From the NCBI RefSeq assembly GCF_000147715.2, contig NC_017934.1, positions 682,001 through 746,000 of the forward strand: 64,000 nucleotides of DNA. Reading direction: 5' to 3'. Positions 1 through 64,000 of the stretch are shown here, piece after piece. The DNA comes from Mesotoga prima MesG1.Ag.4.2. GTDB taxonomy: Bacteria > Thermotogota > Thermotogae > Petrotogales > Kosmotogaceae. The position numbers and the translations under genes were made by a program. The notes beneath the pieces are model-generated. The model was not told the DNA's origin. It saw nothing but the letters and a program-made list of their open reading frames with translations, and did not search any database. How positions within the stretch are numbered: position 1 is the first letter of the stretch; each line of letters opens with the position of its first letter.

Positions 1-1
1 A

Positions 2-2023
2 GAAAAGAGAGCCATAGAGCTGCTAGAAAAAGTGGGCTTAGCAGATCAAGCTCATAAGAGGCCCTGTCAGCTATCGAATGGTCAGATGCAGAGAGTTGCT
101 ATTGCAAGAGCCCTTGCCAATGATCCCGATATCATCTTGGCTGATGAACCTACTGGTTCTTTAGATACTCAGACAGGTGAAGAAACTGTGAAGTTGATAA
201 AGGAGGTTGCGAGGGGAAAACTCATAATAATGGTAACTCACAATGAAGAAATCGCTAATCGCTATGCAGATAGGATAATCAAACTTAAGGACGGCAAAAT
301 CGTAAGTGACTCCCGTCCTTCAGATGATGACGATCCTCAACCAGAACTGATTATAAAAAAAACAAGTATGAGTTTTCCAGCTGCCTTGAGGCTTTCTGCA
401 ACCAATATCCTAACAAAGAAATGGCGTACAGCGCTTACGGTACTGGCTTCTAGCATTGGCATAGTCGGAATCTTTCTAGTCTTGTCACTTTCTAGCGGTT
501 TTGGAAGGCAACTATCAGAATTCGAGTCGCAGACTCTCTCTACGTTTCCGATAATGGTGAGTCAGACAACAGTTGATCTGGAGTCGCAGCAGTATCACCA
601 AGCTGAGTCTGAAAAGCGGTTTGAAGAAGATGATAGTGATGTCTTGGGGCAATTTGTCTATCCATATGATCCCCGTGATGAGATTCTAATTCACAACAAC
701 GATCTATCTGATGAATACTTGGCTTATGTTGAGAGCATAGATCCCAAACTTCTTTCGGGCTTCACATACACGCGACATATAAACATGAATTTGGTTGCAA
801 AGTACGGAGAAATGGCGAAAACTGTTGATCAGACTTCAATCAAATTCACGGCGTATCCGGAAGATCTCGACCCGGAGTCTCCGGGTTATCTCGAGAACAA
901 TTTCGACTTAGTTGCGGGATCCTTTCCTAAGGAATTCACCGATCTTGTAATGATCGTTGGAAAAGGAAACAGAATATCAAATGTGATTCTTCAAGCGTTG
1001 GGTCTTGATCATGATAAAGAGAGGATTGGATTTGAAGAAATCATTGGATTAGAAATCAAGGCAATTTACAATGACGATTTCTACTTGAGAAAAGGGATGA
1101 GTTTTACGCCGAAGACTTCTCTAAGAGACCTCATGGATCTTTACTATGGTGATCTCGGGATAATGCTGAAAATAGTCGGCATTTTAAGACCCAAAGCACA
1201 GATTGAGTTCTCAGTTCTTGACGAAGGAATAGCATACTCCGATCGTCTCGCCCAGAAATTCATTGAGAATGCCGTAGATTCGGAGATTGTCCTCGCCCAG
1301 AAGGATCTTTATGTAAATGTTCTGTCCGGAGAACAGTTTGCTTCGGATTTGTTCAATGTCCTCTCAGTGATACCACCCGATATTACTGCAAGATTGGTGG
1401 GCGGCGTAAATCTACCCATAACGAAAAGAAATATTCTTCAGAAGCTCGGAGCATACAAAACTCCTGTTTCCGTCGTGCTTTATCCCAAAGATTTCAAATC
1501 CAAAGAAGAGGTCTTGAAATACCTGGACTCCTGGAACGAAGGCAAAGCCGCTGAGAATAGGATTCTTTACATTGATCTCGCGTCAACGATAACGGGATTA
1601 CTCGCGGGGATACTAAATGGCTCAACATTCGTGTTGTTGTCTTTCGCTGCTATTTCGCTTGTCGTTTCGCTAATAATGATTGGAATTATTACATTTATAT
1701 CGGTGACTGAGAGAACAAAAGAAATAGGGATACTGAGGGCTCTTGGAGCAAGAAAGAAGGACATCAGTACCGTGTTCAACGCGGAGAATTTCATCATAGG
1801 AGCGTTTTCCGGGGCCCTTGGAATATTGTTTGCTTCGATATTGATCGTGCCACTTAACTCAATTATCGAAAGACTTACCGGTCTATCTAACGTGGCCTAT
1901 ATAAATCCTTTTTACGTGATCTCTTTAATGGTGGCCAGTATTCTATTAACAGTTTTGGGGGGCCTGATACCTTCAAGAATGGCATCCAGAAAGAACCCAG
2001 TAGATGCTCTGAGAATTGAATAG
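2..2023 (+). CDS. MacB-type ABC transporter, ATPase-permease fusion (5' end cut by window)
   Basis: The reading frame is open from base 2, so the gene begins upstream of the window. What remains starts inside the ATPase domain. The ABC signature reads LSNGQ instead of the usual LSGGQ (bases 71-85) and is followed by Walker [10 protein letters not shown] and a switch histidine (MVTHNEE). A membrane segment follows (about bases 420-490), then a roughly 370-residue extracytoplasmic domain, then three hydrophobic segments (about 1620-2000) typical of FtsX/MacB permeases, ending near [18 protein letters not shown]. Fused MacB-like proteins are usually mechanotransmission transporters that move substrates or signals on the outer face of the membrane rather than classical importers. 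The substrate cannot be told from sequence. Confidence 0.9.
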
Positions 2024-2147
2024 AGAGAGCAGCTCCTTGTTTTTTGTGGGGTTTTCGCTCTGTTGTCTCTGAAGTCTCTTCTCTGGTAAAGACAACCCAT
2101 CCGACCAAAGAAACTAAGTTCTCAGTTATTCTTTCCTCAGTCAAAGA

Positions 2148-2786
2148 TCAGGATCCCGGGATATAGAGATCCAGAGCTTCAGAGATATTTGTGATTTCTA
2201 CCGAAGGCATCTTAACTAACTTGCCGGAACCAAATCCAAAAAAAAGAAGGTATATGTTTTCTGGTGCTCCAGATCTAACATATGCATCTCTTCCAACCAT
2301 TACAGTGTATTTTGTTTCAATTTCGGGATTCTTGAAATAGAAGAACTTTTCTTGAGAAAGTCCGGGTTTGAGATTTTTCTGAAAGAAGTAAGCTGTATCT
2401 GCAGAGTTTTTCTTCACCCCGACCCAGACTTCTTTTGTTCCAGTCACGAATATTCTGAAGTACGGTCTGTCGCTTGAACTTTGTGCTTCTGTAATTATTG
2501 TTTCCAAGTCAATAGCATAGTTAGACAGAAAGTTCTTCGCAACGATATACTGCTCGAGCGTTCCGCCCGATCCGAGAAGTCTTTCGACACTTGCTAGTTT
2601 AGCTTCAAAATCATCCTCGATTGCTTTAAGATCTTCATCGTACTGCCTGCGCATCTGTGAAAGCTCCGCCTTCATCTGTCCAACTCTGTTAATGGAGATG
2701 AGCGAAAATACGAAACCGATTATGGCGGCCATTATCAAAAATAATCCAATTGAAAGTGCAGGAGATGTTCTTCTTCTCTTTGTCAT
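2148..2786 (-). CDS. Membrane-anchored coiled-coil protein of unknown function
   Basis: 212 residues. A basic N-terminus (MTKRRR) precedes one hydrophobic segment (about residues 11-31). A charged, heptad-like stretch follows (about 35-70, rich in K, E, L and M) that should form a coiled coil. The C-terminal domain of about 130 residues is predicted to lie outside the membrane and I do not recognise it. It starts 3 bases after the stop of the upstream methyltransferase, so the two are probably co-transcribed. No function is proposed. Confidence 0.7.
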   Translation of the reverse strand: MTKRRRTSPALSIGLFLIMAAIIGFVFSLISINRVGQMKAELSQMRRQYDEDLKAIEDDFEAKLASVERLLGSGGTLEQYIVAKNFLSNYAIDLETIITEAQSSSDRPYFRIFVTGTKEVWVGVKKNSADTAYFFQKNLKPGLSQEKFFYFKNPEIETKYTVMVGRDAYVRSGAPENIYLLFFGFGSGKLVKMPSVEITNISEALDLYIPGS

Positions 2787-2789
2787 TCT

Positions 2790-3560
2790 TCACCTCTTTT
2801 TACCGCATAAGAAGAGATGCTCTGAACGAGCCAAGGTTTCGCGGTTCCTGCAGTATTTGAGTTCCCAATCCACTGCGCTGTCGATTTTTGCTGCCAGCGC
2901 TTGTTCGTCATATGGATAGAAGGCAACCACCGATGAAATATCTATGAGGTCAAAGCCATTCATGTTAAGCAAATGCCCAATTTCCTCCGGAAAAAAGGGC
3001 TTTGTGGCAAAGACTATGCTACTAACTGAGCTGTCTCCTATTGGAATTTTGTCCTTTTCAACCAATCTCTTTGCCATAGAGTACTCTCCCCGCGAAAGGA
3101 AATCATGCAAGAAGGCCCACGCATTATCAACCGTGGCAAGAAGTAGCCCACCCCTTTTGAGAACCCTTTGGCACTCAGCCAAGACTTCCGATGTGTTCTT
3201 TGCGTATGAAAGGAGGTCCCCCATTGCCAGCACATAATCGAAGCATTCCTTTTCAAAAGGAAGCCTTTCGGCATTTGAATGAACGAAATCAATCTTAAGA
3301 TCGGCCAGGCCAGCTTTCATGGAGGCGACACTAAGCATTTCCTGCGAAAGGTCGACTCCCACAACCTCGTGAGCTTTCTCTGCTAGATAGAGGGCCCATC
3401 TTCCCGTACCAGTACCAATGTCAAGAGTTCTTCCGATTGTCTTCACATGGTCTTCCAGCAGTCTTTCGACAATACGATGATATAAGTTCCAGTAAGGTTC
3501 CTCATACATGTAGTCATATCTGCTAGCAATTTCACTATAGTATTCCCAAGATTCCCTCAA
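2790..3560 (-). CDS. Class I SAM-dependent methyltransferase
   Basis: About 256 residues. Motif I is LDIGTGTGRWALYLAEKAHEV, followed by VVGVDLSQEML (acidic residue binding the SAM ribose), FDYVLAMGDLLSY and a post-motif region VLKRGGLLLATVDN. This is the layout of UbiE/Methyltransf_11 small-molecule methyltransferases. A GTG at 3575 extends the frame, but it has no ribosome-binding site. A TTG at 3560 lies 8 bases after GAGGTG and gives the N-terminus MRESWEYYSEIASRYD, a usual opening for this family. The substrate is unknown. Confidence 0.85.
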   Translation of the reverse strand: MRESWEYYSEIASRYDYMYEEPYWNLYHRIVERLLEDHVKTIGRTLDIGTGTGRWALYLAEKAHEVVGVDLSQEMLSVASMKAGLADLKIDFVHSNAERLPFEKECFDYVLAMGDLLSYAKNTSEVLAECQRVLKRGGLLLATVDNAWAFLHDFLSRGEYSMAKRLVEKDKIPIGDSSVSSIVFATKPFFPEEIGHLLNMNGFDLIDISSVVAFYPYDEQALAAKIDSAVDWELKYCRNRETLARSEHLFLCGKKR

Positions 3561-3575
3561 ACCGGCGCACCTCAC

Positions 3576-3978
3576 AAATCAGCGAAAATAATCAGAACAG
3601 TTTACTATAGTATAATACATACTCGTCCACGATTCAGGAGTTTGGGCACGATGGCAAGAATCTGTGAAGACCTTAATGAGGTTGCTTAAAGAGCCTTTCT
3701 AGCTCGTGAGAAGTGTTACCAAGAGAATTGAACTGACACTAAACGATGATAAGAGAAAGAGTATCTCTTAAGAAGATTGTCTGTTCCCGCAATCTTGGCG
3801 GATAGACTGAAGTTCTGACTTCTTGATTAGATCTTTTTTTTTTGACGAAGCGATTGATTCGTTAATCAGGAAGGAATATGTGAGAGTATTGATAAATTGT
3901 TGAACAGAATCGGATTGGTCTTTTCGCAGCACAGCAAATTATGAATTCGACGTTCTTGCTATCGAAATAGGGCTCGTT
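3576..3978. other. 403-bp gap with possible remnants of a decayed gene
   Basis: No intact gene. On the plus strand, one frame starting at the ATG at 3651 contains protein-like runs interrupted by many stops: MARICEDLNEVA, then RAFLAREKCYQEN, then EKEYLLRRLSVPAILADRL, then ESIDKLLNRIGLVFSQHSK near 3880-3940. This pattern fits an old pseudogene but no family is recognisable. A run of nine T residues occurs near 3836-3844. No tRNA-like fold or clear promoter was seen. Confidence 0.3.
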
Positions 3979-4752
3979 CTAGCGGCGTAGAAGTTCTTTC
4001 TCTTTTACGAAGAACTCACCCAGCTTGTTACCCATATCCCTCACAAATGTGTTAATGTCTTTAGACCTTTTTAGGTACCACCAAAATAGCAATATTCCGA
4101 TCGTTGCACCAAAATTGTTGAATATGAGATCGAGCATTGTGTCGTCAAGACTCTCTTGGGCCATGCGGTAGCCGGGATAGCCGCCAAAGATTTTGTCGGA
4201 AATGAACTCTCCGATTTCCCAAAAGACGCCTATCATGTTTACAATTGACATTCCTGAGAGCCAGACCTTCCACGCAACAGCTTTTGGAGGAAGGTTCGAC
4301 CAAGCGATTGCCGAACCGAAAATGAACGGAAAGAGCGAAAAACCTCCCCAGAATCCACCAAAACAATGAAGGAAACCATCGAAAAGGGGAAAGTTGTTGT
4401 AAAATTCAAGCCATATTCCAAAGAAACTGTGGAGAGTTAGGTGTAACAGCGTAAGAAACCGTGTCTCCTCGTAGATGGGAACTCCGGTAATACCTTGGAA
4501 TATCCAGGTTGAATAACCAAAAGACGCCATAATGAGGTAACCAACCATGTGAGGTAGGTTAAAGTCACGAATAGATCCAAAAACTGGCACAAACAGGAGA
4601 AACGAGGCAAGTATATTGATCCATTTAAGCGTTTTGTAGAACTTGATATTGTTTGAAAGAATGGACTTGTTTATGGTCGGTTTATCTACTAAACTCTCAC
4701 CAAAGCTTCGTGCATATGCGCCAAGGATTGTAAGTACGTCCCTTGCAGTCAT
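3979..4752 (-). CDS. Polytopic membrane protein, possibly DUF2238/YjdF-like
   Basis: 257 residues with about six hydrophobic segments. Conserved-looking polar or charged features lie inside membrane segments: VFWEIGEF near residue 185 and DDTMLDLIFNNFGATIG near 208-224. A tryptophan-containing glutamate motif plus a late D...D..N..GA motif resembles the DUF2238/YjdF membrane family; this is a tentative match by eye. The ATG has GGAGG about 13 bases upstream. A TATAAT-like -10 element for this gene lies at 4791-4796 on the minus strand. The function is unknown. Confidence 0.65.
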   Translation of the reverse strand: MTARDVLTILGAYARSFGESLVDKPTINKSILSNNIKFYKTLKWINILASFLLFVPVFGSIRDFNLPHMVGYLIMASFGYSTWIFQGITGVPIYEETRFLTLLHLTLHSFFGIWLEFYNNFPLFDGFLHCFGGFWGGFSLFPFIFGSAIAWSNLPPKAVAWKVWLSGMSIVNMIGVFWEIGEFISDKIFGGYPGYRMAQESLDDTMLDLIFNNFGATIGILLFWWYLKRSKDINTFVRDMGNKLGEFFVKEKELLRR

Positions 4753-4782
4753 TTAAACCCTTCAACCTCCGACAAACACTTT

Positions 4783-4814
4783 TTGGTTCAATTATACACG
4801 AGCTTGTTGGTTCA
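4783..4814 (-). promoter_or_regulatory. Candidate promoter -10 flanked by 8-bp direct repeats
   Basis: ATTATA at 4791-4796 reads TATAAT on the minus strand, upstream of the membrane-protein gene. TTGGTTCA occurs at 4783-4790 and again at 4807-4814, 24 bases apart and bracketing the -10. Such placement could be a repressor site, but the repeats are short and no -35 is convincing. Confidence 0.3.
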
Positions 4815-4917
4815 GCATCAACAAATGCAACATAACAGCTCGGAAGTGAAAAACACCGCAAATATTTACGCGTGTTTGTCAAAATCATTTGGTACTCTAT
4901 TCAAGAGGAGAAGTTAT

Positions 4918-5715
4918 ATGAAACCCAAAAAGAGCTTTGACTTTGATGAGTTTGCCTTAGTATATTCCAAATAAAGATATCCCAACGAGAAGTTGGTGGA
5001 GCACATTATTAATAGAATTAGATATGCCGACAGAATTCTGGAAGTAGGTTGTGGCACAGCTGACTATTTGAGTATTCTCTCAGAGCTTCTCTATGCTCAT
5101 GGTTTCGGATTCGACACCAGCCCTTCAATGATTTCAGAGGCTTCAAAGAAGAATCAGAGAATTGAACTTGAACTCGCTACTGCAGATAAAAACGGTCCTT
5201 TTCCATATGGAAATTCTGAATTTGACTTCGTCTTCAATATTAACCTCGTACATTATATTTCTGATCTTGAAAATCTGTTCAAGGAGAGTTTTCGAGTCCT
5301 GCAAAATGATGGGAGCATATTGACAGTGACGGACTCCTGTAAGGACATTTCTGAGAGAACCTTAACCAATTATTTCCCTGAGACTCTTGATATAGATAGG
5401 GGTAGATATCCTGGAAATTCTTCAATTATTTCTGCGATGAAGAAGGCAGGCTTCGAGGGAATATATACGACGAAGATGAAGACCCCTTTTGAATTCAAGA
5501 AACAGCACTTTGAGCAGTACAGAAACAAGGCCTACTCGTCCCTGAGATTGATACCCGAAGAGAGGTTTGAAGAGGGAATTAAAAGGCCAGAGTCCGATAT
5601 GGAAAGGGGTCTTGTCCTCGGGAAGAAGGCGTATACTCAGATATGGGACATTAAAATAGCGAAGAGGGATTTTGATCTCCCGATGATCTACACTACAAGT
5701 TTCACTGAAAAGTAA
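4918..5715 (+). pseudogene. SAM-dependent methyltransferase interrupted by an in-frame TAA at codon 19
   Basis: An ATG at 4918 has a strong AGAGGAG site 7 bases upstream and opens MKPKKSFDFDEFALVYSK. TAA then occurs at 4972-4974, and the same frame continues RYPNEKLVEHIINRI and a full class I methyltransferase: motif I ILEVGCGTADYLSIL, FGFDTSPSMI, FDFVFNINLVHYI and VLQNDGSILTVTD. The segment before and after the stop fits the usual N-terminus of this family (FDEFA..YSK-x-R.YP), so the stop appears to replace one sense codon, probably TAT or TAC for Tyr. Alternatively a TTG at 4993 could start a 240-residue protein, but the sequence before it (AACGAGAAG) is a poor ribosome-binding site. The lesion may be a real nonsense mutation or a sequencing error. 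Confidence 0.8.
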
Positions 5716-5741
5716 AACTGGTTCCTTTAGGAGGTGTCTCA

Positions 5742-6239
5742 GTGAGAAAATTGGTAGTGATCTCTATAATCACCATTCTTTCAGTGTATGGCTTTTCTAT
5801 GGCAGTCAGTGCCGGAATAGGGTTCAATTTGGACATGAGTTCGGGTGCCTTGGTTACACCGGTATTCATTCAGTTTTCGGCAGGTATCCCTTATCTTCAG
5901 GGGACGATCCATGCGTATGTTTTTTCTTTCGACTGGTCCAGCCTTGTTGTCAAGGGCTTCAGTTTGCCTGATCACACATATCTTGGAATCCAGACCAAAG
6001 TCACAGTCCACAAAAGTATTTATGTGAAGGGACAGATCTTCTGGTCTTTAAAACACATCACTTCTCTCATTGGAGGAGAGAGAACAATCGCCGGCACACC
6101 TCTTTACACAAGAATCGGTCTCGGAAGCAATTTTTCAAGCATCGAATTGGATGCGGGTTTTGATGGGTACTGGCAACTAGAGCCGTCTAGTACGGTTCCA
6201 TTTGCGCGACCTTATCTTCTCGTTAACTTCACTTTCTAA
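5742..6239 (+). CDS. Small secreted, beta-rich protein (possible outer-envelope protein)
   Basis: 165 residues starting at GTG 5742 behind AGGAGGTG. Residues 1-24 form a signal peptide: basic MRK, hydrophobic core LVVISIITILSVYGFSMA, and cleavage expected near AVSAG. The mature part alternates hydrophobic and polar residues, with aromatic residues at strand ends, and finishes with a terminal phenylalanine (LLVNFTF). This is the pattern of a small outer-membrane beta-barrel. No family is recognised. It sits 26 bases after the methyltransferase and 2 bases before threonine synthase, so all three may be co-transcribed. Confidence 0.65.
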   Translation: MRKLVVISIITILSVYGFSMAVSAGIGFNLDMSSGALVTPVFIQFSAGIPYLQGTIHAYVFSFDWSSLVVKGFSLPDHTYLGIQTKVTVHKSIYVKGQIFWSLKHITSLIGGERTIAGTPLYTRIGLGSNFSSIELDAGFDGYWQLEPSSTVPFARPYLLVNFTF

Positions 6240-6241
6240 AA

Positions 6242-7363
6242 GTGACTTCCTTCATCTGTTCTAAATGCGGGCGGAAATTTCCTTTAGGATCAAAAGCCTT
6301 CAAATGCTCATGCGGAGGTCTTTTTGACCTGAAATTCGAGCCTCATTTCCCAATTGCCAATATTGAACAGCGACCGCACAATATGTGGCGTTATCGCGAA
6401 GCACTGCCGATCGAAAGTGATCGGTCCATCGTAACTATGTCTGAAGGTTATACTCCATTGATTGAAGAGGAAATATGTGGGAAGAATGTGTTTATTAAAA
6501 TGGATCACCTTCTTCCGACTGGTTCTTACAAGGACAGGGGCGCTAGTCTTCTAGTAAGCTATGCGAGAGAACACCAAGTTTCATCTTTAGTCGAGGATTC
6601 TTCGGGAAATGCAGGATGCTCTATTGCAGCATATTCTGCACGAGCAGGTATTTCCTGTGAAATATTCGTTCCCGACCATACTTCGGTTGGGAAGCTCAGA
6701 CAGATAGAGGCTTATGGTTCGAAAGTCCGATTGGTTGAAGGCTCGAGAGAAGATGTATCAAGAAAGATTCTCGAGCAAACGAAAGAAAACTTTTATGCAA
6801 GTCATGTCTATAATCCACTCTTTTTGCATGGAACGAAGACTCTTGCGTTCGAGATCTGTGAACAGCTTGGCTGGAAGAGTCCTGGAGCTATTGTTGTTCC
6901 AGTAGGAAATGGGACTCTTTTGTTGGGAGCATCTATTGGATTTGGGGAATTGTATTCAGCCGGAATTGTTGATCATCTTCCAAAGATTATTGCCGTGCAA
7001 GCAGAGAACTGTGCCCCGCTTCTTCGTGCTTTCGAAATGAATCAAAAAGATTCCGCTGATGTAAACGCGGAAGCGACTGTTTCAGAAGGGATTGCGATTG
7101 AAAAGCCCGTAAGAGGTGCCCAAATATTGAAAGCGGTCAGAGACAGTGGAGGCACTTTTGTGGGGGTTTCTGAGCAGGAGATAATTGAAACCTGGAAGGA
7201 AATGTCAAAGAGAGGTCACTTCGTTGAACCAACTTCCGCGGCAACAATAGCGGGTTTAAAGAAGTACATTTCGAAAACCGATCCTAACGAAACGATTGCA
7301 TCCGTATTCACGGGCCACGGCCTTAAAACAGCCTGCGAATTATTCTCCTGGAATAAGCAATAG
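6242..7363 (+). CDS. thrC: Threonine synthase
   Basis: Converts O-phosphohomoserine to threonine using pyridoxal phosphate. The 373-residue protein begins with a small zinc-ribbon-like segment (C6, C9, C22, C24) found in many bacterial and archaeal threonine synthases. The PLP lysine is in PTGSYKDRGAS (K97), with SSGNAGCSIAAYSA for substrate and PLP contacts and a glycine loop VVPVGNGTLLLG. The GTG start is 2 bases after the preceding stop and has no clear ribosome-binding site, so translation is probably coupled. Some family members act as threonine dehydratases or cysteate synthases, but the overall pattern favours ThrC. Confidence 0.85.
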   Translation: MTSFICSKCGRKFPLGSKAFKCSCGGLFDLKFEPHFPIANIEQRPHNMWRYREALPIESDRSIVTMSEGYTPLIEEEICGKNVFIKMDHLLPTGSYKDRGASLLVSYAREHQVSSLVEDSSGNAGCSIAAYSARAGISCEIFVPDHTSVGKLRQIEAYGSKVRLVEGSREDVSRKILEQTKENFYASHVYNPLFLHGTKTLAFEICEQLGWKSPGAIVVPVGNGTLLLGASIGFGELYSAGIVDHLPKIIAVQAENCAPLLRAFEMNQKDSADVNAEATVSEGIAIEKPVRGAQILKAVRDSGGTFVGVSEQEIIETWKEMSKRGHFVEPTSAATIAGLKKYISKTDPNETIASVFTGHGLKTACELFSWNKQ

Positions 7364-7390
7364 GGTTTGAACTGAGGTAGTTGAAGCAAG

Positions 7391-7480
7391 AATTCGTGGG
7401 TCAATTTTTGATCCAGTTTCTTTCAGTGAGCCCGGTGGGTGTGGAACTGAGAAAATCACTTCGAGATTCTCCTGGTCGAA
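7391..7480 (-). pseudogene. Possible remnant of an ACT-domain (PheA-like) coding sequence
   Basis: Within the 245-bp gap after thrC, the minus strand is open and reads FDQENLEVIFSVPHPPGSLK followed by ETGSKIDPRI. The segment VIFSVPHPPGSLKE resembles the first strand and PG-turn of ACT domains, especially prephenate dehydratase, where a later motif TKIESRP is common (compare SKIDPRI here). The intervening half of the domain is missing. The match is by eye and may be chance. Confidence 0.2.
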
Positions 7481-7558
7481 ATGTTTATAAGTTTTGAGAA
7501 GTTGCCGCATTGATTCGGACCTAATGAAGCCGGGAGGACGCCCCGTCTTAGTGTTGCG

Positions 7559-7587
7559 TTGACTGTTGAACACAACGGTTATATAAT
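7559..7587 (+). promoter_or_regulatory. Sigma-70-type promoter for the YugP-rlmN-rpe operon
   Basis: TTGACT at 7559-7564, a 17-base spacer, and TATAAT at 7582-7587. Transcription would start near 7594, leaving a leader of about 15 bases that begins essentially at the AGGAGG site. Confidence 0.75.
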
Positions 7588-7608
7588 TAAAATTAGGAGG
7601 TGGTTAAG

Positions 7609-8286
7609 TTGTTTTGGGATCCAACTTTTATTATTCTCATTCCTGCTATAATCCTGGCAGCTTACGCCCAGTTTCTTGTTAGTTCGAGATTTGCGCATTA
7701 TTCCAAAGTGAAATCGACCTTTGGACTTAATGGAACTCAGCTTGCGAGGCAGCTTCTTGACAATGCAGGACTTTATGATATTAAAATTGAACGAATAAGG
7801 GGAAATCTAACAGATCATTACGATCCGAAGAATAGAATCGTTCGGCTTTCAGATACAACGCACAACAGCTCCTCTATAGCAGCTCTAGGTGTAGTGGCTC
7901 ACGAAATCGGTCATGCTATTCAAGATAAGGAGAAATATGTACCTTTGATTGTTCGCAACGCCGTAGTCCCTGTTGCGCAGATCGGTTCTTCTCTTTCGTG
8001 GATAATCTTTATTATTGGACTTCTTATGGTTTCGCCTGTCCTTATCAGAATAGGGATTCTGGTCTTTTCTGCCTTTGTCTTCTTCACGCTAGTGACGCTG
8101 CCGGTCGAGTTCAACGCAAGTTCGAGAGCGAAAAAGCTTCTTTCGTCAATGGGCATGCCTTCTAAAGAGCTTGAGGGCGTAAGTTCAGTTCTTGGAGCTG
8201 CAGCAATGACTTACGTTGCATCTGCGGCTACCGCCATTCTTCAGTTATTCAGGATGCTTTTCTTGTCGGGTGCTGGCAGAGACTGA
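7609..8286 (+). CDS. YugP-family neutral zinc metallopeptidase (membrane)
   Basis: 225 residues. The HExxH zinc motif lies in VVAHEIGHAIQD (H98, E99, H102). There is an N-terminal membrane segment (residues 4-21) and two or three further hydrophobic segments, the arrangement of the YugP/PF04298 metallopeptidases, whose substrates are not established. A GTG at 7600 is also in frame, but it sits on top of AGGAGGTGG. The TTG at 7609 has the correct spacing and gives MFWDPTF. First gene behind a strong promoter; its stop overlaps the next gene's ATG. Confidence 0.85.
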   Translation: MFWDPTFIILIPAIILAAYAQFLVSSRFAHYSKVKSTFGLNGTQLARQLLDNAGLYDIKIERIRGNLTDHYDPKNRIVRLSDTTHNSSSIAALGVVAHEIGHAIQDKEKYVPLIVRNAVVPVAQIGSSLSWIIFIIGLLMVSPVLIRIGILVFSAFVFFTLVTLPVEFNASSRAKKLLSSMGMPSKELEGVSSVLGAAAMTYVASAATAILQLFRMLFLSGAGRD

Positions 8287-9290
8287 TGCAGGGAGCTCGT
8301 TCCATTGCTTTACAGACCCTATCTTTTTTCGATGCAAATGGTTATATCTCCTTTAGAAAATTGGATATAGCACTGTCCACGCTTTCTTCCCAAGATCGCT
8401 CGTTTTGCATGAATATCATCTACGGATGTCTGAGAAAGAGAGTTAGCATCGACTTCGAACTGTCCCGTTTTCTCACAAAACCAAGCAAATTGCCCCATGC
8501 TGTGCTGAATGCGTTGCGAATCGGCGCATTTCAGATTCTTTATATGAAAAGTATCCCGGAATACGCGGCACTGAAGTCTTCGGTAGATATGATTGGGGTG
8601 AAAGAGTTTAAGGGTCTTGTGAATGCGGTACTCAGGAAGCTAATAAATGAAGGCCCTGCGGAAAGAAAACCTCTTAACATCCTCTATTCCCATCCGGAAT
8701 GGCTTGTAAATTACTGGAGGGAATTTGCCTGGATAGACGACTTTGAAGAGCTTCTGGAGTACAATCAGACTCCTCCTGTTCAAACAGTTATTTCCTTCGG
8801 AAGAGAGAATGAGTTGATCAAAAACGGCTTTCTATTCGACAAGAGTGAGTATTCGGATCTATCTTGTGTTTTTCAAAAAGGTAGTAGTATAGAGAATCTT
8901 CAGATCATCGACGAAATTGAATATTTGCTTTCAAAAACAGCTATCCCGGTTTTGACTCATAAGGGAAGTCTTACAGGGAAAATCAACTCAATACCATGGC
9001 TTCTCCACACGTTGACTCCGGAGAAAATTGACGGCTACTCAAAAGTGGCTGTGGAATTGCTCGGCAACTTCTCGAGAGAGCATAATGAGTTCATATATTA
9101 TAGTCAGGCTTTTACTGTAGAGGAAAACAAGCATGCCCTCGACGTTCTCGAAGGTTTTGAACCGGTAATGATGGAGGACTTCTTCGCTGAGCATAAGATC
9201 TCTGCGAGATTTGATGGCAAAGGATACTGGCTACAACCATGGAAGGCACCGGCCACATGTTATCTGGCAAGAGTTAGGAGTGCAAATTGA
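8286..9290 (+). CDS. RsmB-related protein lacking the SAM-binding and catalytic motifs
   Basis: 334 residues, against about 430-450 for RsmB (16S rRNA m5C967 methyltransferase). Residues 1 to about 125 form the NusB-like RNA-binding domain (ALQTLSFFDANG...FCMNIIYGCLRKR...RIGAFQILYMKSIPEYAALKSSVDM). The linker LYSHPEWLVNYW is also typical. The expected SAM motif (DxxAAPGGKT) and catalytic DxPCSG motif cannot be found. Instead the sequence leads to YYSQAFTVEENKHALDVL, the counterpart of the family's YSTCS..PEENE motif but without its cysteine. The frame is intact and it sits in the same operon as rlmN and rsgA, so it is probably expressed as a non-catalytic RNA-binding protein. Confidence 0.75.
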   Translation: MQGARSIALQTLSFFDANGYISFRKLDIALSTLSSQDRSFCMNIIYGCLRKRVSIDFELSRFLTKPSKLPHAVLNALRIGAFQILYMKSIPEYAALKSSVDMIGVKEFKGLVNAVLRKLINEGPAERKPLNILYSHPEWLVNYWREFAWIDDFEELLEYNQTPPVQTVISFGRENELIKNGFLFDKSEYSDLSCVFQKGSSIENLQIIDEIEYLLSKTAIPVLTHKGSLTGKINSIPWLLHTLTPEKIDGYSKVAVELLGNFSREHNEFIYYSQAFTVEENKHALDVLEGFEPVMMEDFFAEHKISARFDGKGYWLQPWKAPATCYLARVRSAN

Positions 9291-10306
9291 AGGACATTCT
9301 TTCTTTAGATCTGGACGAGCTGAGAAGGGAAATAATTTCATTCGGAGAAAAGGACTACAGGGCAAATCAGATTTTCAAGTGGGTTTATGCGAAGAGGGTC
9401 CTTGACTTTTCTGAGATGACCGATCTTCCTATGAATCTTAGAAACAAGCTCGGTTCGCTTTTTCGATTTACCACGATGAAGGAAGTAGAAAGGCAGATTT
9501 CGATTGACGGTACAGAGAAATTCTTGCTTAAGTTGGAAGACGATAACCACATTGAGACGGTTGTTTTGAAACATCCCCGCCACGTCACCTTTTGCATCTC
9601 TTCTCAGGTTGGATGCGCTCTCAACTGCTCCTTCTGTGCAACTGGAGCCAGTGGCTTCACAAGAGACCTTTCTGCGAGTGAGATAGTTTCTCAGGTAATT
9701 CTTATGGAGAATAGCATCGGCAGACCAGTCGATAATATTGTATTTATGGGAATGGGAGAACCTTTTCTTAACGAGGCCAACGTCTACAAGGCAATAAAGA
9801 TTCTTCATGATCCCGTAGGTAGAAACCTGGGGATTCGTCACTTCACTATTTCAACTGCTGGGATTCCCGAAGGCATAAAGAGACTGGCCGATTCGGGAAT
9901 GGACGTCCGCCTTTCAGTTTCACTTCATAGCGCAAGTGAAGAGACACGGAGTTCTTTGATGCCAATCAACAAGAAGTATCCACTCGATTCATTGCGGAAG
10001 GTGCTTGATTATTACCAGCAAAAAACCGGTAATAGAATTACATTTGAATACGCTTTGATAAAAGGAGTGAATGATTCTAAGGAAGATTTGACAAAACTCG
10101 GGGAATTCCTGACGGGGATAAAATCCTTCGTGAACATAATACCCGTGAACCCAGTGAAGCCGGTTTTCGATAGACCATCCGATAGGGAAATTGCTGTCTT
10201 CTCAGAGAGTCTCAAAAAGGCCGGATTCGAATGCGCAGTCCGACACGAGAAAGGCACTGATATTGAGGCTGCATGTGGTCAGTTAAGGCAGAAAAGAAGG
10301 GAATAG
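9287..10306 (+). CDS. rlmN: Dual-specificity 23S rRNA/tRNA adenine-C2 methyltransferase
   Basis: Radical-SAM enzyme that methylates A2503 of 23S rRNA and A37 of some tRNAs. The 339-residue protein has the CxxxCxxC iron-sulfur motif in GCALNCSFCATGASGFTR (C110, C114, C117), the MGMGEPFLN segment, and the C-terminal EAACGQL with the cysteine that carries the methyl group. The TTG start overlaps the stop of the RsmB-like gene by 4 bases and has AGGAG about 9 bases upstream. Confidence 0.95.
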   Translation: MKDILSLDLDELRREIISFGEKDYRANQIFKWVYAKRVLDFSEMTDLPMNLRNKLGSLFRFTTMKEVERQISIDGTEKFLLKLEDDNHIETVVLKHPRHVTFCISSQVGCALNCSFCATGASGFTRDLSASEIVSQVILMENSIGRPVDNIVFMGMGEPFLNEANVYKAIKILHDPVGRNLGIRHFTISTAGIPEGIKRLADSGMDVRLSVSLHSASEETRSSLMPINKKYPLDSLRKVLDYYQQKTGNRITFEYALIKGVNDSKEDLTKLGEFLTGIKSFVNIIPVNPVKPVFDRPSDREIAVFSESLKKAGFECAVRHEKGTDIEAACGQLRQKRRE

Positions 10307-10308
10307 TT

Positions 10309-11211
10309 TTGGAGAGAAGAAAAGGAGTGGTAGTGAGATTTGGCAGCAGAAATATGGAGGTTGTTGATGCTGAAACAGGCGGGCGGCTAATATGTACTAT
10401 GCCAGGACGTTTTAGATTGCAGGGAATCAGACCTATCGTTGGAGATAGAGTTGAATATGCTTTAAGCGGTGACGGTCAGGGGCGCATAGAAAGCATTCTT
10501 CCCAGAAAGACGGAGCTTCTGCGTCCACGGATCTCGAATATCGAGCAAATATTGCTTGTGCTTTCGTTGAAGGAACCGGCAGTTCAAAATCTCATTACGG
10601 ATCGTTTCCTTGTTCTTGCCGAGTACGCGAAACTGCCTGTTACGATAGTAGTCAACAAAATCGATCTAATCAATAATGAAGAACTAGATAGGTTTTCAGA
10701 TGTCTATGGTGAGCACTACGAAATCTGTCCGGTCTCTTCTAAGAACAGAATCAACCTCGATCGTCTTCGAGAAGTTTTGAAAGGTAAGATAAGCGTTATG
10801 GCCGGCATGTCGGGAGTGGGTAAGAGCAGCCTCCTAAATTCTCTTAACCCTGGACTTAAGCTAAGGGTTTCAGAGATTTCAAGGGGTTTGGAGAGGGGTA
10901 GACATACGACCTCTTATGTCGAACTCCTGCAATTCGAGTTTGGAGGATTAATAGCAGACACTCCGGGTTTTGCAAATCTTGAACTGCCAGTGATTGCTCC
11001 GGAAAACCTGGACAAGTGTTTCCCAGAAATCTCCCAGGAACAAGGAATGTGCGCGTTTAGTGACTGCGTCCATGTCGATGAGCCCGGATGCTACGTCAAG
11101 GAGCTTGTAGAAGCTGGTTCTATTCATAGAAGTCGTTACGAAAGCTATTTGATTATGTATAATGAATTGAAGGAAAGAGAACAGGAGAAGGGAGGGCGAA
11201 AATATGGCTAG
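10309..11211 (+). CDS. rsgA: Small-ribosomal-subunit GTPase RsgA
   Basis: Circularly permuted GTPase that helps mature the 30S subunit. An OB-fold comes first (about residues 1-65). G motifs then appear in permuted order: NKID (G4), GMSGVGKSSLLN (G1), TTS (G2) and DTPGF (G3). A C-terminal zinc module carries CAFSDCVHVDEPGC. An ATG at 10273 would overlap rlmN by 34 bases. The TTG at 10309, 8 bases after AAGGGA, gives MERRKGVVVRFG and is the likelier start. The next gene overlaps it by 8 bases. Confidence 0.93.
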   Translation: MERRKGVVVRFGSRNMEVVDAETGGRLICTMPGRFRLQGIRPIVGDRVEYALSGDGQGRIESILPRKTELLRPRISNIEQILLVLSLKEPAVQNLITDRFLVLAEYAKLPVTIVVNKIDLINNEELDRFSDVYGEHYEICPVSSKNRINLDRLREVLKGKISVMAGMSGVGKSSLLNSLNPGLKLRVSEISRGLERGRHTTSYVELLQFEFGGLIADTPGFANLELPVIAPENLDKCFPEISQEQGMCAFSDCVHVDEPGCYVKELVEAGSIHRSRYESYLIMYNELKEREQEKGGRKYG

Positions 11212-11851
11212 AATCTCTCCCTCGATTCTTGCCGCAGACCTTACTGAACTCGCCCGTGAAGTCATAAGAGTCCGTGACGCTGATTACTTGCACATAGATG
11301 TGATGGATGGAATGTTTGTTCCCAATATAACTTTTGGGGTGCCGATCATGGAAGCGCTGGGAAGACTGCATCATCCTCCCCTTGATGTTCACTTGATGAT
11401 AGAGGATCCTTCCAGATACGTGAAGGAGTATGCCGCCTTAGGCGCAAAGAATCTACACGTACATGTTGAAGGTAACTATCATCTTCACAGACTTCTTGGA
11501 CAAATTAGAGAAACCGGTTCGAGAGCATTTGTCGTTCTCAATCCATCTACGCCCGTCTCCCTTCTAGATGAGGTTCTTTCATGTGCCGATGGTGTACTTG
11601 TTATGACCGTAAATCCTGGGTACACCGGCCAAGAATTTATACCAGAAGCTGCCAAAAAGATCGATGTGCTAGATCGTATTCGAACTGAAAGGGACTTGAA
11701 GTTCGAAATCGCAGTGGATGGAGGAGTGAGCCTCGACAATGCTCAGGATCTTGTAAATAGAGGTGCAGATATTCTTATAATGGGAGCTGCAGTCTTCAGA
11801 TCGGAAAATCCATCAGTTGTTGTAAGGAAGATCAAGGAGCTCAAGAGGTGA
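11204..11851 (+). CDS. rpe: Ribulose-phosphate 3-epimerase
   Basis: Interconverts ribulose-5-phosphate and xylulose-5-phosphate in the pentose phosphate pathway. 215 residues, normal length. Diagnostic segments: SPSILAAD near the N-terminus, HIDVMDGMFVPNITFG (metal-binding His and Asp), DVHLMIEDP, MTVNPGYTGQEF and VDGGVSLDNA (second catalytic Asp). Overlaps rsgA by 8 bases and rdgB by 4. Confidence 0.95.
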   Translation: MARISPSILAADLTELAREVIRVRDADYLHIDVMDGMFVPNITFGVPIMEALGRLHHPPLDVHLMIEDPSRYVKEYAALGAKNLHVHVEGNYHLHRLLGQIRETGSRAFVVLNPSTPVSLLDEVLSCADGVLVMTVNPGYTGQEFIPEAAKKIDVLDRIRTERDLKFEIAVDGGVSLDNAQDLVNRGADILIMGAAVFRSENPSVVVRKIKELKR

Positions 11852-12435
11852 AGCTCTACTTAGTGACTTCTAATGAAAACAAACTCAAAGAGGTACGCCT
11901 CATTCTTCCTGAAGGATTTGATGTTGAATCCATTGAAGCAATCGCTCCAATGAAAGACATCGTTGAAGATGCAGGGACCTTCTTCGGAAATTCATTGAAG
12001 AAGATCGAAGCTTACAGGGATGTTGGAGTACCACTTCTTGCGGATGATTCAGGGCTTGTAATTGAATCTCTTGGAGGATTTCCGGGAGTGAATTCTGCGA
12101 GATTCATGCAGAACAGTCATTACTCTGAGAAGATGCAGATCATTCTTGACAGAATGGTGAACGAAGAAAACAGGGCAGCTCGATTTGTCTGTGCTGCGCT
12201 GTTTTATGATCCTTCGAACAGCGTTTTGGTTGGAGTTGAGGAGCAGGTCGAAGGAATTATTGCAAGGAAACAAACCGGTGAAAACGGTTTCGGCTATGAT
12301 CCAATATTTGTTCCCCAAGGTTATTCTCAAACCTTTGGTGTTCTCGGGGATTCAGTAAAAAAGGAACTTTCACATAGAGGTAAGGCATTCAGGAAACTCT
12401 TTTCACTTGTTCACCTTTATACCGGGAAAAAATAA
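11848..12435 (+). CDS. RdgB/HAM1 non-canonical purine NTP pyrophosphatase
   Basis: Hydrolyses dITP, ITP and XTP to monophosphates, keeping deaminated purines out of nucleic acids. 195 residues with TSNENKLKEV at the N-terminus, LADDSGLVIESLGGFPGVNSARF and GENGFGYDPIFVP, all conserved in the family, plus a late SHRGKAF. The GTG start overlaps the rpe stop (GTGA). The last 47 bases overlap the 3' end of the convergent lgt gene. Confidence 0.93.
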   Translation: MKLYLVTSNENKLKEVRLILPEGFDVESIEAIAPMKDIVEDAGTFFGNSLKKIEAYRDVGVPLLADDSGLVIESLGGFPGVNSARFMQNSHYSEKMQIILDRMVNEENRAARFVCAALFYDPSNSVLVGVEEQVEGIIARKQTGENGFGYDPIFVPQGYSQTFGVLGDSVKKELSHRGKAFRKLFSLVHLYTGKK

Positions 12436-13276
12436 ACAAAGCTATTCCCACTACGAGTAGGATTACAGAAACTGCTTGAGCAGTTCTTACTTCGCTTTGA
12501 CCTATGTAAAGGCTATCTAACCTCAGGCCTTCAACGAAAAACCTAACAATTGAATATAAAACCATGTATAGAGCGGTTACTTCACCATAATTCTTTCTTT
12601 TCCCCAAATACCAGTATAGTACAGCGAAAATGACTACATTCGCCAGGCTTTCGTAGAGAAAGGTTGGATGGAAGTATTCAAATTCGGAATAACCTGGCAT
12701 TCGGTATCTTAAAGGTACGAACATCTTCCATGGAAGATCAGTGGGTGAACCGTATGCCTCATAGTTTGTGAAATTTCCCCATCGACCAATGGCCTGAGCT
12801 AAAGGTAATACAGCTGTGAAAATATCAGTTACCTGTAGAAATTTCAAGTCTGCCTTCTTTCTGAATGTAACATAAAGAAATGTAACAAGGAGAGCGGCGA
12901 AAAAAGCTCCATGTATGGCCAGGCCACCATCCCACGTTCTGAAGATGCTCCAGAAATCTCCGCGATAGATCTCATAGTTGAACGCAACATAATAGATTCT
13001 GGCGCCCAGCACGCCAAAAACAATTCCAATGAAGACTCCCTCGATCAAGTAATCTTCTTTGATGCCTTCCTTTAGACCCTGACGCCGTCCCAAGAGATAA
13101 GCAGCGATGATTCCGGTGGCAATCATAACTCCATACCATCTAACCGAAAAGGGGCCTAGATTCTCAACAATTACTGGATTCAGTATCAGTTCACCACTGA
13201 AGACTGCTCTCAAAAAGAAAAACAGTGCAACTGCTGAGGCTGATGCTATCACAATTGAAATTACTATTCTCTTCAC
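12389..13276 (-). CDS. lgt: Prolipoprotein diacylglyceryl transferase
   Basis: Transfers diacylglycerol from phosphatidylglycerol to the lipobox cysteine of prolipoproteins in the inner membrane. 295 residues, about seven membrane segments. The Lgt signature reads GRWGNFTNYEAYG (usually GRIGNFINGE), with GGLAIHGAFFA containing the essential histidine and an FLYESLANV segment before the C-terminal helices. An extra N-terminal hydrophobic segment (residues 4-26) precedes the usual start of the family. GTG start behind a G-rich run. It follows tig by 69 bases on the same strand. Its partner lspA is at 16.8 kb. Confidence 0.93.
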   Translation of the reverse strand: MKRIVISIVIASASAVALFFFLRAVFSGELILNPVIVENLGPFSVRWYGVMIATGIIAAYLLGRRQGLKEGIKEDYLIEGVFIGIVFGVLGARIYYVAFNYEIYRGDFWSIFRTWDGGLAIHGAFFAALLVTFLYVTFRKKADLKFLQVTDIFTAVLPLAQAIGRWGNFTNYEAYGSPTDLPWKMFVPLRYRMPGYSEFEYFHPTFLYESLANVVIFAVLYWYLGKRKNYGEVTALYMVLYSIVRFFVEGLRLDSLYIGQSEVRTAQAVSVILLVVGIALFIFSRYKGEQVKRVS

Positions 13277-13345
13277 TTAAACCCCCCTCTTTCCGATATT
13301 CAAAACCAGATCTTTGAGTATTCCAGAAGTCTGAGAAAACCTCAT

Positions 13346-14650
13346 CTATTCCTTAGGAGGAGCTTCTTCTCCCCCGGATTCACTTATCTCCAGTTGTTCA
13401 TCGGATGAAGGCTCCATATCACTAATAGAAGCTTTTTCAATGACATTGTCCAGAACCTTGTTTCTGATGATAGTTGAAACGATGTCTTCTTTAACATCTT
13501 GACGAGTATTAACCATTTCTTTTGCTCTTTCAGCGGAAATCCCCCAATATGGAGCCATTTCTTCGGCATAAGCTTGAATCTCTTCCTCTTCAGCTCTGAA
13601 GCCCTCTCTCGATGCTATTTCATCGATGAACCTAGCTTTCTTTATTTCATCAAACACACCAGACCTGAGGTCTTCGATGAGTTTCTCTTCGCTTCCAGCC
13701 TGTTTAAGGTATTTTTCGTAACTTTTCTCCTTCTTGGAATTCTCTATCGTTCTCTGAACAAGATAATCCAGAGTCGCATCGGAAATCCCAATCTCGACAA
13801 GATCATTGATTTTGTCCATCGCTTGCTGCCTTAAGAAATCTTTCTTCCAGTTCAAGAATGATTCCATTCCCTCTCTGCGCACAATTTCCTTTAATTCTTC
13901 AAGAGTATTTGCTTCGGCATTCACGGTTTTTGCAAATTCATCGTCTAGATCCAAAGGACTCTTTCGTAGAACGTCAAGGACTTTTACTGAATAAAAGTAT
14001 TCATTATCGGAGTCTTCGAATGTTCTTGTGAACTCTACGACGTCATCCTTTGTTTTCCCTATGATATTCTTAACTATTGGTCTATCATCTTCAGGAACAA
14101 CGCTCAGTTCCTGAACCTTATTCTCTGCGATTTTCTTGCCATCCTTAATTATCGTGTACTCAATCTTTACTAAGTCACCGTTTTCAACAGGCCCGTCTTT
14201 TGGTTCAACTATAGCGTGTTCGTTTCTGAGTTCTTCCAGGCGGTTATTGACGTAGTTCAGAACTACTTCATCCTGCTTTGGAACTTTAAGGTCAAGATTT
14301 TCATAGTCCCGGATTTTTACCTCTGGGTCTCTGTGAAGCTTCACCTCAATTACGGCACCTTCACCTTCCATCTTTTGCTCACTGATTACTGCGGGAACCA
14401 AAATCTTTTCGTCCTTCAATTCTTCTTCAATTTTATCGGAAAGAACTTCGAGAACCATTTCTTCAAAACTCTCCGCCAAGAAGTTTCTTACAATACTTAG
14501 CGGAACCTTACCTTTTCTGAACCCAGGTATAGTGTATTGTTGATTTACATATCTTGCAACATCATTTTCTGCCTTCCGTATTTCTTCCGAATCAAAAGCA
14601 AAGAGAAATGTCTCGACATTCTCTTCTTTTTTAACGAAGCTTTTCTCCAC
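13346..14650 (-). CDS. tig: Trigger factor
   Basis: Ribosome-bound chaperone with peptidyl-prolyl isomerase activity. 434 residues. The N-terminal ribosome-binding domain carries the signature PGFRKGKVPLSIV (residues 42-54). A PPIase-like middle domain follows (about 145-230; NGDLVKIEYTIIKDGKKI), then a long helical C-terminal domain rich in K, E and L. The acidic tail is specific to this protein. TATAAT on the minus strand at 14701-14696 is a candidate -10, but no clear -35 was found. lgt follows downstream. Confidence 0.95.
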   Translation of the reverse strand: MEKSFVKKEENVETFLFAFDSEEIRKAENDVARYVNQQYTIPGFRKGKVPLSIVRNFLAESFEEMVLEVLSDKIEEELKDEKILVPAVISEQKMEGEGAVIEVKLHRDPEVKIRDYENLDLKVPKQDEVVLNYVNNRLEELRNEHAIVEPKDGPVENGDLVKIEYTIIKDGKKIAENKVQELSVVPEDDRPIVKNIIGKTKDDVVEFTRTFEDSDNEYFYSVKVLDVLRKSPLDLDDEFAKTVNAEANTLEELKEIVRREGMESFLNWKKDFLRQQAMDKINDLVEIGISDATLDYLVQRTIENSKKEKSYEKYLKQAGSEEKLIEDLRSGVFDEIKKARFIDEIASREGFRAEEEEIQAYAEEMAPYWGISAERAKEMVNTRQDVKEDIVSTIIRNKVLDNVIEKASISDMEPSSDEQLEISESGGEEAPPKE

Positions 14651-14751
14651 CAGAAACTACCTCCATTCACCTTGAACTGATATTTTTGCCGTCTAATTAT
14701 ACGTACCCAAATGAATTTCACGGTTAATGAGATGTTATAATTAAAAATTCA

Positions 14752-15233
14752 TCATCGGAGTTGGATCAACTCATACTCCAGATTGTCCGGATCAATTACA
14801 ACAACAGTCGGTTTACCCGTGAGATAGCCGCAAGACTCCCCTGGATTTATGATAACAGGCCTTGAATTCAACCTGATATCAAGATGATGCGTATGTCCGT
14901 AGAAAAGGAAATCCGTGATTACTGCTCCGCTCAATCCAAAAGGTTCGTGCATCAAAACTACCGAGCGACGATGAATTTTGATCTCTGCGGGCCCCTTATC
15001 AGAGAGCCACCAAGAATGTTCTTCAGCTCGACGATCTCTCCGTCGTTGTTTCCTAATACCACGTGTAGTTCACCTTTGAATCTTGTCAGTGCCTTTGCGG
15101 CAAAGGGGGACACAAGGTCTCCGCAGTGAATAAGAACCTCGACACCTCGGTCAGCAGCAATCTCTACGGACTCCGAAATTCTTGGCATATTATCGTGGGA
15201 ATCGGACATAATCATCCACTTCAACGCTCTCAC
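14752..15233 (-). pseudogene. YfcE/MJ0936-type metallophosphoesterase split by a frameshift
   Basis: Together the two frames encode a complete phosphodiesterase of about 160 residues with all metal motifs. The first part (to about 15000) has MSDSHDN, HCGDLVS and LGNNDGEI. The second has LMHEPFG and FYGHTHHLD, ending VIDPDNLEYELIQLR. The first frame ends at a stop at 14958 after a non-family tail, while the second frame can be read back to SDKGPAEIKIHRRSVVLMHEP. The shift maps to an AGAGAG repeat at 15001-15006: removing one AG unit joins the frames as GGSDKGPAEI. GTG 15233 or TTG 15224 are possible starts. Could be slippage, true inactivation or a sequencing error. Confidence 0.8.
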
Positions 15234-15253
15234 CCCTTGATGGTTTCACTTTG

Positions 15254-15282
15254 TTGAAAAGTTAAGGCAGATCAAATACAAT
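15254..15282 (+). promoter_or_regulatory. Sigma-70-type promoter upstream of the DUF2344/yebC operon
   Basis: TTGAAA at 15254-15259, 17 bases, TACAAT at 15277-15282. It lies in the divergent gap between the metallophosphoesterase and DUF2344 genes and is correctly oriented for the latter. Confidence 0.6.
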
Positions 15283-15341
15283 TATAACTGCACGCGACCT
15301 GAAGAACAAAGGTTTCCTATCTGAGCGTGTCGGAGGTTTAA

Positions 15342-16004
15342 TTGAATAACAATAAACTGGTAGTTCGCTTCTGTTGTGGAGGTTTTCTGCGGTTTCTTTC
15401 CCACCAGGAAAGTGCTACAGCAATAGAACGGACAATTAAAAGATCGGGATTGCCTGTAGCGTATACCCAGGGATTTCACCCGAGAATTAAGATCAGTTTT
15501 TCACCGGCCTTGCCAACGGGAGTAATGAGTCTCGCTAATTATGTCCTTCTCGAAACCGATGGTCTCAGTCAGGACGTGGTGAATCTGCTGAACTCTGTTT
15601 CCAACTTCACTATCAGAGCTTTAAAGGCCTGGTATTTGCCCCGCGACTATGCAAAGATTGATGATTTATTAGATTCTTATAGAACAGCAATAATTCTTCC
15701 TAAAGGGAGTTATTACCCAGAGCGATTTGATGCTAGTGCAATAGTCACCAAGAAAACAAAGAGCGGATATAAGAAATACAATGCTGGAGATGTTTTTATG
15801 GATCTTTCAGTTACCTCCCTTAGAACAGTCCATGTGGTAAAATATTCCCAGCCGATAGAGTCGATGGTTACAGCGGAGGAAATTCTTAAGATATTATCTA
15901 AAGAAGGCACCGCTTCTTACGAAGGGGTAATTGTTTTTGTGGAAGATGGAATGCTCAATGGTAGATATACTTCAGATATTCTGGATGAAATAGGAGGGAT
16001 ATGA
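15342..16004 (+). CDS. DUF2344 / TIGR03936 family protein (radical-SAM linked)
   Basis: 220 residues. The N-terminus [57 protein letters not shown] carries the F.SH.......R..RR and GFxPxxxxSFxPALPxG hallmarks of DUF2344. Members are usually adjacent or fused to a B12-binding radical-SAM protein; none is nearby here, so this is an orphan copy. Its biochemical role is not established. TTG start behind GGAGG; the next gene starts 1 base after its stop. Confidence 0.8.
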
Positions 16005-16005
16005 T

Positions 16006-16764
16006 ATGTCCGGGCACAACAAATGGGCGAATATCAAGCACAGGAAGGGCGCGCAAGACGCAAAGAGATCAAAGGTCTTCACGAAGATTATCAGAGAACT
16101 TATGGTCTCGGCAAGAGAGGGTGGGTCAGATCCCAATACAAACACTTCTCTTCGAAGTGCCATAGAAAAAGCCAGGTCTGCAAACATGCCAAAAGACACC
16201 ATGGAAAAGGCAATCAAGAAAGGCGCGGGTGAACTCGAAGGTCAATCGTTCTCCGAGGCTCTTTACGAAGGGTACGCTCCGGGAGGAGTAGCGCTTCTTA
16301 TTAGATGTCTTACCGACAATAAGAACAGAACGGCCCAAGAGATAAGACACACCCTTTCCAAGTATGGTGGATCCATGGCGGAAAGCGGAGCTGTCAGCTG
16401 GATGTTTGAAAGAAAGGGAGTTATAACCGTAGCAAAGGAGCAGATTTCTGATCTCGAGGAGTTTCAACTTCTTGCCATCGAGGCAGGTGCCGAAGACATT
16501 AAGGATGAAGAAGATCCTATTATAATAGTAACTTCTCCAGAGTCTGTATCTGATGTGAAGACTGCACTCGAAGAAAATGGTTACACTCTGTCTTACGAGA
16601 TGAGCTACATTCCCAGTAATTCTTTGAAGGTTGAAGGTTCAGATGCTGCAAAGCTACTTAAGCTCCTTGATATTCTTGAAGATAACGACGATGTTCAGGA
16701 AGTTTACGACAACTCGGATATAGATGAAACAGAAATGGAAGCCCTAGCCGAACAGATGGGTTGA
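16006..16764 (+). CDS. YebC/PmpR family protein (translation- or transcription-associated)
   Basis: 252 residues, the usual YebC length. The N-terminus [32 protein letters not shown] is nearly invariant in this family, followed by [27 protein letters not shown] and [14 protein letters not shown]. Family members were first described as DNA-binding regulators; more recent work links some to relief of ribosome stalling, so the role here is left open. Confidence 0.93.
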
Positions 16765-16805
16765 TCGGCCGCTTGCTGTTCTTGCGTCACGCGGAGTGAT
16801 AATAA

Positions 16806-17282
16806 TTGCTGTCTCTTTTGGGGATTACGTTAGCTTTAATAATGGATCAAGTGAGTAAGTACTTCGTGGAAAACGGAATGACTTACTTTCAACGGATAGA
16901 TCTGATTGGAGAGCTTTTTGGTCTCAGGTACGTTAGAAATACCGGTGTTGCATTTGGGCTTTTCAAGAATCAGGAGCCATGGTTGCTTTCATTTGTAGCC
17001 ATCGGTATTGTGGTTATGATAGTTATTGTTTCTAATGCGCACTCTTCTAAACTATCCGGATGGGAATCCTTTCTCATTGGTTTGATTGTTGGCGGTGCTC
17101 TTGGAAACAATTTGATAGATAGACTGAGGCTTGGACATGTGGTTGATTTCCTTGAACTAAAGGGCTTCCCTGCGATCTTCAATTTTGCGGATTTGTGCAT
17201 TGTTTTTGGCGCAGCCTTGTTAACACTCTCTGTATATCGAAGGGAGAAGCGTGCTTCAAGAGATAATAGTCTCCAGCCGTGA
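16806..17282 (+). CDS. lspA: Lipoprotein signal peptidase (signal peptidase II)
   Basis: Removes signal peptides from diacylglyceryl-modified prolipoproteins, the step after Lgt. 158 residues with four membrane segments. The catalytic aspartates are D114 (HVVDFLEL) and D129 (IFNFADLCI), and RNTGVAFGLF and the N-terminal MDQVSKYFV are conserved. TTG start 9 bases after GGAGTG. Overlaps the following pseudouridine synthase gene by 32 bases. Confidence 0.92.
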   Translation: MLSLLGITLALIMDQVSKYFVENGMTYFQRIDLIGELFGLRYVRNTGVAFGLFKNQEPWLLSFVAIGIVVMIVIVSNAHSSKLSGWESFLIGLIVGGALGNNLIDRLRLGHVVDFLELKGFPAIFNFADLCIVFGAALLTLSVYRREKRASRDNSLQP

Positions 17283-18183
17283 AGATGGCTGGAGACTTGA
17301 TAAGGTAGTCGTTGAGAAAGCTCCGCCTTGGGTTTCCCGCACTTTTGTGCAACGGCAAATAAAAAATTCCAAGGTATTTGTTAACAGTAGACCCAGAAAA
17401 CCATCCTATAAGGTTAAGATCGGAGAGTCAATCACTTTTGACCTTCCCGAAAAACCAAAAGTCGCGTCTGTAGAACCTGAGGCCATCCCGCTAAAGATTG
17501 TCTTTGAAGACCGCGATATCATCGTAGTTAACAAGGATCCTGGTATCATTGTTCATCCACTTCCAAGAAAGCAAACAGGTACGCTTGTAAATGCTCTTCT
17601 CTATCACTGTAAAGATCTTCAAGGAATAGGCGGTGTAACCAGACCGGGCATTGTTCACAGGCTCGATAAGGATACGAGCGGGATAATCATAGTCGCCAAG
17701 AATGACCTTGCGCATGTTTCACTTTCAAGTCAGTTCAAGAGCAGATTAACTGCTAAAGAGTATATTGCGCTCGTCAGAGGAAAGACACCACCGTTCGGAA
17801 AGATTGATTACTCAATTGCTCGGCACCCAGTCAACAGACTTAAGATGTCGGTAAATGAGAATGGCAAGGAATCCCTCACATATTTTCAAACTCTCTCGAA
17901 TTTTTCAAGTATTGCTTCGTTGATAATTGTAAGGCCTAGGACAGGTAGAACACATCAAATCAGGGTGCATATGAAAGAGAAGGGCTTCCCTCTTCTCGGA
18001 GATGCGGTTTATGGAAAGGCAAGAGAAGACGAGATTTTTGGAATTAAGAGACAGATGCTTCATGCCATGAAACTAACGGTTTCTCACCCTCGGTCAGGAA
18101 TAAGAATGACCTTCATAGCCAGGCTCCCAGAGGACATGAAAGAGGCTATAGTTAATCTCTCAGAACTTGAGGCGAAAAGATGA
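17251..18183 (+). CDS. RluD-family ribosomal large-subunit pseudouridine synthase
   Basis: 310 residues. An N-terminal S4 RNA-binding domain (about 1-70) precedes the RluA/RluD catalytic domain. HRLDKDTSGIIIVAK contains the catalytic aspartate (D139), and RTGRTHQIRVHM and GDAVYGK are conserved. It probably modifies helix 69 of 23S rRNA or another rRNA site, but which uridine cannot be told from sequence. GTG start behind GAAGGGAG inside lspA; the stop overlaps the next gene (ATGA). Confidence 0.9.
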   Translation: MLQEIIVSSREDGWRLDKVVVEKAPPWVSRTFVQRQIKNSKVFVNSRPRKPSYKVKIGESITFDLPEKPKVASVEPEAIPLKIVFEDRDIIVVNKDPGIIVHPLPRKQTGTLVNALLYHCKDLQGIGGVTRPGIVHRLDKDTSGIIIVAKNDLAHVSLSSQFKSRLTAKEYIALVRGKTPPFGKIDYSIARHPVNRLKMSVNENGKESLTYFQTLSNFSSIASLIIVRPRTGRTHQIRVHMKEKGFPLLGDAVYGKAREDEIFGIKRQMLHAMKLTVSHPRSGIRMTFIARLPEDMKEAIVNLSELEAKR

Positions 18184-20876
18184 AGACTGCCTTCGTTATT
18201 ACCAAGTACGAACTTCATGCTTCTGTCCTTGAAGAGATATCGACTACAGCTGAACTGAAAAAAAGGGGTTACGAAAGATGCGTGATTCTTGATTCATCAC
18301 TTTCTTCCTACGCGAAGTGGCATCTTTCTCTTTCCAGATCAGGAATAGTAGCAGTACCAGGGATTAGAACTGGAAATGATTATTGGATTGCGAGAAATGA
18401 AAGGGGTTTTGAAGAACTTCTAAGAAAAGAAACGAATGATTCGGAAAACTTGATCCATATCTCCGGAAAACCCCGAAATCTAGACAATTCTTCAGGAAAT
18501 CCCATTTGGGAATGTCGCTACCTTGATCATGAAAGCGAGAAATTCTGGGTATATGCGTCGTTACAGCCTGAAATTGAGATAGCTGACTATTCACTGCCAA
18601 ACGACAAGAATTATCGCGAGCTTGAGCACGATCTACTTGACTTACTCTCAGAACTTCCCCGCAATTTCTCTTTGAAGAGGATTGAGCATGTTTTTCCAGT
18701 GAGAGTGTCGGCAGAATCTTTCTCTTCCTTATTGGGTAAAGCTCTTGAGGAGAAAAAAATGGGCGACGAATACTTGTCGAGGCTTAAAAGGGAGCTCTCA
18801 GTAATTCTTGCAAAGAATATTCAGGATTACTTCATGACCGTTTCCAAGATCGTCGACATCGCGAAGAGCATTGGTTGCTGGATAGGCCCGGGTAGAGGTT
18901 CGGCTGTTGGTTCACTTGTAAGTTATCTGCTTGAAATTACCCGAATCGATCCCGTTGCGGAAGACCTGTTCTTTGAGCGATTTCTTAGCTTGAAGAGAGC
19001 TGACCCACCGGATATCGACCTTGATGTTGATGACAAATCAAGACCAGTGCTGCTGAAGAAAATGTATGAATACTTTGGAAATGATCGTTTCTGTCTTATC
19101 AGGACACATTCAACTTACGGATTCAAAGGAGCAGCCCGCGAACTCGGGAAAAAATTGGGGATCAGCAAAGATAAGATCTCTAAGCTCATTGAATGGAGTA
19201 AAGATGGGAAGCGCTTTCCATATGCTTTTGAAGAAGATTTAGACATGAAGCGGTTGTTTGATATGTCAAAACTCATCGCCGGTCTCTTTTCGGGTTATTC
19301 ACTTCATGCTGCCGGTGTCATACTATCCGGCATTTCTTTGAAGGGACTGATCCCCGTCGATTTCAGTGAAGATCTACCTGTTTCTCTTTGGGATATGGAT
19401 TCTCTTCGAATAGTTGGTCTGCAGAAAATTGATATCTTGGGTTTGAAAAATCTCTCTCTTTTGAGGGAAATGACACAAGGTAAGGAACCCTGGGACAATC
19501 CCGCATGCGATTCAAATACCTATGAGACACTGGGAAGCGGTTATACTACCGGTATCTTTCAGCTGGAAGCACCTTACGCTACGAAAATTATTAGATCCGT
19601 CAAGCCCTCGTCACTGAGAGATCTCTCTATATGCATTGCATTAAACAGGCCAGGGCCGATTAAATCTGGAGTTACAGAGCGTTTCTTGAAGCTTTCGAGA
19701 GTTCCCTCTGAAATCGAGAAGATGAGGAAAAGAGTTCCCGTTCTTGCTGAGACGGCAGGGTTTCTCGTTTATCAGGAACAAGTCCTAAAGATCGCTTCGA
19801 GCTTACTATCTCTTGAAGCAGACGATGGGGAGCTTCTCAGAAGAGCTCTTTCGAAGAAAGATAGGGATGCCGTTGACAGGTTGTTTCAGAGCTCGCCGGG
19901 GTACAGCAGACTTCCAGATGAAAGAAGAGCGAAGTTGTATTCGTTCCTTCTTGATTTTGCCGGTTATGCCTTCAACAAGTCTCATAGTCTGAGCTACGCT
20001 GTGATTTCCTTCTGGCTAGCATATTTCAAGTCAAACCATCCGGAGATTTTCTATCCCCTCATGCTGCGAGAATTACCAAGGACTTCTTTTGGAAGACTAG
20101 TCGCCGAAATAAGGGATAGGGGACTCAAATTAAGCATAGAAAATGGAGTTGAGGACCGTAAAATTGTATCGCTTTCTATTCCACAGCTGCTGAATAAAGG
20201 TGAACTGAAGCCAAAACCCTTTGAGGATTCCTTCTTCACGTTCGTAAGGAACAACAGATCAAAGTATCAGGCAAGAGACCTTGAGAAACTCATAAAGAGT
20301 GGCTACCTGGATTGCTATGGCAGCAGAAACGATCTTCTGAAGAAAATGAATGATGCCCTCACGGGTGTGAACCCCGAACTGAAGTCAATACGATCTGTGT
20401 TCGGTTATAAAGAAGAGCTTCAAGAGGCAAGAGAGGAAGACACCCCTGTTGAGAGAGCCATGATGGAGATTGAGACTCTTGGATTCAATGTCACGGAGAT
20501 TCAGCGACCGGATATTTCATCGGAAGTGACTGACTTTGAAATAACAAGCGCCGTTGCCTCTCTGAGAACAGGGATATCACCCTACAAGAGAATCGATTAT
20601 CTTGGAAAGAGTTTCGTTACTGACGGAAGGACCTTTATTCAGATAGAAAGCCACGTTCCTCTTCAAGGTTTCGTCTTGTTCAATAATGGAAATCCTATTG
20701 AAATGAAGGAGAGAATTTTAGAAGTGAACAGGATTTTTCATGGCCAGATCGATCGGTCATTCTTAGCAGTCGGCTCCAAGAGAGAAAACGTAGTTGTCAA
20801 AGTTAGGGGTACCGAAAAAATCATACCTGGGGCAAGGCCAATGGGTGTAGATGCCGATAAGATAATCTGGAGATAA
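18180..20876 (+). CDS. DnaE-like DNA polymerase III alpha subunit, short form
   Basis: 898 residues. The C-family polymerase core is intact: GPGRGSAVGSLVSYLL, PPDIDLDVDD with two catalytic aspartates (about residues 278-282), RTHSTYGFKGAARELGK, KIDILGLKNLS with the third aspartate (about 417), NRPGPIKSG, VYQEQVLKIAS and FNKSHSLSYAVISFWLAYFK. The N-terminal region of about 190 residues shows none of the HxH metal motifs of a PHP domain and is shorter than usual. The C-terminus ends soon after a short region past the helix-hairpin-helix, without an obvious beta-clamp or OB-fold section. Thermotogae carry a short DnaE beside PolC, so this is probably the non-PolC enzyme; its replication role is inferred. 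Confidence 0.85.
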   Translation: MKTAFVITKYELHASVLEEISTTAELKKRGYERCVILDSSLSSYAKWHLSLSRSGIVAVPGIRTGNDYWIARNERGFEELLRKETNDSENLIHISGKPRNLDNSSGNPIWECRYLDHESEKFWVYASLQPEIEIADYSLPNDKNYRELEHDLLDLLSELPRNFSLKRIEHVFPVRVSAESFSSLLGKALEEKKMGDEYLSRLKRELSVILAKNIQDYFMTVSKIVDIAKSIGCWIGPGRGSAVGSLVSYLLEITRIDPVAEDLFFERFLSLKRADPPDIDLDVDDKSRPVLLKKMYEYFGNDRFCLIRTHSTYGFKGAARELGKKLGISKDKISKLIEWSKDGKRFPYAFEEDLDMKRLFDMSKLIAGLFSGYSLHAAGVILSGISLKGLIPVDFSEDLPVSLWDMDSLRIVGLQKIDILGLKNLSLLREMTQGKEPWDNPACDSNTYETLGSGYTTGIFQLEAPYATKIIRSVKPSSLRDLSICIALNRPGPIKSGVTERFLKLSRVPSEIEKMRKRVPVLAETAGFLVYQEQVLKIASSLLSLEADDGELLRRALSKKDRDAVDRLFQSSPGYSRLPDERRAKLYSFLLDFAGYAFNKSHSLSYAVISFWLAYFKSNHPEIFYPLMLRELPRTSFGRLVAEIRDRGLKLSIENGVEDRKIVSLSIPQLLNKGELKPKPFEDSFFTFVRNNRSKYQARDLEKLIKSGYLDCYGSRNDLLKKMNDALTGVNPELKSIRSVFGYKEELQEAREEDTPVERAMMEIETLGFNVTEIQRPDISSEVTDFEITSAVASLRTGISPYKRIDYLGKSFVTDGRTFIQIESHVPLQGFVLFNNGNPIEMKERILEVNRIFHGQIDRSFLAVGSKRENVVVKVRGTEKIIPGARPMGVDADKIIWR

Positions 20877-20890
20877 TTGGGGAGGAAGCA

Positions 20891-21502
20891 ATGTATATTT
20901 ATTTTGTAAGGCATGGAGAAACAGAATGGAACAATAGTAACCGCTGGCAGGGAAGGTCCGATATTCCCTTATCTGAAAAGGGAAGAAAGCAAGCTGAAAT
21001 AACTGGCACATTTCTTAAAAAGCACGTTCCCAGTGTAGCGGCAATCTATTCCAGCGACTTGAAAAGGGCAAAGGAAACCGCCGAGATAATTGCTGTTTCA
21101 TATGCTGAGACACCAGTTGCTAACCCGGTACTCCGCGAAGCGGATGTAGGACTCTGGAATGGCCTTGAGATAAGTGAAGCATTAAAGTGTTATGGTAATC
21201 TGATAGAGAAATGGAGGAAGGATCCATGGGCAAACATTCCGGGAACTGAACCTCTGGGGGAAGTGCAGAGAAGAGCGGCGGGTTTCATCAGATATCTCTC
21301 TGGAAATTTCCAGGGGAAACATGTGATTGTGGTTTCGCATGCCTTGTTAATCAGAACCGCAATTTGCTACGCAGCAGGCCTCCCTCTGGAAAATCACTAC
21401 AGACTTTCCTTACACAACTGCTCGATTTCCACAATTAAGATTGAAGGAGCAGAAATGAGACTGCTAGAGGTCAATCTGTGGCGCCATATGGAGGAGAACT
21501 AA
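20891..21502 (+). CDS. Histidine phosphatase family protein (phosphoglycerate mutase-like)
   Basis: 203 residues. The phosphohistidine motif is FVRHGETEWN (H8), followed by RWQGRSDIPLSEKGRKQAE and SSDLKRAKETAEII, with the second histidine in VIVVSHALLIRTAICYA. The pattern fits GpmB/CobC-like phosphatases; the substrate could be phosphoglycerate, alpha-ribazole phosphate or another phosphoester. ATG preceded by GGGGAGG. Three bases separate it from the ComB-like gene. Confidence 0.87.
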   Translation: MYIYFVRHGETEWNNSNRWQGRSDIPLSEKGRKQAEITGTFLKKHVPSVAAIYSSDLKRAKETAEIIAVSYAETPVANPVLREADVGLWNGLEISEALKCYGNLIEKWRKDPWANIPGTEPLGEVQRRAAGFIRYLSGNFQGKHVIVVSHALLIRTAICYAAGLPLENHYRLSLHNCSISTIKIEGAEMRLLEVNLWRHMEEN

Positions 21503-21505
21503 CAT

Positions 21506-22201
21506 ATGTTACTTAGGGTGAATCTTCTTCCACGGACAATTGATGAGAGCACGGATCTCGCTGTAGTAATTGATGTTCTGAGAGCCAGTAGTACTATAAC
21601 GACTGCTCTTCAACTGGGTGCAGAGAAAGTCATTCCGGTTTCTAATGTCAGACAGGCGCTGGAAGAAAGAAATAGGAATCCCGAGGTAGTTCTAGTGGGG
21701 GAGAGGGAAGCAATGAAAATACCGGGTTTTGATCTAGGGAATTCGCCAGTTGAGCTTTCTGAAAGTTTTGTGAAGGGAAAGGAAGTTGTTATGACAACTA
21801 CTAATGGAACTGTAGCTGCTCTAAAATCAAGAAAAGCAAAGAGGATCACAGTTGCTTCATTCCTGAATTTGGAAAGCATTGCCAAACACATTGAAAGAGA
21901 GAAAGGAAGAGTTGAAATCCAATGCGCAGGTAGTGACGGAGAGCCTTCGCTGGAGGACACACTGCTTGCGGGGGCGCTTGTCAAACGCTTGGGAGATGTC
22001 GGTATAAACGATAGCTGTTGGATAGCCTCTTTTCTTTATGAATCGGTTAGGATCGATTTGAAAGACTTTATTTCTGAAAACGGAGTACACGCAAAAAAAC
22101 TTCTGTCTCTTGGCTTTAGTGAAGATGTATCCTTTTGTGCTAAAATCAACTTGTACGATCTGGTTCCTTTGTGGCGGAACAACGGTTTCGTACGGGGGTA
22201 A
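21506..22201 (+). CDS. ComB-family 2-phosphosulfolactate phosphatase-like protein
   Basis: 231 residues. VVIDVLRASSTITTAL, VLVGEREAMKIPGFDLGNSP, TTTNGTVAAL and CAGSDGEPSLEDTLLAGAL are the conserved blocks of ComB. In methanogens ComB makes sulfolactate for coenzyme M. Most bacterial homologues lie outside a coenzyme M pathway, so the natural substrate here is uncertain. No other CoM genes are nearby. Confidence 0.83.
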   Translation: MLLRVNLLPRTIDESTDLAVVIDVLRASSTITTALQLGAEKVIPVSNVRQALEERNRNPEVVLVGEREAMKIPGFDLGNSPVELSESFVKGKEVVMTTTNGTVAALKSRKAKRITVASFLNLESIAKHIEREKGRVEIQCAGSDGEPSLEDTLLAGALVKRLGDVGINDSCWIASFLYESVRIDLKDFISENGVHAKKLLSLGFSEDVSFCAKINLYDLVPLWRNNGFVRG

Positions 22202-22205
22202 TTCA

Positions 22206-22418
22206 ATGGAGTTCGTTTCTAATGCTTTTTTCATTCTAGCAATGGGCGCACTTTTTCTGTCATTGATCTTTTTTGAGATTGGGACAAAGAAGGTACGAAA
22301 GCCAAAGAGCGAAGTGAAGCCTGAAGATTATAAACCTTACGATAGGAAAGGCTGGTATTCCCTTCTGGCAGCGGGAGGGTTTCTTGGTTTGTCCTTGTTA
22401 TTTGCTTTGATCTTATAA
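22206..22418 (+). CDS. Small two-helix membrane protein, unknown
   Basis: 70 residues: an N-terminal membrane segment (residues 5-24, FFILAMGALFLSLIFFEIG), a basic and acidic loop KKVRKPKSEVKPEDYKPYDRKG, and a second membrane segment at the C-terminus. The frame is open further upstream, but the ATG at 22206 follows GGGGGT with good spacing and begins just after the ComB-like stop. No family recognised. Confidence 0.7.
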   Translation: MEFVSNAFFILAMGALFLSLIFFEIGTKKVRKPKSEVKPEDYKPYDRKGWYSLLAAGGFLGLSLLFALIL

Positions 22419-22437
22419 GGTCGAGGGGGTTGAAAAA

Positions 22438-23076
22438 ATGCCTAGCAAGCTAGCAGTTGACAACGTTGTATCTAAATTGCCTGGGGTTCATAGTGCAAGA
22501 ATTGTCTATGATGAAAGCGGAGAAATGGTCGAGATTCATGTACTGGCAGATATTACCAAGCCTGCAAAGCAACTGGTCAGAGATATTGAGACAGCTATTT
22601 ATGCCTCAACCGGAATCAAGATCGATAGAAAGATAGTATCTATAGCACAGATATCTCTTGATTCTAACGACGAGGATGAAGCTGTAGTAAGACCTTACCA
22701 GAAGGAAGAAGTTCAAGGGTACAACTTTCAGCTAACAAGCCTTGAAACTAGGGCCACGACAAGGCGTCTTGATATTACTGTGGTTCTAGATTACGATGGC
22801 AAAGAACTTGAAGGCTCTTCGATTGTCGATGTTGGAGATGACGAAAAATATATGGCGATCGTTGAGTCGACTGTGGCTGCCATCAGAGAGGTTATACCAA
22901 GTTTCCGTATCGAGTTCATCGAAAAGCTCGAGTACGGTATGACAGAAATTGTTATGGCAGTCGGATCTTCGTTGGTAAATGGAAAGAGAAAAAGAGAGGC
23001 TGGCGCGAGACTATGCAAGAAAGACAGCCTGAATGACTTTGCTTTGGTTGTCTTAGAAATAATAAACAAGATATAG
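22438..23076 (+). CDS. Conserved-looking hypothetical protein
   Basis: 212 residues, soluble, with no signal or membrane segment. The first 80 residues look like one alpha-beta unit (KLPGVHSARIVYDESGEMVEIHVLAD...KQLVRDIETAIYASTGIKIDRKIVSIAQI). The second half contains two further strand-helix segments (LDITVVLDYDGKELEGSSIVDVG; YMAIVESTVAAIREVIP). ATG 7 bases after a GAGGGGG-type site. I do not recognise the family and propose no function. Confidence 0.65.
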   Translation: MPSKLAVDNVVSKLPGVHSARIVYDESGEMVEIHVLADITKPAKQLVRDIETAIYASTGIKIDRKIVSIAQISLDSNDEDEAVVRPYQKEEVQGYNFQLTSLETRATTRRLDITVVLDYDGKELEGSSIVDVGDDEKYMAIVESTVAAIREVIPSFRIEFIEKLEYGMTEIVMAVGSSLVNGKRKREAGARLCKKDSLNDFALVVLEIINKI

Positions 23077-23117
23077 ATTCTCACAAAAAAAGAATTATCT
23101 ATTTCGGAGGTGCTCCA

Positions 23118-24275
23118 ATGGATCTGTCGTGCTTTGTCTCTTCCGTAACACCATCGGCCACTCTAGAGTTCAATAAGAAGGCCCTTGAGCTTTCTAAGGC
23201 GGGAGAGAACGTTGTCAAATTCACTGCCGGTGAGCCAGATTTTCCTACTCCACGCCCCATAGTTGAGGCGGCCATTACTGCTCTCAACGAGGGAAAAACT
23301 AAATACACCAATGCTTCGGGCATAGATGAATTAAGAAAAGCAATCGCTACAAAGATGCTGAAGGAGAACGGCTTAAGCTACACTCCTGATGAAATTGTTG
23401 TGTCAAACGGTGGAAAGCAAGCAATCTATAATGTACTTAAGGCCTTGCTGAACGTGGATGACGAAGTGATAATTATCTCGCCTGCCTGGGTGAGCTACGA
23501 GGCGCAGATTCTGCTCTGCGGTGGCCATCCGGTGGTTGTTCCATCTGAGCTTGATAAAGGCTTTGTCCCAGAGATTTCGAAGATTGCAGAGGTTATAAGC
23601 GCGAGGACACGAGCCATAATAATCAATTCTCCAAACAACCCAACAGGAGCCATATATCCTGAACATTTCCTTCGAGATCTTGCGGTCTTAAGCAAGGAGC
23701 GCGACATTCTTGTTATCTCGGATGAGGTTTATGAAAAGCTGGTATATGATGCTGAACATTTTTCCATTGCTTCGATTGATGGGATGAAGGAAAGGACGGC
23801 GGTAATAAATGCCTTCTCCAAAACCTATGCCATGACGGGTTGGAGGATAGGTTATTCGGCAACTTCACTCAGATTGGCCAAGGCTATCTCCAAGATTCAA
23901 AGTCATCTGACATCCAATGTCAATACTATCACTCAATACGCAGCACTGAAGGCATTTGAAGTTGATACTTCTTCAATGGTTAAAGAGTTTCGAGCCAGGA
24001 GGGACTTCGTGTTCTCAAGGCTGAAAAAAATCGGTCTGAGATTTCACAAACCGGCGGGCGCTTTCTACTATTTCATTGATATAAGACCATTTCTCGGCGG
24101 GAGGTTCAAGAATTCAAACGATTTTGCGATCGCCCTCCTTGAAGAAGAAAAAGTGGGAATGGTTCCTGGAAGCGCATTCAGCTATGAAGGGTTCATAAGA
24201 ATGTCGTTCTCCAGTTCTTTGGAGGAACTCGACGAAGGACTTAACAGACTGGAAAACTATCTCAGAAAACTTTAA
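23118..24275 (+). CDS. Class I aminotransferase (aspartate aminotransferase-like)
   Basis: 385 residues, fold-type I PLP enzyme of the subgroup Ib aspartate aminotransferases. VKFTAGEPDFPTPRPI at the N-terminus, NSPNNPTGAIY, SDEVYEKLVYD, NAFSKTYAMTGWRIGY with the PLP lysine (K235), and RMSFSSSLEELDEGL near the end with the carboxylate-binding arginine. Substrate range in this group can include aspartate, prephenate or aromatic amino acids. Its stop directly abuts the stop of the convergent HD-domain gene. Confidence 0.9.
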   Translation: MDLSCFVSSVTPSATLEFNKKALELSKAGENVVKFTAGEPDFPTPRPIVEAAITALNEGKTKYTNASGIDELRKAIATKMLKENGLSYTPDEIVVSNGGKQAIYNVLKALLNVDDEVIIISPAWVSYEAQILLCGGHPVVVPSELDKGFVPEISKIAEVISARTRAIIINSPNNPTGAIYPEHFLRDLAVLSKERDILVISDEVYEKLVYDAEHFSIASIDGMKERTAVINAFSKTYAMTGWRIGYSATSLRLAKAISKIQSHLTSNVNTITQYAALKAFEVDTSSMVKEFRARRDFVFSRLKKIGLRFHKPAGAFYYFIDIRPFLGGRFKNSNDFAIALLEEEKVGMVPGSAFSYEGFIRMSFSSSLEELDEGLNRLENYLRKL

Positions 24276-25406
24276 TTAGCGACCTGTCCAGTCAAGGCTC
24301 CATCTGAAGGATTTAGTCAAGAACTGAACGCTTTGAAGATCGGATCTTGAGAGATCATCTAGCATTCTATTCATTGCATCTCTGAAGGCATACTGTGTAT
24401 TACCGGAGCGTATTTCCATGAGACACTCAACTGTTGCGGCAAATTGATCGGCAGCCCAAACAATTTTGCCTTCCACTGATTCAAAGGGATCCAGCATTCT
24501 GAATTTTAGCTCTTTGATAAGTTCATCTGGCATTCCGTCTAGGAGGTTCTCGGTAACCATCTGTTCTTCAACCTGAGCAATCACTTCCTCGAAGCCTGGA
24601 ACCTTCTTTTTCGTCGGCGTGATTATATCACCAGTCATGCTTTCGGGAATGTCATGAAGCAGAGCGCGTTTGACAGATTCAACAGGGTTTACGCTGTTTC
24701 CTTGTTCTTCCTCAATACATGAGAGTATATATGCGATTATTGTTACGTAGAAAGAATGAGCGGCGACAGTGGTTGGGACATTCCTGTTGAGCCTGTTCCA
24801 GCGAATGGCTCTCAAAAGAACCATTAAGGCGTTTGTGTATCGGCTAAGCCAGTTGTTGCCCGTTATCAGACGATATGGATCGAATTCCTCGAAATCTTTG
24901 ATCCTGGCCTCAAGGTCCTTCAGAGGTCTTTCAAAGAACTCCGGAAAGCTTCTGGCATGAAGACCGGCTTCCAGTTTGGCCGATAGAAGATCTCCAGTCT
25001 GGATAATCTTTCCTTCGACCGAATTATCCTTGGAGTGCACCATTGAAAGATAGAAGGCATCGTGTCTCTCATCAGGCAAGTATTCAATAATCTCTTCAAC
25101 TGTCTTTTCAAAGACATCGTTCCACTTGTCTGGTGAAAGGGATTTTATTAGAACTTTAGTATCGACCGAGATGTCTGAAAGCAAGCATTTAGGCAGTTCT
25201 TTTAAGACGAGTCTCTGGAAGAGCTCCTTTTGGTCGATTTCGAAACCTTTCAAAATTGCCATTTCAGACATTAGCAGGCAGTACTGGGCAGAAATGAAGG
25301 CGTTTTCGGCCTCGTTGGTTCTTAGAAGAGTCGGTGTGTTGTTCCACCTGTACATTGTGAAGAGATTCGTTGCCAGTTCCAGAAGTTTCACATATCCTTG
25401 AAACAC
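24276..25406 (-). CDS. YfbR-like HD-domain protein with a degenerate N-terminal copy
   Basis: 376 residues, about twice the size of YfbR-type 5'-deoxynucleotidases. The C-terminal half (from about residue 195) has IRWNRLNRNVPTTVAAHSFYVT, RALLHDIPESMTGDIITPTKKK with the HD pair (about residue 251), and WAADQFAA with a further metal aspartate. The N-terminal half follows the same outline without metal ligands: YRWNNTPTLLRTNEAENAFISAQ and LKELPKCLLSDISVDTK, where AHS has become ENA and HD has become KE. Likely a metal-dependent phosphohydrolase on nucleotides. GTG start behind AGGAGGT. Confidence 0.75.
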   Translation of the reverse strand: MFQGYVKLLELATNLFTMYRWNNTPTLLRTNEAENAFISAQYCLLMSEMAILKGFEIDQKELFQRLVLKELPKCLLSDISVDTKVLIKSLSPDKWNDVFEKTVEEIIEYLPDERHDAFYLSMVHSKDNSVEGKIIQTGDLLSAKLEAGLHARSFPEFFERPLKDLEARIKDFEEFDPYRLITGNNWLSRYTNALMVLLRAIRWNRLNRNVPTTVAAHSFYVTIIAYILSCIEEEQGNSVNPVESVKRALLHDIPESMTGDIITPTKKKVPGFEEVIAQVEEQMVTENLLDGMPDELIKELKFRMLDPFESVEGKIVWAADQFAATVECLMEIRSGNTQYAFRDAMNRMLDDLSRSDLQSVQFLTKSFRWSLDWTGR

Positions 25407-25445
25407 GGAAACACCTCCTGAGTACGTTCATGAATCTATGTTGTT

Positions 25446-25459
25446 ACAATTATAATTGT
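25446..25459. promoter_or_regulatory. Perfect 14-bp palindrome overlapping divergent -10 elements
   Basis: ACAATTATAATTGT is a perfect inverted repeat. It contains TATAAT on the plus strand (25451-25456) and TATAAT on the minus strand (25454-25449), midway between the divergent HD-domain and CBS-ACT genes. Candidate shared operator or divergent promoter; -35 elements are weak. Confidence 0.45.
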
Positions 25460-25504
25460 TAGGCCTATCAAATAAAAGGCTTAATGATGGAAAGAGGCGG
25501 TTTT

Positions 25505-26119
25505 ATGAATATTGAGAAGTGGATTAACAGAACCTACCCAGTTTTCGAGGAAAGTTCAACTCTTGAGGATGTCTTCAGTATCAAAGCATTAGCAGGACTC
25601 ACAAATATAATCTCCGTTGATAAAGAAGGAAGACTGTCTGGGACTGCAAGATTGGATGAGATCGATGACTTTGATCTTTCGAAAAAACTCTCTGAAATTG
25701 TTGTTGAGCCTGTTTTTTACTGCCGTGACTCCGATTTCATAGAAGATGCCGCGCTAATGCTTATTGAGAGTCATGACTATGTTCTTCCAGTAGTCAATGA
25801 CGATTTTGTCGTCGTAGGGGCAATTGGTGTTTTCGAAATTTTGGAAGGTTTAATGGAATTTACTGCTATGGACAGACCCGGTGCCAGAATCTCGATAATT
25901 CTCGAGGACAAGCCAGGTGCTCTGAGAGAGGTAGTAGATTTTCTTGCAGAAAAGGAGGTTAACATTCTCTCTATTATCACTTCGACCGCAGAAAGTAAGG
26001 AATTCAAGCGAGTTGTAATAAGAACAGATGAGTCAGACATAAGCTTGATCGCTGACATTCTTGGGGAAAAGGGGATCTCTTTTGAAAGTATAAGCGAAGA
26101 GGAGGGTTTCAGTGTCTGA
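25505..26119 (+). CDS. CBS-ACT domain regulatory protein
   Basis: 204 residues. A CBS-domain pair occupies about residues 5-125 (DVFSIKALAGLTNIISVDKEGRLSG; VLPVVNDDFVVVGAIGVFEIL). A C-terminal ACT domain (about 133-200) reads ISIILEDKPGALREVVDFLAEKEVNILSI. CBS pairs typically bind adenosyl compounds and ACT domains bind amino acids, so this may be a metabolite sensor. The ATG at 25484 lacks spacing to a ribosome-binding site; the ATG at 25505 follows GAGGCGG by 7 bases. Overlaps uppP by 8 bases. Confidence 0.8.
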   Translation: MNIEKWINRTYPVFEESSTLEDVFSIKALAGLTNIISVDKEGRLSGTARLDEIDDFDLSKKLSEIVVEPVFYCRDSDFIEDAALMLIESHDYVLPVVNDDFVVVGAIGVFEILEGLMEFTAMDRPGARISIILEDKPGALREVVDFLAEKEVNILSIITSTAESKEFKRVVIRTDESDISLIADILGEKGISFESISEEEGFSV

Positions 26120-26900
26120 AACACTAAGCTATCTAATTCTAGGCGCAATACAAGGTGCTACGGAATTTCTTCCCGTTTCGTCGTCTGGTCATCTAACAAT
26201 CTTCTCCAGTTTTCTCAAAGTTCCTCTCGATTCTGAATCAAAAGCAGCATTTTTTGCGGTGCTTCATCTGGCAACTTTCTTTGCCGTTTTGTTGTTCACA
26301 TTTAAAGATGTATGGGGAATACTCACAGGTCTATCTAAACCTGAAAAGAGGAAAATCTCATTCAGATTCATTGTGCTGCTTCTTGTTGCAACTATTCCTG
26401 CAGTTCTAGTTGGTTTCCTGCTAGAGGATGAAATCAAATCTCTCTTCTCTGATGTGGCATTTGCTTCGATAATGCTTTTTGCTACAGCGGCTGCTTTATT
26501 CATTTCGGATAGATTGAAGGGTGAACGTAAAATCCTTGATCTTTCAGTTGCAGGTGCGCTTTCAATAGGCATTTTCCAGGCGGCAGCAATAGCTCCTGGA
26601 CTATCAAGAAGTGGCTTGACGATATTCGGGGCATTAGTTATAGGAATGATCAGAAGTGATGCAGTTAGATTCTCCTTTCTTTTGAGTCTTCCAGTTACCT
26701 TTGGTGCCGGTATTTTGGAACTCTCCAAAGTAAGTCTTCCTATATCAACCGTCCTTTTGTCATGTCTTCTTGCCTTTTCAACTGGTATTGTTGGGCTTTG
26801 GCTCCTCAAGAAACTTGTTCTGAAGCGACGTCTGAGATTCTTTGGCTTTTACTGTATAATTATAGGGATTGTAGGTCTGATTTTTCGAGGAGTGATGTGA
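26112..26900 (+). CDS. uppP: Undecaprenyl-diphosphate phosphatase
   Basis: Dephosphorylates undecaprenyl diphosphate to recycle the lipid carrier of peptidoglycan precursors. 262 residues, about eight membrane segments. The two BacA/UppP signatures are present: GAIQGATEFLPVSSSGHL near the N-terminus and PGLSRSGLTIFGAL in the second half. GTG start inside the end of the CBS-ACT gene, which suggests translational coupling. Confidence 0.95.
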   Translation: MSETLSYLILGAIQGATEFLPVSSSGHLTIFSSFLKVPLDSESKAAFFAVLHLATFFAVLLFTFKDVWGILTGLSKPEKRKISFRFIVLLLVATIPAVLVGFLLEDEIKSLFSDVAFASIMLFATAAALFISDRLKGERKILDLSVAGALSIGIFQAAAIAPGLSRSGLTIFGALVIGMIRSDAVRFSFLLSLPVTFGAGILELSKVSLPISTVLLSCLLAFSTGIVGLWLLKKLVLKRRLRFFGFYCIIIGIVGLIFRGVM

Positions 26901-26901
26901 T

Positions 26902-27522
26902 TTGGATTTGAATCTCCTCTTTCCCGGCTCTTTAGTGTACGTGCCGGGAATGATGGATGCACCCACAAGTAGCTGTGTTTTGCTTGTGGAGGATTACAAG
27001 AAAATTCTCATCGATCCGGGTGGGTTCGCTTCGATGAAAGTATTAGAAGACGGATTAACTTCTCTGGGTCTCTCCCCAGACGATATAACCGATATATTGC
27101 TCACTCATTTTCATCTTGATCATGCTTTCAGCAGTGTTTTTTTCTCTAAGGCGACGATACATTTACATGAAAGCTTCTCCACCAGAGATTACAGTTCATT
27201 TGGTCCAATAATTGGATCTGTGTATAGTAAGATCATTGACTCCTGGAAATCTATCGAGACCTTCTCGGGTGGCGAAAGGATTTTGGGAGCAATAGATGTT
27301 CTCAGTTCGCCATATCATTCAAGAGATCATGTGTCCTTCTTTCTCCAAACGGAAAATCATGGAAGGGTTTTCATTTGTGGAGACGTCTGCGCAAGACAGA
27401 TACATTATCACGAAATGCGAAAAGGAATGAGATCAGATCCAGCCGCTGCTTTCGTCTTGAAACACTTTGAGAGAGCAGATGCTGTTATTTTCTCTCATGA
27501 CCTCCCGCTGTTCAAGAGGTGA
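26902..27522 (+). CDS. Metallo-beta-lactamase-fold hydrolase
   Basis: 206 residues. The metal motif is LTHFHLDHAF, with a following histidine in SPYHSRDHVSFF, an aspartate in VFICGDVC and a late histidine in FSHDLPLF. The fold serves many hydrolases (glyoxalase II, thioesterase-like enzymes, lactonases); the substrate is not deducible. TTG start 1 base after the uppP stop with GAGGAG upstream. Confidence 0.8.
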   Translation: MDLNLLFPGSLVYVPGMMDAPTSSCVLLVEDYKKILIDPGGFASMKVLEDGLTSLGLSPDDITDILLTHFHLDHAFSSVFFSKATIHLHESFSTRDYSSFGPIIGSVYSKIIDSWKSIETFSGGERILGAIDVLSSPYHSRDHVSFFLQTENHGRVFICGDVCARQIHYHEMRKGMRSDPAAAFVLKHFERADAVIFSHDLPLFKR

Positions 27523-27526
27523 TTGA

Positions 27527-28933
27527 ATGAAGGTGCTTTTTGTATCTTACGAGGTTTATCCTATAGCGAAGGTAGGTGGTCTTGCCGATGTTGCAGGATC
27601 CCTTCCGAAGTATCTTAAAGAGCTTGGAGTCGAAATTGATTTGTTAATGCCATTTCATAAGTCGATAGACAAAAATATGGCTATCAAAACGGATGAGAAC
27701 ATCAGTACCAGGTTCGTCAAAAGAGAGGTTTCTTTTGAGGTTTACAGAGCGAAGTTGCCGAAGAGCGACGTGAACGTTTTTTTGCTTTATAACGAAAGAC
27801 TTATGGACTCAAAGGAGATCTATGGTGCATCGAATCTTGGTTTTCAGGCAATGAGCTTTTCCGATGCCGCCGCTGGATTTGCAGTTGACAAAGGCTACGA
27901 TATCGTCCACCTCAACGATTGGCAAACCGCTTTGATCGCAGTATATCTTAAACAGCGTGAAGCAAAGTGCAAGACTCTTCTTTCTATTCACAATCTCGCC
28001 TATCAAGGTGTATACGGTAAGGAATATCTAGATCTGTCAGGAATCGAAAAAAGCAATCGGAACGAAATCTTTGAGGCAGGAAAAATAAACTTTCTAAAGG
28101 CAGGACTTGTTTTTTCAGATAAGCTTAGCACTGTATCTCCAACCTACGCAAAAGAAATCCAGACGAAAGAATATGGTGCCGGCCTTGAAGACATCCTTTC
28201 TAGAAGGCGGAGTGACCTGGTTGGAATCTTGAACGGGATCGATTACTACGAATATGATCCCGAAAGAGATGAACGACTTTGGGCAAACTTTTCGCAGGAC
28301 AATATTGAGAGCAAGAAAATCAATAAATCTAATTTACAGCAACTTGTGGGTCTTCCGAAAAAAGATGATGCTTTGATTGGACTGATTTCACGTCTTGTAG
28401 ATCAAAAGGGACTTGATTTGATTGAAGATATCAAGGACGAGTTGATGAAGCTTCCCATTCAAATTGTAGTTTTGGGGACGGGAGAGAGCAAGTATGAAGA
28501 CATGTTCAGGATACTTCAAAAGAATTATCCGGAGAAAGTGGCTGCGAGATTGACCTTTGATCTCGATCTTGCCCAAAAAATCTACGGTGGAGCAGATATG
28601 TTCTTGATGCCCTCCAGATATGAACCATGTGGACTTGGACAAATGTTTGCGATGAGATACGGGACTGTTCCGATTGTCAGATACACTGGAGGACTCGCCG
28701 ACACTGTTCATGAATTTGATCCTGAAAACAATGGTAATGGCTTTGGATTCGTAGACTACGATGCGAAAAAGCTGCTTGGAGCTTTGAAGAAAGCCCTCAA
28801 AGTTTACTTTCAACCAGAACTTTGGAAGAAAGTAGTTAGAAATGCGATGAGACAGGACTTCTCATGGAGAGTCTCGGCAATAAATTACCTCTCCCTGTAT
28901 AAGAAGATTCTGGAGGTTAATAACGATGCCTGA
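27527..28933 (+). CDS. glgA: Glycogen synthase (ADP-glucose type)
   Basis: Transfers glucose from ADP-glucose to growing alpha-1,4-glucan. 468 residues, GT5/GT-B fold. The N-terminal AKVGGLADVAGSLPKYL holds the KxGGL nucleotide-binding motif, followed by HLNDWQTALIAVYL and HNLAYQGVYG. The C-terminal domain has LISRLVDQKGLDL and PSRYEPCGLGQMFAMRYGTVPIVRYTGGLADTV. Overlaps galT by 8 bases. Confidence 0.93.
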   Translation: MKVLFVSYEVYPIAKVGGLADVAGSLPKYLKELGVEIDLLMPFHKSIDKNMAIKTDENISTRFVKREVSFEVYRAKLPKSDVNVFLLYNERLMDSKEIYGASNLGFQAMSFSDAAAGFAVDKGYDIVHLNDWQTALIAVYLKQREAKCKTLLSIHNLAYQGVYGKEYLDLSGIEKSNRNEIFEAGKINFLKAGLVFSDKLSTVSPTYAKEIQTKEYGAGLEDILSRRRSDLVGILNGIDYYEYDPERDERLWANFSQDNIESKKINKSNLQQLVGLPKKDDALIGLISRLVDQKGLDLIEDIKDELMKLPIQIVVLGTGESKYEDMFRILQKNYPEKVAARLTFDLDLAQKIYGGADMFLMPSRYEPCGLGQMFAMRYGTVPIVRYTGGLADTVHEFDPENNGNGFGFVDYDAKKLLGALKKALKVYFQPELWKKVVRNAMRQDFSWRVSAINYLSLYKKILEVNNDA

Positions 28934-29933
28934 ACTTAGAAAGGATCCGATAATCAAGAGGTGGGTGATTATTGCGACCGAAAGAGCTCGACGACCTCAT
29001 GATTTCATAAATGCTAAAGAAAATGTTGAATCAGCCTTTTGTCCGTTTGACTATGGCAATGAACACACCACACCTCCAGAAATCATGGCGTTTAGGCCCG
29101 CAGATACTGCTAAGGACAGTCCGGGCTGGTGGGTGAGAGTTGTGCAAAACAAGTTTCCTGCATTGGATTCAAATATTGAGCCCGAGCGATTCGGTCACGG
29201 CATGTACGATGTCATAAAGGGGTTCGGGACCCACGAAGTCATCATTGAGACACCGGATCACAACGCTTCAATGGCGACCCTATCGTATGGACAGGTTAGA
29301 GAAGTAGTTTGGGCATACAAAGAACGTCTCCAGACACTCGAAAAGGACAGCAGGATAAAGTACATCTTGATATTCAAGAATCATGGAAGAGAAGCTGGCG
29401 CCTCGCTTGTCCATTCGCATAGTCAGCTCATTGCTACACCAATAGTTCCAAAAAGAGTCGCAGAAGAGATAGCTGGTGCAGCTGAGTACTACCGCTTCAG
29501 AGAGAGATGTGTATATTGTGATATGGTGAATCAAGAGACTCTTGAAGGGACACGAGTAGTTGAAGAAAACAGCGATTTCGTAGCGTTTGAACCATTCGCT
29601 GCGAGGTTCCCCTTTGAGACGTGGATTGTTCCAAAGGTTCATAGTCACAATTTTGGAGAGATATCTGCTACTCAAATCGAAAGTTTTTCGATAATTCTCA
29701 AGAATACGTTGCTAAGAATCTACAAAGCTCTAGATAATCCACCATATAATTTCATGCTGCACACAGGAATAAGGGGAATTGACGAATCGAATCACTACCA
29801 CTGGCATCTGGAAATAGTACCAAGGCTTACAAGGGTTGCCGGATTTGAATGGGGATCGGGTTTCTACATAAACCCTATGCCTCCAGAGCATGCAGCCATG
29901 TATCTTCGTGAAGTCAGCACTGAGGAGGAATGA
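28926..29933 (+). CDS. galT: Galactose-1-phosphate uridylyltransferase
   Basis: Leloir pathway enzyme exchanging UMP between UDP-glucose and galactose-1-phosphate. 335 residues, HIT superfamily. The active-site region reads NHGREAGASLVHSHSQL, with HSH (H163, H165) where many enzymes have HPH. Further segments are FCPFDYGNE, AFEPFAARFPFETWIVPK and NHYHWHLEIVPRL. No galK or galE lies beside it. Some close relatives use ADP-glucose, which could suit the glgA-linked context. Confidence 0.88.
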   Translation: MPELRKDPIIKRWVIIATERARRPHDFINAKENVESAFCPFDYGNEHTTPPEIMAFRPADTAKDSPGWWVRVVQNKFPALDSNIEPERFGHGMYDVIKGFGTHEVIIETPDHNASMATLSYGQVREVVWAYKERLQTLEKDSRIKYILIFKNHGREAGASLVHSHSQLIATPIVPKRVAEEIAGAAEYYRFRERCVYCDMVNQETLEGTRVVEENSDFVAFEPFAARFPFETWIVPKVHSHNFGEISATQIESFSIILKNTLLRIYKALDNPPYNFMLHTGIRGIDESNHYHWHLEIVPRLTRVAGFEWGSGFYINPMPPEHAAMYLREVSTEEE

Positions 29934-29935
29934 AA

Positions 29936-30235
29936 ATGGAAACGAAAGTAAGCGATGAACTCCTTAAACATCTTGAAGGCCTTGCAAAGCTTGAACTACT
30001 TGAAGACGAGCGTATTGAACTGAAAAAGGATATTGAGGAGATACTGCAGTATATGACGCTTCTAGATGGAGTAGATCCTGACGCTGAAGAAATGGTCACT
30101 CCTGTTGAGAAGAGCCTCGAGCCTAGGGAAGACGAGTTGGTCGAGTTCAAGGAATCGAGACTCATTCGAGATCTCTTTCCCGAAACAGAGGGGAGCTATT
30201 TGAAGGTACCAAGGATTTATAAAGAAGAGAAATGA
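29936..30235 (+). CDS. gatC: Aspartyl/glutamyl-tRNA amidotransferase subunit C
   Basis: Small subunit that stabilises GatA-GatB in converting Glu-tRNA(Gln) or Asp-tRNA(Asn) to the amide forms. 99 residues with the family pattern LKHLEGLAKLELLEDE...DIEEILQYMTLLDGVD...EPREDE. An ATG at 29930 overlaps the galT stop, but it is only 1 base from AGGAGG; the ATG at 29936 has a 7-base spacing. gatA and gatB are not in this window. Confidence 0.87.
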   Translation: METKVSDELLKHLEGLAKLELLEDERIELKKDIEEILQYMTLLDGVDPDAEEMVTPVEKSLEPREDELVEFKESRLIRDLFPETEGSYLKVPRIYKEEK

Positions 30236-30238
30236 GCA

Positions 30239-30577
30239 ATGAGCAAGGAGTCTGGTAAGAGATACGAGGATCTCGCATGCGAATACTTGAAAGAAAACGG
30301 ATACAGGATAATAGCAAGGAATGTTGCGTATAGATTCGGGGAAATAGATATCGTTGCTCTAGAAGGCAAGATTCTGGTGTTTGTTGAAGTAAAGGGGGGA
30401 AGCTCGTTAGTACTCCCGAGATATCGTGTAGATGAAAGGAAAATTAGGAGATTGGAATTGGCTGCCCAGAGATATATTCTGACTGAAGAGCCTAAGTTTG
30501 AGGAAGCTAGACTGGATGTCATTGAGATTCTAGAAAGCGGAGCAGTTAATCATTTTAGATCTGTTGGAAGGTGGTAG
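30239..30577 (+). CDS. YraN / UPF0102 family endonuclease-like protein
   Basis: 112 residues. GKRYEDLACEYLKENGYRIIARNVAYRFGEIDIVALEGKILVFVEVKG shows the restriction-endonuclease-like core with E, D and EVK (E-x-K) metal residues. Its cellular role is not established; other members are linked by context to DNA uptake or rRNA processing. Three bases separate it from gatC. Confidence 0.88.
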   Translation: MSKESGKRYEDLACEYLKENGYRIIARNVAYRFGEIDIVALEGKILVFVEVKGGSSLVLPRYRVDERKIRRLELAAQRYILTEEPKFEEARLDVIEILESGAVNHFRSVGRW

Positions 30578-30578
30578 A

Positions 30579-32228
30579 GTGCTTAGAGGTGAACGAGCAG
30601 TTAACCAGGAGTACAAGAGATGGCTAGATAATGCATCTGATGAGATCAGAGATGAACTGAAGGATCTCACTCCTGAAGAAGTTAGAGAGAGATTTTCACT
30701 GGATCTCGAATTTGGAACAGGTGGAATGCGTGGTGTAATGGGTGCAGGTACAAATAGGATAAATTCTTACACCATCAAGCGCGCCTCTTTAGGGTTTGGG
30801 CGCTGGATTTCAGAGAATTACAGTGATCCATCTGTTGTAATAGCGTTTGATACCAGACATAAATCTGCGCAGTTTGCCCAAACGACAGCCGAGGTTCTTT
30901 CGTCCATGGGAATTAGAGTGCACGTATTCATCGAACCCATGCCGGTTCCAATACTTAGTTATGCAGTGAGAGAGTTGAAAGCTAGCGGTGGTGTCGTAAT
31001 AACGGCCAGTCACAATCCACCGCAATACAACGGTTATAAGGTCTACACTTCCGATGGGACCCAGGCCGTACCCAGCTATGCAGAAGAGATAATAAAAAGA
31101 GTCGAAGCATCGGACTATTTTGAGGATATCAGTCCAAGAAGTGAACTGATAAATAGCATCCCGAATTCCCTTCTTGAGAAATACATCGACACCGTGAAAG
31201 AAAACATACTAGGACTTACTTCTGACTATGAAGAACTGAATGTTGTTTACACACCCCTACATGGGAGTGGAAACTTTCCCGTTTACAAAGCTCTTACAGT
31301 GCTCGGACACAGAGTGAAACGAGTTGAGGAGCAGGCTATACCGGATGGAGATTTCCCGACGGTGCAGAGCCCAAATCCCGAAGATCCAAGAGCCTTTTCC
31401 ATGGCTCTGGATGTTGCGAGAGAGATAGGCGCAGATCTTGTAATAGCAACGGACCCCGACTGCGATAGATTGGGGATAATGGTGGCACACAATGGTGATT
31501 ATGCTCCACTAAATGGAAATCAGACCGGCGCAATAATGACTTCCTTCATACTGGAGCGAATGGAAGATTCACTGCCGTCAGATCCGTTTATTGTAAAAAC
31601 GATCGTCTCGACTGATCTTGTGAAGAGGATCGCATCCAAATATGGTGTTGAAGTGAAAGAGACTCTTACTGGGTTCAAGTTTATTGGAGAAATAATCGAA
31701 AAAGCTGAAATGGATGGAAAAGGGAACTATCTTTTTGGATTTGAAGAGAGCTACGGCTCGCTGTTTGGAAAACATGCAAGAGACAAAGATGCGGTCAGCG
31801 CGGCCGCACTAGCCTGCGCGATCGGCGGACACCTTAAACGCAAAGAGATGACATTGATCGACTATCTTGAAGAAATCTATAGCGAGTTTGGCTACTTCCA
31901 AGAGGCACTTGTGAACAAAGAGTATGAAGGAATTCAAGGGAAGGAAAAGATTGAGTTAATAATGACAGAACTCAGGCATATTGAGCCATCGAAGCTAAAA
32001 GACATGGCCATCAGAGGAATGAAAGATTATCTGAATGGTTATGGTAACCTTCCTCCTTCAGATGTAATATCAATGGAAATGGAGAACGACTGCAAAATAA
32101 TAGTGCGACCCTCAGGAACAGAGCCGAAAATCAAGTTCTACCTTATGGCCAGAGGAGAAAATAGAGAAGAAGCAGAGAAGAAGATAGAAGAAATGAAAGA
32201 ACTGGTTGAAAGGATTGCATGCTTATGA
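30579..32228 (+). CDS. Phosphoglucomutase/phosphomannomutase
   Basis: 549 residues, alpha-D-phosphohexomutase superfamily, PgcA-like group. The phosphoserine loop is VVITASHNPPQYNGYKVY (S144), the metal loop IATDPDCDRLGIMV, the sugar-binding loop GFEESYG, and the phosphate-binding loop RPSGTEPKIKFYL. Links glucose-6-phosphate and glucose-1-phosphate, feeding glgA. A TTG at 30564 is possible, but the GTG at 30579 lies 5 bases after GGAAGGTGG and gives MLRGERAVNQEYKRW. Confidence 0.9.
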   Translation: MLRGERAVNQEYKRWLDNASDEIRDELKDLTPEEVRERFSLDLEFGTGGMRGVMGAGTNRINSYTIKRASLGFGRWISENYSDPSVVIAFDTRHKSAQFAQTTAEVLSSMGIRVHVFIEPMPVPILSYAVRELKASGGVVITASHNPPQYNGYKVYTSDGTQAVPSYAEEIIKRVEASDYFEDISPRSELINSIPNSLLEKYIDTVKENILGLTSDYEELNVVYTPLHGSGNFPVYKALTVLGHRVKRVEEQAIPDGDFPTVQSPNPEDPRAFSMALDVAREIGADLVIATDPDCDRLGIMVAHNGDYAPLNGNQTGAIMTSFILERMEDSLPSDPFIVKTIVSTDLVKRIASKYGVEVKETLTGFKFIGEIIEKAEMDGKGNYLFGFEESYGSLFGKHARDKDAVSAAALACAIGGHLKRKEMTLIDYLEEIYSEFGYFQEALVNKEYEGIQGKEKIELIMTELRHIEPSKLKDMAIRGMKDYLNGYGNLPPSDVISMEMENDCKIIVRPSGTEPKIKFYLMARGENREEAEKKIEEMKELVERIACL

Positions 32229-32833
32229 ACTTCAGGTACGCGCACATTCTTTATAGGGGAGATGACTTCCTTACACCAAAAAGAGCTACTTTTGATCACA
32301 GAACAAAAACTGGTTTCATGACCACCTGGTCTACTGATCAATCAGCTGAGTTGCTTAAACATAAATATTGGAATTGCCTTAGTGCTTATGGCCTTGAGAG
32401 CGCGATGAGGCGGAAGATCACTTTCGAAAGAAAGCACAGCGACTCGAATCTACTGTACTTTAAGTATGAACTAGAAGTTCCAGAAGCTCTTGAAGGTTAT
32501 TTCGATCAGACAACGTTTGAGGTCATTTCAAAGAATTTGTCGATTAGGGAAACTACCGAAGAAGTTTACAAGATGCTAAAGGACTACGAAGAAGGATCGC
32601 TTAGCTTCAATGACCAAAGGTTCTCATCATGGCTTGCCATGAAAACTGGAGAACTACAGTTGAGTGTAAACGAAAAAAAAGAGCTTGAGAAATCACTAAT
32701 AAAGTATGTAGAAACCATTGTAGGTAGAATTCTTTGGGCAGTTTATAATGGAGATCTACCAAAAATGGGGAAGGACCTTTCCTCAATCGTTTATCTTTAC
32801 ACTGAAATGCTTGACTTGATAGCTCTAAAATGA
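32219..32833 (+). CDS. Hypothetical protein between phosphoglucomutase and truA
   Basis: 204 residues, soluble, charged, probably largely helical in the second half ([28 protein letters not shown]). No recognisable domain or signal. It overlaps the phosphoglucomutase gene by 10 bases and truA by 4 (ATGA), so expression is almost certainly coupled to both. An alternative ATG at 32225 is possible. Confidence 0.65.
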
Positions 32834-33588
32834 TTATGAAGAGATTCGCTGCTATAGTGTCTTATGATGGAACAGATTTTTTCGGTTTCCAGAACCAGCC
32901 GGGATTACGGACGGTTCAGGGCAAGTTTGAAGAAGCGCTTCATAGAATCCATAAATTTTGCATCTCTAGTCAAGGCGCAGGACGTACTGATACTGGTGTT
33001 CACGGGTTCGGACAGGTAATTGCCTTCGATTCTAATCTGGATCGCCTGGAAGCAACTACCATGAGAGACGCATTGAACGCAAATCTTCCATCTGACATGT
33101 ATGTCAGGAAAGTACATGAAGTCGATGAGAATTTCAGCCCAAGATTCGCCGCAAAGAAAAGGATATACCACTATTACATACAAACGTCAAGTGAACCGGA
33201 TATTTTTAGAAGAAGGTTTGTCTGGTGGTTTCCCTATTCTCTCGATATTAAATCAATGAGAAGAGCGGCAGTCAATCTCTTGGGCGAACATGATTTTGCT
33301 GCATTCAGGACCGGTAAGGACGATAGAAATCCTGTTAGAACTATTACGGCGATAAGAATAATAAGATACAAACCTTACATCATACTTATAAGGGTTGAAG
33401 GCATTTCGTTCCTAAAGAGAATGGTGAGAAACATTGTTGGAACGCTTGTAAAAGTCGGAACAGGAAGTGTTTCAGAAGAATCGGTATCTGAGTTTCTTTC
33501 TTCTCATGACAGATCAACATTACCGGGAACGGCTCCACCTCAGGGACTCGTATTTTACAAAGTTATCTTTGATGAATTCGAGACCTAG
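32830..33588 (+). CDS. truA: tRNA pseudouridine(38-40) synthase
   Basis: Isomerises uridines 38-40 in the tRNA anticodon arm. 252 residues. The catalytic aspartate lies in [15 protein letters not shown] (D54). [26 protein letters not shown] at the start and [19 protein letters not shown] near the end are also conserved. The last gene of the run before a decayed region. Confidence 0.95.
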
Positions 33589-34353
33589 ATTTGATGAACA
33601 ATTGTTTGAACTAGTGCTGTCTGAAAGGAGAACAGGACCATCAATTTTACTGTGAAGCGGAAAATTCATTATTAATGGTATGATTGTTCTTAAGCCGGGC
33701 TGCAAGGTAATTTCTGTGTACCGGATTTTTGTGGGAAGACTTGAAAGGCGAGTTCGTCGGTTAAGTCCAAAAAGAAAGTGGCAGCAATCGGTAGAATTGG
33801 TACCTATACTGGAGAGCAAGATAAATCGGGTAGCTCCTCACATAATGGTTTCAATCAGCTAATGCTTGATAGTGCCGCATCTACCTTGGTCTATTTTATT
33901 GTGGGCGGAGAAAAGATCAGCCATTGGAAGGAAGGGAGATTTTACCTGGATCTACAAAATCAGAAAACTTGCGCTTGTCGATGCTCAAGAGAAGAAGGTT
34001 CACCAGCTGCAGTTTTTTACTTATTTCAACAGCTGGATCGGCGAAACTGCAAGAAGTTTTCTGGGCGATTGAAGTGAACCTTTAGTCTACTAAAGGATCC
34101 ATTTGAAGCTGTTTCCGGACTGAGAGAAAAGTAATTGGTTGAGGGAGTCGCTATTTTGTATTTCCGAAATTAGCCAAAGCATTTGATCCTTGCTAATCAG
34201 TACGAAGAAAGTAAATTTGAGTATCTGCCTCATACAGCAATTAGAAACGAACTCAGTGGCGATTCTAACCGGTGGCCGAAGAGTCGAAAGTATTTTGAGA
34301 AGAATGTAAGTCATCAGATTTGAAGGGAGGGAGAACCCCGATTTTACGGTTAG
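33589..34353 (+). pseudogene. 765-bp gap with remnants of a decayed plus-strand gene
   Basis: No intact gene. Several coding-like segments lie in order on the plus strand but in different frames or broken by stops: GDFTWIYKIRKLALVDAQEK then KVHQLQFFTYFNSWIGETAR (frame of 33866-34072), then in the frame of 34087 LLKDPFEAVSGLREK, stop, LVEGVAILYFRN, stop, and PKHLILANQYEESKFEYLPH followed by TAIRNELSGDSNRWPKSRKY to about 34321. The regular amino-acid composition argues for an old pseudogene with frameshifts and nonsense changes. No family recognised. A hairpin lies at 34079-34096. Confidence 0.45.
34079..34096 (+). other. Small hairpin inside the decayed region
   Basis: CCTTTAG-TCTA-CTAAAGG, a perfect 7-bp stem with a 4-base loop. 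No T run follows, so it is not called a terminator. Confidence 0.35.
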
Positions 34354-35820
34354 GTGATCGGGAAAGGTTTGAAATCCTTATTAGTTGGTTTGTTACTGAT
34401 TCTTTCTTTTTCCGGAATAATGGCCCAGGAGATCTTTGATTTCGTGCCTGAAGATGTTGGTTATTTTCTTATACTTCGAGGATTGAGATCGACAATGGAG
34501 GCTCTTAGGGATAACACAAATTTTTTTGGAGCCTATCTCGGAGATAATGGATACGGAGCCGAAAGAGCTTTTTATGGAATAATCGATGCGGCAGGATACA
34601 ATGCTGAAGTCGATACCAGCTTCCTTAAGTCTGCGTTGAACAATGACATACTACTTGCCGGGGAAGGAATCGATCTTTCACTTGACGACCTGTTGATGTT
34701 CGATCCTTTTTACCTTCTTGAGAAACTAAAGCTTACTGAGAACAGAGTTTTCATGGCTTGGAGAACGGACAGTTCCTTCGAATTGTTGAAGGCGGTGGCG
34801 GTTCTTCTTGATATGGCGATATTTGTTCAGCCCGGCGAAAGCGTCAATGAACTCAGAAGCAACACTGGAACGCTTTTCTATAATGCCGGCGACGATTACC
34901 TGATAATCGGTGGAAACAAAGATGCAGTTACACTTGCCCTGAAAACCTATGAAGGTGAAGGAAAAAGGCTTCTAGAATCTAACGGCAAAGGAAGGGAAGT
35001 TGCTGAAATGAGCTATGATTACGCTTTGGCCGGTTACATTGATGGAGACCGTTTTCATCTAGATCTGGGGCTGGAATCGACTTTCTCGATTGAAAGCACT
35101 ATCTTATTTGCTAGGCCAGAAGGACACACATTAACCGCAACAATAGTTCAGGATACTGTTTTTCTCAGCAGTGAAGATCTTCAAAAGATGCTCTCTGTTA
35201 CTGACACAAAAGAACTGGAGGCCTCCAAAGAGACTTTTGGGGATTACACCGTATTCTTTCCGTCTTCATCCGTTGAAACTCTGAGAAAGGAGCTTGCGCA
35301 CTGGTTTGAACTTGATTTAGAGCCCTATAGAGAGCTCGCTGATTTTGTTGTACTTCTTTCTAAGGAGAGTATAGGAAACACAAGAATATATGGAGATCTC
35401 GTTTCAGAAACACCCAGAGTGACAGCCGTATTTACGAACAAAAGTTCAGACACTGAGAAATTCGAGAATTCTTTGAAAGAGTGGGGTGCTTTGCAGTCAG
35501 CACATAAGGACAGTAGGATCTACGAGCTTGAGAACGATTTTGACACAATTTACTTTATTTTTTCCAACGAAACTACCGTGTTGACTTCCCTTTCGCCCGA
35601 TGAATACTACAGATTGCTTTCCGATGCAGAAAGTCTCAGTGATAACATTAGCTACGAGTTTGTACGAAATCTTGGCCTGGAAAAAGACATAGCACATGCT
35701 TTCATCGACATGAAAAAAGTCTTCAAGTCTTTGATGGGAGTTTCCGTAGACAGTGCTCTGTTCTACCAGCAGACATTTGATGAAAACGGCAATATGATTC
35801 ACGCTCTCCGCTTCTATTGA
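34354..35820 (+). CDS. Secreted protein of unknown function upstream of secA
   Basis: 488 residues. A signal peptide occupies residues 1-24 (basic MIGKGLK, core SLLVGLLLILSFSGIM, likely cleavage at AQ-E). The mature part is acidic, with repeated segments of the type FL.ILRG..STMEAL and alternating strand and helix signals (FLSSEDLQKMLSV; AFIDMKKVFKSLMG). No lipobox and no C-terminal anchor. The GTG start lacks an obvious ribosome-binding site; a TTG at 34369 is an alternative. I do not recognise a family. Confidence 0.65.
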   Translation: MIGKGLKSLLVGLLLILSFSGIMAQEIFDFVPEDVGYFLILRGLRSTMEALRDNTNFFGAYLGDNGYGAERAFYGIIDAAGYNAEVDTSFLKSALNNDILLAGEGIDLSLDDLLMFDPFYLLEKLKLTENRVFMAWRTDSSFELLKAVAVLLDMAIFVQPGESVNELRSNTGTLFYNAGDDYLIIGGNKDAVTLALKTYEGEGKRLLESNGKGREVAEMSYDYALAGYIDGDRFHLDLGLESTFSIESTILFARPEGHTLTATIVQDTVFLSSEDLQKMLSVTDTKELEASKETFGDYTVFFPSSSVETLRKELAHWFELDLEPYRELADFVVLLSKESIGNTRIYGDLVSETPRVTAVFTNKSSDTEKFENSLKEWGALQSAHKDSRIYELENDFDTIYFIFSNETTVLTSLSPDEYYRLLSDAESLSDNISYEFVRNLGLEKDIAHAFIDMKKVFKSLMGVSVDSALFYQQTFDENGNMIHALRFY

Positions 35821-35829
35821 GGTGATTTA

Positions 35830-38283
35830 ATGGGATTGTTATCCAAAATATTTGACAAGAATAATATGCTTCTCAAAAAGTACTCCAGGGTGGTTGAAAG
35901 CATAAACAGCTTGGAAAAAACCGTGAGTAGGTATGAAAAGGTTGACTTTCAAAAAAAGACAGAGGAGTTCAAAGCTAGAGTCTCCGAGGGCGAAACATTA
36001 GATTCATTTCTTCCGGAAGCCTTTGCGCTGGCTAGAGAAGCTGCTAAGAGAACGGTCGGCATGCGGCCATTCGATGTGCAACTAATGGGAGCTCTCGCGC
36101 TTGACGAAGGTAAAATTGCTGAGATGAAGACCGGAGAGGGAAAGACACTGGTGGCAACTATGCCTCTCTATCTTAATGCCTTGTCTGGAAGGGGCTGCCA
36201 TCTAGCAACCGTGAATGACTATCTAGCAAAGAGAGATGCTGGTTGGATGGGGCCGGTTTATGAGTATCTTGGATTGAAAGCTGGATTCATTCAGGCAACG
36301 ATGGAACCTTCTCAAAGAAAAGAGGCGTACGGTTGCGACATAACATATGGTACTGCTAACGAATTCGGATTCGACTATCTTAGAGACAATCTTGTGTATT
36401 CCCTGGAGAACAAGGTTCAGAGGGGACACAACTATGTAATAGTTGACGAGGCCGATTCAATCCTGATAGACGAAGCAAGAACGCCCCTCATTATTTCCGG
36501 CCCCGCTCAAGACTCATCCAATCTCTATAGGCAGTTTGCATTTTTTGCCAAACGTTTTGTTGCGGAAAAGGACTTTGTTGTTGATGAAAAAGACAGAACA
36601 GTAACTCTCACAGAAGAGGGAATAGCAAAGGCTGAGAAACTGCTGCAGATCGACAATCTTTATGATCCAAGCAATTACGACTACATTTTCCATCTGTTGA
36701 ATGCTTTGAAAGCAATGAATCTATATAAAAGGGAAGTCGACTACCTGGTAACTCAGGAGGGAGAAGTCGTAATTGTTGATGAATTCACTGGAAGGTTGTT
36801 GCCGGGAAGAAGGTATTCCGAGGGTTTGCATCAGGCAATAGAGGCCAAAGAAAATGTGCAAATTAGACAAGAATCGGTGACGTTTGCCACAATAACCTTT
36901 CAGAACTACTTCAAGCTGTATTCGAAGGTGTCTGGAATGACCGGTACTGCCGCAACTGAAGAATCTGAGTTCATCTCCATGTACAACACACCAGTTGCGA
37001 TCATTCCTACAAACAAGAAGGTAATTCGAGAGGACAAAGAGGATTCGATTTATAAAACAAGAGAAGAAAAGAATGAGGCAATTATCAATGAGATCGCTGA
37101 ACGTTATGAAAAAGGACAGCCCGTTCTCGTTGGTACTACTTCGATAGAGAAGAGCGAGTTCTTGAGCAAGCTGCTGCAAAAAAAGGGCGTACCCCACGAA
37201 GTTTTGAATGCCAAGTATCATGAAAGAGAAGCAGAGATTGTTGCAAAGGCCGGTGAGCGAAAGACAGTTACAATTGCAACAAACATGGCGGGAAGAGGAA
37301 CGGACATTAAGCTTGGTGAGGGAGTAGTAGATCTTGGCGGGCTTTATGTTCTAGGTACCGAGAGGCACGAGAGCAGGAGAATTGACAACCAACTTGTAGG
37401 AAGATCGGGCAGACAGGGGGATCCGGGGGAATCAAAATTCTTCCTTTCAACTGAAGACGATCTCTTGCGCCTTTTCGGTGGCGAACGCATGCAGTCGATT
37501 ATGAATACACTAAAGATTGAAAAGGGACAACCAATCGAACACCCGCTCCTAAGCAGGATAATTTCATCTGCGCAGAAGAAGATCGAAGGAATGCATTTTG
37601 AAATAAGAAAGAGACTTTACGAGCTGGATTCTGTTATTGACCAGCAGAGAAGCGCAATATATGCTCATAGAAATTGGGTACTCAAAGGTGAGGAAATCGA
37701 CTCTAATGTATTAGAAATTATCGAAGATGTTGTAGAAAGAAGATTGTCGGGTCTCGATCGTCTACCTTCTTTTGATGAAATAAAGGTTTCTTTTGGCTTC
37801 TTGCCGGCAGGCGACATTGAGAGTCTTAAAAACCTTAAGAGTGTGGAAGATCTTAGGAGCAAAACCCTTTCAGTGCTTCACGATATTTATGAGGAAAAGA
37901 AGTCTGCTTTCGGTGATGAGTTTCCTCAGGTCATCAAGTACATTATGCTACGGATGATTGATGAAAGATGGCGAAGGCATCTAGAAGCTATAGAGCACCT
38001 AAAAGACTCCGTGGGTCTAAGGGCTTATGGTCAGAAGGATCCTGTGTTAGAATTCAAAAAGGAATCTTTCATACTATTCCAGCAGTTGACCGATTCTCTA
38101 TACGATGATATAGCAAGCGCCATCGTAAGAATTGTAAGAGTCGACAGCGATAAGGCTAAGCAGAACGCCGATAAGGAATTTAAGAGTCTGCAGGCTGTTC
38201 ATTCTGATTTCAGCGGAGGCGATAAGAAGAAAGAAGTTGCCGGAAAAAAGAAGGGTACTAAGAGATTCAAAGTTAAGCGTTGA
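35830..38283 (+). CDS. secA: Preprotein translocase ATPase
   Basis: Motor that drives preproteins through SecYEG. 817 residues. Walker A is EMKTGEGKTLVATMPLYLNAL, with TYGTANEFGFDYLRDN, VDEADSILIDEARTPLIISG (Walker B), SGMTGTAATE, IATNMAGRGTDIKLG and VGRSGRQGDPGES. The C-terminus is lysine-rich and lacks the cysteine-rich zinc module found in many SecA proteins. ATG after GAGGTGAT. Its partner secY is at 57.1 kb. Confidence 0.96.
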   Translation: MGLLSKIFDKNNMLLKKYSRVVESINSLEKTVSRYEKVDFQKKTEEFKARVSEGETLDSFLPEAFALAREAAKRTVGMRPFDVQLMGALALDEGKIAEMKTGEGKTLVATMPLYLNALSGRGCHLATVNDYLAKRDAGWMGPVYEYLGLKAGFIQATMEPSQRKEAYGCDITYGTANEFGFDYLRDNLVYSLENKVQRGHNYVIVDEADSILIDEARTPLIISGPAQDSSNLYRQFAFFAKRFVAEKDFVVDEKDRTVTLTEEGIAKAEKLLQIDNLYDPSNYDYIFHLLNALKAMNLYKREVDYLVTQEGEVVIVDEFTGRLLPGRRYSEGLHQAIEAKENVQIRQESVTFATITFQNYFKLYSKVSGMTGTAATEESEFISMYNTPVAIIPTNKKVIREDKEDSIYKTREEKNEAIINEIAERYEKGQPVLVGTTSIEKSEFLSKLLQKKGVPHEVLNAKYHEREAEIVAKAGERKTVTIATNMAGRGTDIKLGEGVVDLGGLYVLGTERHESRRIDNQLVGRSGRQGDPGESKFFLSTEDDLLRLFGGERMQSIMNTLKIEKGQPIEHPLLSRIISSAQKKIEGMHFEIRKRLYELDSVIDQQRSAIYAHRNWVLKGEEIDSNVLEIIEDVVERRLSGLDRLPSFDEIKVSFGFLPAGDIESLKNLKSVEDLRSKTLSVLHDIYEEKKSAFGDEFPQVIKYIMLRMIDERWRRHLEAIEHLKDSVGLRAYGQKDPVLEFKKESFILFQQLTDSLYDDIASAIVRIVRVDSDKAKQNADKEFKSLQAVHSDFSGGDKKKEVAGKKKGTKRFKVKR

Positions 38284-38297
38284 ACCGGAGGTGTAAT

Positions 38298-39410
38298 TTG
38301 ATAAGTTATGAAACTAACTCGAGAATACAAGAGTTGAAGGAGAAATTTGATTCTATCAGGGCTACGCTTGATCTCGAGCGGATAGATGAAAAACTAAAGG
38401 AAATCGAGAAGAGGATGAGCGACCCCTCTATTTGGAACGATCAGCGTGAGGCGTCGAATCTGGGAAGAGAAGCGCAGTCTTATCGATCTACAATCGAACT
38501 TCTGAGAGATGTGGAAGAGGAATTTGAGAGTATTGAGATTGCAGTAGAGCTTTCAGGAGAAGATGAGAGTTATGTAAAGCATGTTGAAGAACTTGTCAGG
38601 TCAGCGGAAAAAAAGGTAAGAGAATTCGAACTTACGATTCTTCTGAGTGGAGAGTATGACATCAACAATTGCTTCATTTCAATTCACCCCGGCGCCGGAG
38701 GGACGGAGTCTCAGGACTGGGCCTCCATGTTAATGAGAATGTACATGAGATGGGCTGAGGCTAATAGATTTAAGATTACGATCGTCGATGAGCTACCTGG
38801 AGAAGAAGCGGGTATCAAGAGTGTGACAATTAATCTAGCTGGGCCGCATGCTTATGGAAAGATGAAGTTTGAGGCGGGAGTACACAGGTTAGTAAGGATT
38901 TCGCCATTCGATGCCAATCACAGAAGGCACACTTCCTTTGCGTCCGTAAGTGTCTTTCCCGAGATGGATGAAGTTCCAGAGATCGAAATCAGGCCCGAAG
39001 ATCTGAAGATAGACACGTACAGATCAGGTGGTGCGGGTGGTCAACATGTTAATAAAACGGATTCTGCGGTCAGGATTACTCATCTACCAACCGGAATAGT
39101 TGTTGCATGTCAGACTGAAAGATCGCAGCATCAAAACAAAGCGAATGCAATGAAGATGTTATATGCAAAGCTTTTTGAGATTGAGATTGAGAAAAAAAGA
39201 AGCGAAAAACTAAAATTGATGGGAGACCAGAAAGAGATTTCATGGGGGAATCAGATTAGATCTTATGTCTTTCAGCCTTATACATTGGTGAAGGATCACA
39301 GAACTGATTTTGAGACGGGTGATATTCAATCTGTCATGAATGGCGAGATAGATGAATTCATTGAGAAAGAATTGCTCTTCTTCTCATCAATTGAGAAATC
39401 CTTGGAATGA
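38298..39410 (+). CDS. prfB: Peptide chain release factor 2
   Basis: Recognises UGA and UAA stop codons. 370 residues. The GGQ catalytic loop is in RSGGAGGQHVNKTDSAVRI, and the RF2 codon-reading tripeptide SPF in VRISPFDANHRRHTSFASV. Many prfB genes need a programmed +1 frameshift near codon 25; here the N-terminal region (FDSIRATLDLERIDEKLKEI) is continuous, so that control is absent. The TTG at 38298, 4 bases after GGAGGTG, is preferred to the TTG at 38280 that overlaps secA. Confidence 0.93.
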   Translation: MISYETNSRIQELKEKFDSIRATLDLERIDEKLKEIEKRMSDPSIWNDQREASNLGREAQSYRSTIELLRDVEEEFESIEIAVELSGEDESYVKHVEELVRSAEKKVREFELTILLSGEYDINNCFISIHPGAGGTESQDWASMLMRMYMRWAEANRFKITIVDELPGEEAGIKSVTINLAGPHAYGKMKFEAGVHRLVRISPFDANHRRHTSFASVSVFPEMDEVPEIEIRPEDLKIDTYRSGGAGGQHVNKTDSAVRITHLPTGIVVACQTERSQHQNKANAMKMLYAKLFEIEIEKKRSEKLKLMGDQKEISWGNQIRSYVFQPYTLVKDHRTDFETGDIQSVMNGEIDEFIEKELLFFSSIEKSLE

Positions 39411-39424
39411 TTTACGCCGTTAGT

Positions 39425-39454
39425 TTGACTTTGATGGAAGAAAAATGTTATTAT
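39425..39454 (+). promoter_or_regulatory. Candidate promoter for the rsmH-ftsL-ftsI cluster
   Basis: TTGACT at 39425-39430, 18 bases, TATTAT at 39449-39454, 22 bases before the preferred rsmH start. Lies in the 66-bp gap after prfB. Confidence 0.5.
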
Positions 39455-39476
39455 TCTCTTGAGCGGAGTGAATTTA

Positions 39477-40376
39477 GTGTCCAGGCAGTACGATGAACGC
39501 CACAGGAGCGTAATGATTCACGAAGCGCTCCATTATTTGCTTGGTGGACGTTTAACTGGAACTTATATTGATTGTACTGCTGGTGAAGGTGGCCATATCA
39601 GAGCAATGCTTGAAGCCACTGAAGGTCAGGCAAAAATCATCGGACTTGATGTTGATAGTGAGGTTCTGAATATAGCGGAGCAGAATCTCAAAGATTACCG
39701 GGAAAGCGTTGAATTATTCAATTTATCTTATGTCGACTTCGAAATTGCATTGAGACAGGCTGGTGTTGAGAAAGTAGATGGTTTTCTCCTGGATGTTGGA
39801 GTTTCCACCTTCCAGTTGAAAGCAAAGGGTAGGGGTTTCTCGTATGAACTGGATGAACCGCTCGATATGCGTATGAACCTCTCTCAGAAAAGAACGGCAG
39901 CAGATGTTGTGAACAGCTACAGGGAAGACGAACTTAGCAGAATAATTTTCGAGTTTGGTGATGAAAAGCGTTTTGCAAGGAAAATAGCTAGAAGCATCGT
40001 ATCGAGAAGACCTCTGTTTACGACGAAGGATTTGCACGATGCGATCAAGGCGGCAATACCACCGGCCGAAAGATACAAACGAAGAAGACATTTCGCAACA
40101 AAGACTTTTCAGGCAGTAAGGATTGAAGTCAATCAGGAGCTTGAGAACATCGAAAGTACTTTGAGAAAAATTCCCGGTTTTCTGAACCAAGGCGGTAGGA
40201 TCGTTATTATTTCTTTTCATTCTTTGGAAGACGGCATAGCTAAGAGGGTGTTTAGGGAAAAGTCGGAATCGGAGCTGAAAATACTTACGAAGAAACCGGT
40301 GCAGCCGTCGAAAGAAGAAGTAGAACTCAATCTAAGAGCAAGAAGTGCAAGATTGAGGGCAGCGGAGCGGATTTGA
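39477..40376 (+). CDS. rsmH: 16S rRNA (cytosine1402-N4)-methyltransferase
   Basis: 299 residues, class I methyltransferase of the MraW family. HRSVMIHEALHYL at the start, YIDCTAGEGGHIRAML (motif I), GFLLDVGVSTFQLK, GFSYELDEPLDMRM, KTFQAVRIEVNQELENI and IISFHSLEDGIAKR. A TTG at 39459 would add six residues; the GTG at 39477 has GGAG about 9 bases upstream. First gene of a division cluster; no mraZ lies upstream. Confidence 0.93.
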   Translation: MSRQYDERHRSVMIHEALHYLLGGRLTGTYIDCTAGEGGHIRAMLEATEGQAKIIGLDVDSEVLNIAEQNLKDYRESVELFNLSYVDFEIALRQAGVEKVDGFLLDVGVSTFQLKAKGRGFSYELDEPLDMRMNLSQKRTAADVVNSYREDELSRIIFEFGDEKRFARKIARSIVSRRPLFTTKDLHDAIKAAIPPAERYKRRRHFATKTFQAVRIEVNQELENIESTLRKIPGFLNQGGRIVIISFHSLEDGIAKRVFREKSESELKILTKKPVQPSKEEVELNLRARSARLRAAERI

Positions 40377-40391
40377 AGGGAGGAACATCTC

Positions 40392-40679
40392 GTGCAAGCT
40401 ATAACAGCGAAGCGGAAGCCGCTGGTTCGCGAAGGCGGCAAAGCCTTGGCAAACAGCGATGTTTGGGGTTTATTTGGTTTTCTGCAGGTGTTAGTGATTT
40501 TTCTTTCATTGGCAGTCTCAATTGCTCTCCCGTTCTATTTTGGCAACGAGGTCGACAAAATTTCAGAAGTAGCATCAAGTAGAGAACAGAGCATCTCAGT
40601 AATGAAATCGCGACTTGAAGATGTATCTAGAGAGATTTCATACTTGCAGACGGTTGTTGGGGCGAGAGCAGAAAAGTAG
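40392..40679 (+). CDS. FtsL-like single-pass coiled-coil protein
   Basis: 95 residues. A basic cytoplasmic tail is followed by one membrane segment (about residues 27-48, FLQVLVIFLSLAVSIALPFYF) and a short heptad-like helix (VDKISEVASSREQSISVMKSRLEDVSREISYLQTVV). Size, topology and position between rsmH and an FtsI-type PBP are those of FtsL, a divisome protein poorly conserved in sequence. GTG start behind GGGAGG. Confidence 0.7.
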   Translation: MQAITAKRKPLVREGGKALANSDVWGLFGFLQVLVIFLSLAVSIALPFYFGNEVDKISEVASSREQSISVMKSRLEDVSREISYLQTVVGARAEK

Positions 40680-40702
40680 AACTTTATCGAGGTGGATCAT
40701 AA

Positions 40703-42550
40703 ATCAACAAACTTGCTAGCAGGGCAACGCTGTTATATGTGCTTTTGATTCTTTGTGTAGGAGTCTTCGCAGTGAGGGCAGCGTATGTTTCCCTTTTTAC
40801 TGAACCTGACCTACCTCTGGTTCTTGGAGTCAACAAGATACCGGCTCTAAGGGGATCGATATACGATTCCAACGGTAGGTTACTGGCCAGCGATTCGCTG
40901 ATTTATGAGGCATGGCTGGACCTCGGATATCTGAGATTGCTTACTTCTTCAGATCAAATAGATAGAGTTCTAAAAAATGTAGAACTTTCCTTTGGAATAC
41001 CCTTCGAAAGACTGGTTGAAAGCCTTCAGAGCAACAAAAATTTCCTTCTTCTTGGTACCGCGGCTACTTATGATGAAATGCAACGAAGGATCACACCGAT
41101 CACAAAGAGATATATATCGCTTGAAATGCAGAGAGAAAGACTTAGTTTCAGCGAATATGGTTTGGAAAGAATTATCGGAAAGCTAGATGGAGGGGGAATC
41201 CCCCTAAATGGAATAGAGTTGTATTATGACGAAGAGCTTTCTGGGAAAAGAGATGGATTGATTAGGAGAACTCTGACAAGTTCGAGAAGAGAAGAACCGA
41301 CAAATGGCAGTGACATCTATCTCTCAATTGACATAGATATACAGAAAATGGTCTATGACGAACTGCTAGAGACTGTGGAAAAGAATATGGCCGACGGTGG
41401 ATTGGCTCTTCTTGTAGAGAGCAAGACTGGAAAGATTCTTGCTTATGCCGGTACCTATGACTGGGACGTTGGTTTAATGGGGATATTTGAGCCCGGTTCC
41501 ACCATTAAACCTCTTATCTACTCGCTTGCATTACAAAGTGGATCGATAACGGAAACAATGACATTCTATTGTGATGGAAGTATTCAACCCGTACCTGGAC
41601 TTGACATAATAATCCGCGACACCGAAGGCGAACGCCACGGCCTTCAGACCTTTAGAGAAGCGATTATTAACTCGTGTAACGTGGCCACGGTACAAGTTGG
41701 CGGTAGAATTTTGAATACTCTCGGAAAAGAAGAGATGTATAGGCAGTTAATGAGAATTGGATTTGGGAAATTGTCGGGGGTTGACCTTCCCGGCGAGACA
41801 CCGGGAATTCTTCCCGAGGCGAAAGATTGGTCCCTGATATCTCCTTATCAATTTCCAATCGGACAGGGCTTAGGAGTAAACATCTTCCAGATGGTTAAGG
41901 CATTGAATGTCTTCCCAGCTGGTGGTCAGTTTATTACTCCCACCTTTGTCAGTGCCATACGAAATGAAGAAGGCCTGATCAACATACCGAAGAAGGTTGA
42001 AGGTGATTTGTTTCCACCGAAGCTTGTTTCTACAATGCTTCCCATTCTTGAGGGAGTAGTTATTGAGGGTACTGGCACAATGGCCAAAGTCGACGGAGTA
42101 AGAATAGCGGGAAAAACAGGAACTGCTCAAAAAGCGGGTCCCGATGGCTACAATGAAGAAAGCTACTATTCATTGTTCTATGGTTTCTTTCCAGTGGAAG
42201 ATCCAACGTATACATTATATATAATGATAGATACTCCAAAAGCGGGGGCATACTATGGAGGTTTTGTCGCAGCTCCAATGTTTGCTTCAGTTGTAAAGAA
42301 CATCTACGGTATTGGAGTTGAAAAGGAAGTATATGAGGGCGTTTACAGTTGGAAAGCACCTGACCTGAGCGGTTATTCATTGCTAGATTTGAAAGAGATC
42401 GCCGCGATCTATGGTTTAGACAATATTATAATACATGGCTCGGGCGGCGTGGTGAGTCAAATTCCAGAGGCAGGAAGGCCCCTTGGAGATCAGTTAGAAG
42501 TTTGGTTAGGGGAGCTGAACTATGATATACGAGATGTTGGGGGACAGTGA
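40703..42550 (+). CDS. FtsI-type penicillin-binding protein (transpeptidase) with PASTA domain; start unclear
   Basis: Cross-links septal peptidoglycan. 615 residues if begun at 40703. One N-terminal membrane segment; dimerisation region (IPALRGSIYDSNGRLLASDS); transpeptidase motifs FEPGSTIKPLIYSL (S266 of SxxK), NSCNVATVQVG (SxN) and AGKTGTAQKAG (KTG); one C-terminal PASTA domain (from about APDLSGYSLLDLKEIAAIYG). The first ordinary start in frame is GTG 40739, which lacks a ribosome-binding site and would cut off the basic residues before the membrane helix. GAGGTGG at 40689-40695 is 7 bases before ATC 40703, which would give xNKLASRATLLYVLLILCVG. AUC initiation is therefore suspected. Confidence 0.88.
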   Translation: MNKLASRATLLYVLLILCVGVFAVRAAYVSLFTEPDLPLVLGVNKIPALRGSIYDSNGRLLASDSLIYEAWLDLGYLRLLTSSDQIDRVLKNVELSFGIPFERLVESLQSNKNFLLLGTAATYDEMQRRITPITKRYISLEMQRERLSFSEYGLERIIGKLDGGGIPLNGIELYYDEELSGKRDGLIRRTLTSSRREEPTNGSDIYLSIDIDIQKMVYDELLETVEKNMADGGLALLVESKTGKILAYAGTYDWDVGLMGIFEPGSTIKPLIYSLALQSGSITETMTFYCDGSIQPVPGLDIIIRDTEGERHGLQTFREAIINSCNVATVQVGGRILNTLGKEEMYRQLMRIGFGKLSGVDLPGETPGILPEAKDWSLISPYQFPIGQGLGVNIFQMVKALNVFPAGGQFITPTFVSAIRNEEGLINIPKKVEGDLFPPKLVSTMLPILEGVVIEGTGTMAKVDGVRIAGKTGTAQKAGPDGYNEESYYSLFYGFFPVEDPTYTLYIMIDTPKAGAYYGGFVAAPMFASVVKNIYGIGVEKEVYEGVYSWKAPDLSGYSLLDLKEIAAIYGLDNIIIHGSGGVVSQIPEAGRPLGDQLEVWLGELNYDIRDVGGQ

Positions 42551-43463
42551 GGTACTGAAAGATTTCTTCATCCTTGAAAGAGGAGAGGGGTATTTAACAA
42601 TTAGTGAAGACATGCCCGACAAAGTAAACAGATTCAAAATGGCCGTTTCGACTTCGGGAATGTTCGGAAGAAAGCCAGTTAGGCTTTCCGGATTTGATAG
42701 CTGGAAAAAGGAAGAGAAAACTCAGATAGAGAAACTACTTCCTCTCTTTCAAGACGAAATCGATGTCTTCCTGGATGGAAAAGTGAGTCCGAAAGTAAAG
42801 AGTGAGAAAAGTATTTTTGATCTTCCAAAGCCCTGGGAAGAAGAGAAATGGAATGACCACATCATCACGATAAGTGAACGTGCAGGAATGAAGATTTCTA
42901 GAGCTGCGGCCGAATCGCTTTTCAGAAAAGTTGGAAGAAGAGAATACAGAATACTTCGAGAGCTTGAAAAGCTTTCCGTATTTTCGAATGAAATCGACCA
43001 GCTCATGGTTGAAAGACTAATTGATTTTGACAAGGAAGTCGAAGTCGAATCACTGGCGTTTGATTTTCTTAATCACAAAGAGGACTTTCTAAGTTCTTCG
43101 AGGAAATGCATGATCCCATTCGCATATTTTGCGTCGGTTCTGTTGAATATCATAATTGATTTGGGAACGATAATTGATACGAAAAAAGGCAAAATGAATA
43201 TTTCTTGGTCAGAGATAAGAAAACTCTCAAATACTACTAGCATTGGTACTGCTCGAATTGCCAGGCTTGTTGGATACAGTTTTTCCAGTACTAAAGAACA
43301 AAGAAATGATCTTACCAGGCTGTACTCAGCTGAAAGTCTCAAAGGCCTGATCGTTCTTCTTCAGGAAATTGATGAGTCAATCAAAAATGGGAAAATCGAT
43401 AGCGAAATCGCTTTCTTCAAACTACATGAAGAGTCTTTAAAACTTCAGGTAACTCTTGGGTAA
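42522..43463 (+). CDS. Probable DNA polymerase III delta subunit (HolA-like)
   Basis: 313 residues. The clamp-loader delta pattern is visible: VFLDGKVSPKVKSEKSIFDLPKPWEEEKWNDHIITISERAGMKISRAAAESLFRKVGRREYRILRELEKL, matching the domain I-II junction of HolA proteins, then a helical C-terminal third. The N-terminal 60 residues are shorter and more divergent than in typical delta. It overlaps the PBP gene by 29 bases, with AGGGGAG before the ATG. Recognition is by pattern only. Confidence 0.6.
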   Translation: MIYEMLGDSEVLKDFFILERGEGYLTISEDMPDKVNRFKMAVSTSGMFGRKPVRLSGFDSWKKEEKTQIEKLLPLFQDEIDVFLDGKVSPKVKSEKSIFDLPKPWEEEKWNDHIITISERAGMKISRAAAESLFRKVGRREYRILRELEKLSVFSNEIDQLMVERLIDFDKEVEVESLAFDFLNHKEDFLSSSRKCMIPFAYFASVLLNIIIDLGTIIDTKKGKMNISWSEIRKLSNTTSIGTARIARLVGYSFSSTKEQRNDLTRLYSAESLKGLIVLLQEIDESIKNGKIDSEIAFFKLHEESLKLQVTLG

Positions 43464-43501
43464 CAATTTCCACCTGAAACATCCCGTTTAGAATGCTTCA
43501 A

Positions 43502-43530
43502 TTGACAGTGCCATCGTTGCATTGTACAAT
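43502..43530 (+). promoter_or_regulatory. Strong promoter for the ribosomal superoperon
   Basis: TTGACA at 43502-43507 (perfect -35), 17 bases, TACAAT at 43525-43530. Transcription should begin near 43537. It lies in the 109-bp gap before rpsL and is the best promoter in the window. Confidence 0.85.
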
Positions 43531-43572
43531 TGCTTTCGGCAAAATGCTTAGAAGGAGGCGAATCGAAACCAG

Positions 43573-43947
43573 ATGCCCACAATAAATCAATTAATAAGGC
43601 ACGGAAGAAAACAGTTGAAGCAAAAATCTGCTTCGCCGGCTCTAGAAAACAATCCTCAGAAGCGTGGCGTTTGTGTAAGGGTCTCCACAATGACTCCCAA
43701 GAAACCGAACTCAGCTTTGAGAAAGATTGCAAGGGTACGTCTCTCAAATGGGACAGAAGTTACTGCCTATATTCCTGGCGAGGGTCACAATCTTCAGGAG
43801 CATTCGGTGGTTCTCGTTAGAGGTGGCAGAGTAAAGGACCTTCCTGGTGTAAGATACAAGATTGTCAGAGGCACATTGGATGCTGAAGGAGTGGCAAACA
43901 GGAAGCAGTCGAGAAGTCGTTATGGTGCCAAGAGGCCAAAGAAATGA
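43573..43947 (+). CDS. rpsL: 30S ribosomal protein S12
   Basis: Decoding-centre protein. 124 residues, [13 protein letters not shown] at the start. [13 protein letters not shown] and [12 protein letters not shown] keep the lysines at which streptomycin-resistance changes occur, so the sequence is the sensitive type. The AAGGAGG at 43552-43558 is 14 bases from the ATG, longer than usual. First gene of the superoperon. Confidence 0.97.
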
Positions 43948-43961
43948 GGAGGCAGTTCTAG

Positions 43962-44429
43962 ATGAGAAGACGTCAGTCTGAGAAAAGAGAAGTACCGCTC
44001 GACCCAATTTACAACGATGCAGTAGTAACGAGATTGATCAATAAGATAATGATAGGCGGGAAGAAAAGCAAGGCAGAGGCTACGGTTTATGGAGCTTTGG
44101 AGGTTTTATCCGACAGAACGAAGCAGCCACCAATGGAAGCTTTCAAGAAGGCTCTGAGTAATGTAAAACCTCTTCTTGAAGTAAGACCGAGGAGGGTTGG
44201 AGGTGCAACGTACCAGATACCTTTTGAGGTTCCTGAAAGAAGGGCAGTGGCACTCGCAATAAGGTGGATTGTCACGTCTGCAAGAGCAAAATCTGGCAAG
44301 CCCTTAAAGGAAAAGCTTGCATTAGAATTAGTAGATGCTTACAATGGTCAGGGGAACGCCGTAAAGAAAAGAGAAGATGTTCACAAAATGGCGGAGGCAG
44401 GGAAAGCATACGCCCATTTCAGATGGTGA
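43962..44429 (+). CDS. rpsG: 30S ribosomal protein S7
   Basis: 155 residues; nucleates assembly of the 30S head and contacts the E-site t[49 protein letters not shown] and [20 protein letters not shown] are family landmarks. ATG after GAGGAGG, 15 bases downstream of rpsL. Confidence 0.97.
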
Positions 44430-44454
44430 AGTTGATTCAGCAGGAGGAAAGATA

Positions 44455-46527
44455 GTGAAAGAAAGAGCTACAACTCTCGAAAAGACCCGAAACATAGGAA
44501 TAATGGCCCATATAGATGCGGGGAAAACAACTACGACCGAACGCATACTTTTCTATACCGGAAAGAATTACAAACTCGGAAGTGTTGATGAAGGAACGGC
44601 TACAATGGACTGGATGGACCAAGAGAAGGAGAGGGGCATCACTATCACTTCTGCAGCTACCACAGCGTTTTGGAAGGATCATCGCATAAATATTATTGAT
44701 ACGCCCGGGCACGTTGACTTTACTGTTGAAGTTGAAAGATCTTTACGGGTTCTTGATGGGGCCGTAGCGGTATTCGATGCTCAAGCAGGTGTTGAACCAC
44801 AGTCGGAGACTGTTTGGAGGCAAGCTGATAAGTACCATGTCCCTAGAATAGCCTTCATGAACAAGATGGATAAGATCGGAGCTGATTTTTTAGCTGCCAT
44901 AGGCACAATGGTTACAAAGCTTAAGGCAAATCCGGTTGCAATACAGCTTCCAATTGGATCGGAATCTGGTTTCGAAGGCATTATCGATTTGGTGCAGATG
45001 AAAGCCTTGCGATGGACCAATCAAGAGGGAACGGAATTCACATATTCAAATATTCCCGAATTTTTGCAAGCCCAGGTGGAAGAGGCTCGAGAGGATCTGG
45101 TTACCCATGTTGCTGAATTCGATGAAGAACTCATGGATCTGTATATCGAGGGTGAAGAACTTCCAGTAGATAGACTGAAAGCGGCAATCAGAAAGGCAAC
45201 ACTTTTGGGACAAATTACCCCTGTGCTTTGTGGTTCGGCATTCAGGAACAAGGGAATCCAGCCACTTCTTGATGCAATAGTAGACTATCTGCCGTCTCCG
45301 AAAGACTTGCCTCCGGTGGTTGGCGAGATCATCGATAGCGAGAGAAAAATTGAGGTCTATCCGGATGAGAATGGGCCGTTTGTTGCGATGGCCTTTAAGA
45401 TAATGATCGATCCATTTGTAGGCAAACTCACATTCCTCAGAGTTTATTCTGGTTCACTTGAAAAGGGAGCCTACGTCATAAACACGAACAAGAACTTAAA
45501 AGAAAGAATTTCCAGACTTCTTTTCATGCATGCCGACAAGAGGGAAGAAGTTGATTATATAAGGGCCGGAGACATTGTTGCAGTGGTAGGGCTTAAGAAT
45601 ACTATGACTGGCGAAACTATCGCACTTTCTGAAGAAAAGATTGTTCTCGAAAAAATCGAATTTCCTGAGCCCGTGATTTCGATTGCGATAGAACCGCAGA
45701 CAAAAGACGATGCTTCGAAGCTTACAAAGGCTCTTCTTGCTCTAGTTGAAGAAGACCCTTCGCTTAAAAGCTATGTTGATGGTGAGACTGGTGAGACGAT
45801 TCTCTCCGGCATGGGAGAGCTCCACTTAGAGGTAATTGTAGAGCGAATAAAAAGGGAATTCAATGTTGGCTTAAGAGTAGGGAATCCTCAGGTAGCCTAT
45901 CGTGAGACAATAAGGTCTAAAGCAATAGGTGAGTCGAAATACGTTAGGCAGACTGGTGGAAAGGGTCAGTATGGACACGTTATACTGAGTGTAGAACCCA
46001 TTACTGACAAGAGCGCCAATTTCGTGTTTGAAGATAAAACTGTAGGAGGAACCATACCAAGGGAATTTATCAAGCCTATAGAACGCGGGGTAAGAGAAGC
46101 TATGGATTCCGGCTATCTCGCCGGTTATCCAATGGTTAATGTGAAGGTCTCCTTGCTCGACGGTTCATACCACGAAGTAGACTCTTCGGAGATTGCATTT
46201 AGCATAGCCGGATCTATGGCCTTCAAAGAGGCTGCGAGAAAGGCGAGCCCGGCTCTGCTGGAACCAATTATGGCAGTAGAGATAAATACTCCTGAAGAAT
46301 ACATGGGAGATCTGATTGCCGATCTCAATTCTAGGAGAGCGAAGATTGAGGGCTTTGAAACTAGAGCAGGTCTCAAAATTATCAAAGCTCACGTTCCCCT
46401 TTCAGAATTGTTTGGTTACGCTACTGTTTGCAGATCTCTGTCTCAAGGAAGAGCAATCCACGTCATTCAGTTCTCTCATTATTCGGAAGTTCCGGAGAGA
46501 ATTGCAGAAAAGATTCTAGGAAAATAA
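44455..46527 (+). CDS. fusA: Elongation factor G
   Basis: Translocase GTPase, 690 residues. G1 is [17 protein letters not shown]2 RGITIT, G3 DTPGHVDF, G4 NKMDKIGAD. Domains II-V follow; GGKGQYGHV and [12 protein letters not shown] mark domains IV-V. The frame is open upstream into rpsG, but GTG 44455, 6 bases after AGGAGG, gives the expected N-terminus [20 protein letters not shown]. Confidence 0.97.
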
Positions 46528-46563
46528 TGAAGATCCCAAATTAGTTTTTGGAGGAGGGAAACC

Positions 46564-47760
46564 ATGGCTAAGGAAAAATTCGAACGTTCTAAACCCCATC
46601 TTAACATCGGTACGATTGGACACATTGACCACGGTAAGACAACCCTTACTGCGGCAATCACAAAGAGTCTTGCATTCAAAGGTCTTGCAGATTTTTCCCC
46701 GTTTGACTCAATTGACAAGGCGCCGGAAGAAAAAGCAAGAGGAATTACAATCAACGTATCTCACATCGAGTACCAGACGGAGAAGAGACATTATGCGCAC
46801 ATCGACTGCCCTGGACACGCTGACTATATCAAGAACATGATAACTGGAGCTGCACAGATGGATGGAGCAATTCTCGTTGTCGCCGCAACCGACGGTGTCA
46901 TGCCTCAGACTAGGGAACACGTCTTGCTTGCTAGACAGGTCAATGTTCCCGCAATGGTTGTGTACATTAACAAGGTGGATGCTGTTGATGACGAAGAGCT
47001 GGTAGAACTTGTCGAGGAAGAAGTAAGAGAGCTTCTCTCCTCCTACGAGTTCCCGGGTGATGAACTCCCCGTAATTAAGGGCTCGGCCTTAAAGGCCCTT
47101 GAAGCGGAAAGTCCAAATGAATGGACAGAGAGCATTTACGAACTGTTGAAAGCATGCGACGACTACTTCCCTGAACCAGTACGGGAGACTGACAAGCCTT
47201 TCCTGATGCCCATAGAGGACATCTTCACAATAACGGGTAGAGGTACGGTTGTTACAGGAAGAATCGAGCGTGGAGCGGTCCATGTTGGCGATGAAGTCGA
47301 GATTATCGGACTGTCTTACGAAACGAAGAAAACAGTGTGTACTGGAGTAGAAATGTTCAGGAAACTCCTTGATGAAGGACAGGCCGGCGACAACATTGGA
47401 GCTCTTCTAAGAGGCGTTGCAAAGGAAGAAGTCAAGAGAGGCCAAGTTCTTGCCAAACCGGGTTCTATAACACCTCACAAGAAATTCACGGCAAACGTCT
47501 ACGTTCTTAAAAAGGAAGAAGGAGGACGCCACTCACCCTTCACAAAGGGATACAGGCCCCAGTTCTTCATTAAGACCGCCGATGTAACTGGAGAAATTGC
47601 AGATCTTCCTGAGGGCGTCGAAATGGTTATTCCTGGTGACAATGTGGAAATGACAATTCAGCTCATTTATCCCGTCGCAATTGAGAAGGGTATGAGGTTT
47701 GCAATCCGTGAAGGTGGAAGAACAGTGGGCGCCGGAGTCGTTAGTTCCATAATTGAATGA
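46564..47760 (+). CDS. tuf: Elongation factor Tu
   Basis: Delivers aminoacyl-tRNA to the ribosome. 398 residues: [20 protein letters not shown] (G1), KARGITIN (G2), [26 protein letters not shown] (G3), NKVD (G4), GSALKAL (G5), then beta-barrel domains II and III ending [20 protein letters not shown]. The only tuf copy in this window. GGAGG precedes the ATG. Confidence 0.98.
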
Positions 47761-47778
47761 TAATAGGTCTTTCCAGGA

Positions 47779-47799
47779 GAAGGGAGAAAATCTCCCTTC
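47779..47799 (+). other. Stable hairpin between tuf and rpsJ
   Basis: GAAGGGAGA-AAA-TCTCCCTTC forms a perfect 9-bp stem with a 3-base loop in the 69-bp gap. No T run follows, so complete termination is unlikely; an RNA-processing or attenuation point between the str and S10 parts is possible. Confidence 0.6.
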
Positions 47800-47829
47800 C
47801 CTGTTAACAGAAGGAGGGAACATTTAGGC

Positions 47830-48138
47830 ATGGCCAAGCAAAAAATTAGGATTCGCTTGAAAGCTTACGATCACAAACTACTTGACTTGTCGGCCAAGAA
47901 GATCGTTGAAGCTGTAAAGCTCACCAATGCCAAAGTATCAGGTCCGGTGCCATTGCCAACGGAGAGGACGCTCTACACTGTTCTGACTTCTCCCCATAAG
48001 TTCAAGGATGCAAGAGAGCAGTTTGAAAAACTCGTTCATAAGAGACTTATCGAAATATTAGACCCAACCCCTAAGACAATAGATTCTCTTATGAAAGTTG
48101 ACCTCCCCGCAGGTGTAGATGTGGAGATTAAACTGTAA
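47830..48138 (+). CDS. rpsJ: 30S ribosomal protein S10
   Basis: 102 residues; 30S head protein that also pairs with NusB in antitermination. [45 protein letters not shown] and the end [12 protein letters not shown] are typical. First gene of the S10 section, preceded by AAGGAGG. Confidence 0.97.
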
Positions 48139-48160
48139 AGAGACTTCGGAGGTGTGATAG

Positions 48161-48793
48161 ATGAAAGGAATATTGGGTAGAAAACTCGGTATGACAACTA
48201 TATACAAAGACGGGAAAGCCTTCGGAGTTACCGTAGTGAAAGCCGGTCCATGTACTGTTGTACAAAAAAAGACAAGTGATGGTGGCGAATATGACGCCAT
48301 TCAAGTTGGATTCGAAGAGCTTACGCCTGAAAGAGCGAAAAAAGTACTGACAAAGCCTTTGGTAAAGAAGTTCGAGGCTGCAAAGGTTAAGCCGCATAGA
48401 ATTCTCAAAGAGTTCAAAGTTGGTAACATCAATGATTTCAATGTTGGTGATATCATAGAAGCTCGTGTCTTTTCTGAAGGCGAAAAAGTAGACGTAACTG
48501 GTTTTTCGAAGGGCAGAGGTTTTTCGGGCGCTATGAAGAGATGGAACTTCAGGGGCGGAGAAGCTTCACACGGTTCGAAATTCCACAGAGAACTAGGTTC
48601 AGTAGGTAATCACACTGAGCCGGCGAAGATTTGGAAGGGTAAGAAAATGCCCGGTCAATACGGTAACGAGAAGAAGACAGTGAAGAATCTAACCGTAGTA
48701 AAAGTCGATGCAGAAAACGGACTCTTAGCCATTTATGGCGCAGTTCCAGGAGCGAGGGGCGGCCTCTTAGTAATTAAGAGCGCAAACAGATAG
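48161..48793 (+). CDS. rplC: 50S ribosomal protein L3
   Basis: 210 residues, near the peptidyl-transferase centre. [15 protein letters not shown] at the start; [15 protein letters not shown] and HRELGSVG lie in the loop that reaches the core; MPGQYGNEK follows. ATG after GGAGGTG. Confidence 0.97.
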
Positions 48794-48824
48794 CCCCGAA
48801 AATGTTTGGAAGGAGGACGCAACA

Positions 48825-49508
48825 ATGGCTCAAGCCGACGTTGTGAATATTGCGGGCCAGAAAGTTGGCACTGTTGAACTGAGCGAGAGCGTATTCAATG
48901 TAGAACCGAACGAAGATCTGATGTTCAGATATGTTAATATGCAGCTTTCAGGTAGACGTGCAGGATTGGCTTCGGCAAAGACAAGATCAGAAGTTAGGGG
49001 TGGAGGAAGAAAGCCCTGGGCACAGAAACACACAGGAAGAGCAAGAGTTGGTTCAACGAGAAGTCCACTTTGGAGACATGGTGGAGTTATACACGGACCG
49101 AAGCCAAAAGACTGGTCTATGAAGTTGACCAAGAAAATGAAGAAGGTAGCTCTAAGATCTGCCCTCAGTCTAAGGCTTAAAGAAGGAAATCTCATTGTCC
49201 TTGATGATCTCAAGTTTGACAGACCAAAGACGAAACAGCTCAGGGAGGTCTTGAATAACCTTGGACTCGATAAGACGCAGAAAACTCTCTTTGTCCTTCC
49301 ATGGCAAAAGGACGAATACCAAAATGTAAGACTTTCGGGAAAGAACATTTATGGGGTTAAGGTAATTATCGCTGATAATCCTGGAAACAAAGCCGTCAAT
49401 AGTAAAGAAAATATTGATGGGCTCAATGTGTACGACATTGTGAATCATGAAAAGCTTGTGATCACGGCAGACCTTGTTCGCAAGATCGAGGAGGTGCTTG
49501 GACGATGA
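48825..49508 (+). CDS. rplD: 50S ribosomal protein L4
   Basis: 227 residues; lines the exit tunnel through its loop [39 protein letters not shown]. In E. coli L4 represses the S10 operon, but no comparable leader was identified here. Overlaps rplW by 4 bases. Confidence 0.96.
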
Positions 49509-49804
49509 TCGAGAAAAAGTATTATGGCGATGTACTCCTGAGACCGTTGATCACTGAAAAGACAGTTGCTTCTGGTGAACTAAACAAGTACATTTTTGAA
49601 GTACATAGAGATGCCAATAAGCAGACAGTCAAAGACGCCGTTGAAAAGCTTTTCAATGTAAAGGTAGAACAGGTGAACATCATGAACATGAAGGGCAAAC
49701 CTAAGAAACGTGGCGTCTTTGTTGGCAAATCGAGATCCTGGAAGAAAGCAATCGTTACGCTTGTAACTGGATACAGGATTAAAGAACTCGAAGGCCAACA
49801 CTAA
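49505..49804 (+). CDS. rplW: 50S ribosomal protein L23
   Basis: 99 residues at the tunnel exit, docking site for trigger factor and [52 protein letters not shown] is typical. Begins in the rplD stop (ATGA). Confidence 0.96.
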
Positions 49805-49820
49805 GGTGAGGTGAGATGAT

Positions 49821-50648
49821 ATGGCATTGAGAAAGTTTAATCCCGTCACCAAGAGCAGGCGGTTCATGCTTCTTCCGGACTTCAAAGAAGTTACGAAGAG
49901 TGAACCTGAAAAATCTCTTCTGGAGCCAATAAAGAAAAATGCTGGCAGAAACCATCACGGGCGAATAACTGTAAGGCACCAAGGTGGCGGAACTAAGAGA
50001 CGGTACAGGATTATTGATTTCAAGAGAGAAAAGATGGGAATCCCTGCTAAAGTCATATCCATAGAATATGACCCGAACAGAACGGCAAGAATCGCTCTCC
50101 TGCAGTATGTGGATGGTGAGAAACGATACATGCTGGCTCCAAAGGGGCTTAAAGTTGGAGACAGTGTTCAGAATGGAGATATGGCGGAAATCTCGGTTGG
50201 AAACTCGATGTCACTCGAGCGAATTCCCGTTGGCACGATTGTTCACAACATTGAGTTCTTGCCCGGCAAAGGTGGTCAAATAGCCAGGGCGGCGGGAACC
50301 TATGCCCAGCTGATGGCAAAAGAAGGAAGGTACGCGCTCTTGAGGATGCCTTCAGGTGAACTTAGAAGGGTCGTTGTGAAGTGCATGGCCACTATTGGCA
50401 TGGTTGGGAATGAGGAACACTCGAATGAGATACATGGAAAAGCAGGTAGAAAGAGATGGCTTGGTGTAAGACCTTCAGTGAGGGGAATGACTATGAACCC
50501 AGTTGATCACCCGATGGGTGGAGGAGAAGGACGTTCAAAGGGCCATCTTCCGCAGAGTCCTTGGGGACAGCCAGCCAGAGGTTATAAAACGAGGAAGAAT
50601 AAGAAGCCTTCAGATAGCCTCATAGTGAAACGACGGAACCAGAATTGA
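49821..50648 (+). CDS. rplB: 50S ribosomal protein L2
   Basis: 275 residues; RNA-rich interface protein needed for subunit joining. [45 protein letters not shown], and the C-terminal [27 protein letters not shown] with the key histidine. ATG behind GGTGAGGTGA. Confidence 0.97.
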
Positions 50649-50667
50649 TCAGGGGGTGTAGTTGAAG

Positions 50668-50952
50668 ATGTCAAGATCTAAGAAGAAAGGCCCGTACGTA
50701 CACCCGAGTCTCTTGAAAAAGATAAGAGAACTGAACGAAAAGGGAGAAAAGAAGCCCATAAAGACTTGGAGCAGAGCATCCATGATTCTTCCTGAGATGA
50801 TCGGACATACAATCGCAGTATACAACGGAATGAAGCACATACCGGTTTACATTTCGGAGAATATGATCGGTCACAGATTGGGTGAGTTCTCTCCCACCAG
50901 GAGGTTCGGTGGGCATGCCGATAAGAAAAGCAAGAAAGGCGAAGTTAGATGA
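50668..50952 (+). CDS. rpsS: 30S ribosomal protein S19
   Basis: 94 residues; head protein contacting S13. [46 protein letters not shown] and [17 protein letters not shown] at 50662 would add MK; the ATG at 50668 gives the usual N-terminus. Confidence 0.96.
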
Positions 50953-50966
50953 GGAGGGACGCTGAT

Positions 50967-51401
50967 ATGGCGCAGACAGTGCAGAGAGACAAGCGTTCCG
51001 TTTTCCACAGGAAGCGCAAAGAAGAGAAAGCAGCAACGCCTGTATCTCAAGCGAAGGCAGTTGCGAAGTTCGTTAGAATTTCCCCTAGAAAAGCTAGATC
51101 AGTGGTAAATGCGATAAGAAACAAAGAGGTTGGGGAGGCGTTTCAGATACTAGAATTTTCGCCAAAGAAAGCCTCGCGTCTAGTATACAAAGTGTTGCGT
51201 TCTGCGGTAGCAAATGCAGAAAACAACTTTGGATTGAATGTGGACAGTCTGTATGTTGAGAAGGCCGTAGTAGATGATGGTCCAAGAATGAAGCGACTGT
51301 GGCCCAGAGGAAGAGGCAGAGCAGATATACAGCAGAAGCGCTTTAGCCACATAACCGTTGTAGTAGCAAACCGCGAAGAGATTAGCAATCCTCAGGAGTG
51401 A
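50967..51401 (+). CDS. rplV: 50S ribosomal protein L22, with N-terminal extension
   Basis: 144 residues. The core starts at about residue 37 ([23 protein letters not shown]) and includes the tunnel-lining hairpin with [23 protein letters not shown]. About 30 basic residues ([22 protein letters not shown]) precede it. The frame is open to 50949 inside rpsS, but the ATG at 50967 follows GAGGAGGGA. Confidence 0.95.
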
Positions 51402-51411
51402 GGTGACATAA

Positions 51412-52041
51412 GTGGGTCAGAAGGTACATCCTTATGGATTCAGGCTTGGTGTCAGTAAAGATTGGAAAGCCCGCTGGATTAATGAGAAGAATTACAAAGA
51501 ATATCTTCTTGAAGATCTTAAAATCAGGGACTTTCTCAAGAAGAATTACATGGCTGCCGGAGTGTCGGACATCTATATTGAAAGACCCGAGCCTGGCAAA
51601 GTAGTTATTACAGTCAAGTGCGCCAGACCTGGTGTGATGATTGGGAAGAAGGGCAGTGAAGTGAAGCTGCTCAGGCAGAGACTGGAAAAGCTTATAACAA
51701 GGCAGTTTCAGTTGAATATTGAAGAAGTTAAAACACCCGAGACCGATGCTATCCTTGTTGCTGAGGATATAGCGTCTAGAATTGAAAAGCGAGCTTCCTA
51801 CAAGAGGGCAATGAAAAGAGCAATATTCACCGCCATGAGAAAGGGAGCTAGAGGGATCAAGATAATGGTTTCCGGAAGACTGAACGGTGCCGATATTGCC
51901 AGGACAGAGTGGTACCTGGAAGGAAGACTTCCTCTCCAGACCCTCAGAGCTGATCTGGACTACGGTTACACCACTGCCTTCACAAAGATGGGAATTATTG
52001 GCGTGAAGGTATGGATATACAAAGGCGACGTACAGGTGTAA
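51412..52041 (+). CDS. rpsC: 30S ribosomal protein S3
   Basis: 209 residues; mRNA-entry protein with a type II KH domain ([22 protein letters not shown]). [22 protein letters not shown] is the family start, and [31 protein letters not shown] is conserved. GTG start behind GAGGTGA. Confidence 0.97.
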
Positions 52042-52065
52042 TTGCAAGAGGGGAGGTAGTTCATA

Positions 52066-52491
52066 ATGTTAATGCCCAAAAGGGTGAAATATAGGAAGCA
52101 ACAAAGAGGTAAGATGAATGGAAAAGCAAAAGGCGGGACTATTGTTCATTTTGGTGAATGGGGAATAAAGGCCCTAGAACCGCACTGGATAACTGCACAG
52201 CAGATAGAGTCCTGCAGAATAGCAATCACAAGAACGTTGAAGAGGAATGGTAATCTTTGGATTAGAATCTTCCCCGACAAGCCCATTACGTCAAAAGGAA
52301 TTGGAGTCAGAATGGGAAAGGGAAAGGGAGACGTTGAAGGCTGGGTAGCTGTTGTTAAGCCCGGGAAGGTCATGTTCGAAATAGGCGGAGTGCCTGATCA
52401 ACTTGCAAAAGAGGCCCTTGAAAAAGCTGCTTCAAAACTACCTATCAGAACAAAGATAGTACCGAGGTATCAGATAGGAGGTGAGCTCTGA
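52066..52491 (+). CDS. rplP: 50S ribosomal protein L16
   Basis: 141 residues; positions tRNA in the A and P sites. [47 protein letters not shown] and [22 protein letters not shown]. An ATG two codons later could also serve. Overlaps rpmC by 1 base. Confidence 0.97.
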
Positions 52492-52691
52492 TGAAGGCCG
52501 TTGAACTTCAGAAGTTCACAGACGAGGAACTCACTCAGATGCTTGAAGATTCGAAGAGAAAGCTGATGGACCTCAGGTTCCAGCTAGAAATGAACAGGTT
52601 GAAGAACCATTCCCAGATAACTTCAGTAAAACGCGACATAGCTAGGATTAAGACTATCCTTCGCGGTCGTGAGCTGGGGATAAGGAGGTAG
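52491..52691 (+). CDS. rpmC: 50S ribosomal protein L29
   Basis: 66 residues, a two-helix hairpin near the tunnel exit: LQKFTDEELTQMLEDSKRKLMDLRFQLEMNRLKNHSQITSVKRDIARIKTIL. ATG within the rplP stop region behind AGGAGGTGAG. Confidence 0.95.
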   Translation: MKAVELQKFTDEELTQMLEDSKRKLMDLRFQLEMNRLKNHSQITSVKRDIARIKTILRGRELGIRR

Positions 52692-52697
52692 TCCGCC

Positions 52698-53003
52698 ATG
52701 CCAAGAAAAACACTGGTAGGAACTGTAGTAAGTGACAAGATGGATAAGACCATAGTTGTGAGCGTTACAAGAACACATATACATCCCTTCTACGGGAAGA
52801 CGATGAAAACTACAAAGAAGTATCATGCTGATGACCCTGAAGGACTTGCGGGAATGGGTGATACGGTTGAGATTGAGGAATGTAAACCTTTAAGCAAGAT
52901 GAAGAAATTCAAGCTTGTTAAGGTCTTGAAGAAGGATGTCTACACTGGAGAAATTCCCGAAACTCCCGAGGCCGTTGAAGATTCCGGAGGTGACGAGAAA
53001 TGA
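52698..53003 (+). CDS. rpsQ: 30S ribosomal protein S17, with acidic C-terminal tail
   Basis: 101 residues. The OB-fold core is [38 protein letters not shown] and [24 protein letters not shown]. The last 20 residues form an acidic tail ([14 protein letters not shown]) not present in shorter homologues. Overlaps rplN by 4 bases. Confidence 0.95.
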
Positions 53004-53368
53004 TCCAGCTGGAATCTTATTTGAGGGTTGCCGATAATTCGGGCGCCAGGATGATCAAAGTCATCCAGGTAACTGGCGGATATAGAAAGAGATCGGGAAC
53101 CATAGGTGACATAGTTGTCGCAGCAGTAAGAGATGTGGCACCTAACACGGATTTCAAGAAAGGAGACATCGTAAGAGCCGTTCTAGTGAGAACCGCCAAG
53201 GAAATTCGAAGGCCAGACGGCACTTACATAAGGTTCGATGACAACGCAGCGGTTATCATCGACAAGCAGAACCAGCCCAGAGGAACACGTGTCTTTGGAC
53301 CTGTTGCTAGAGAGATTAGGGACAAGGGTTTTTCTAAGATTGCTTCTCTAGCCCAGGAAGTCTGGTGA
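53000..53368 (+). CDS. rplN: 50S ribosomal protein L14
   Basis: 122 residues at the subunit interface: [43 protein letters not shown] and [27 protein letters not shown]. Start overlaps the rpsQ stop. Confidence 0.97.
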
Positions 53369-53381
53369 GGAGTGAGCTATT

Positions 53382-53702
53382 ATGAGTAGAGTGAAGAAGG
53401 AAGATACCGTAATGATAATATCTGGAAAGGATAGGGGCAAAAAAGGCAAAGTCCTCAAGACATTCCCCTCGGAAAAAAAGATAATCGTTGAGGGAGTGAA
53501 CTTCACAAAGAAACACCAGAGACCTACTAACCAGTATCGTGAAGGTGGAATAATCGAAAGAGAGTCTCCTATTTACGTTTCGAAAGTAATGGTTGTCTGC
53601 CCCAACTGCAATAAGCCTACGAGAGTCGCACACAAAATTCTCGAAAACGGAGAAAAAGTAAGGTCCTGCAAGAAGTGCGGCGAGATAATCGATAAGGTTT
53701 GA
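53382..53702 (+). CDS. rplX: 50S ribosomal protein L24, four-cysteine form
   Basis: 106 residues; assembly initiator. KOW motif in [21 protein letters not shown], then [11 protein letters not shown]. The C-terminal part has CPNC (C73, C76) and CKKC (C96, C99), four cysteines able to bind zinc where many L24 proteins have none. Confidence 0.95.
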
Positions 53703-53718
53703 TGGGGAGGAGTTGTTG

Positions 53719-54279
53719 ATGGCATACGAATACGTCCCTTTGAAAGATAGATATGAAAATGAAGTAATTCCGGTTATGACTAAAGAGTTTGGTTATAAGA
53801 ACAAGCTCGAAGTTCCCAGAGTCTCTAAGATAGTCGTCAATATGGGAATAGGTGAAGGTTCAAGAAACGCCGACCTTCTCGATCTGCACGGCAAAGAGCT
53901 CATGACAATTGTAGGACAGAAACCGGTAGTTACTAAGGCTAAGAGGAGTATCGCGAACTTTAAACTCCGTGATGGAATGCCGGTTGGTTTGAAAGTCACT
54001 CTCCGTGGTCCGAGGATGTATAACTTCCTCTACAAGCTGATAAATATCGTGCTTCCCAAGCTGAGGGACTTCAGAGGTGTTGATCCCGACTCATTTGACG
54101 GGAGAGGGAATTATGCAATGGGGCTTCCCGAACAACTGGTCTTTCCCGAAATAGTACCGGATCAAATCAAGCGAGTTCAGGGAATGGACATAATTGTTGT
54201 TACTACGGCCAGGACCGATGAGGAGGCCAGAAGATTACTAGCCCTTCTCGGACTTCCCTTCAAGAGAGTCATGGTCTAA
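53719..54279 (+). CDS. rplE: 50S ribosomal protein L5
   Basis: 186 residues; binds 5S r[72 protein letters not shown] and [24 protein letters not shown] at 53713 is also in frame, but the ATG at 53719 has better spacing from GGGGAGG. Confidence 0.96.
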
Positions 54280-54291
54280 GGAGGTAAGTGC

Positions 54292-54477
54292 ATGGCGAAG
54301 AAATCTATAGTTGAAAAGTGGAAACGCGAACCCAAGTTCAAGGTTAGGAAATATAATAGATGCAATCTGTGCGGCAGACCGAGAGCTGTATATAGAGAGT
54401 TTGGTCTTTGCAGAGTGTGCTTTCGACAGCTGGCTTCCGAGGGAAAACTCCCCGGTGTAAAGAAAGCAAGCTGGTGA
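54292..54477 (+). CDS. rpsN: 30S ribosomal protein S14, zinc-binding type Z
   Basis: 61 residues, the short form. Zinc ligands C24, C27, C40 and C43 in [26 protein letters not shown] after AAGGAGGTAAG, 12 bases downstream of rplE. Confidence 0.96.
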
Positions 54478-54490
54478 GGAGGGAATTGTA

Positions 54491-54895
54491 ATGTGGAGTG
54501 ATCCCATAGCCGATATGCTCACTAGAATACGAAATGCCAACGCTGCCTTTAAGGAAAGCGTGGATATTCCAGCTTCAAACCTGAAGAAGAAACTTCTTGA
54601 TATTCTGAAGGCTGAAGGCTATATAGATGATTATAAGTATATTGAGGATGGCAAACAGGGTGTTCTCAAGGTCTTTCTGAAATACAAGGGAGACCGGAGA
54701 CACAAGGTTAACGTCATATCTGGAATCGTAAGAATTTCTAAGCCTGGTAAGCGCTTATATGTTAACAAGGATAAGCTTCCAAAGGTCAAATCAGGTATGG
54801 GAATTGCAATAGTAAGTACATCCAGCGGAGTGATGACAGACAAGCAGGCCCGTTCTCAAGGCGTCGGCGGCGAAGTCATCTGCTACGTATGGTAG
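54491..54895 (+). CDS. rpsH: 30S ribosomal protein S8
   Basis: 134 residues; binds the central domain of 16S r[33 protein letters not shown] at the start, [10 protein letters not shown], and [33 protein letters not shown] at the end. Confidence 0.96.
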
Positions 54896-54907
54896 GGAGG
54901 AATTCAA

Positions 54908-55462
54908 ATGTCTAGATTACTTAAGCATTCGATAAAAATCCCTGCTGGTGTGTCCTGCAAAATTGAAGGAAGTGTTATCTCTGTCAAGGGACCGAAAGGT
55001 GAGCTCAAACAAGAACTCCTTCCTCTGGTTAAGATCGAGGCCGATGAAAAAGAGATATGGGTCAAGTCAAACGAAGAAGTTGTTATTAGAAAGAGTGATT
55101 ACAAGAGATTGGCTAAGTATGCCGGTACTTTCTGGTCGCTCATAAATAACATGATTGTTGGCGTTACTCAAGGCTTCGTCAAGGAGCTGGAAATAGTGGG
55201 AGTGGGATACAGAGCACAACTTCAAGGAAAGAAGCTTGTAATGAACCTTGGGTATGCACATCCAGTTGAGATTGAACCTCCGGCAGGAGTTGAGTTTGAA
55301 GTGCCCGCACCTCAAGCAATAGTTGTCAAGGGAATTGACAAGTATCAGGTTGGTCAGGTAGCGGCAAACATAAAGCGCTGGAGAATCCCAATTGTTTATT
55401 CAGGAAAAGGTATTCGTTACAAGGGAGAGCAAGTCAGAACGAAAGTCGGTAAGAAGGTCTAA
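54908..55462 (+). CDS. rplF: 50S ribosomal protein L6
   Basis: 184 residues, two related alpha-beta domains near the GTPase centre. [73 protein letters not shown] and a C-terminal [14 protein letters not shown]. Confidence 0.96.
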
Positions 55463-55479
55463 TCAAGGAGGCGGCTGGA

Positions 55480-55848
55480 GTGTTCAAACATAAAGACAAG
55501 AAGGAACAAAGGCGAAAGAGGCATCTTCGCGTCAGGTCTACAGTTTCCGGAACACCGGAGAGACCAAGACTGGCAGTCTTCAGAAGTGAGAAGCATATTT
55601 ATGCCCAGCTTATTGATGATTCAAAGGGAATTACCCTTGTTTCTGCATCGACTGTAGATAAAGACGTCAAGGCTTCAATAGAGAAGTCATGGAATGTTGA
55701 TGCCGCTAAGAAAGTTGGGGAGCTCCTCGCAAAGAAGGCGAAAGATAAGGGAATAAGCAGTGTAGTCTTCGACCGTGGGGGTTTTAAGTTCCATGGAAGA
55801 ATAAAGTCACTTGCCGAGGGCGCTCGAGCAGGCGGACTACAGTTCTGA
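55480..55848 (+). CDS. rplR: 50S ribosomal protein L18
   Basis: 122 residues; 5S rRNA binding protein. [40 protein letters not shown] and [31 protein letters not shown] start behind AAGGAGGCGG. Confidence 0.96.
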
Positions 55849-55861
55849 GGAGGTGAAGAAG

Positions 55862-56467
55862 ATGGCTGAAGAGATGAAGAACGACCGCAATTCGAAATCT
55901 TCACGTGAAGGAAGAAGAAACCCCAGAGCTTCCAGAAACGCTCCTGTGGAAAAACAGGTTGAAGACAACGAATTTGAAGAAAGAATAATTGAAATAAGAA
56001 GAGTTACAAAAGTAGTTGCAGGAGGAAAGAATCTTTCTTTTAGAGTAGTCGCCGTCGTTGGTAACCGTGATGGGAAGGTTGGTCTTGGTATAGGGAGCGC
56101 AAGGGAAGTTCCGACTGCAATAAGAAAGGCCGTTCTTGAAGCCAAGAAGAATGTCACGGAGGTCGCGGTGAGAAATGAGACTGTTCCTCACGAGACAGTC
56201 GGACGACAGGATTCAGCAAGAATAATGTTAAAGCCGGCTGGTCCCGGAACTGGGATTATTGCGAATTCGCCTGTAAGAGCCGTTGTCGAACTTGCAGGTG
56301 TGAAGAATATTCTGACGAAGTCGCTTGGATCATCTAACACACTTAATATGGCTAGAGCGGCCTTGAACGGACTACTAAGTCTGAGATCCCCTCAGGACTT
56401 CGCAAAACTCAGGGACATACCCCTAAAGACAGTCTTCCACGGTTTCAGCGAGGAGGCAGGTCAGTAA
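55862..56467 (+). CDS. rpsE: 30S ribosomal protein S5, with N-terminal extension
   Basis: 201 residues. The S5 core begins at about residue 40 ([47 protein letters not shown]), followed by [14 protein letters not shown] and [11 protein letters not shown]. About 35 charged residues ([20 protein letters not shown]...) precede it. The frame is open to 55811 inside rplR; the ATG at 55862 follows GAGGAGGTGAAG. Confidence 0.95.
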
Positions 56468-56655
56468 TGGCAAAGAGTTTAAGAATACGATTAATCAAAA
56501 GTCCGATTGGCTATAACAGAAGACAGCTGAAGACGGTTAAAGCATTAGGCCTTGGAAAGCTGGACAGTGAGATTGTTCAGCCCGATTCTCCACAGATCAG
56601 GGGCATGGTGAATTCCATAAGACATCTTCTTGCTGTCGAAGAACTTGATGACTGA
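56467..56655 (+). CDS. rpmD: 50S ribosomal protein L30
   Basis: 62 residues: [55 protein letters not shown], the full short-form L30. ATG overlaps the rpsE stop by 1 base. Confidence 0.95.
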
Positions 56656-56668
56656 AGGGGGTAGGAAG

Positions 56669-57115
56669 ATGGCTTTTAAAGTTGAAGATCTAAGTCCGAC
56701 GCCCGGTTCTAGAACAAGCGAAAAAAGAATAGGACGCGGTATAGGTTCGGGAATGGGTAAAACCGCCACCAGAGGCCATAAGGGTCAAGGAAGAGCGACA
56801 GGTAAGGTGGCTGCACGCTTCGAGGGCGGACAGACACCCCTATTCAGAAGAACACCGATAAAAGGGTTCAAGAACCGAGGAGCAGTTGTTTATGCTACTG
56901 TGAACATTTCGACTCTCGAGGAGAGATTCGAAAGTGGCAGTGAGATTTCACCCGAGATACTCGTTCAGCGAAAGATACTCAAAGATCTTAAAGACGGAGT
57001 GAAGATACTTGCGAGAGGTGAACTGACAAAGTCTTTTATTGTCAAGGCAAATGCTTTTAGCGCTACTGCCAAGGAGAAGATTGAATCTGCTGGTGGAAAG
57101 GCAGAGGTGATCTGA
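56669..57115 (+). CDS. rplO: 50S ribosomal protein L15
   Basis: 148 residues. The N-terminal glycine-rich tail reads [26 protein letters not shown], then [19 protein letters not shown], and the C-terminus ends [19 protein letters not shown]. An upstream ATG at 56630 lies inside rpmD; the ATG at 56669 follows GGGGGTAGG. Confidence 0.96.
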
Positions 57116-57117
57116 CA

Positions 57118-58419
57118 ATGTGGAATGCCCTGAAGAACGCGTTCAAGATTCCTGAGCTGAGAGATAGAATCCTCTTCACGTTCCTCGCATTGGCAGTCTT
57201 CAGACTTGGTGTGTACATACCGATTCCCGGAATTAATATCCAAGCCTGGTCTGCGTACTTCGGCACTCTATCTACAGGCGGTGCCGGAGGCTTCATCGGC
57301 TTCTTTGATGTTTTCACCGGTGGAGCCGTTGAGCAGTTTTCGATATTCTTAATGAGCGTTACTCCCTACATAAACGCTCAGATTATGCTTCAACTGCTGA
57401 CTGCCGTTGTTCCTAGTTTGAAGGAGATGCTTAAGGAAGGCGAAGAGGGAAAGAAGAAGTATGCTCGATACACAAGAATGCTGACGATTGGACTCGCGGG
57501 TCTTCAAGGATTCCTGATATCATTCGGTCTCTCTTCGAACACGGCTATCTTGGCGATTCCCAGCAGGTTGCTCTTTGTGTTGCTGGCAACAACCACCCTT
57601 ATCGGTGGTACAATGTTTCTTCTTTGGCTGGGAGAAAGAATCACGGAAAGGGGAATTGGAAATGGTATTTCAGTTCTGATTTTCGGAGGCATCGTTGCAA
57701 GATATCCTGCTTCCATTATGCAGGTAGTGGTAGCTTTATCGCCGTTACAGTGGGGGATATTACTTGCGATCGCTCTGTTCACGGTTGTGGCGGTTATCTA
57801 TGTTCAGATGGGAGAAAGAAGGATCGAAGTTCAGTACGCAAGGAGAGTTACTGGTAGAAGGGTGTATGGAGGAGTTTCCACGCACATTCCTATCAAGGTT
57901 AATCAGGGTGGAGTCATACCGATAATATTCAGTTCGGCAATTATGATGTTGCCACAGTTTATTGCTACGGCTTTCCCCGAGGGAAGTGGCGGTAGGAATA
58001 TTATGCAGAGTCTCTTTGCTCAGACATCACCCCTATACATATTGCTTTATGGAGGAATGGTTTTCTTCTTCACGTTCTTTTATAGTTCGCTTGTTTTTGA
58101 TGTCAGAGAAGTATCGGATAACATACGTAACTACGGAGGCTACATACCCGGAATAAGACCGGGCTTTTCAACTCAGCAGTATATTCAGAGAGTCCTTAAC
58201 AGGGTTGTTTTCATGGGAGCCGTATTCCTGGTTGTGATTGCATTGCTTCCATTAGTTATAGGCGGGATTTTCAGTATTGGTGGCCTCGCAATTGGAGGAA
58301 CGTCGACTCTAATTGCTGTTGGCGTAGCTATTGATATATTGCAGCAGATGGAAACACACCTTATGGTAAGGCATTATGAAGGGTTCGTAAAGAAAGGCAA
58401 GTTACGAGGAAGGAGATAA
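57118..58419 (+). CDS. secY: Preprotein translocase subunit SecY
   Basis: 433 residues, ten membrane segments forming the protein-conducting channel. FRLGVYIPIPGINI, the plug-region GGAVEQFSIFLMSVTPYINAQIMLQLLT, ERGIGNGISVLIFGGIVA, and the cytoplasmic loop NIRNYGGYIPGIRPGFSTQQYI needed for SecA. Begins 2 bases after rplO, within the spc section. Confidence 0.97.
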   Translation: MWNALKNAFKIPELRDRILFTFLALAVFRLGVYIPIPGINIQAWSAYFGTLSTGGAGGFIGFFDVFTGGAVEQFSIFLMSVTPYINAQIMLQLLTAVVPSLKEMLKEGEEGKKKYARYTRMLTIGLAGLQGFLISFGLSSNTAILAIPSRLLFVLLATTTLIGGTMFLLWLGERITERGIGNGISVLIFGGIVARYPASIMQVVVALSPLQWGILLAIALFTVVAVIYVQMGERRIEVQYARRVTGRRVYGGVSTHIPIKVNQGGVIPIIFSSAIMMLPQFIATAFPEGSGGRNIMQSLFAQTSPLYILLYGGMVFFFTFFYSSLVFDVREVSDNIRNYGGYIPGIRPGFSTQQYIQRVLNRVVFMGAVFLVVIALLPLVIGGIFSIGGLAIGGTSTLIAVGVAIDILQQMETHLMVRHYEGFVKKGKLRGRR

Positions 58420-58420
58420 G

Positions 58421-59080
58421 ATGAACGTTATTCTAATGGGTCCTCCCGGAGCAGGGAAGGGGACACAGGCAAAGCGGATAGCCCAGATATTTAAGATTCC
58501 TCACATATCGACTGGAGATATGTTAAGGGAAGCCGTGGCTGCTGGCACTGACCTTGGGCTGAAGGTCAAAGAGATTATGGATAAAGGGCTTCTCGTCCCC
58601 GATGATTTGATGATCGACCTTGTGAGAGAAAGGTTGTCGAGAGAGGATACCAGGAATGGGTTCATTCTTGACGGTTTCCCAAGAACAGTTGAACAGGCGG
58701 CTGCGCTTGATGAAATGCTAGAGGATCTAGGGAGAAAAATCGATGTAGCCTTGCTCGTTAATGCAGATGAAGAAGAAGTCGTAAAACGGATTTCTAGCAG
58801 AAGAGTTTGCCCAGAGTGTGGCAAGGTCTACAATCTGCTGACGATAAGACCGAAAGTTGAAGGCCGCTGCGATAACGATGGCGCCGAGTTGATTCAGAGA
58901 GATGACGATATGCCTGAGACAGTTCGAGCAAGGTACAGAGTCTATTTGGAGAAAACGGAGCCAGTGATCCAGTATTACTCGAGTAACAAGAGCCAGTTTT
59001 TGGAAGTGGACGGGACCGGAGAGATTGATGTTGTGACTGACAAAATTGTGGAACATCTGGAGTCAACTAGAAATGGTTAG
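58421..59080 (+). CDS. adk: Adenylate kinase, zinc-lid form
   Basis: Interconverts ATP + AMP and 2 ADP. 219 residues. P-loop MGPPGAGKGTQAKRI, ISTGDMLREAV, LDGFPRTVEQA. The lid carries CPECGKVYN and later CDND (ligands around residues 130-153), a C-C-C-D zinc site typical of thermophile and Gram-positive enzymes. Starts 1 base after secY. Confidence 0.96.
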   Translation: MNVILMGPPGAGKGTQAKRIAQIFKIPHISTGDMLREAVAAGTDLGLKVKEIMDKGLLVPDDLMIDLVRERLSREDTRNGFILDGFPRTVEQAAALDEMLEDLGRKIDVALLVNADEEEVVKRISSRRVCPECGKVYNLLTIRPKVEGRCDNDGAELIQRDDDMPETVRARYRVYLEKTEPVIQYYSSNKSQFLEVDGTGEIDVVTDKIVEHLESTRNG

Positions 59081-59825
59081 GTTGAAATCTCCAGAAGAAA
59101 TATGTAAAATCGAAATTGCTGCGAAGATTGTCGCAGAGGTTTTGGCTGAGATGGAGTCTTATGCAGTTGAAGGAGCCTCTGCTCTCGATATGGAAAAAGC
59201 GGCAGAAGAGTTGATTCATAAACGAGGCGGCATCCCCGCATTCAAGGGATATAGTGGTTATCCTTATACTCTATGCGTTTCGGTAAACGAGGAGGTAATT
59301 CACGGATTTCCCTTGAAGGAAAAAATCTTTGTCGATGGCGACATAGTCTCCGTGGATTGTGGGGTGAACAAAGACGGATTCATTGGAGATGCGGCAAAGT
59401 CTTTCGTAGTAGGTAGTTACAGGAGTGAAAAGGACAAACTGCTTCTACAGCGAACGGAAGAGGCGCTTCTAAAGGGTATAGAAATGGCTGTCGCAGGAAA
59501 CAGAGTCGGCGACATCGGCTATGCCGTTCAGAATTGTGTAGAAAGCGCTGGGCTGTCTGTAATAAGAGATTACGTTGGGCACGGAGTCGGCCTCAGCCTT
59601 CACGAGGATCCACAGGTGCCGAATTACGGAAGACAGGGAAGCGGGATGCTTTTAAGAACTGGCATGACCCTTGCGATTGAACCGATGGTCGCAAGCGGAC
59701 ACTATAGCTTAGAGATTCTGGAAGACGGATGGACTGCAGTAACTGCGGATAGATCGCGTGCTGCTCATTTTGAGCATGACATTGCGATTCTTGAAGATGG
59801 TCCAAAGATTCTTTCTAGTTTGTGA
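59073..59825 (+). CDS. map: Methionine aminopeptidase, type I
   Basis: Removes initiator methionine. 250 residues. Metal ligands appear in VDGDIVSVDCGVNKDGFIGDAAKSF (two Asp), GHGVGLSLHEDP (His), LAIEPMV (Glu) and FEHDIAILEDG region (second Glu). The frame extends upstream into adk; the ATG at 59073 overlaps adk by 8 bases and gives MVRLKSPEEICKIEIAAKI. Confidence 0.95.
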   Translation: MVRLKSPEEICKIEIAAKIVAEVLAEMESYAVEGASALDMEKAAEELIHKRGGIPAFKGYSGYPYTLCVSVNEEVIHGFPLKEKIFVDGDIVSVDCGVNKDGFIGDAAKSFVVGSYRSEKDKLLLQRTEEALLKGIEMAVAGNRVGDIGYAVQNCVESAGLSVIRDYVGHGVGLSLHEDPQVPNYGRQGSGMLLRTGMTLAIEPMVASGHYSLEILEDGWTAVTADRSRAAHFEHDIAILEDGPKILSSL

Positions 59826-59837
59826 GGAGGATCACTG

Positions 59838-60083
59838 GTGTCGGATAAGAGCGATATCATTAAGATGGATGGGACAGTTGTGGAATCGATGCCTAATGCG
59901 ACCTTCAAGGTCGAACTTGAGAACAATCACACTGTTCTAGCTCACATCTCTGGAAAAATGCGCAAGAACTTCATCAGGTTGATCCCGGGTGATAAGGTCG
60001 TTGTGGAAGTGTCAATATACGACCTGACCAAAGGAAGAATTGTTTATCGTAAAAGGATAGACAAAGGAGGAGAAACGAATTGA
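59838..60083 (+). CDS. infA: Translation initiation factor IF-1
   Basis: 81 residues, S1-like OB-fold: [69 protein letters not shown] start after GAGGAGG. Overlaps rpmJ by 4 bases. Confidence 0.96.
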
Positions 60084-60196
60084 AAGTCCGCGCTTCGGTC
60101 AAGAAGAGATGTGAACACTGCAAAGTGATAAGACGCAATGGCAGAATAAGAGTCATCTGCGAAAAAAATCCAAAGCACAACCAGCGTCAGGGTTAA
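60080..60196 (+). CDS. rpmJ: 50S ribosomal protein L36, zinc form
   Basis: 38 residues starting at TTG 60080, which overlaps the infA stop and has GGAGG upstream. The sequence begins [20 protein letters not shown] and ends [10 protein letters not shown]; zinc ligands are C11, C14, C27 and H33. Too short for length-filtered gene calling, but unmistakable, and in its usual place between infA and rpsM. Confidence 0.95.
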
Positions 60197-60208
60197 GGAG
60201 GGATATAG

Positions 60209-60577
60209 ATGGCACGTATCCTTGGTGTTGAACTTCCTAATAACAAGAAGACTTTCGTTGCCCTGACCTATATCTATGGTATAGGTTATACAAGATCGAA
60301 CGAGATTCTTTCAGGAACGGAAATCGATGGCAATAAGAGAGCAAAAGACCTGACTGACGAAGAAGTTAGTAAAATTGCGAAGTACATAAATGAGCATTAC
60401 AAGGTTGAAGGCGAGCTCAGAACTGAAGTCGACAGGTCGATTAAGAGACTAATCGAGATAGGAAGTTATAGAGGTTACAGGCATAGAAACGGGCTTCCGG
60501 TACGCGGTCAGAAGACGCATTCAAATGGAAGGACCAGAAAGGGTTCTAGAGCCAGTAAGATTCGTAAGAAGAGCTAA
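60209..60577 (+). CDS. rpsM: 30S ribosomal protein S13
   Basis: 122 residues: MARILGVELPNNKKTFVALTYIYGIGYTRSNEIL, then RLIEIGSYRGYRHRNGLPVRGQKTHSNGRTRKG and a basic tail. First gene of the alpha-operon section; AAGGAGG precedes the ATG. Confidence 0.97.
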   Translation: MARILGVELPNNKKTFVALTYIYGIGYTRSNEILSGTEIDGNKRAKDLTDEEVSKIAKYINEHYKVEGELRTEVDRSIKRLIEIGSYRGYRHRNGLPVRGQKTHSNGRTRKGSRASKIRKKS

Positions 60578-60594
60578 ACGGGAGGTAAAAGTGA

Positions 60595-60981
60595 ATGGCA
60601 AAGAGACCAGCAGCCAAGAAAAAAAGGAAACTGACAACTGATAGGGGAGTAGTGCATATAAAGTCCTCTTTCAACAACACAATAATTACGTTGACCGACC
60701 CAGAAGGGAACACTCTGATGTGGACGTCAGGTGGAACCGCCGGATACTCCGGATCGAAAAAATCAACACCCTATGCGGCTCAACTGGGCGCAGATAAGAT
60801 TGCTAAAGAGGCCATCAAGCTAGGGATCACGAGAGTTGGAATAGAAGTCAAGGGCCCAGGTTCTGGAAGGGAAGCTGCAATCAGGACAATTCAAGCGGCA
60901 GGTCTTACTGTGGAGACGCTCAAAGATATCACGCCACTGCCTCACAACGGTTGCAGACCACGCAGAAGAAGAAGAGTCTGA
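60595..60981 (+). CDS. rpsK: 30S ribosomal protein S11
   Basis: 128 residues: [57 protein letters not shown]-type loop ([15 protein letters not shown]) and [17 protein letters not shown] at the end. Confidence 0.97.
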
Positions 60982-60997
60982 TTTAGGAGGGAGTTGA

Positions 60998-61624
60998 ATG
61001 GCCAGATATACAGGACCAGTGTGTAAACTTTGTCGTCGTGAAGGATTTAAGCTGTATTTGAAAGGTGAAAGATGTTTTTCACCAAGGTGTTCTCAGGTGA
61101 AGAGGCCTGTCGCCCCTGGACAACACGGAGCCTCCACTAGAAAGCTCACCCAATATGGCATGCAGTTGAGATCTAAACAGGTTGTAAAGAGGATTTACGG
61201 TGTTCTTGAAAGGCAGTTCAGACGATATTTTGAAGCGGCTTTGAAAAAGAACGAAGAAACGGGAACTGCTCTGATGAAGATTCTTGAATCAAGACTTGAC
61301 AATATCGTTTTCAGAATGGGATTCGCCTCGAGCAGGAGGCAGGCGAGACAGCTGGTTAACCACGGACACGTTCTTGTTAATGGTAGAAGGGTGAACAAGC
61401 CTTCCTTCAATTTGAGAGTCGGTGACATCGTGGAGATCAAAGAGAAGAGTAGAAGTGTTTTACCGATCAAAGAAGCGGCAGAAGCTGCAAAAGAGAGAAC
61501 AGCCTATCCATGGGTTGAGGTAGACTACGAGACATTTAGAGGTACCTACCTGAGATATCCTGTAACTGAAGAAGTAGAGATTCCAGTTGATCTGCAGTCG
61601 ATTATTGAGCTCTACTCTAAGTAA
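60998..61624 (+). CDS. rpsD: 30S ribosomal protein S4, zinc form
   Basis: 208 residues. The N-terminal zinc site uses C9, C12, C26 and C31 ([20 protein letters not shown]). The S4 RNA-binding domain is at [42 protein letters not shown]. In E. coli S4 represses the alpha operon. Confidence 0.97.
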
Positions 61625-61644
61625 ATCCGATTCTTACCTTCTTG

Positions 61645-61678
61645 GAAGGAGGTGTGTGCCCGAATTCTGGGCGAAACA
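61645..61678 (+). promoter_or_regulatory. rpoA ribosome-binding site separated from its start by a hairpin
   Basis: AAGGAGG at 61646-61652 is followed by GCCCG-AATTC-TGGGC (61658-61672), a 5-bp stem including one G-T pair, then the ATG at 61679. If the hairpin forms, it brings the start to within about 11 bases of the ribosome-binding site. Confidence 0.45.
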
Positions 61679-62698
61679 ATGTTGACATCAATAATGCCAA
61701 AAAACTTGCGAATTGAAGAAGAAAGAGAGGATGATAACAGCTATTTTACAAGATTCATCCTTTCTCCAATGGAAAGAGGATATGCCACTACTATCGGGAA
61801 CTCGCTTAGGAGGGTTCTCCTCTCATCGATACCGAGTATGGCAATCACAAGACTAAAGATACCTGGTAAATATCACGAATACGATGTTATTGACGGAGTA
61901 AAGGAAGATATTCTCGAAATAATCCTTAATTTCAAGAAAGTCCAGTTAAAACCCGCACTTGAATTCTCTGATGCGGTGAAACTCACACTTGAGACGGCAG
62001 GACCAGGAGTCATTACAGCTGGCGATATTAAAACTCCTACTGGGGTAGAGGTAGTCAACCCGTCTCAATACATAGCTACTCTGAACACAGATTCAGTTAT
62101 TTATATCGAGCTTTTCGCTGAAATTGGACGAGGGTTTGTTCCAGTGTCAGAAATGGAGATAGAGCACGACGTTGAGATGATTTACATCGATGGGATCTTC
62201 AGCCCTGTGTTAAAAGTCAACTTCCAGACCGAGAACGTCCGGGTTGGAAAGAGAACAGACTACGACAAGCTTATCTTGGATGTGTGGACTAAAAAGTCGA
62301 TAACCCCTTCTGATGCGCTTTTGAGAGCAACTGACATACTTATTAGGCACTTCGAGGTCTTCTCCAACGGTCTAGGCAAGCCGGGTCAAGGTCTTACAAG
62401 CTCAGCGCTCAAACAGGAAGAAGAGGAAATCATTTCTGAAGAAGCCGAAGTCACTGTCGAAACCCCCCAGGTGGAAGAACAGGACTCGAATTCCCTTGGA
62501 GCGAAGAAGGTTGAGGAACTCGATCTTTCGGTCAGATCTCTTAACTGTCTCAAGCGCGACAAAATCAACACAATTGGTGATCTTCTCGACAAGAGCGAAG
62601 CTGATCTTCTGAGGATCAGGAACTTCGGAGAGAAGTCCATGCTGGAAGTTGTCAAGAAACTGAGGGAAAAGTTCAACATCGTACTCAAGAAAGAATGA
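61679..62698 (+). CDS. rpoA: RNA polymerase alpha subunit
   Basis: 339 residues. The N-terminal domain has FILSPMERGYATTIGNSLRRVLLSSIPSMAI (dimerisation and assembly). An acidic linker of about 45 residues (KQEEEEIISEEAEVTVETPQ...) precedes the C-terminal domain LDLSVRSLNCLKRDKINTIGDLLDKSEADLLRIRNFGEKSMLEVVKKL. A GTG at 61652 is in frame but lies on the ribosome-binding site; the ATG at 61679 gives MLTSIMPKNLRIEEERED, the expected length before the core. Confidence 0.96.
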   Translation: MLTSIMPKNLRIEEEREDDNSYFTRFILSPMERGYATTIGNSLRRVLLSSIPSMAITRLKIPGKYHEYDVIDGVKEDILEIILNFKKVQLKPALEFSDAVKLTLETAGPGVITAGDIKTPTGVEVVNPSQYIATLNTDSVIYIELFAEIGRGFVPVSEMEIEHDVEMIYIDGIFSPVLKVNFQTENVRVGKRTDYDKLILDVWTKKSITPSDALLRATDILIRHFEVFSNGLGKPGQGLTSSALKQEEEEIISEEAEVTVETPQVEEQDSNSLGAKKVEELDLSVRSLNCLKRDKINTIGDLLDKSEADLLRIRNFGEKSMLEVVKKLREKFNIVLKKE

Positions 62699-62719
62699 TT
62701 TTGAGGAGGCCTATTAGCT

Positions 62720-63202
62720 ATGCGCCATAGAGTCAGTGGAAGCAAACTAAATATGCCCCACAGCCAGCGAGTCGCTTTAATGCGAAATCTGGCCAGGGAG
62801 CTTTTCGAACATGGAACAATCGTTACTACAGTCACTAGAGCAAAGGAGCTTAGACCCTTTGTTGAAAGCATTATTACTAAGGCAAAGAAGGCTTCTCTAC
62901 TCTCAGTCGAGATTTCTTCTAAGGGTCCTGACAGTACAGAAACACAGGCACTGAAGTCAAGGAACCTTGCTTTGCATCGAGAGATAAACAGGAACTTCAA
63001 CGACAGAAAGCTTGTCAAAAAGATCTGTGATGAAGTTGCAGTTAAGTACCACGAAAGAAACGGGGGATACACCAGAATAGTAAAATTGGGTATGAGAAGG
63101 GGCGACGCAAGTGAAATGGCCGTTCTTCAGTTGATAGACAACGAAGAAAAACAGGAAAAGAAGCCCGAGAAGAAAGCTGAAAAGAAACAGGACAAAAAGT
63201 GA
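62720..63202 (+). CDS. rplQ: 50S ribosomal protein L17, with lysine-rich tail
   Basis: 160 residues. MRHRVSGSKLNMPHSQRVALMRNLARELFEHGTIVTTVTRAKELRPFVESIITKAKK is typical; GYTRIVKLGMRRGDASEMAVLQLID ends the core. About 25 residues of E/K-rich tail follow (EEKQEKKPEKKAEKKQDKK). Last gene of the superoperon. Confidence 0.96.
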   Translation: MRHRVSGSKLNMPHSQRVALMRNLARELFEHGTIVTTVTRAKELRPFVESIITKAKKASLLSVEISSKGPDSTETQALKSRNLALHREINRNFNDRKLVKKICDEVAVKYHERNGGYTRIVKLGMRRGDASEMAVLQLIDNEEKQEKKPEKKAEKKQDKK

Positions 63203-63223
63203 TGGCTACCGCAAGGTAGCCAT
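63202..63223 (+). terminator. Hairpin at the end of the ribosomal superoperon
   Basis: ATGGCTACC-GCAA-GGTAGCCAT, a perfect 9-bp stem closed by a GNRA-type GCAA tetraloop, directly after rplQ. The following TCTT is a poor T tract, so it may be a partial terminator or a 3'-end stabiliser. Confidence 0.5.
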
Positions 63224-63240
63224 TCTTCGGAGGTGTGGCA

Positions 63241-63897
63241 ATGAAGATATTTCTTGACACGGCAAACATTGAAGACATTCGTGAGGGAATGAAGCTTGGC
63301 CTCGTCGATGGCGTGACTACCAATCCAACATTGGTTTCCAGAGAAGGAGTTAAGTTCGAAGACCGAGTTGTGGAGATTTGTGAAACGGTTAAGGGCCCTG
63401 TATCAGCGGAAGTAACGTCCACTGATTACGAAAACATGGTATTACAGGCGAGAGAACTCGCGTCACTTAATGAGCATGTGGTTGTGAAAATCCCAATGAC
63501 AAGAGATGGAATGCGAGCAGTAAAGACACTTTATGGCGAGGGAATCAAGACAAATGTTACTTTAATCTTCAATTCTCTTCAAGCAACACTTGCTGCCAAA
63601 GCAGGCGCAACATATGTAAGCCCATTTGTCGGAAGGCTCGATGATATTGCAAGCAACGGAATGGAAATAGTTGAGGAGATTGTCCGGATATTCGCGAACT
63701 ACGGTTACAGCACTGAGATAATTGTGGCAAGCGTGAGACATCCTATGCATGTTCTTGAAGCAGCTCTCATGGGAGCTGACATCGTGACGATTCCTTATGA
63801 AGTACTTCTCAAACTATTCAATCACCCGCTCACTGATATAGGAATTGAAAGATTCATGGATGACTGGAAACGCTATCAGAAACAGCAAGGCAAATAA
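63241..63897 (+). CDS. Small transaldolase (TalC/FSA-type)
   Basis: 218 residues, a single-domain aldolase of the non-oxidative pentose phosphate pathway. [30 protein letters not shown], the Schiff-base lysine in [13 protein letters not shown] (K83), [33 protein letters not shown] and [20 protein letters not shown]. Family members are transaldolases or fructose-6-phosphate aldolases; with rpe in the window, transaldolase is the simpler reading. GTG 63235 is possible, but the ATG at 63241 has better spacing from GGAGGTG. Confidence 0.92.
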
Positions 63898-63910
63898 GCT
63901 TTGATTTTTT
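63886..63910 (+). terminator. Intrinsic terminator overlapping the transaldolase stop codon
   Basis: CAAGGC-AAATAA-GCTTTG (6-bp stem with one G-T pair) is followed by A and six T residues. The TAA stop lies in the loop. The stem is weak, but the T run is good. Confidence 0.5.
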
Positions 63911-63968
63911 CCGCGTAAGTGGTATATTATTTCTGAAAGAACTTGTAGCTCACCGGAGACAGGTCTCC
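63901..63968 (+). promoter_or_regulatory. Possible promoter and structured leader of the next transcription unit
   Basis: TTGATT at 63901-63906 and TATTAT at 63925-63930 (18-base spacing), followed by a hairpin GGAGA-CAGG-TCTCC at 63955-63968. The downstream gene lies outside the window, so the role of the hairpin is unknown. Confidence 0.3.
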
Positions 63969-64000
63969 CATGCTTTCTTACAAATATTGCTAGCTTCATA

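Follow-up and report, generated by a model that had tools for sequence, protein, structure and literature searches.

A short RsmB without SAM-binding motifs throughout the Kosmotogaceae: possible conversion of an rRNA methyltransferase to a non-enzymatic 30S assembly factor

Some rRNA methyltransferases aid the assembly of the ribosome independently of the methyl group that they add, and plain deletion of the gene does not tell these roles apart. What, then, is retained of such an enzyme when its chemistry has gone? The question is raised by a gene of Mesotoga prima MesG1.Ag.4.2 that lies in a stretch of 64,000 nucleotides (contig NC_017934.1, positions 682,001 to 746,000), here called the window, and that an initial annotation described as a relative of RsmB lacking the SAM pocket and the catalytic cysteines. 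In the family Kosmotogaceae, evolution has removed the methylation machinery while keeping and constraining the rest, providing a natural test case in cultured bacteria (Kosmotoga and Mesotoga). If the reading favored below is true, a chaperone role of RsmB has been separated from its methylation role by nature itself.

The gene, its recognizable parts, and its neighbors are collected in Table I. The frame is intact, as had been claimed, and the placement of the gene in one operon with rlmN and rsgA is upheld by the scores of both neighbors; rsgA is followed by rpe and then by an rdgB-type gene. The surroundings are much the same at all 17 Kosmotogaceae loci, with rlmN downstream in each and the zinc peptidase upstream in the 15 complete ones, and a zinc peptidase gene also precedes the full-length rsmB at three loci of the group f10. 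The promoter-like site ahead of the gene run is at most suggestive, since shuffling yields nearly as many such sites (mean 8.1) as the 10 that the region actually holds, and a scan of positions 5700-13300 with Rfam gave no family at threshold.

Table I. Positions of the short RsmB-derived gene, its parts, and its neighbors in the window
Feature	Positions	Strand	Basis or remark
Promoter-like site TTGACT-17-TATAAT ahead of gene run	7559..7587	+	11/12 consensus matches
Zinc metallopeptidase gene, upstream	7600..8286	+	PF04298 287.2 bits; stop shares one base with the RsmB-like ATG
Short RsmB-derived gene	8286..9290	+	ATG start; 334 aa plus stop; orthologues in 17/17 family genomes
NusB-like N-terminal domain, RsmB type (residues 4-120)	8295..8645	+	Pfam NusB (PF01029) 71.2 bits, cut-off 23.1; RsmB models outrank NusB models in NCBIfam
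Linker PEWLV..YNQTPP and shortened RsmB/F ferredoxin-like region (residues 136-200)	8691..8885	+	Partial Pfam RsmF-B_ferredox (PF22458), 15.9 bits, below cut-off 27
Approximate junction (residues 200-209); ~80-90 canonical RsmB residues with SAM motifs I and II missing	8883..8912	+	Alignments; breakpoints aligner-dependent
Motif IV relic THKGSLTGK (residues 224-232; canonical DAPC[ST]SLGT), Cys to Gly	8955..8981	+	Alignment
Motif VI relic IYYSQAFTVEEN (canonical VYSTCTISREEN), catalytic Cys to Gln	9093..9128	+	Alignment
C-terminal segment kept, DGKGYWLQPWKAPATCYLARVR	9213..9278	+	Alignments
rlmN, downstream	9287..10306	+	TIGR00048 392.3 bits; TTG start overlaps the RsmB-like stop
rsgA (small-subunit biogenesis GTPase)	10273..11211	+	TIGR00157 242.8 bits; PF03193 177.8 bits

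Profile searches tie the protein to RsmB principally through its N-terminal half. The NCBIfam models for RsmB match residues 2-168 only and fall far below their cut-offs, at 135.6 bits for NF011495 (cut-off 503) and 85.5 bits for TIGR00563 (cut-off 269), and the NusB equivalog TIGR01951 gives just 33.7 bits and does not reach its cut-off of 88.35. The NusB-like domain that had been noted is thus indeed retained, and it is of the RsmB type. Searched against the PDB, a profile of the short family likewise ranks Escherichia coli RsmB (1SQF, E 7.7e-12) above the NusB chains, again through the N-terminal half. The predicted pI of this half is 8.9-9.4 in three of the four proteins checked and 5.8 in the fourth.

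The C-terminal half is far more difficult to place. It is not significant in the comparison of the family profile with E. coli RsmB (-3.6 bits), a PDB search with just this half of the window protein gives no convincing match (best E 1), and a Pfam search of the 334-aa protein gives no match to the catalytic domain Methyltr_RsmB-F (PF01189). Matches to PF22458 occur in eight of the 17 short-form members at E values up to 1, with alignments that disagree over the region. The family profile does, in a separate match, recognize this half in the full-length RsmB of one genome, G023 (positions 218-332, E 7.6e-11), and hhalign joins the short and full-length families over 330 columns (E 4e-47), with the N-terminal half supplying most of the similarity. 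What had been proposed for the tail motif can therefore be widened, as the whole of the C-terminal half is derived from RsmB. By its sequence, the tree of its N-terminal domain, and its gene neighborhood, the 334-aa gene is a true rsmB orthologue.

The loss of the catalytic parts is best seen in an alignment of 15 complete short proteins with 13 full-length ones. Motif I (DMCSAPGGKTTELA in the full-length protein L026) and motif II (ALDID) are gap columns in all 15 short proteins, in agreement with the reported absence of the SAM-binding glycine motif. The motif IV cysteine, present in 13 of 13 full-length proteins, is Gly in 14 short ones and Asn in the remaining one. The initial annotation, which held the PCSG active site to be absent, was right about this catalytic cysteine and wrong about the region, where a relic still aligns with the canonical motif. 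Its statement that the YSTC cysteine has been replaced holds throughout, as none of the 15 short proteins has Cys in the motif VI column (Gln in six, including the window protein, Asp in four, Lys in two, and His, Asn, and Glu in one each). As a separate observation, the full-length RsmB proteins of the group f11 (L095-L097) carry AAGFGTK, AAGYGTK, or AAGFGGK at motif I in place of AAPGGK and are otherwise complete.

Alignment of the C-terminal half with canonical RsmB picks up near motif IV, after a missing stretch of ~80-90 residues whose exact breakpoints vary by aligner. HMMER, whose alignment of the linker and ferredoxin-like region to full-length L026 reaches profile position 203, places a single 81-residue gap against that protein (its residues 211-291). 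MAFFT and hhalign differ from HMMER in the linker and ferredoxin-like region, opening two gaps that remove some of the latter and spare the segment before motif I; hhalign also scatters a few residues over the motif I/II stretch. The aligners concur in finding no clear equivalent of motifs I and II and in resuming the match by about motif IV, and because they place the gaps differently the claim is limited to these two points. An excision of exactly beta strands 1-3 was considered and dropped, since the gap geometry of HMMER differs from that of MAFFT and hhalign. AlphaFold2 on the window protein plus one relative (L082) gave a mean pLDDT of 35 and no usable model.

From these sequences, the loss of catalysis in short RsmB is close to certain. 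That the protein might go on converting C967 of 16S rRNA to m5C through a cryptic SAM site would accord with its unchanged place in the operon, with a C at position 967 in those 16S genes that were located, and with a Cys that two of the 15 short proteins (G010 and G014) carry immediately after the motif IV column. Set against the lack of any motif I/II residues and of any motif VI-column cysteine in all 15 complete sequences, this is hardly credible, and the wider genomes make it less so, as no RsmB/F domain scores above cut-off elsewhere in the 17 Kosmotogaceae genomes (PF01189, 0/17). The sub-cut-off PF01189 matches in these genomes cover only profile positions 2-93 of 199 and look like generic methyltransferases; a complementary catalytic half encoded elsewhere in the genome was rejected on the same grounds.

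The distribution of the short form was followed in a survey of 61 genomes, the window's own included, and with the family profile in 103 genomes of the phylum Thermotogota. The short form is found in 17 of 17 searched Kosmotogaceae genomes, which span five genera, with no stops inside the matches; 15 copies are complete, and the two that are split (G008 and G013) have their broken sides at contig ends. Because all 17 share it, a sequencing error or a single broken copy can be rejected. The complete proteins have 334-340 residues, against about 415-430 in full-length RsmB. PF01189 passes its cut-off in 25 of the 61 genomes, all outside the family: strongly (>130 bits) in 22, as a contig-end fragment of 40.5 bits in G048, and in G021 and G018 only via generic-looking matches of 27-28.5 bits. 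Among the matches listed from the 103 genomes, all the short forms that we saw belong to the Kosmotogaceae. Outside this family, the N-domain matches listed are frames of at least 411 aa, contig-end pieces (among which the frame in G048 is short, at 289 aa), or plain NusB, and 29 genomes gave no match at all. A scan of genome contigs with the single protein reaches close relatives only. Viral contigs yielded no further relatives, and eight of them picked out by a motif scan gave no RsmB match by tblastn. In the N-domain tree the short forms occupy one side of a branch with support 100/99, which is consistent with one origin, with the caution that treekit warned of long branches joining.

Another issue is whether the shortened gene is maintained or is simply slow to disappear. 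Nei-Gojobori estimates were made for ten pairs, three of which are saturated in dS; the other seven give dN/dS values of 0.167, 0.114, 0.140, 0.134, 0.077, 0.184, and 0.126, indicating purifying selection among relatives and not the neutral decay that would have spoken against a repurposed protein. For the six of these seven pairs in which the short gene is complete, the values are 0.051-0.158 in the N-terminal half and 0.148-0.245 in the C-terminal half. Constraint has shifted toward the N-terminal half in short RsmB. For five of the 15 short and five of the 13 full-length sequences, chosen for comparison, the ratio of C-half to N-half identity is 0.39-0.75 in ten short pairs against 0.77-1.69 in ten full-length pairs, so that the ranges nearly meet; the ratio lies below 1 in all short pairs and above 1 in five of the ten full-length pairs. 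Identity to the window copy is 49-89% for RlmN and 33-86% for short RsmB, from which it follows that the short gene evolves faster than its neighbor and is still constrained. In the 17-row alignment, residues Trp-139, Leu-140, Asp-209, Pro-237, Trp-238, Leu-239, Glu-280, and Gly-313 are listed as invariant, with Trp-238 and Leu-239 being family-specific and nearly fixed.

These values bear directly on the view that the gene is a decaying relic, its activity gone, on its way to full loss and held for the present by translational coupling in the operon. Such a relic might be expected from the complete absence of rsmB in other Thermotogota lineages, from the fast divergence of the C-terminal half, and from the start and stop codons that overlap both neighbors in the window. 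The dN/dS ratios, well below 1 in both halves, the presence of the gene in all 17 genomes, from five genera, and the invariant residues nevertheless make it unlikely.

The better conservation of the half with the NusB fold might instead suggest an additional factor like NusB that serves rRNA antitermination via S10 and boxA. The RsmB type of that domain argues otherwise, as do the purifying selection that acts on the C-terminal half likewise and the separate NusB found in 16 of the 17 family genomes (G005, 80% complete, shows the RsmB-like match only), and we regard such a factor as quite improbable. Replacement of NusB by short RsmB was rejected on account of the same separate NusB genes.

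At the target site, 16S genes were found in seven of the 17 Kosmotogaceae genomes, and helix 31 (h31) reads CGA[T/A]GCTAAGCGAAGG in all seven, as it does in three f2 genomes with full RsmB; the positions kept are those that we take to be G966 and C967 in E. coli numbering. An RsmD-type gene (PF03602) occurs in 100 of the 103 genomes, including all 17 of the Kosmotogaceae, where 16 match at E 1.4e-31 or better and one weakly (G016, 9.4e-9). Non-catalytic subunits that serve a methyltransferase partner are known from Trm6-Trm61 and METTL14-METTL3, and short RsmB could be a targeting or activating subunit of this kind for an enzyme in trans, such as RsmD, which acts on the neighboring G966, or RlmN. 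The retention of RsmB parts outside the SAM site while the SAM motifs are absent, the RsmD-type gene kept in the family, and the adjoining rlmN all agree with such a role. RsmD-type genes are nevertheless present in Thermotogota that have no rsmB of any kind, indicating that RsmD does not generally need short RsmB, and a partner subunit is on balance distinctly unlikely.

The reading that we favor, to which we give about an even chance, is that rsmB became a pseudoenzyme that keeps a methylation-independent role, binding early 16S or 30S intermediates near h31. The conversion would have taken place in the ancestor of the Kosmotogaceae. Internal sequence was lost together with the SAM-binding motifs that it contributed to the methyltransferase fold, and the two catalytic cysteines gave way to other residues. 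The remainder comprises the NusB-like domain with its linker and the C-terminal end of the former catalytic domain. Like RsmB, it would bind early 16S rRNA or 30S assembly intermediates in the area of helix 31, and it would aid folding or maturation without methylating C967. We infer from this pattern a single ancestral origin, pre-30S binding, an assembly function, and the absence of m5C967. Excerpts of PMC7056703 report that an rsmB deletion in E. coli accumulates 17S precursor and that RsmB acts on an early 30S intermediate, prior to the joining of S19. As a counterpoint, it may be the loss of the methyl group, and not that of the protein, that causes this phenotype; the fast drift of the C-terminal half (17-42% identity among the five chosen short members) and its lack of a credible match in the PDB also count against an assembly role.

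Of the repurposing originally proposed, the combination of lost catalytic parts with an intact, selected frame stands (17/17 genomes, dN/dS 0.08-0.18 in seven of ten pairs, rlmN at 17/17 loci), and the role in rRNA binding or assembly would fit both this pattern and the E. coli phenotype. The simplest account may be that the Kosmotogaceae gave up the chemistry of RsmB and held on to the part that serves binding and assembly. It appears plausible, at slightly less than an even chance, that loss of the SAM-binding portion of the Rossmann fold, with the rest retained, turned an rRNA methyltransferase throughout this family into a dedicated, non-enzymatic factor of 30S assembly. Short RsmB is a clear case of a family-wide bacterial rRNA methyltransferase pseudoenzyme, and it is not a new kind of system. 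Among the papers listed from the open literature on RsmB or rRNA methyltransferases of Kosmotoga and Mesotoga, on inactive RsmB, and on pseudo-methyltransferases, we recognized none on the short form.

Comparison with known systems helps to delimit the proposal. The short form is an orthologue of RsmB (Sun/Fmu), the 16S m5C967 methyltransferase of PDB entries 1SQF and 1SQG, and has in common with it a NusB-like domain followed by a linker and the C-terminal part; it differs in being shorter, in having neither SAM motif I nor SAM motif II, and in the loss of the cysteines of motifs IV and VI. With the antitermination factor NusB it shares the Pfam domain PF01029, but it stays below the NusB equivalog cut-off and has an extra C-terminal part of 200 residues. 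METTL17-Rsm22 is reportedly a methyltransferase-type assembly factor of the mitoribosomal small subunit; it and METTL15 differ from short RsmB in being other methyltransferases and mitochondrial, and we do not suggest that their assembly roles share an origin with that of short RsmB. NSUN4 differs in being an active enzyme and, to our knowledge, has no NusB-like domain. The likeness of human METTL15 is one of working, as this active m4C enzyme has, according to excerpts of PMC11197891, an assembly role independent of catalysis, making small-subunit assembly separable from methylation. NSUN4 is described, in excerpts of PMC3916286, as a mitochondrial m5C rRNA methyltransferase with a dual role that includes assembly.

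Elsewhere in the phylum, the searched genomes of f2 g7, g8, and g9, of f3, f4, f6, and f8, and of f10 g24 hold nothing for RsmB beyond plain NusB or generic matches. As RsmD-type genes are nearly universal, such groups suggest repeated outright loss of rsmB. Lineages with neither the full nor the short form indicate that the function is dispensable in the phylum, which speaks against the favored reading. In two rsmB-less genomes of f2 g7, G018 and G024 (L036, L037, L052, L057), h31 reads CGATGGTAACCG (CGATGG), with G where relatives have C967, presumably at position 967 of the E. coli numbering; here target base and enzyme are both gone. The C is kept in the other rsmB-less genomes in which h31 was seen. 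RsmB can also be lost in other bacteria, being absent from several groups of Mollicutes according to excerpts of PMC4014445. Two rRNA methyltransferase genes of K. olearia, rmlH and rmlL, are reported as laterally acquired in excerpts of PMC5674127; going by the names given there, they are not C967 enzymes. In the group f5, NusB occurs in long frames: in G057 (L106, 2-2119, minus strand) a stretch of 706 aa joins it in one frame with formate-tetrahydrofolate ligase (NusB 14-137, FTHFS 162-706), and in four other f5 genomes (G052, G055, G059, and G061) NusB lies in frames of 714-725 aa.
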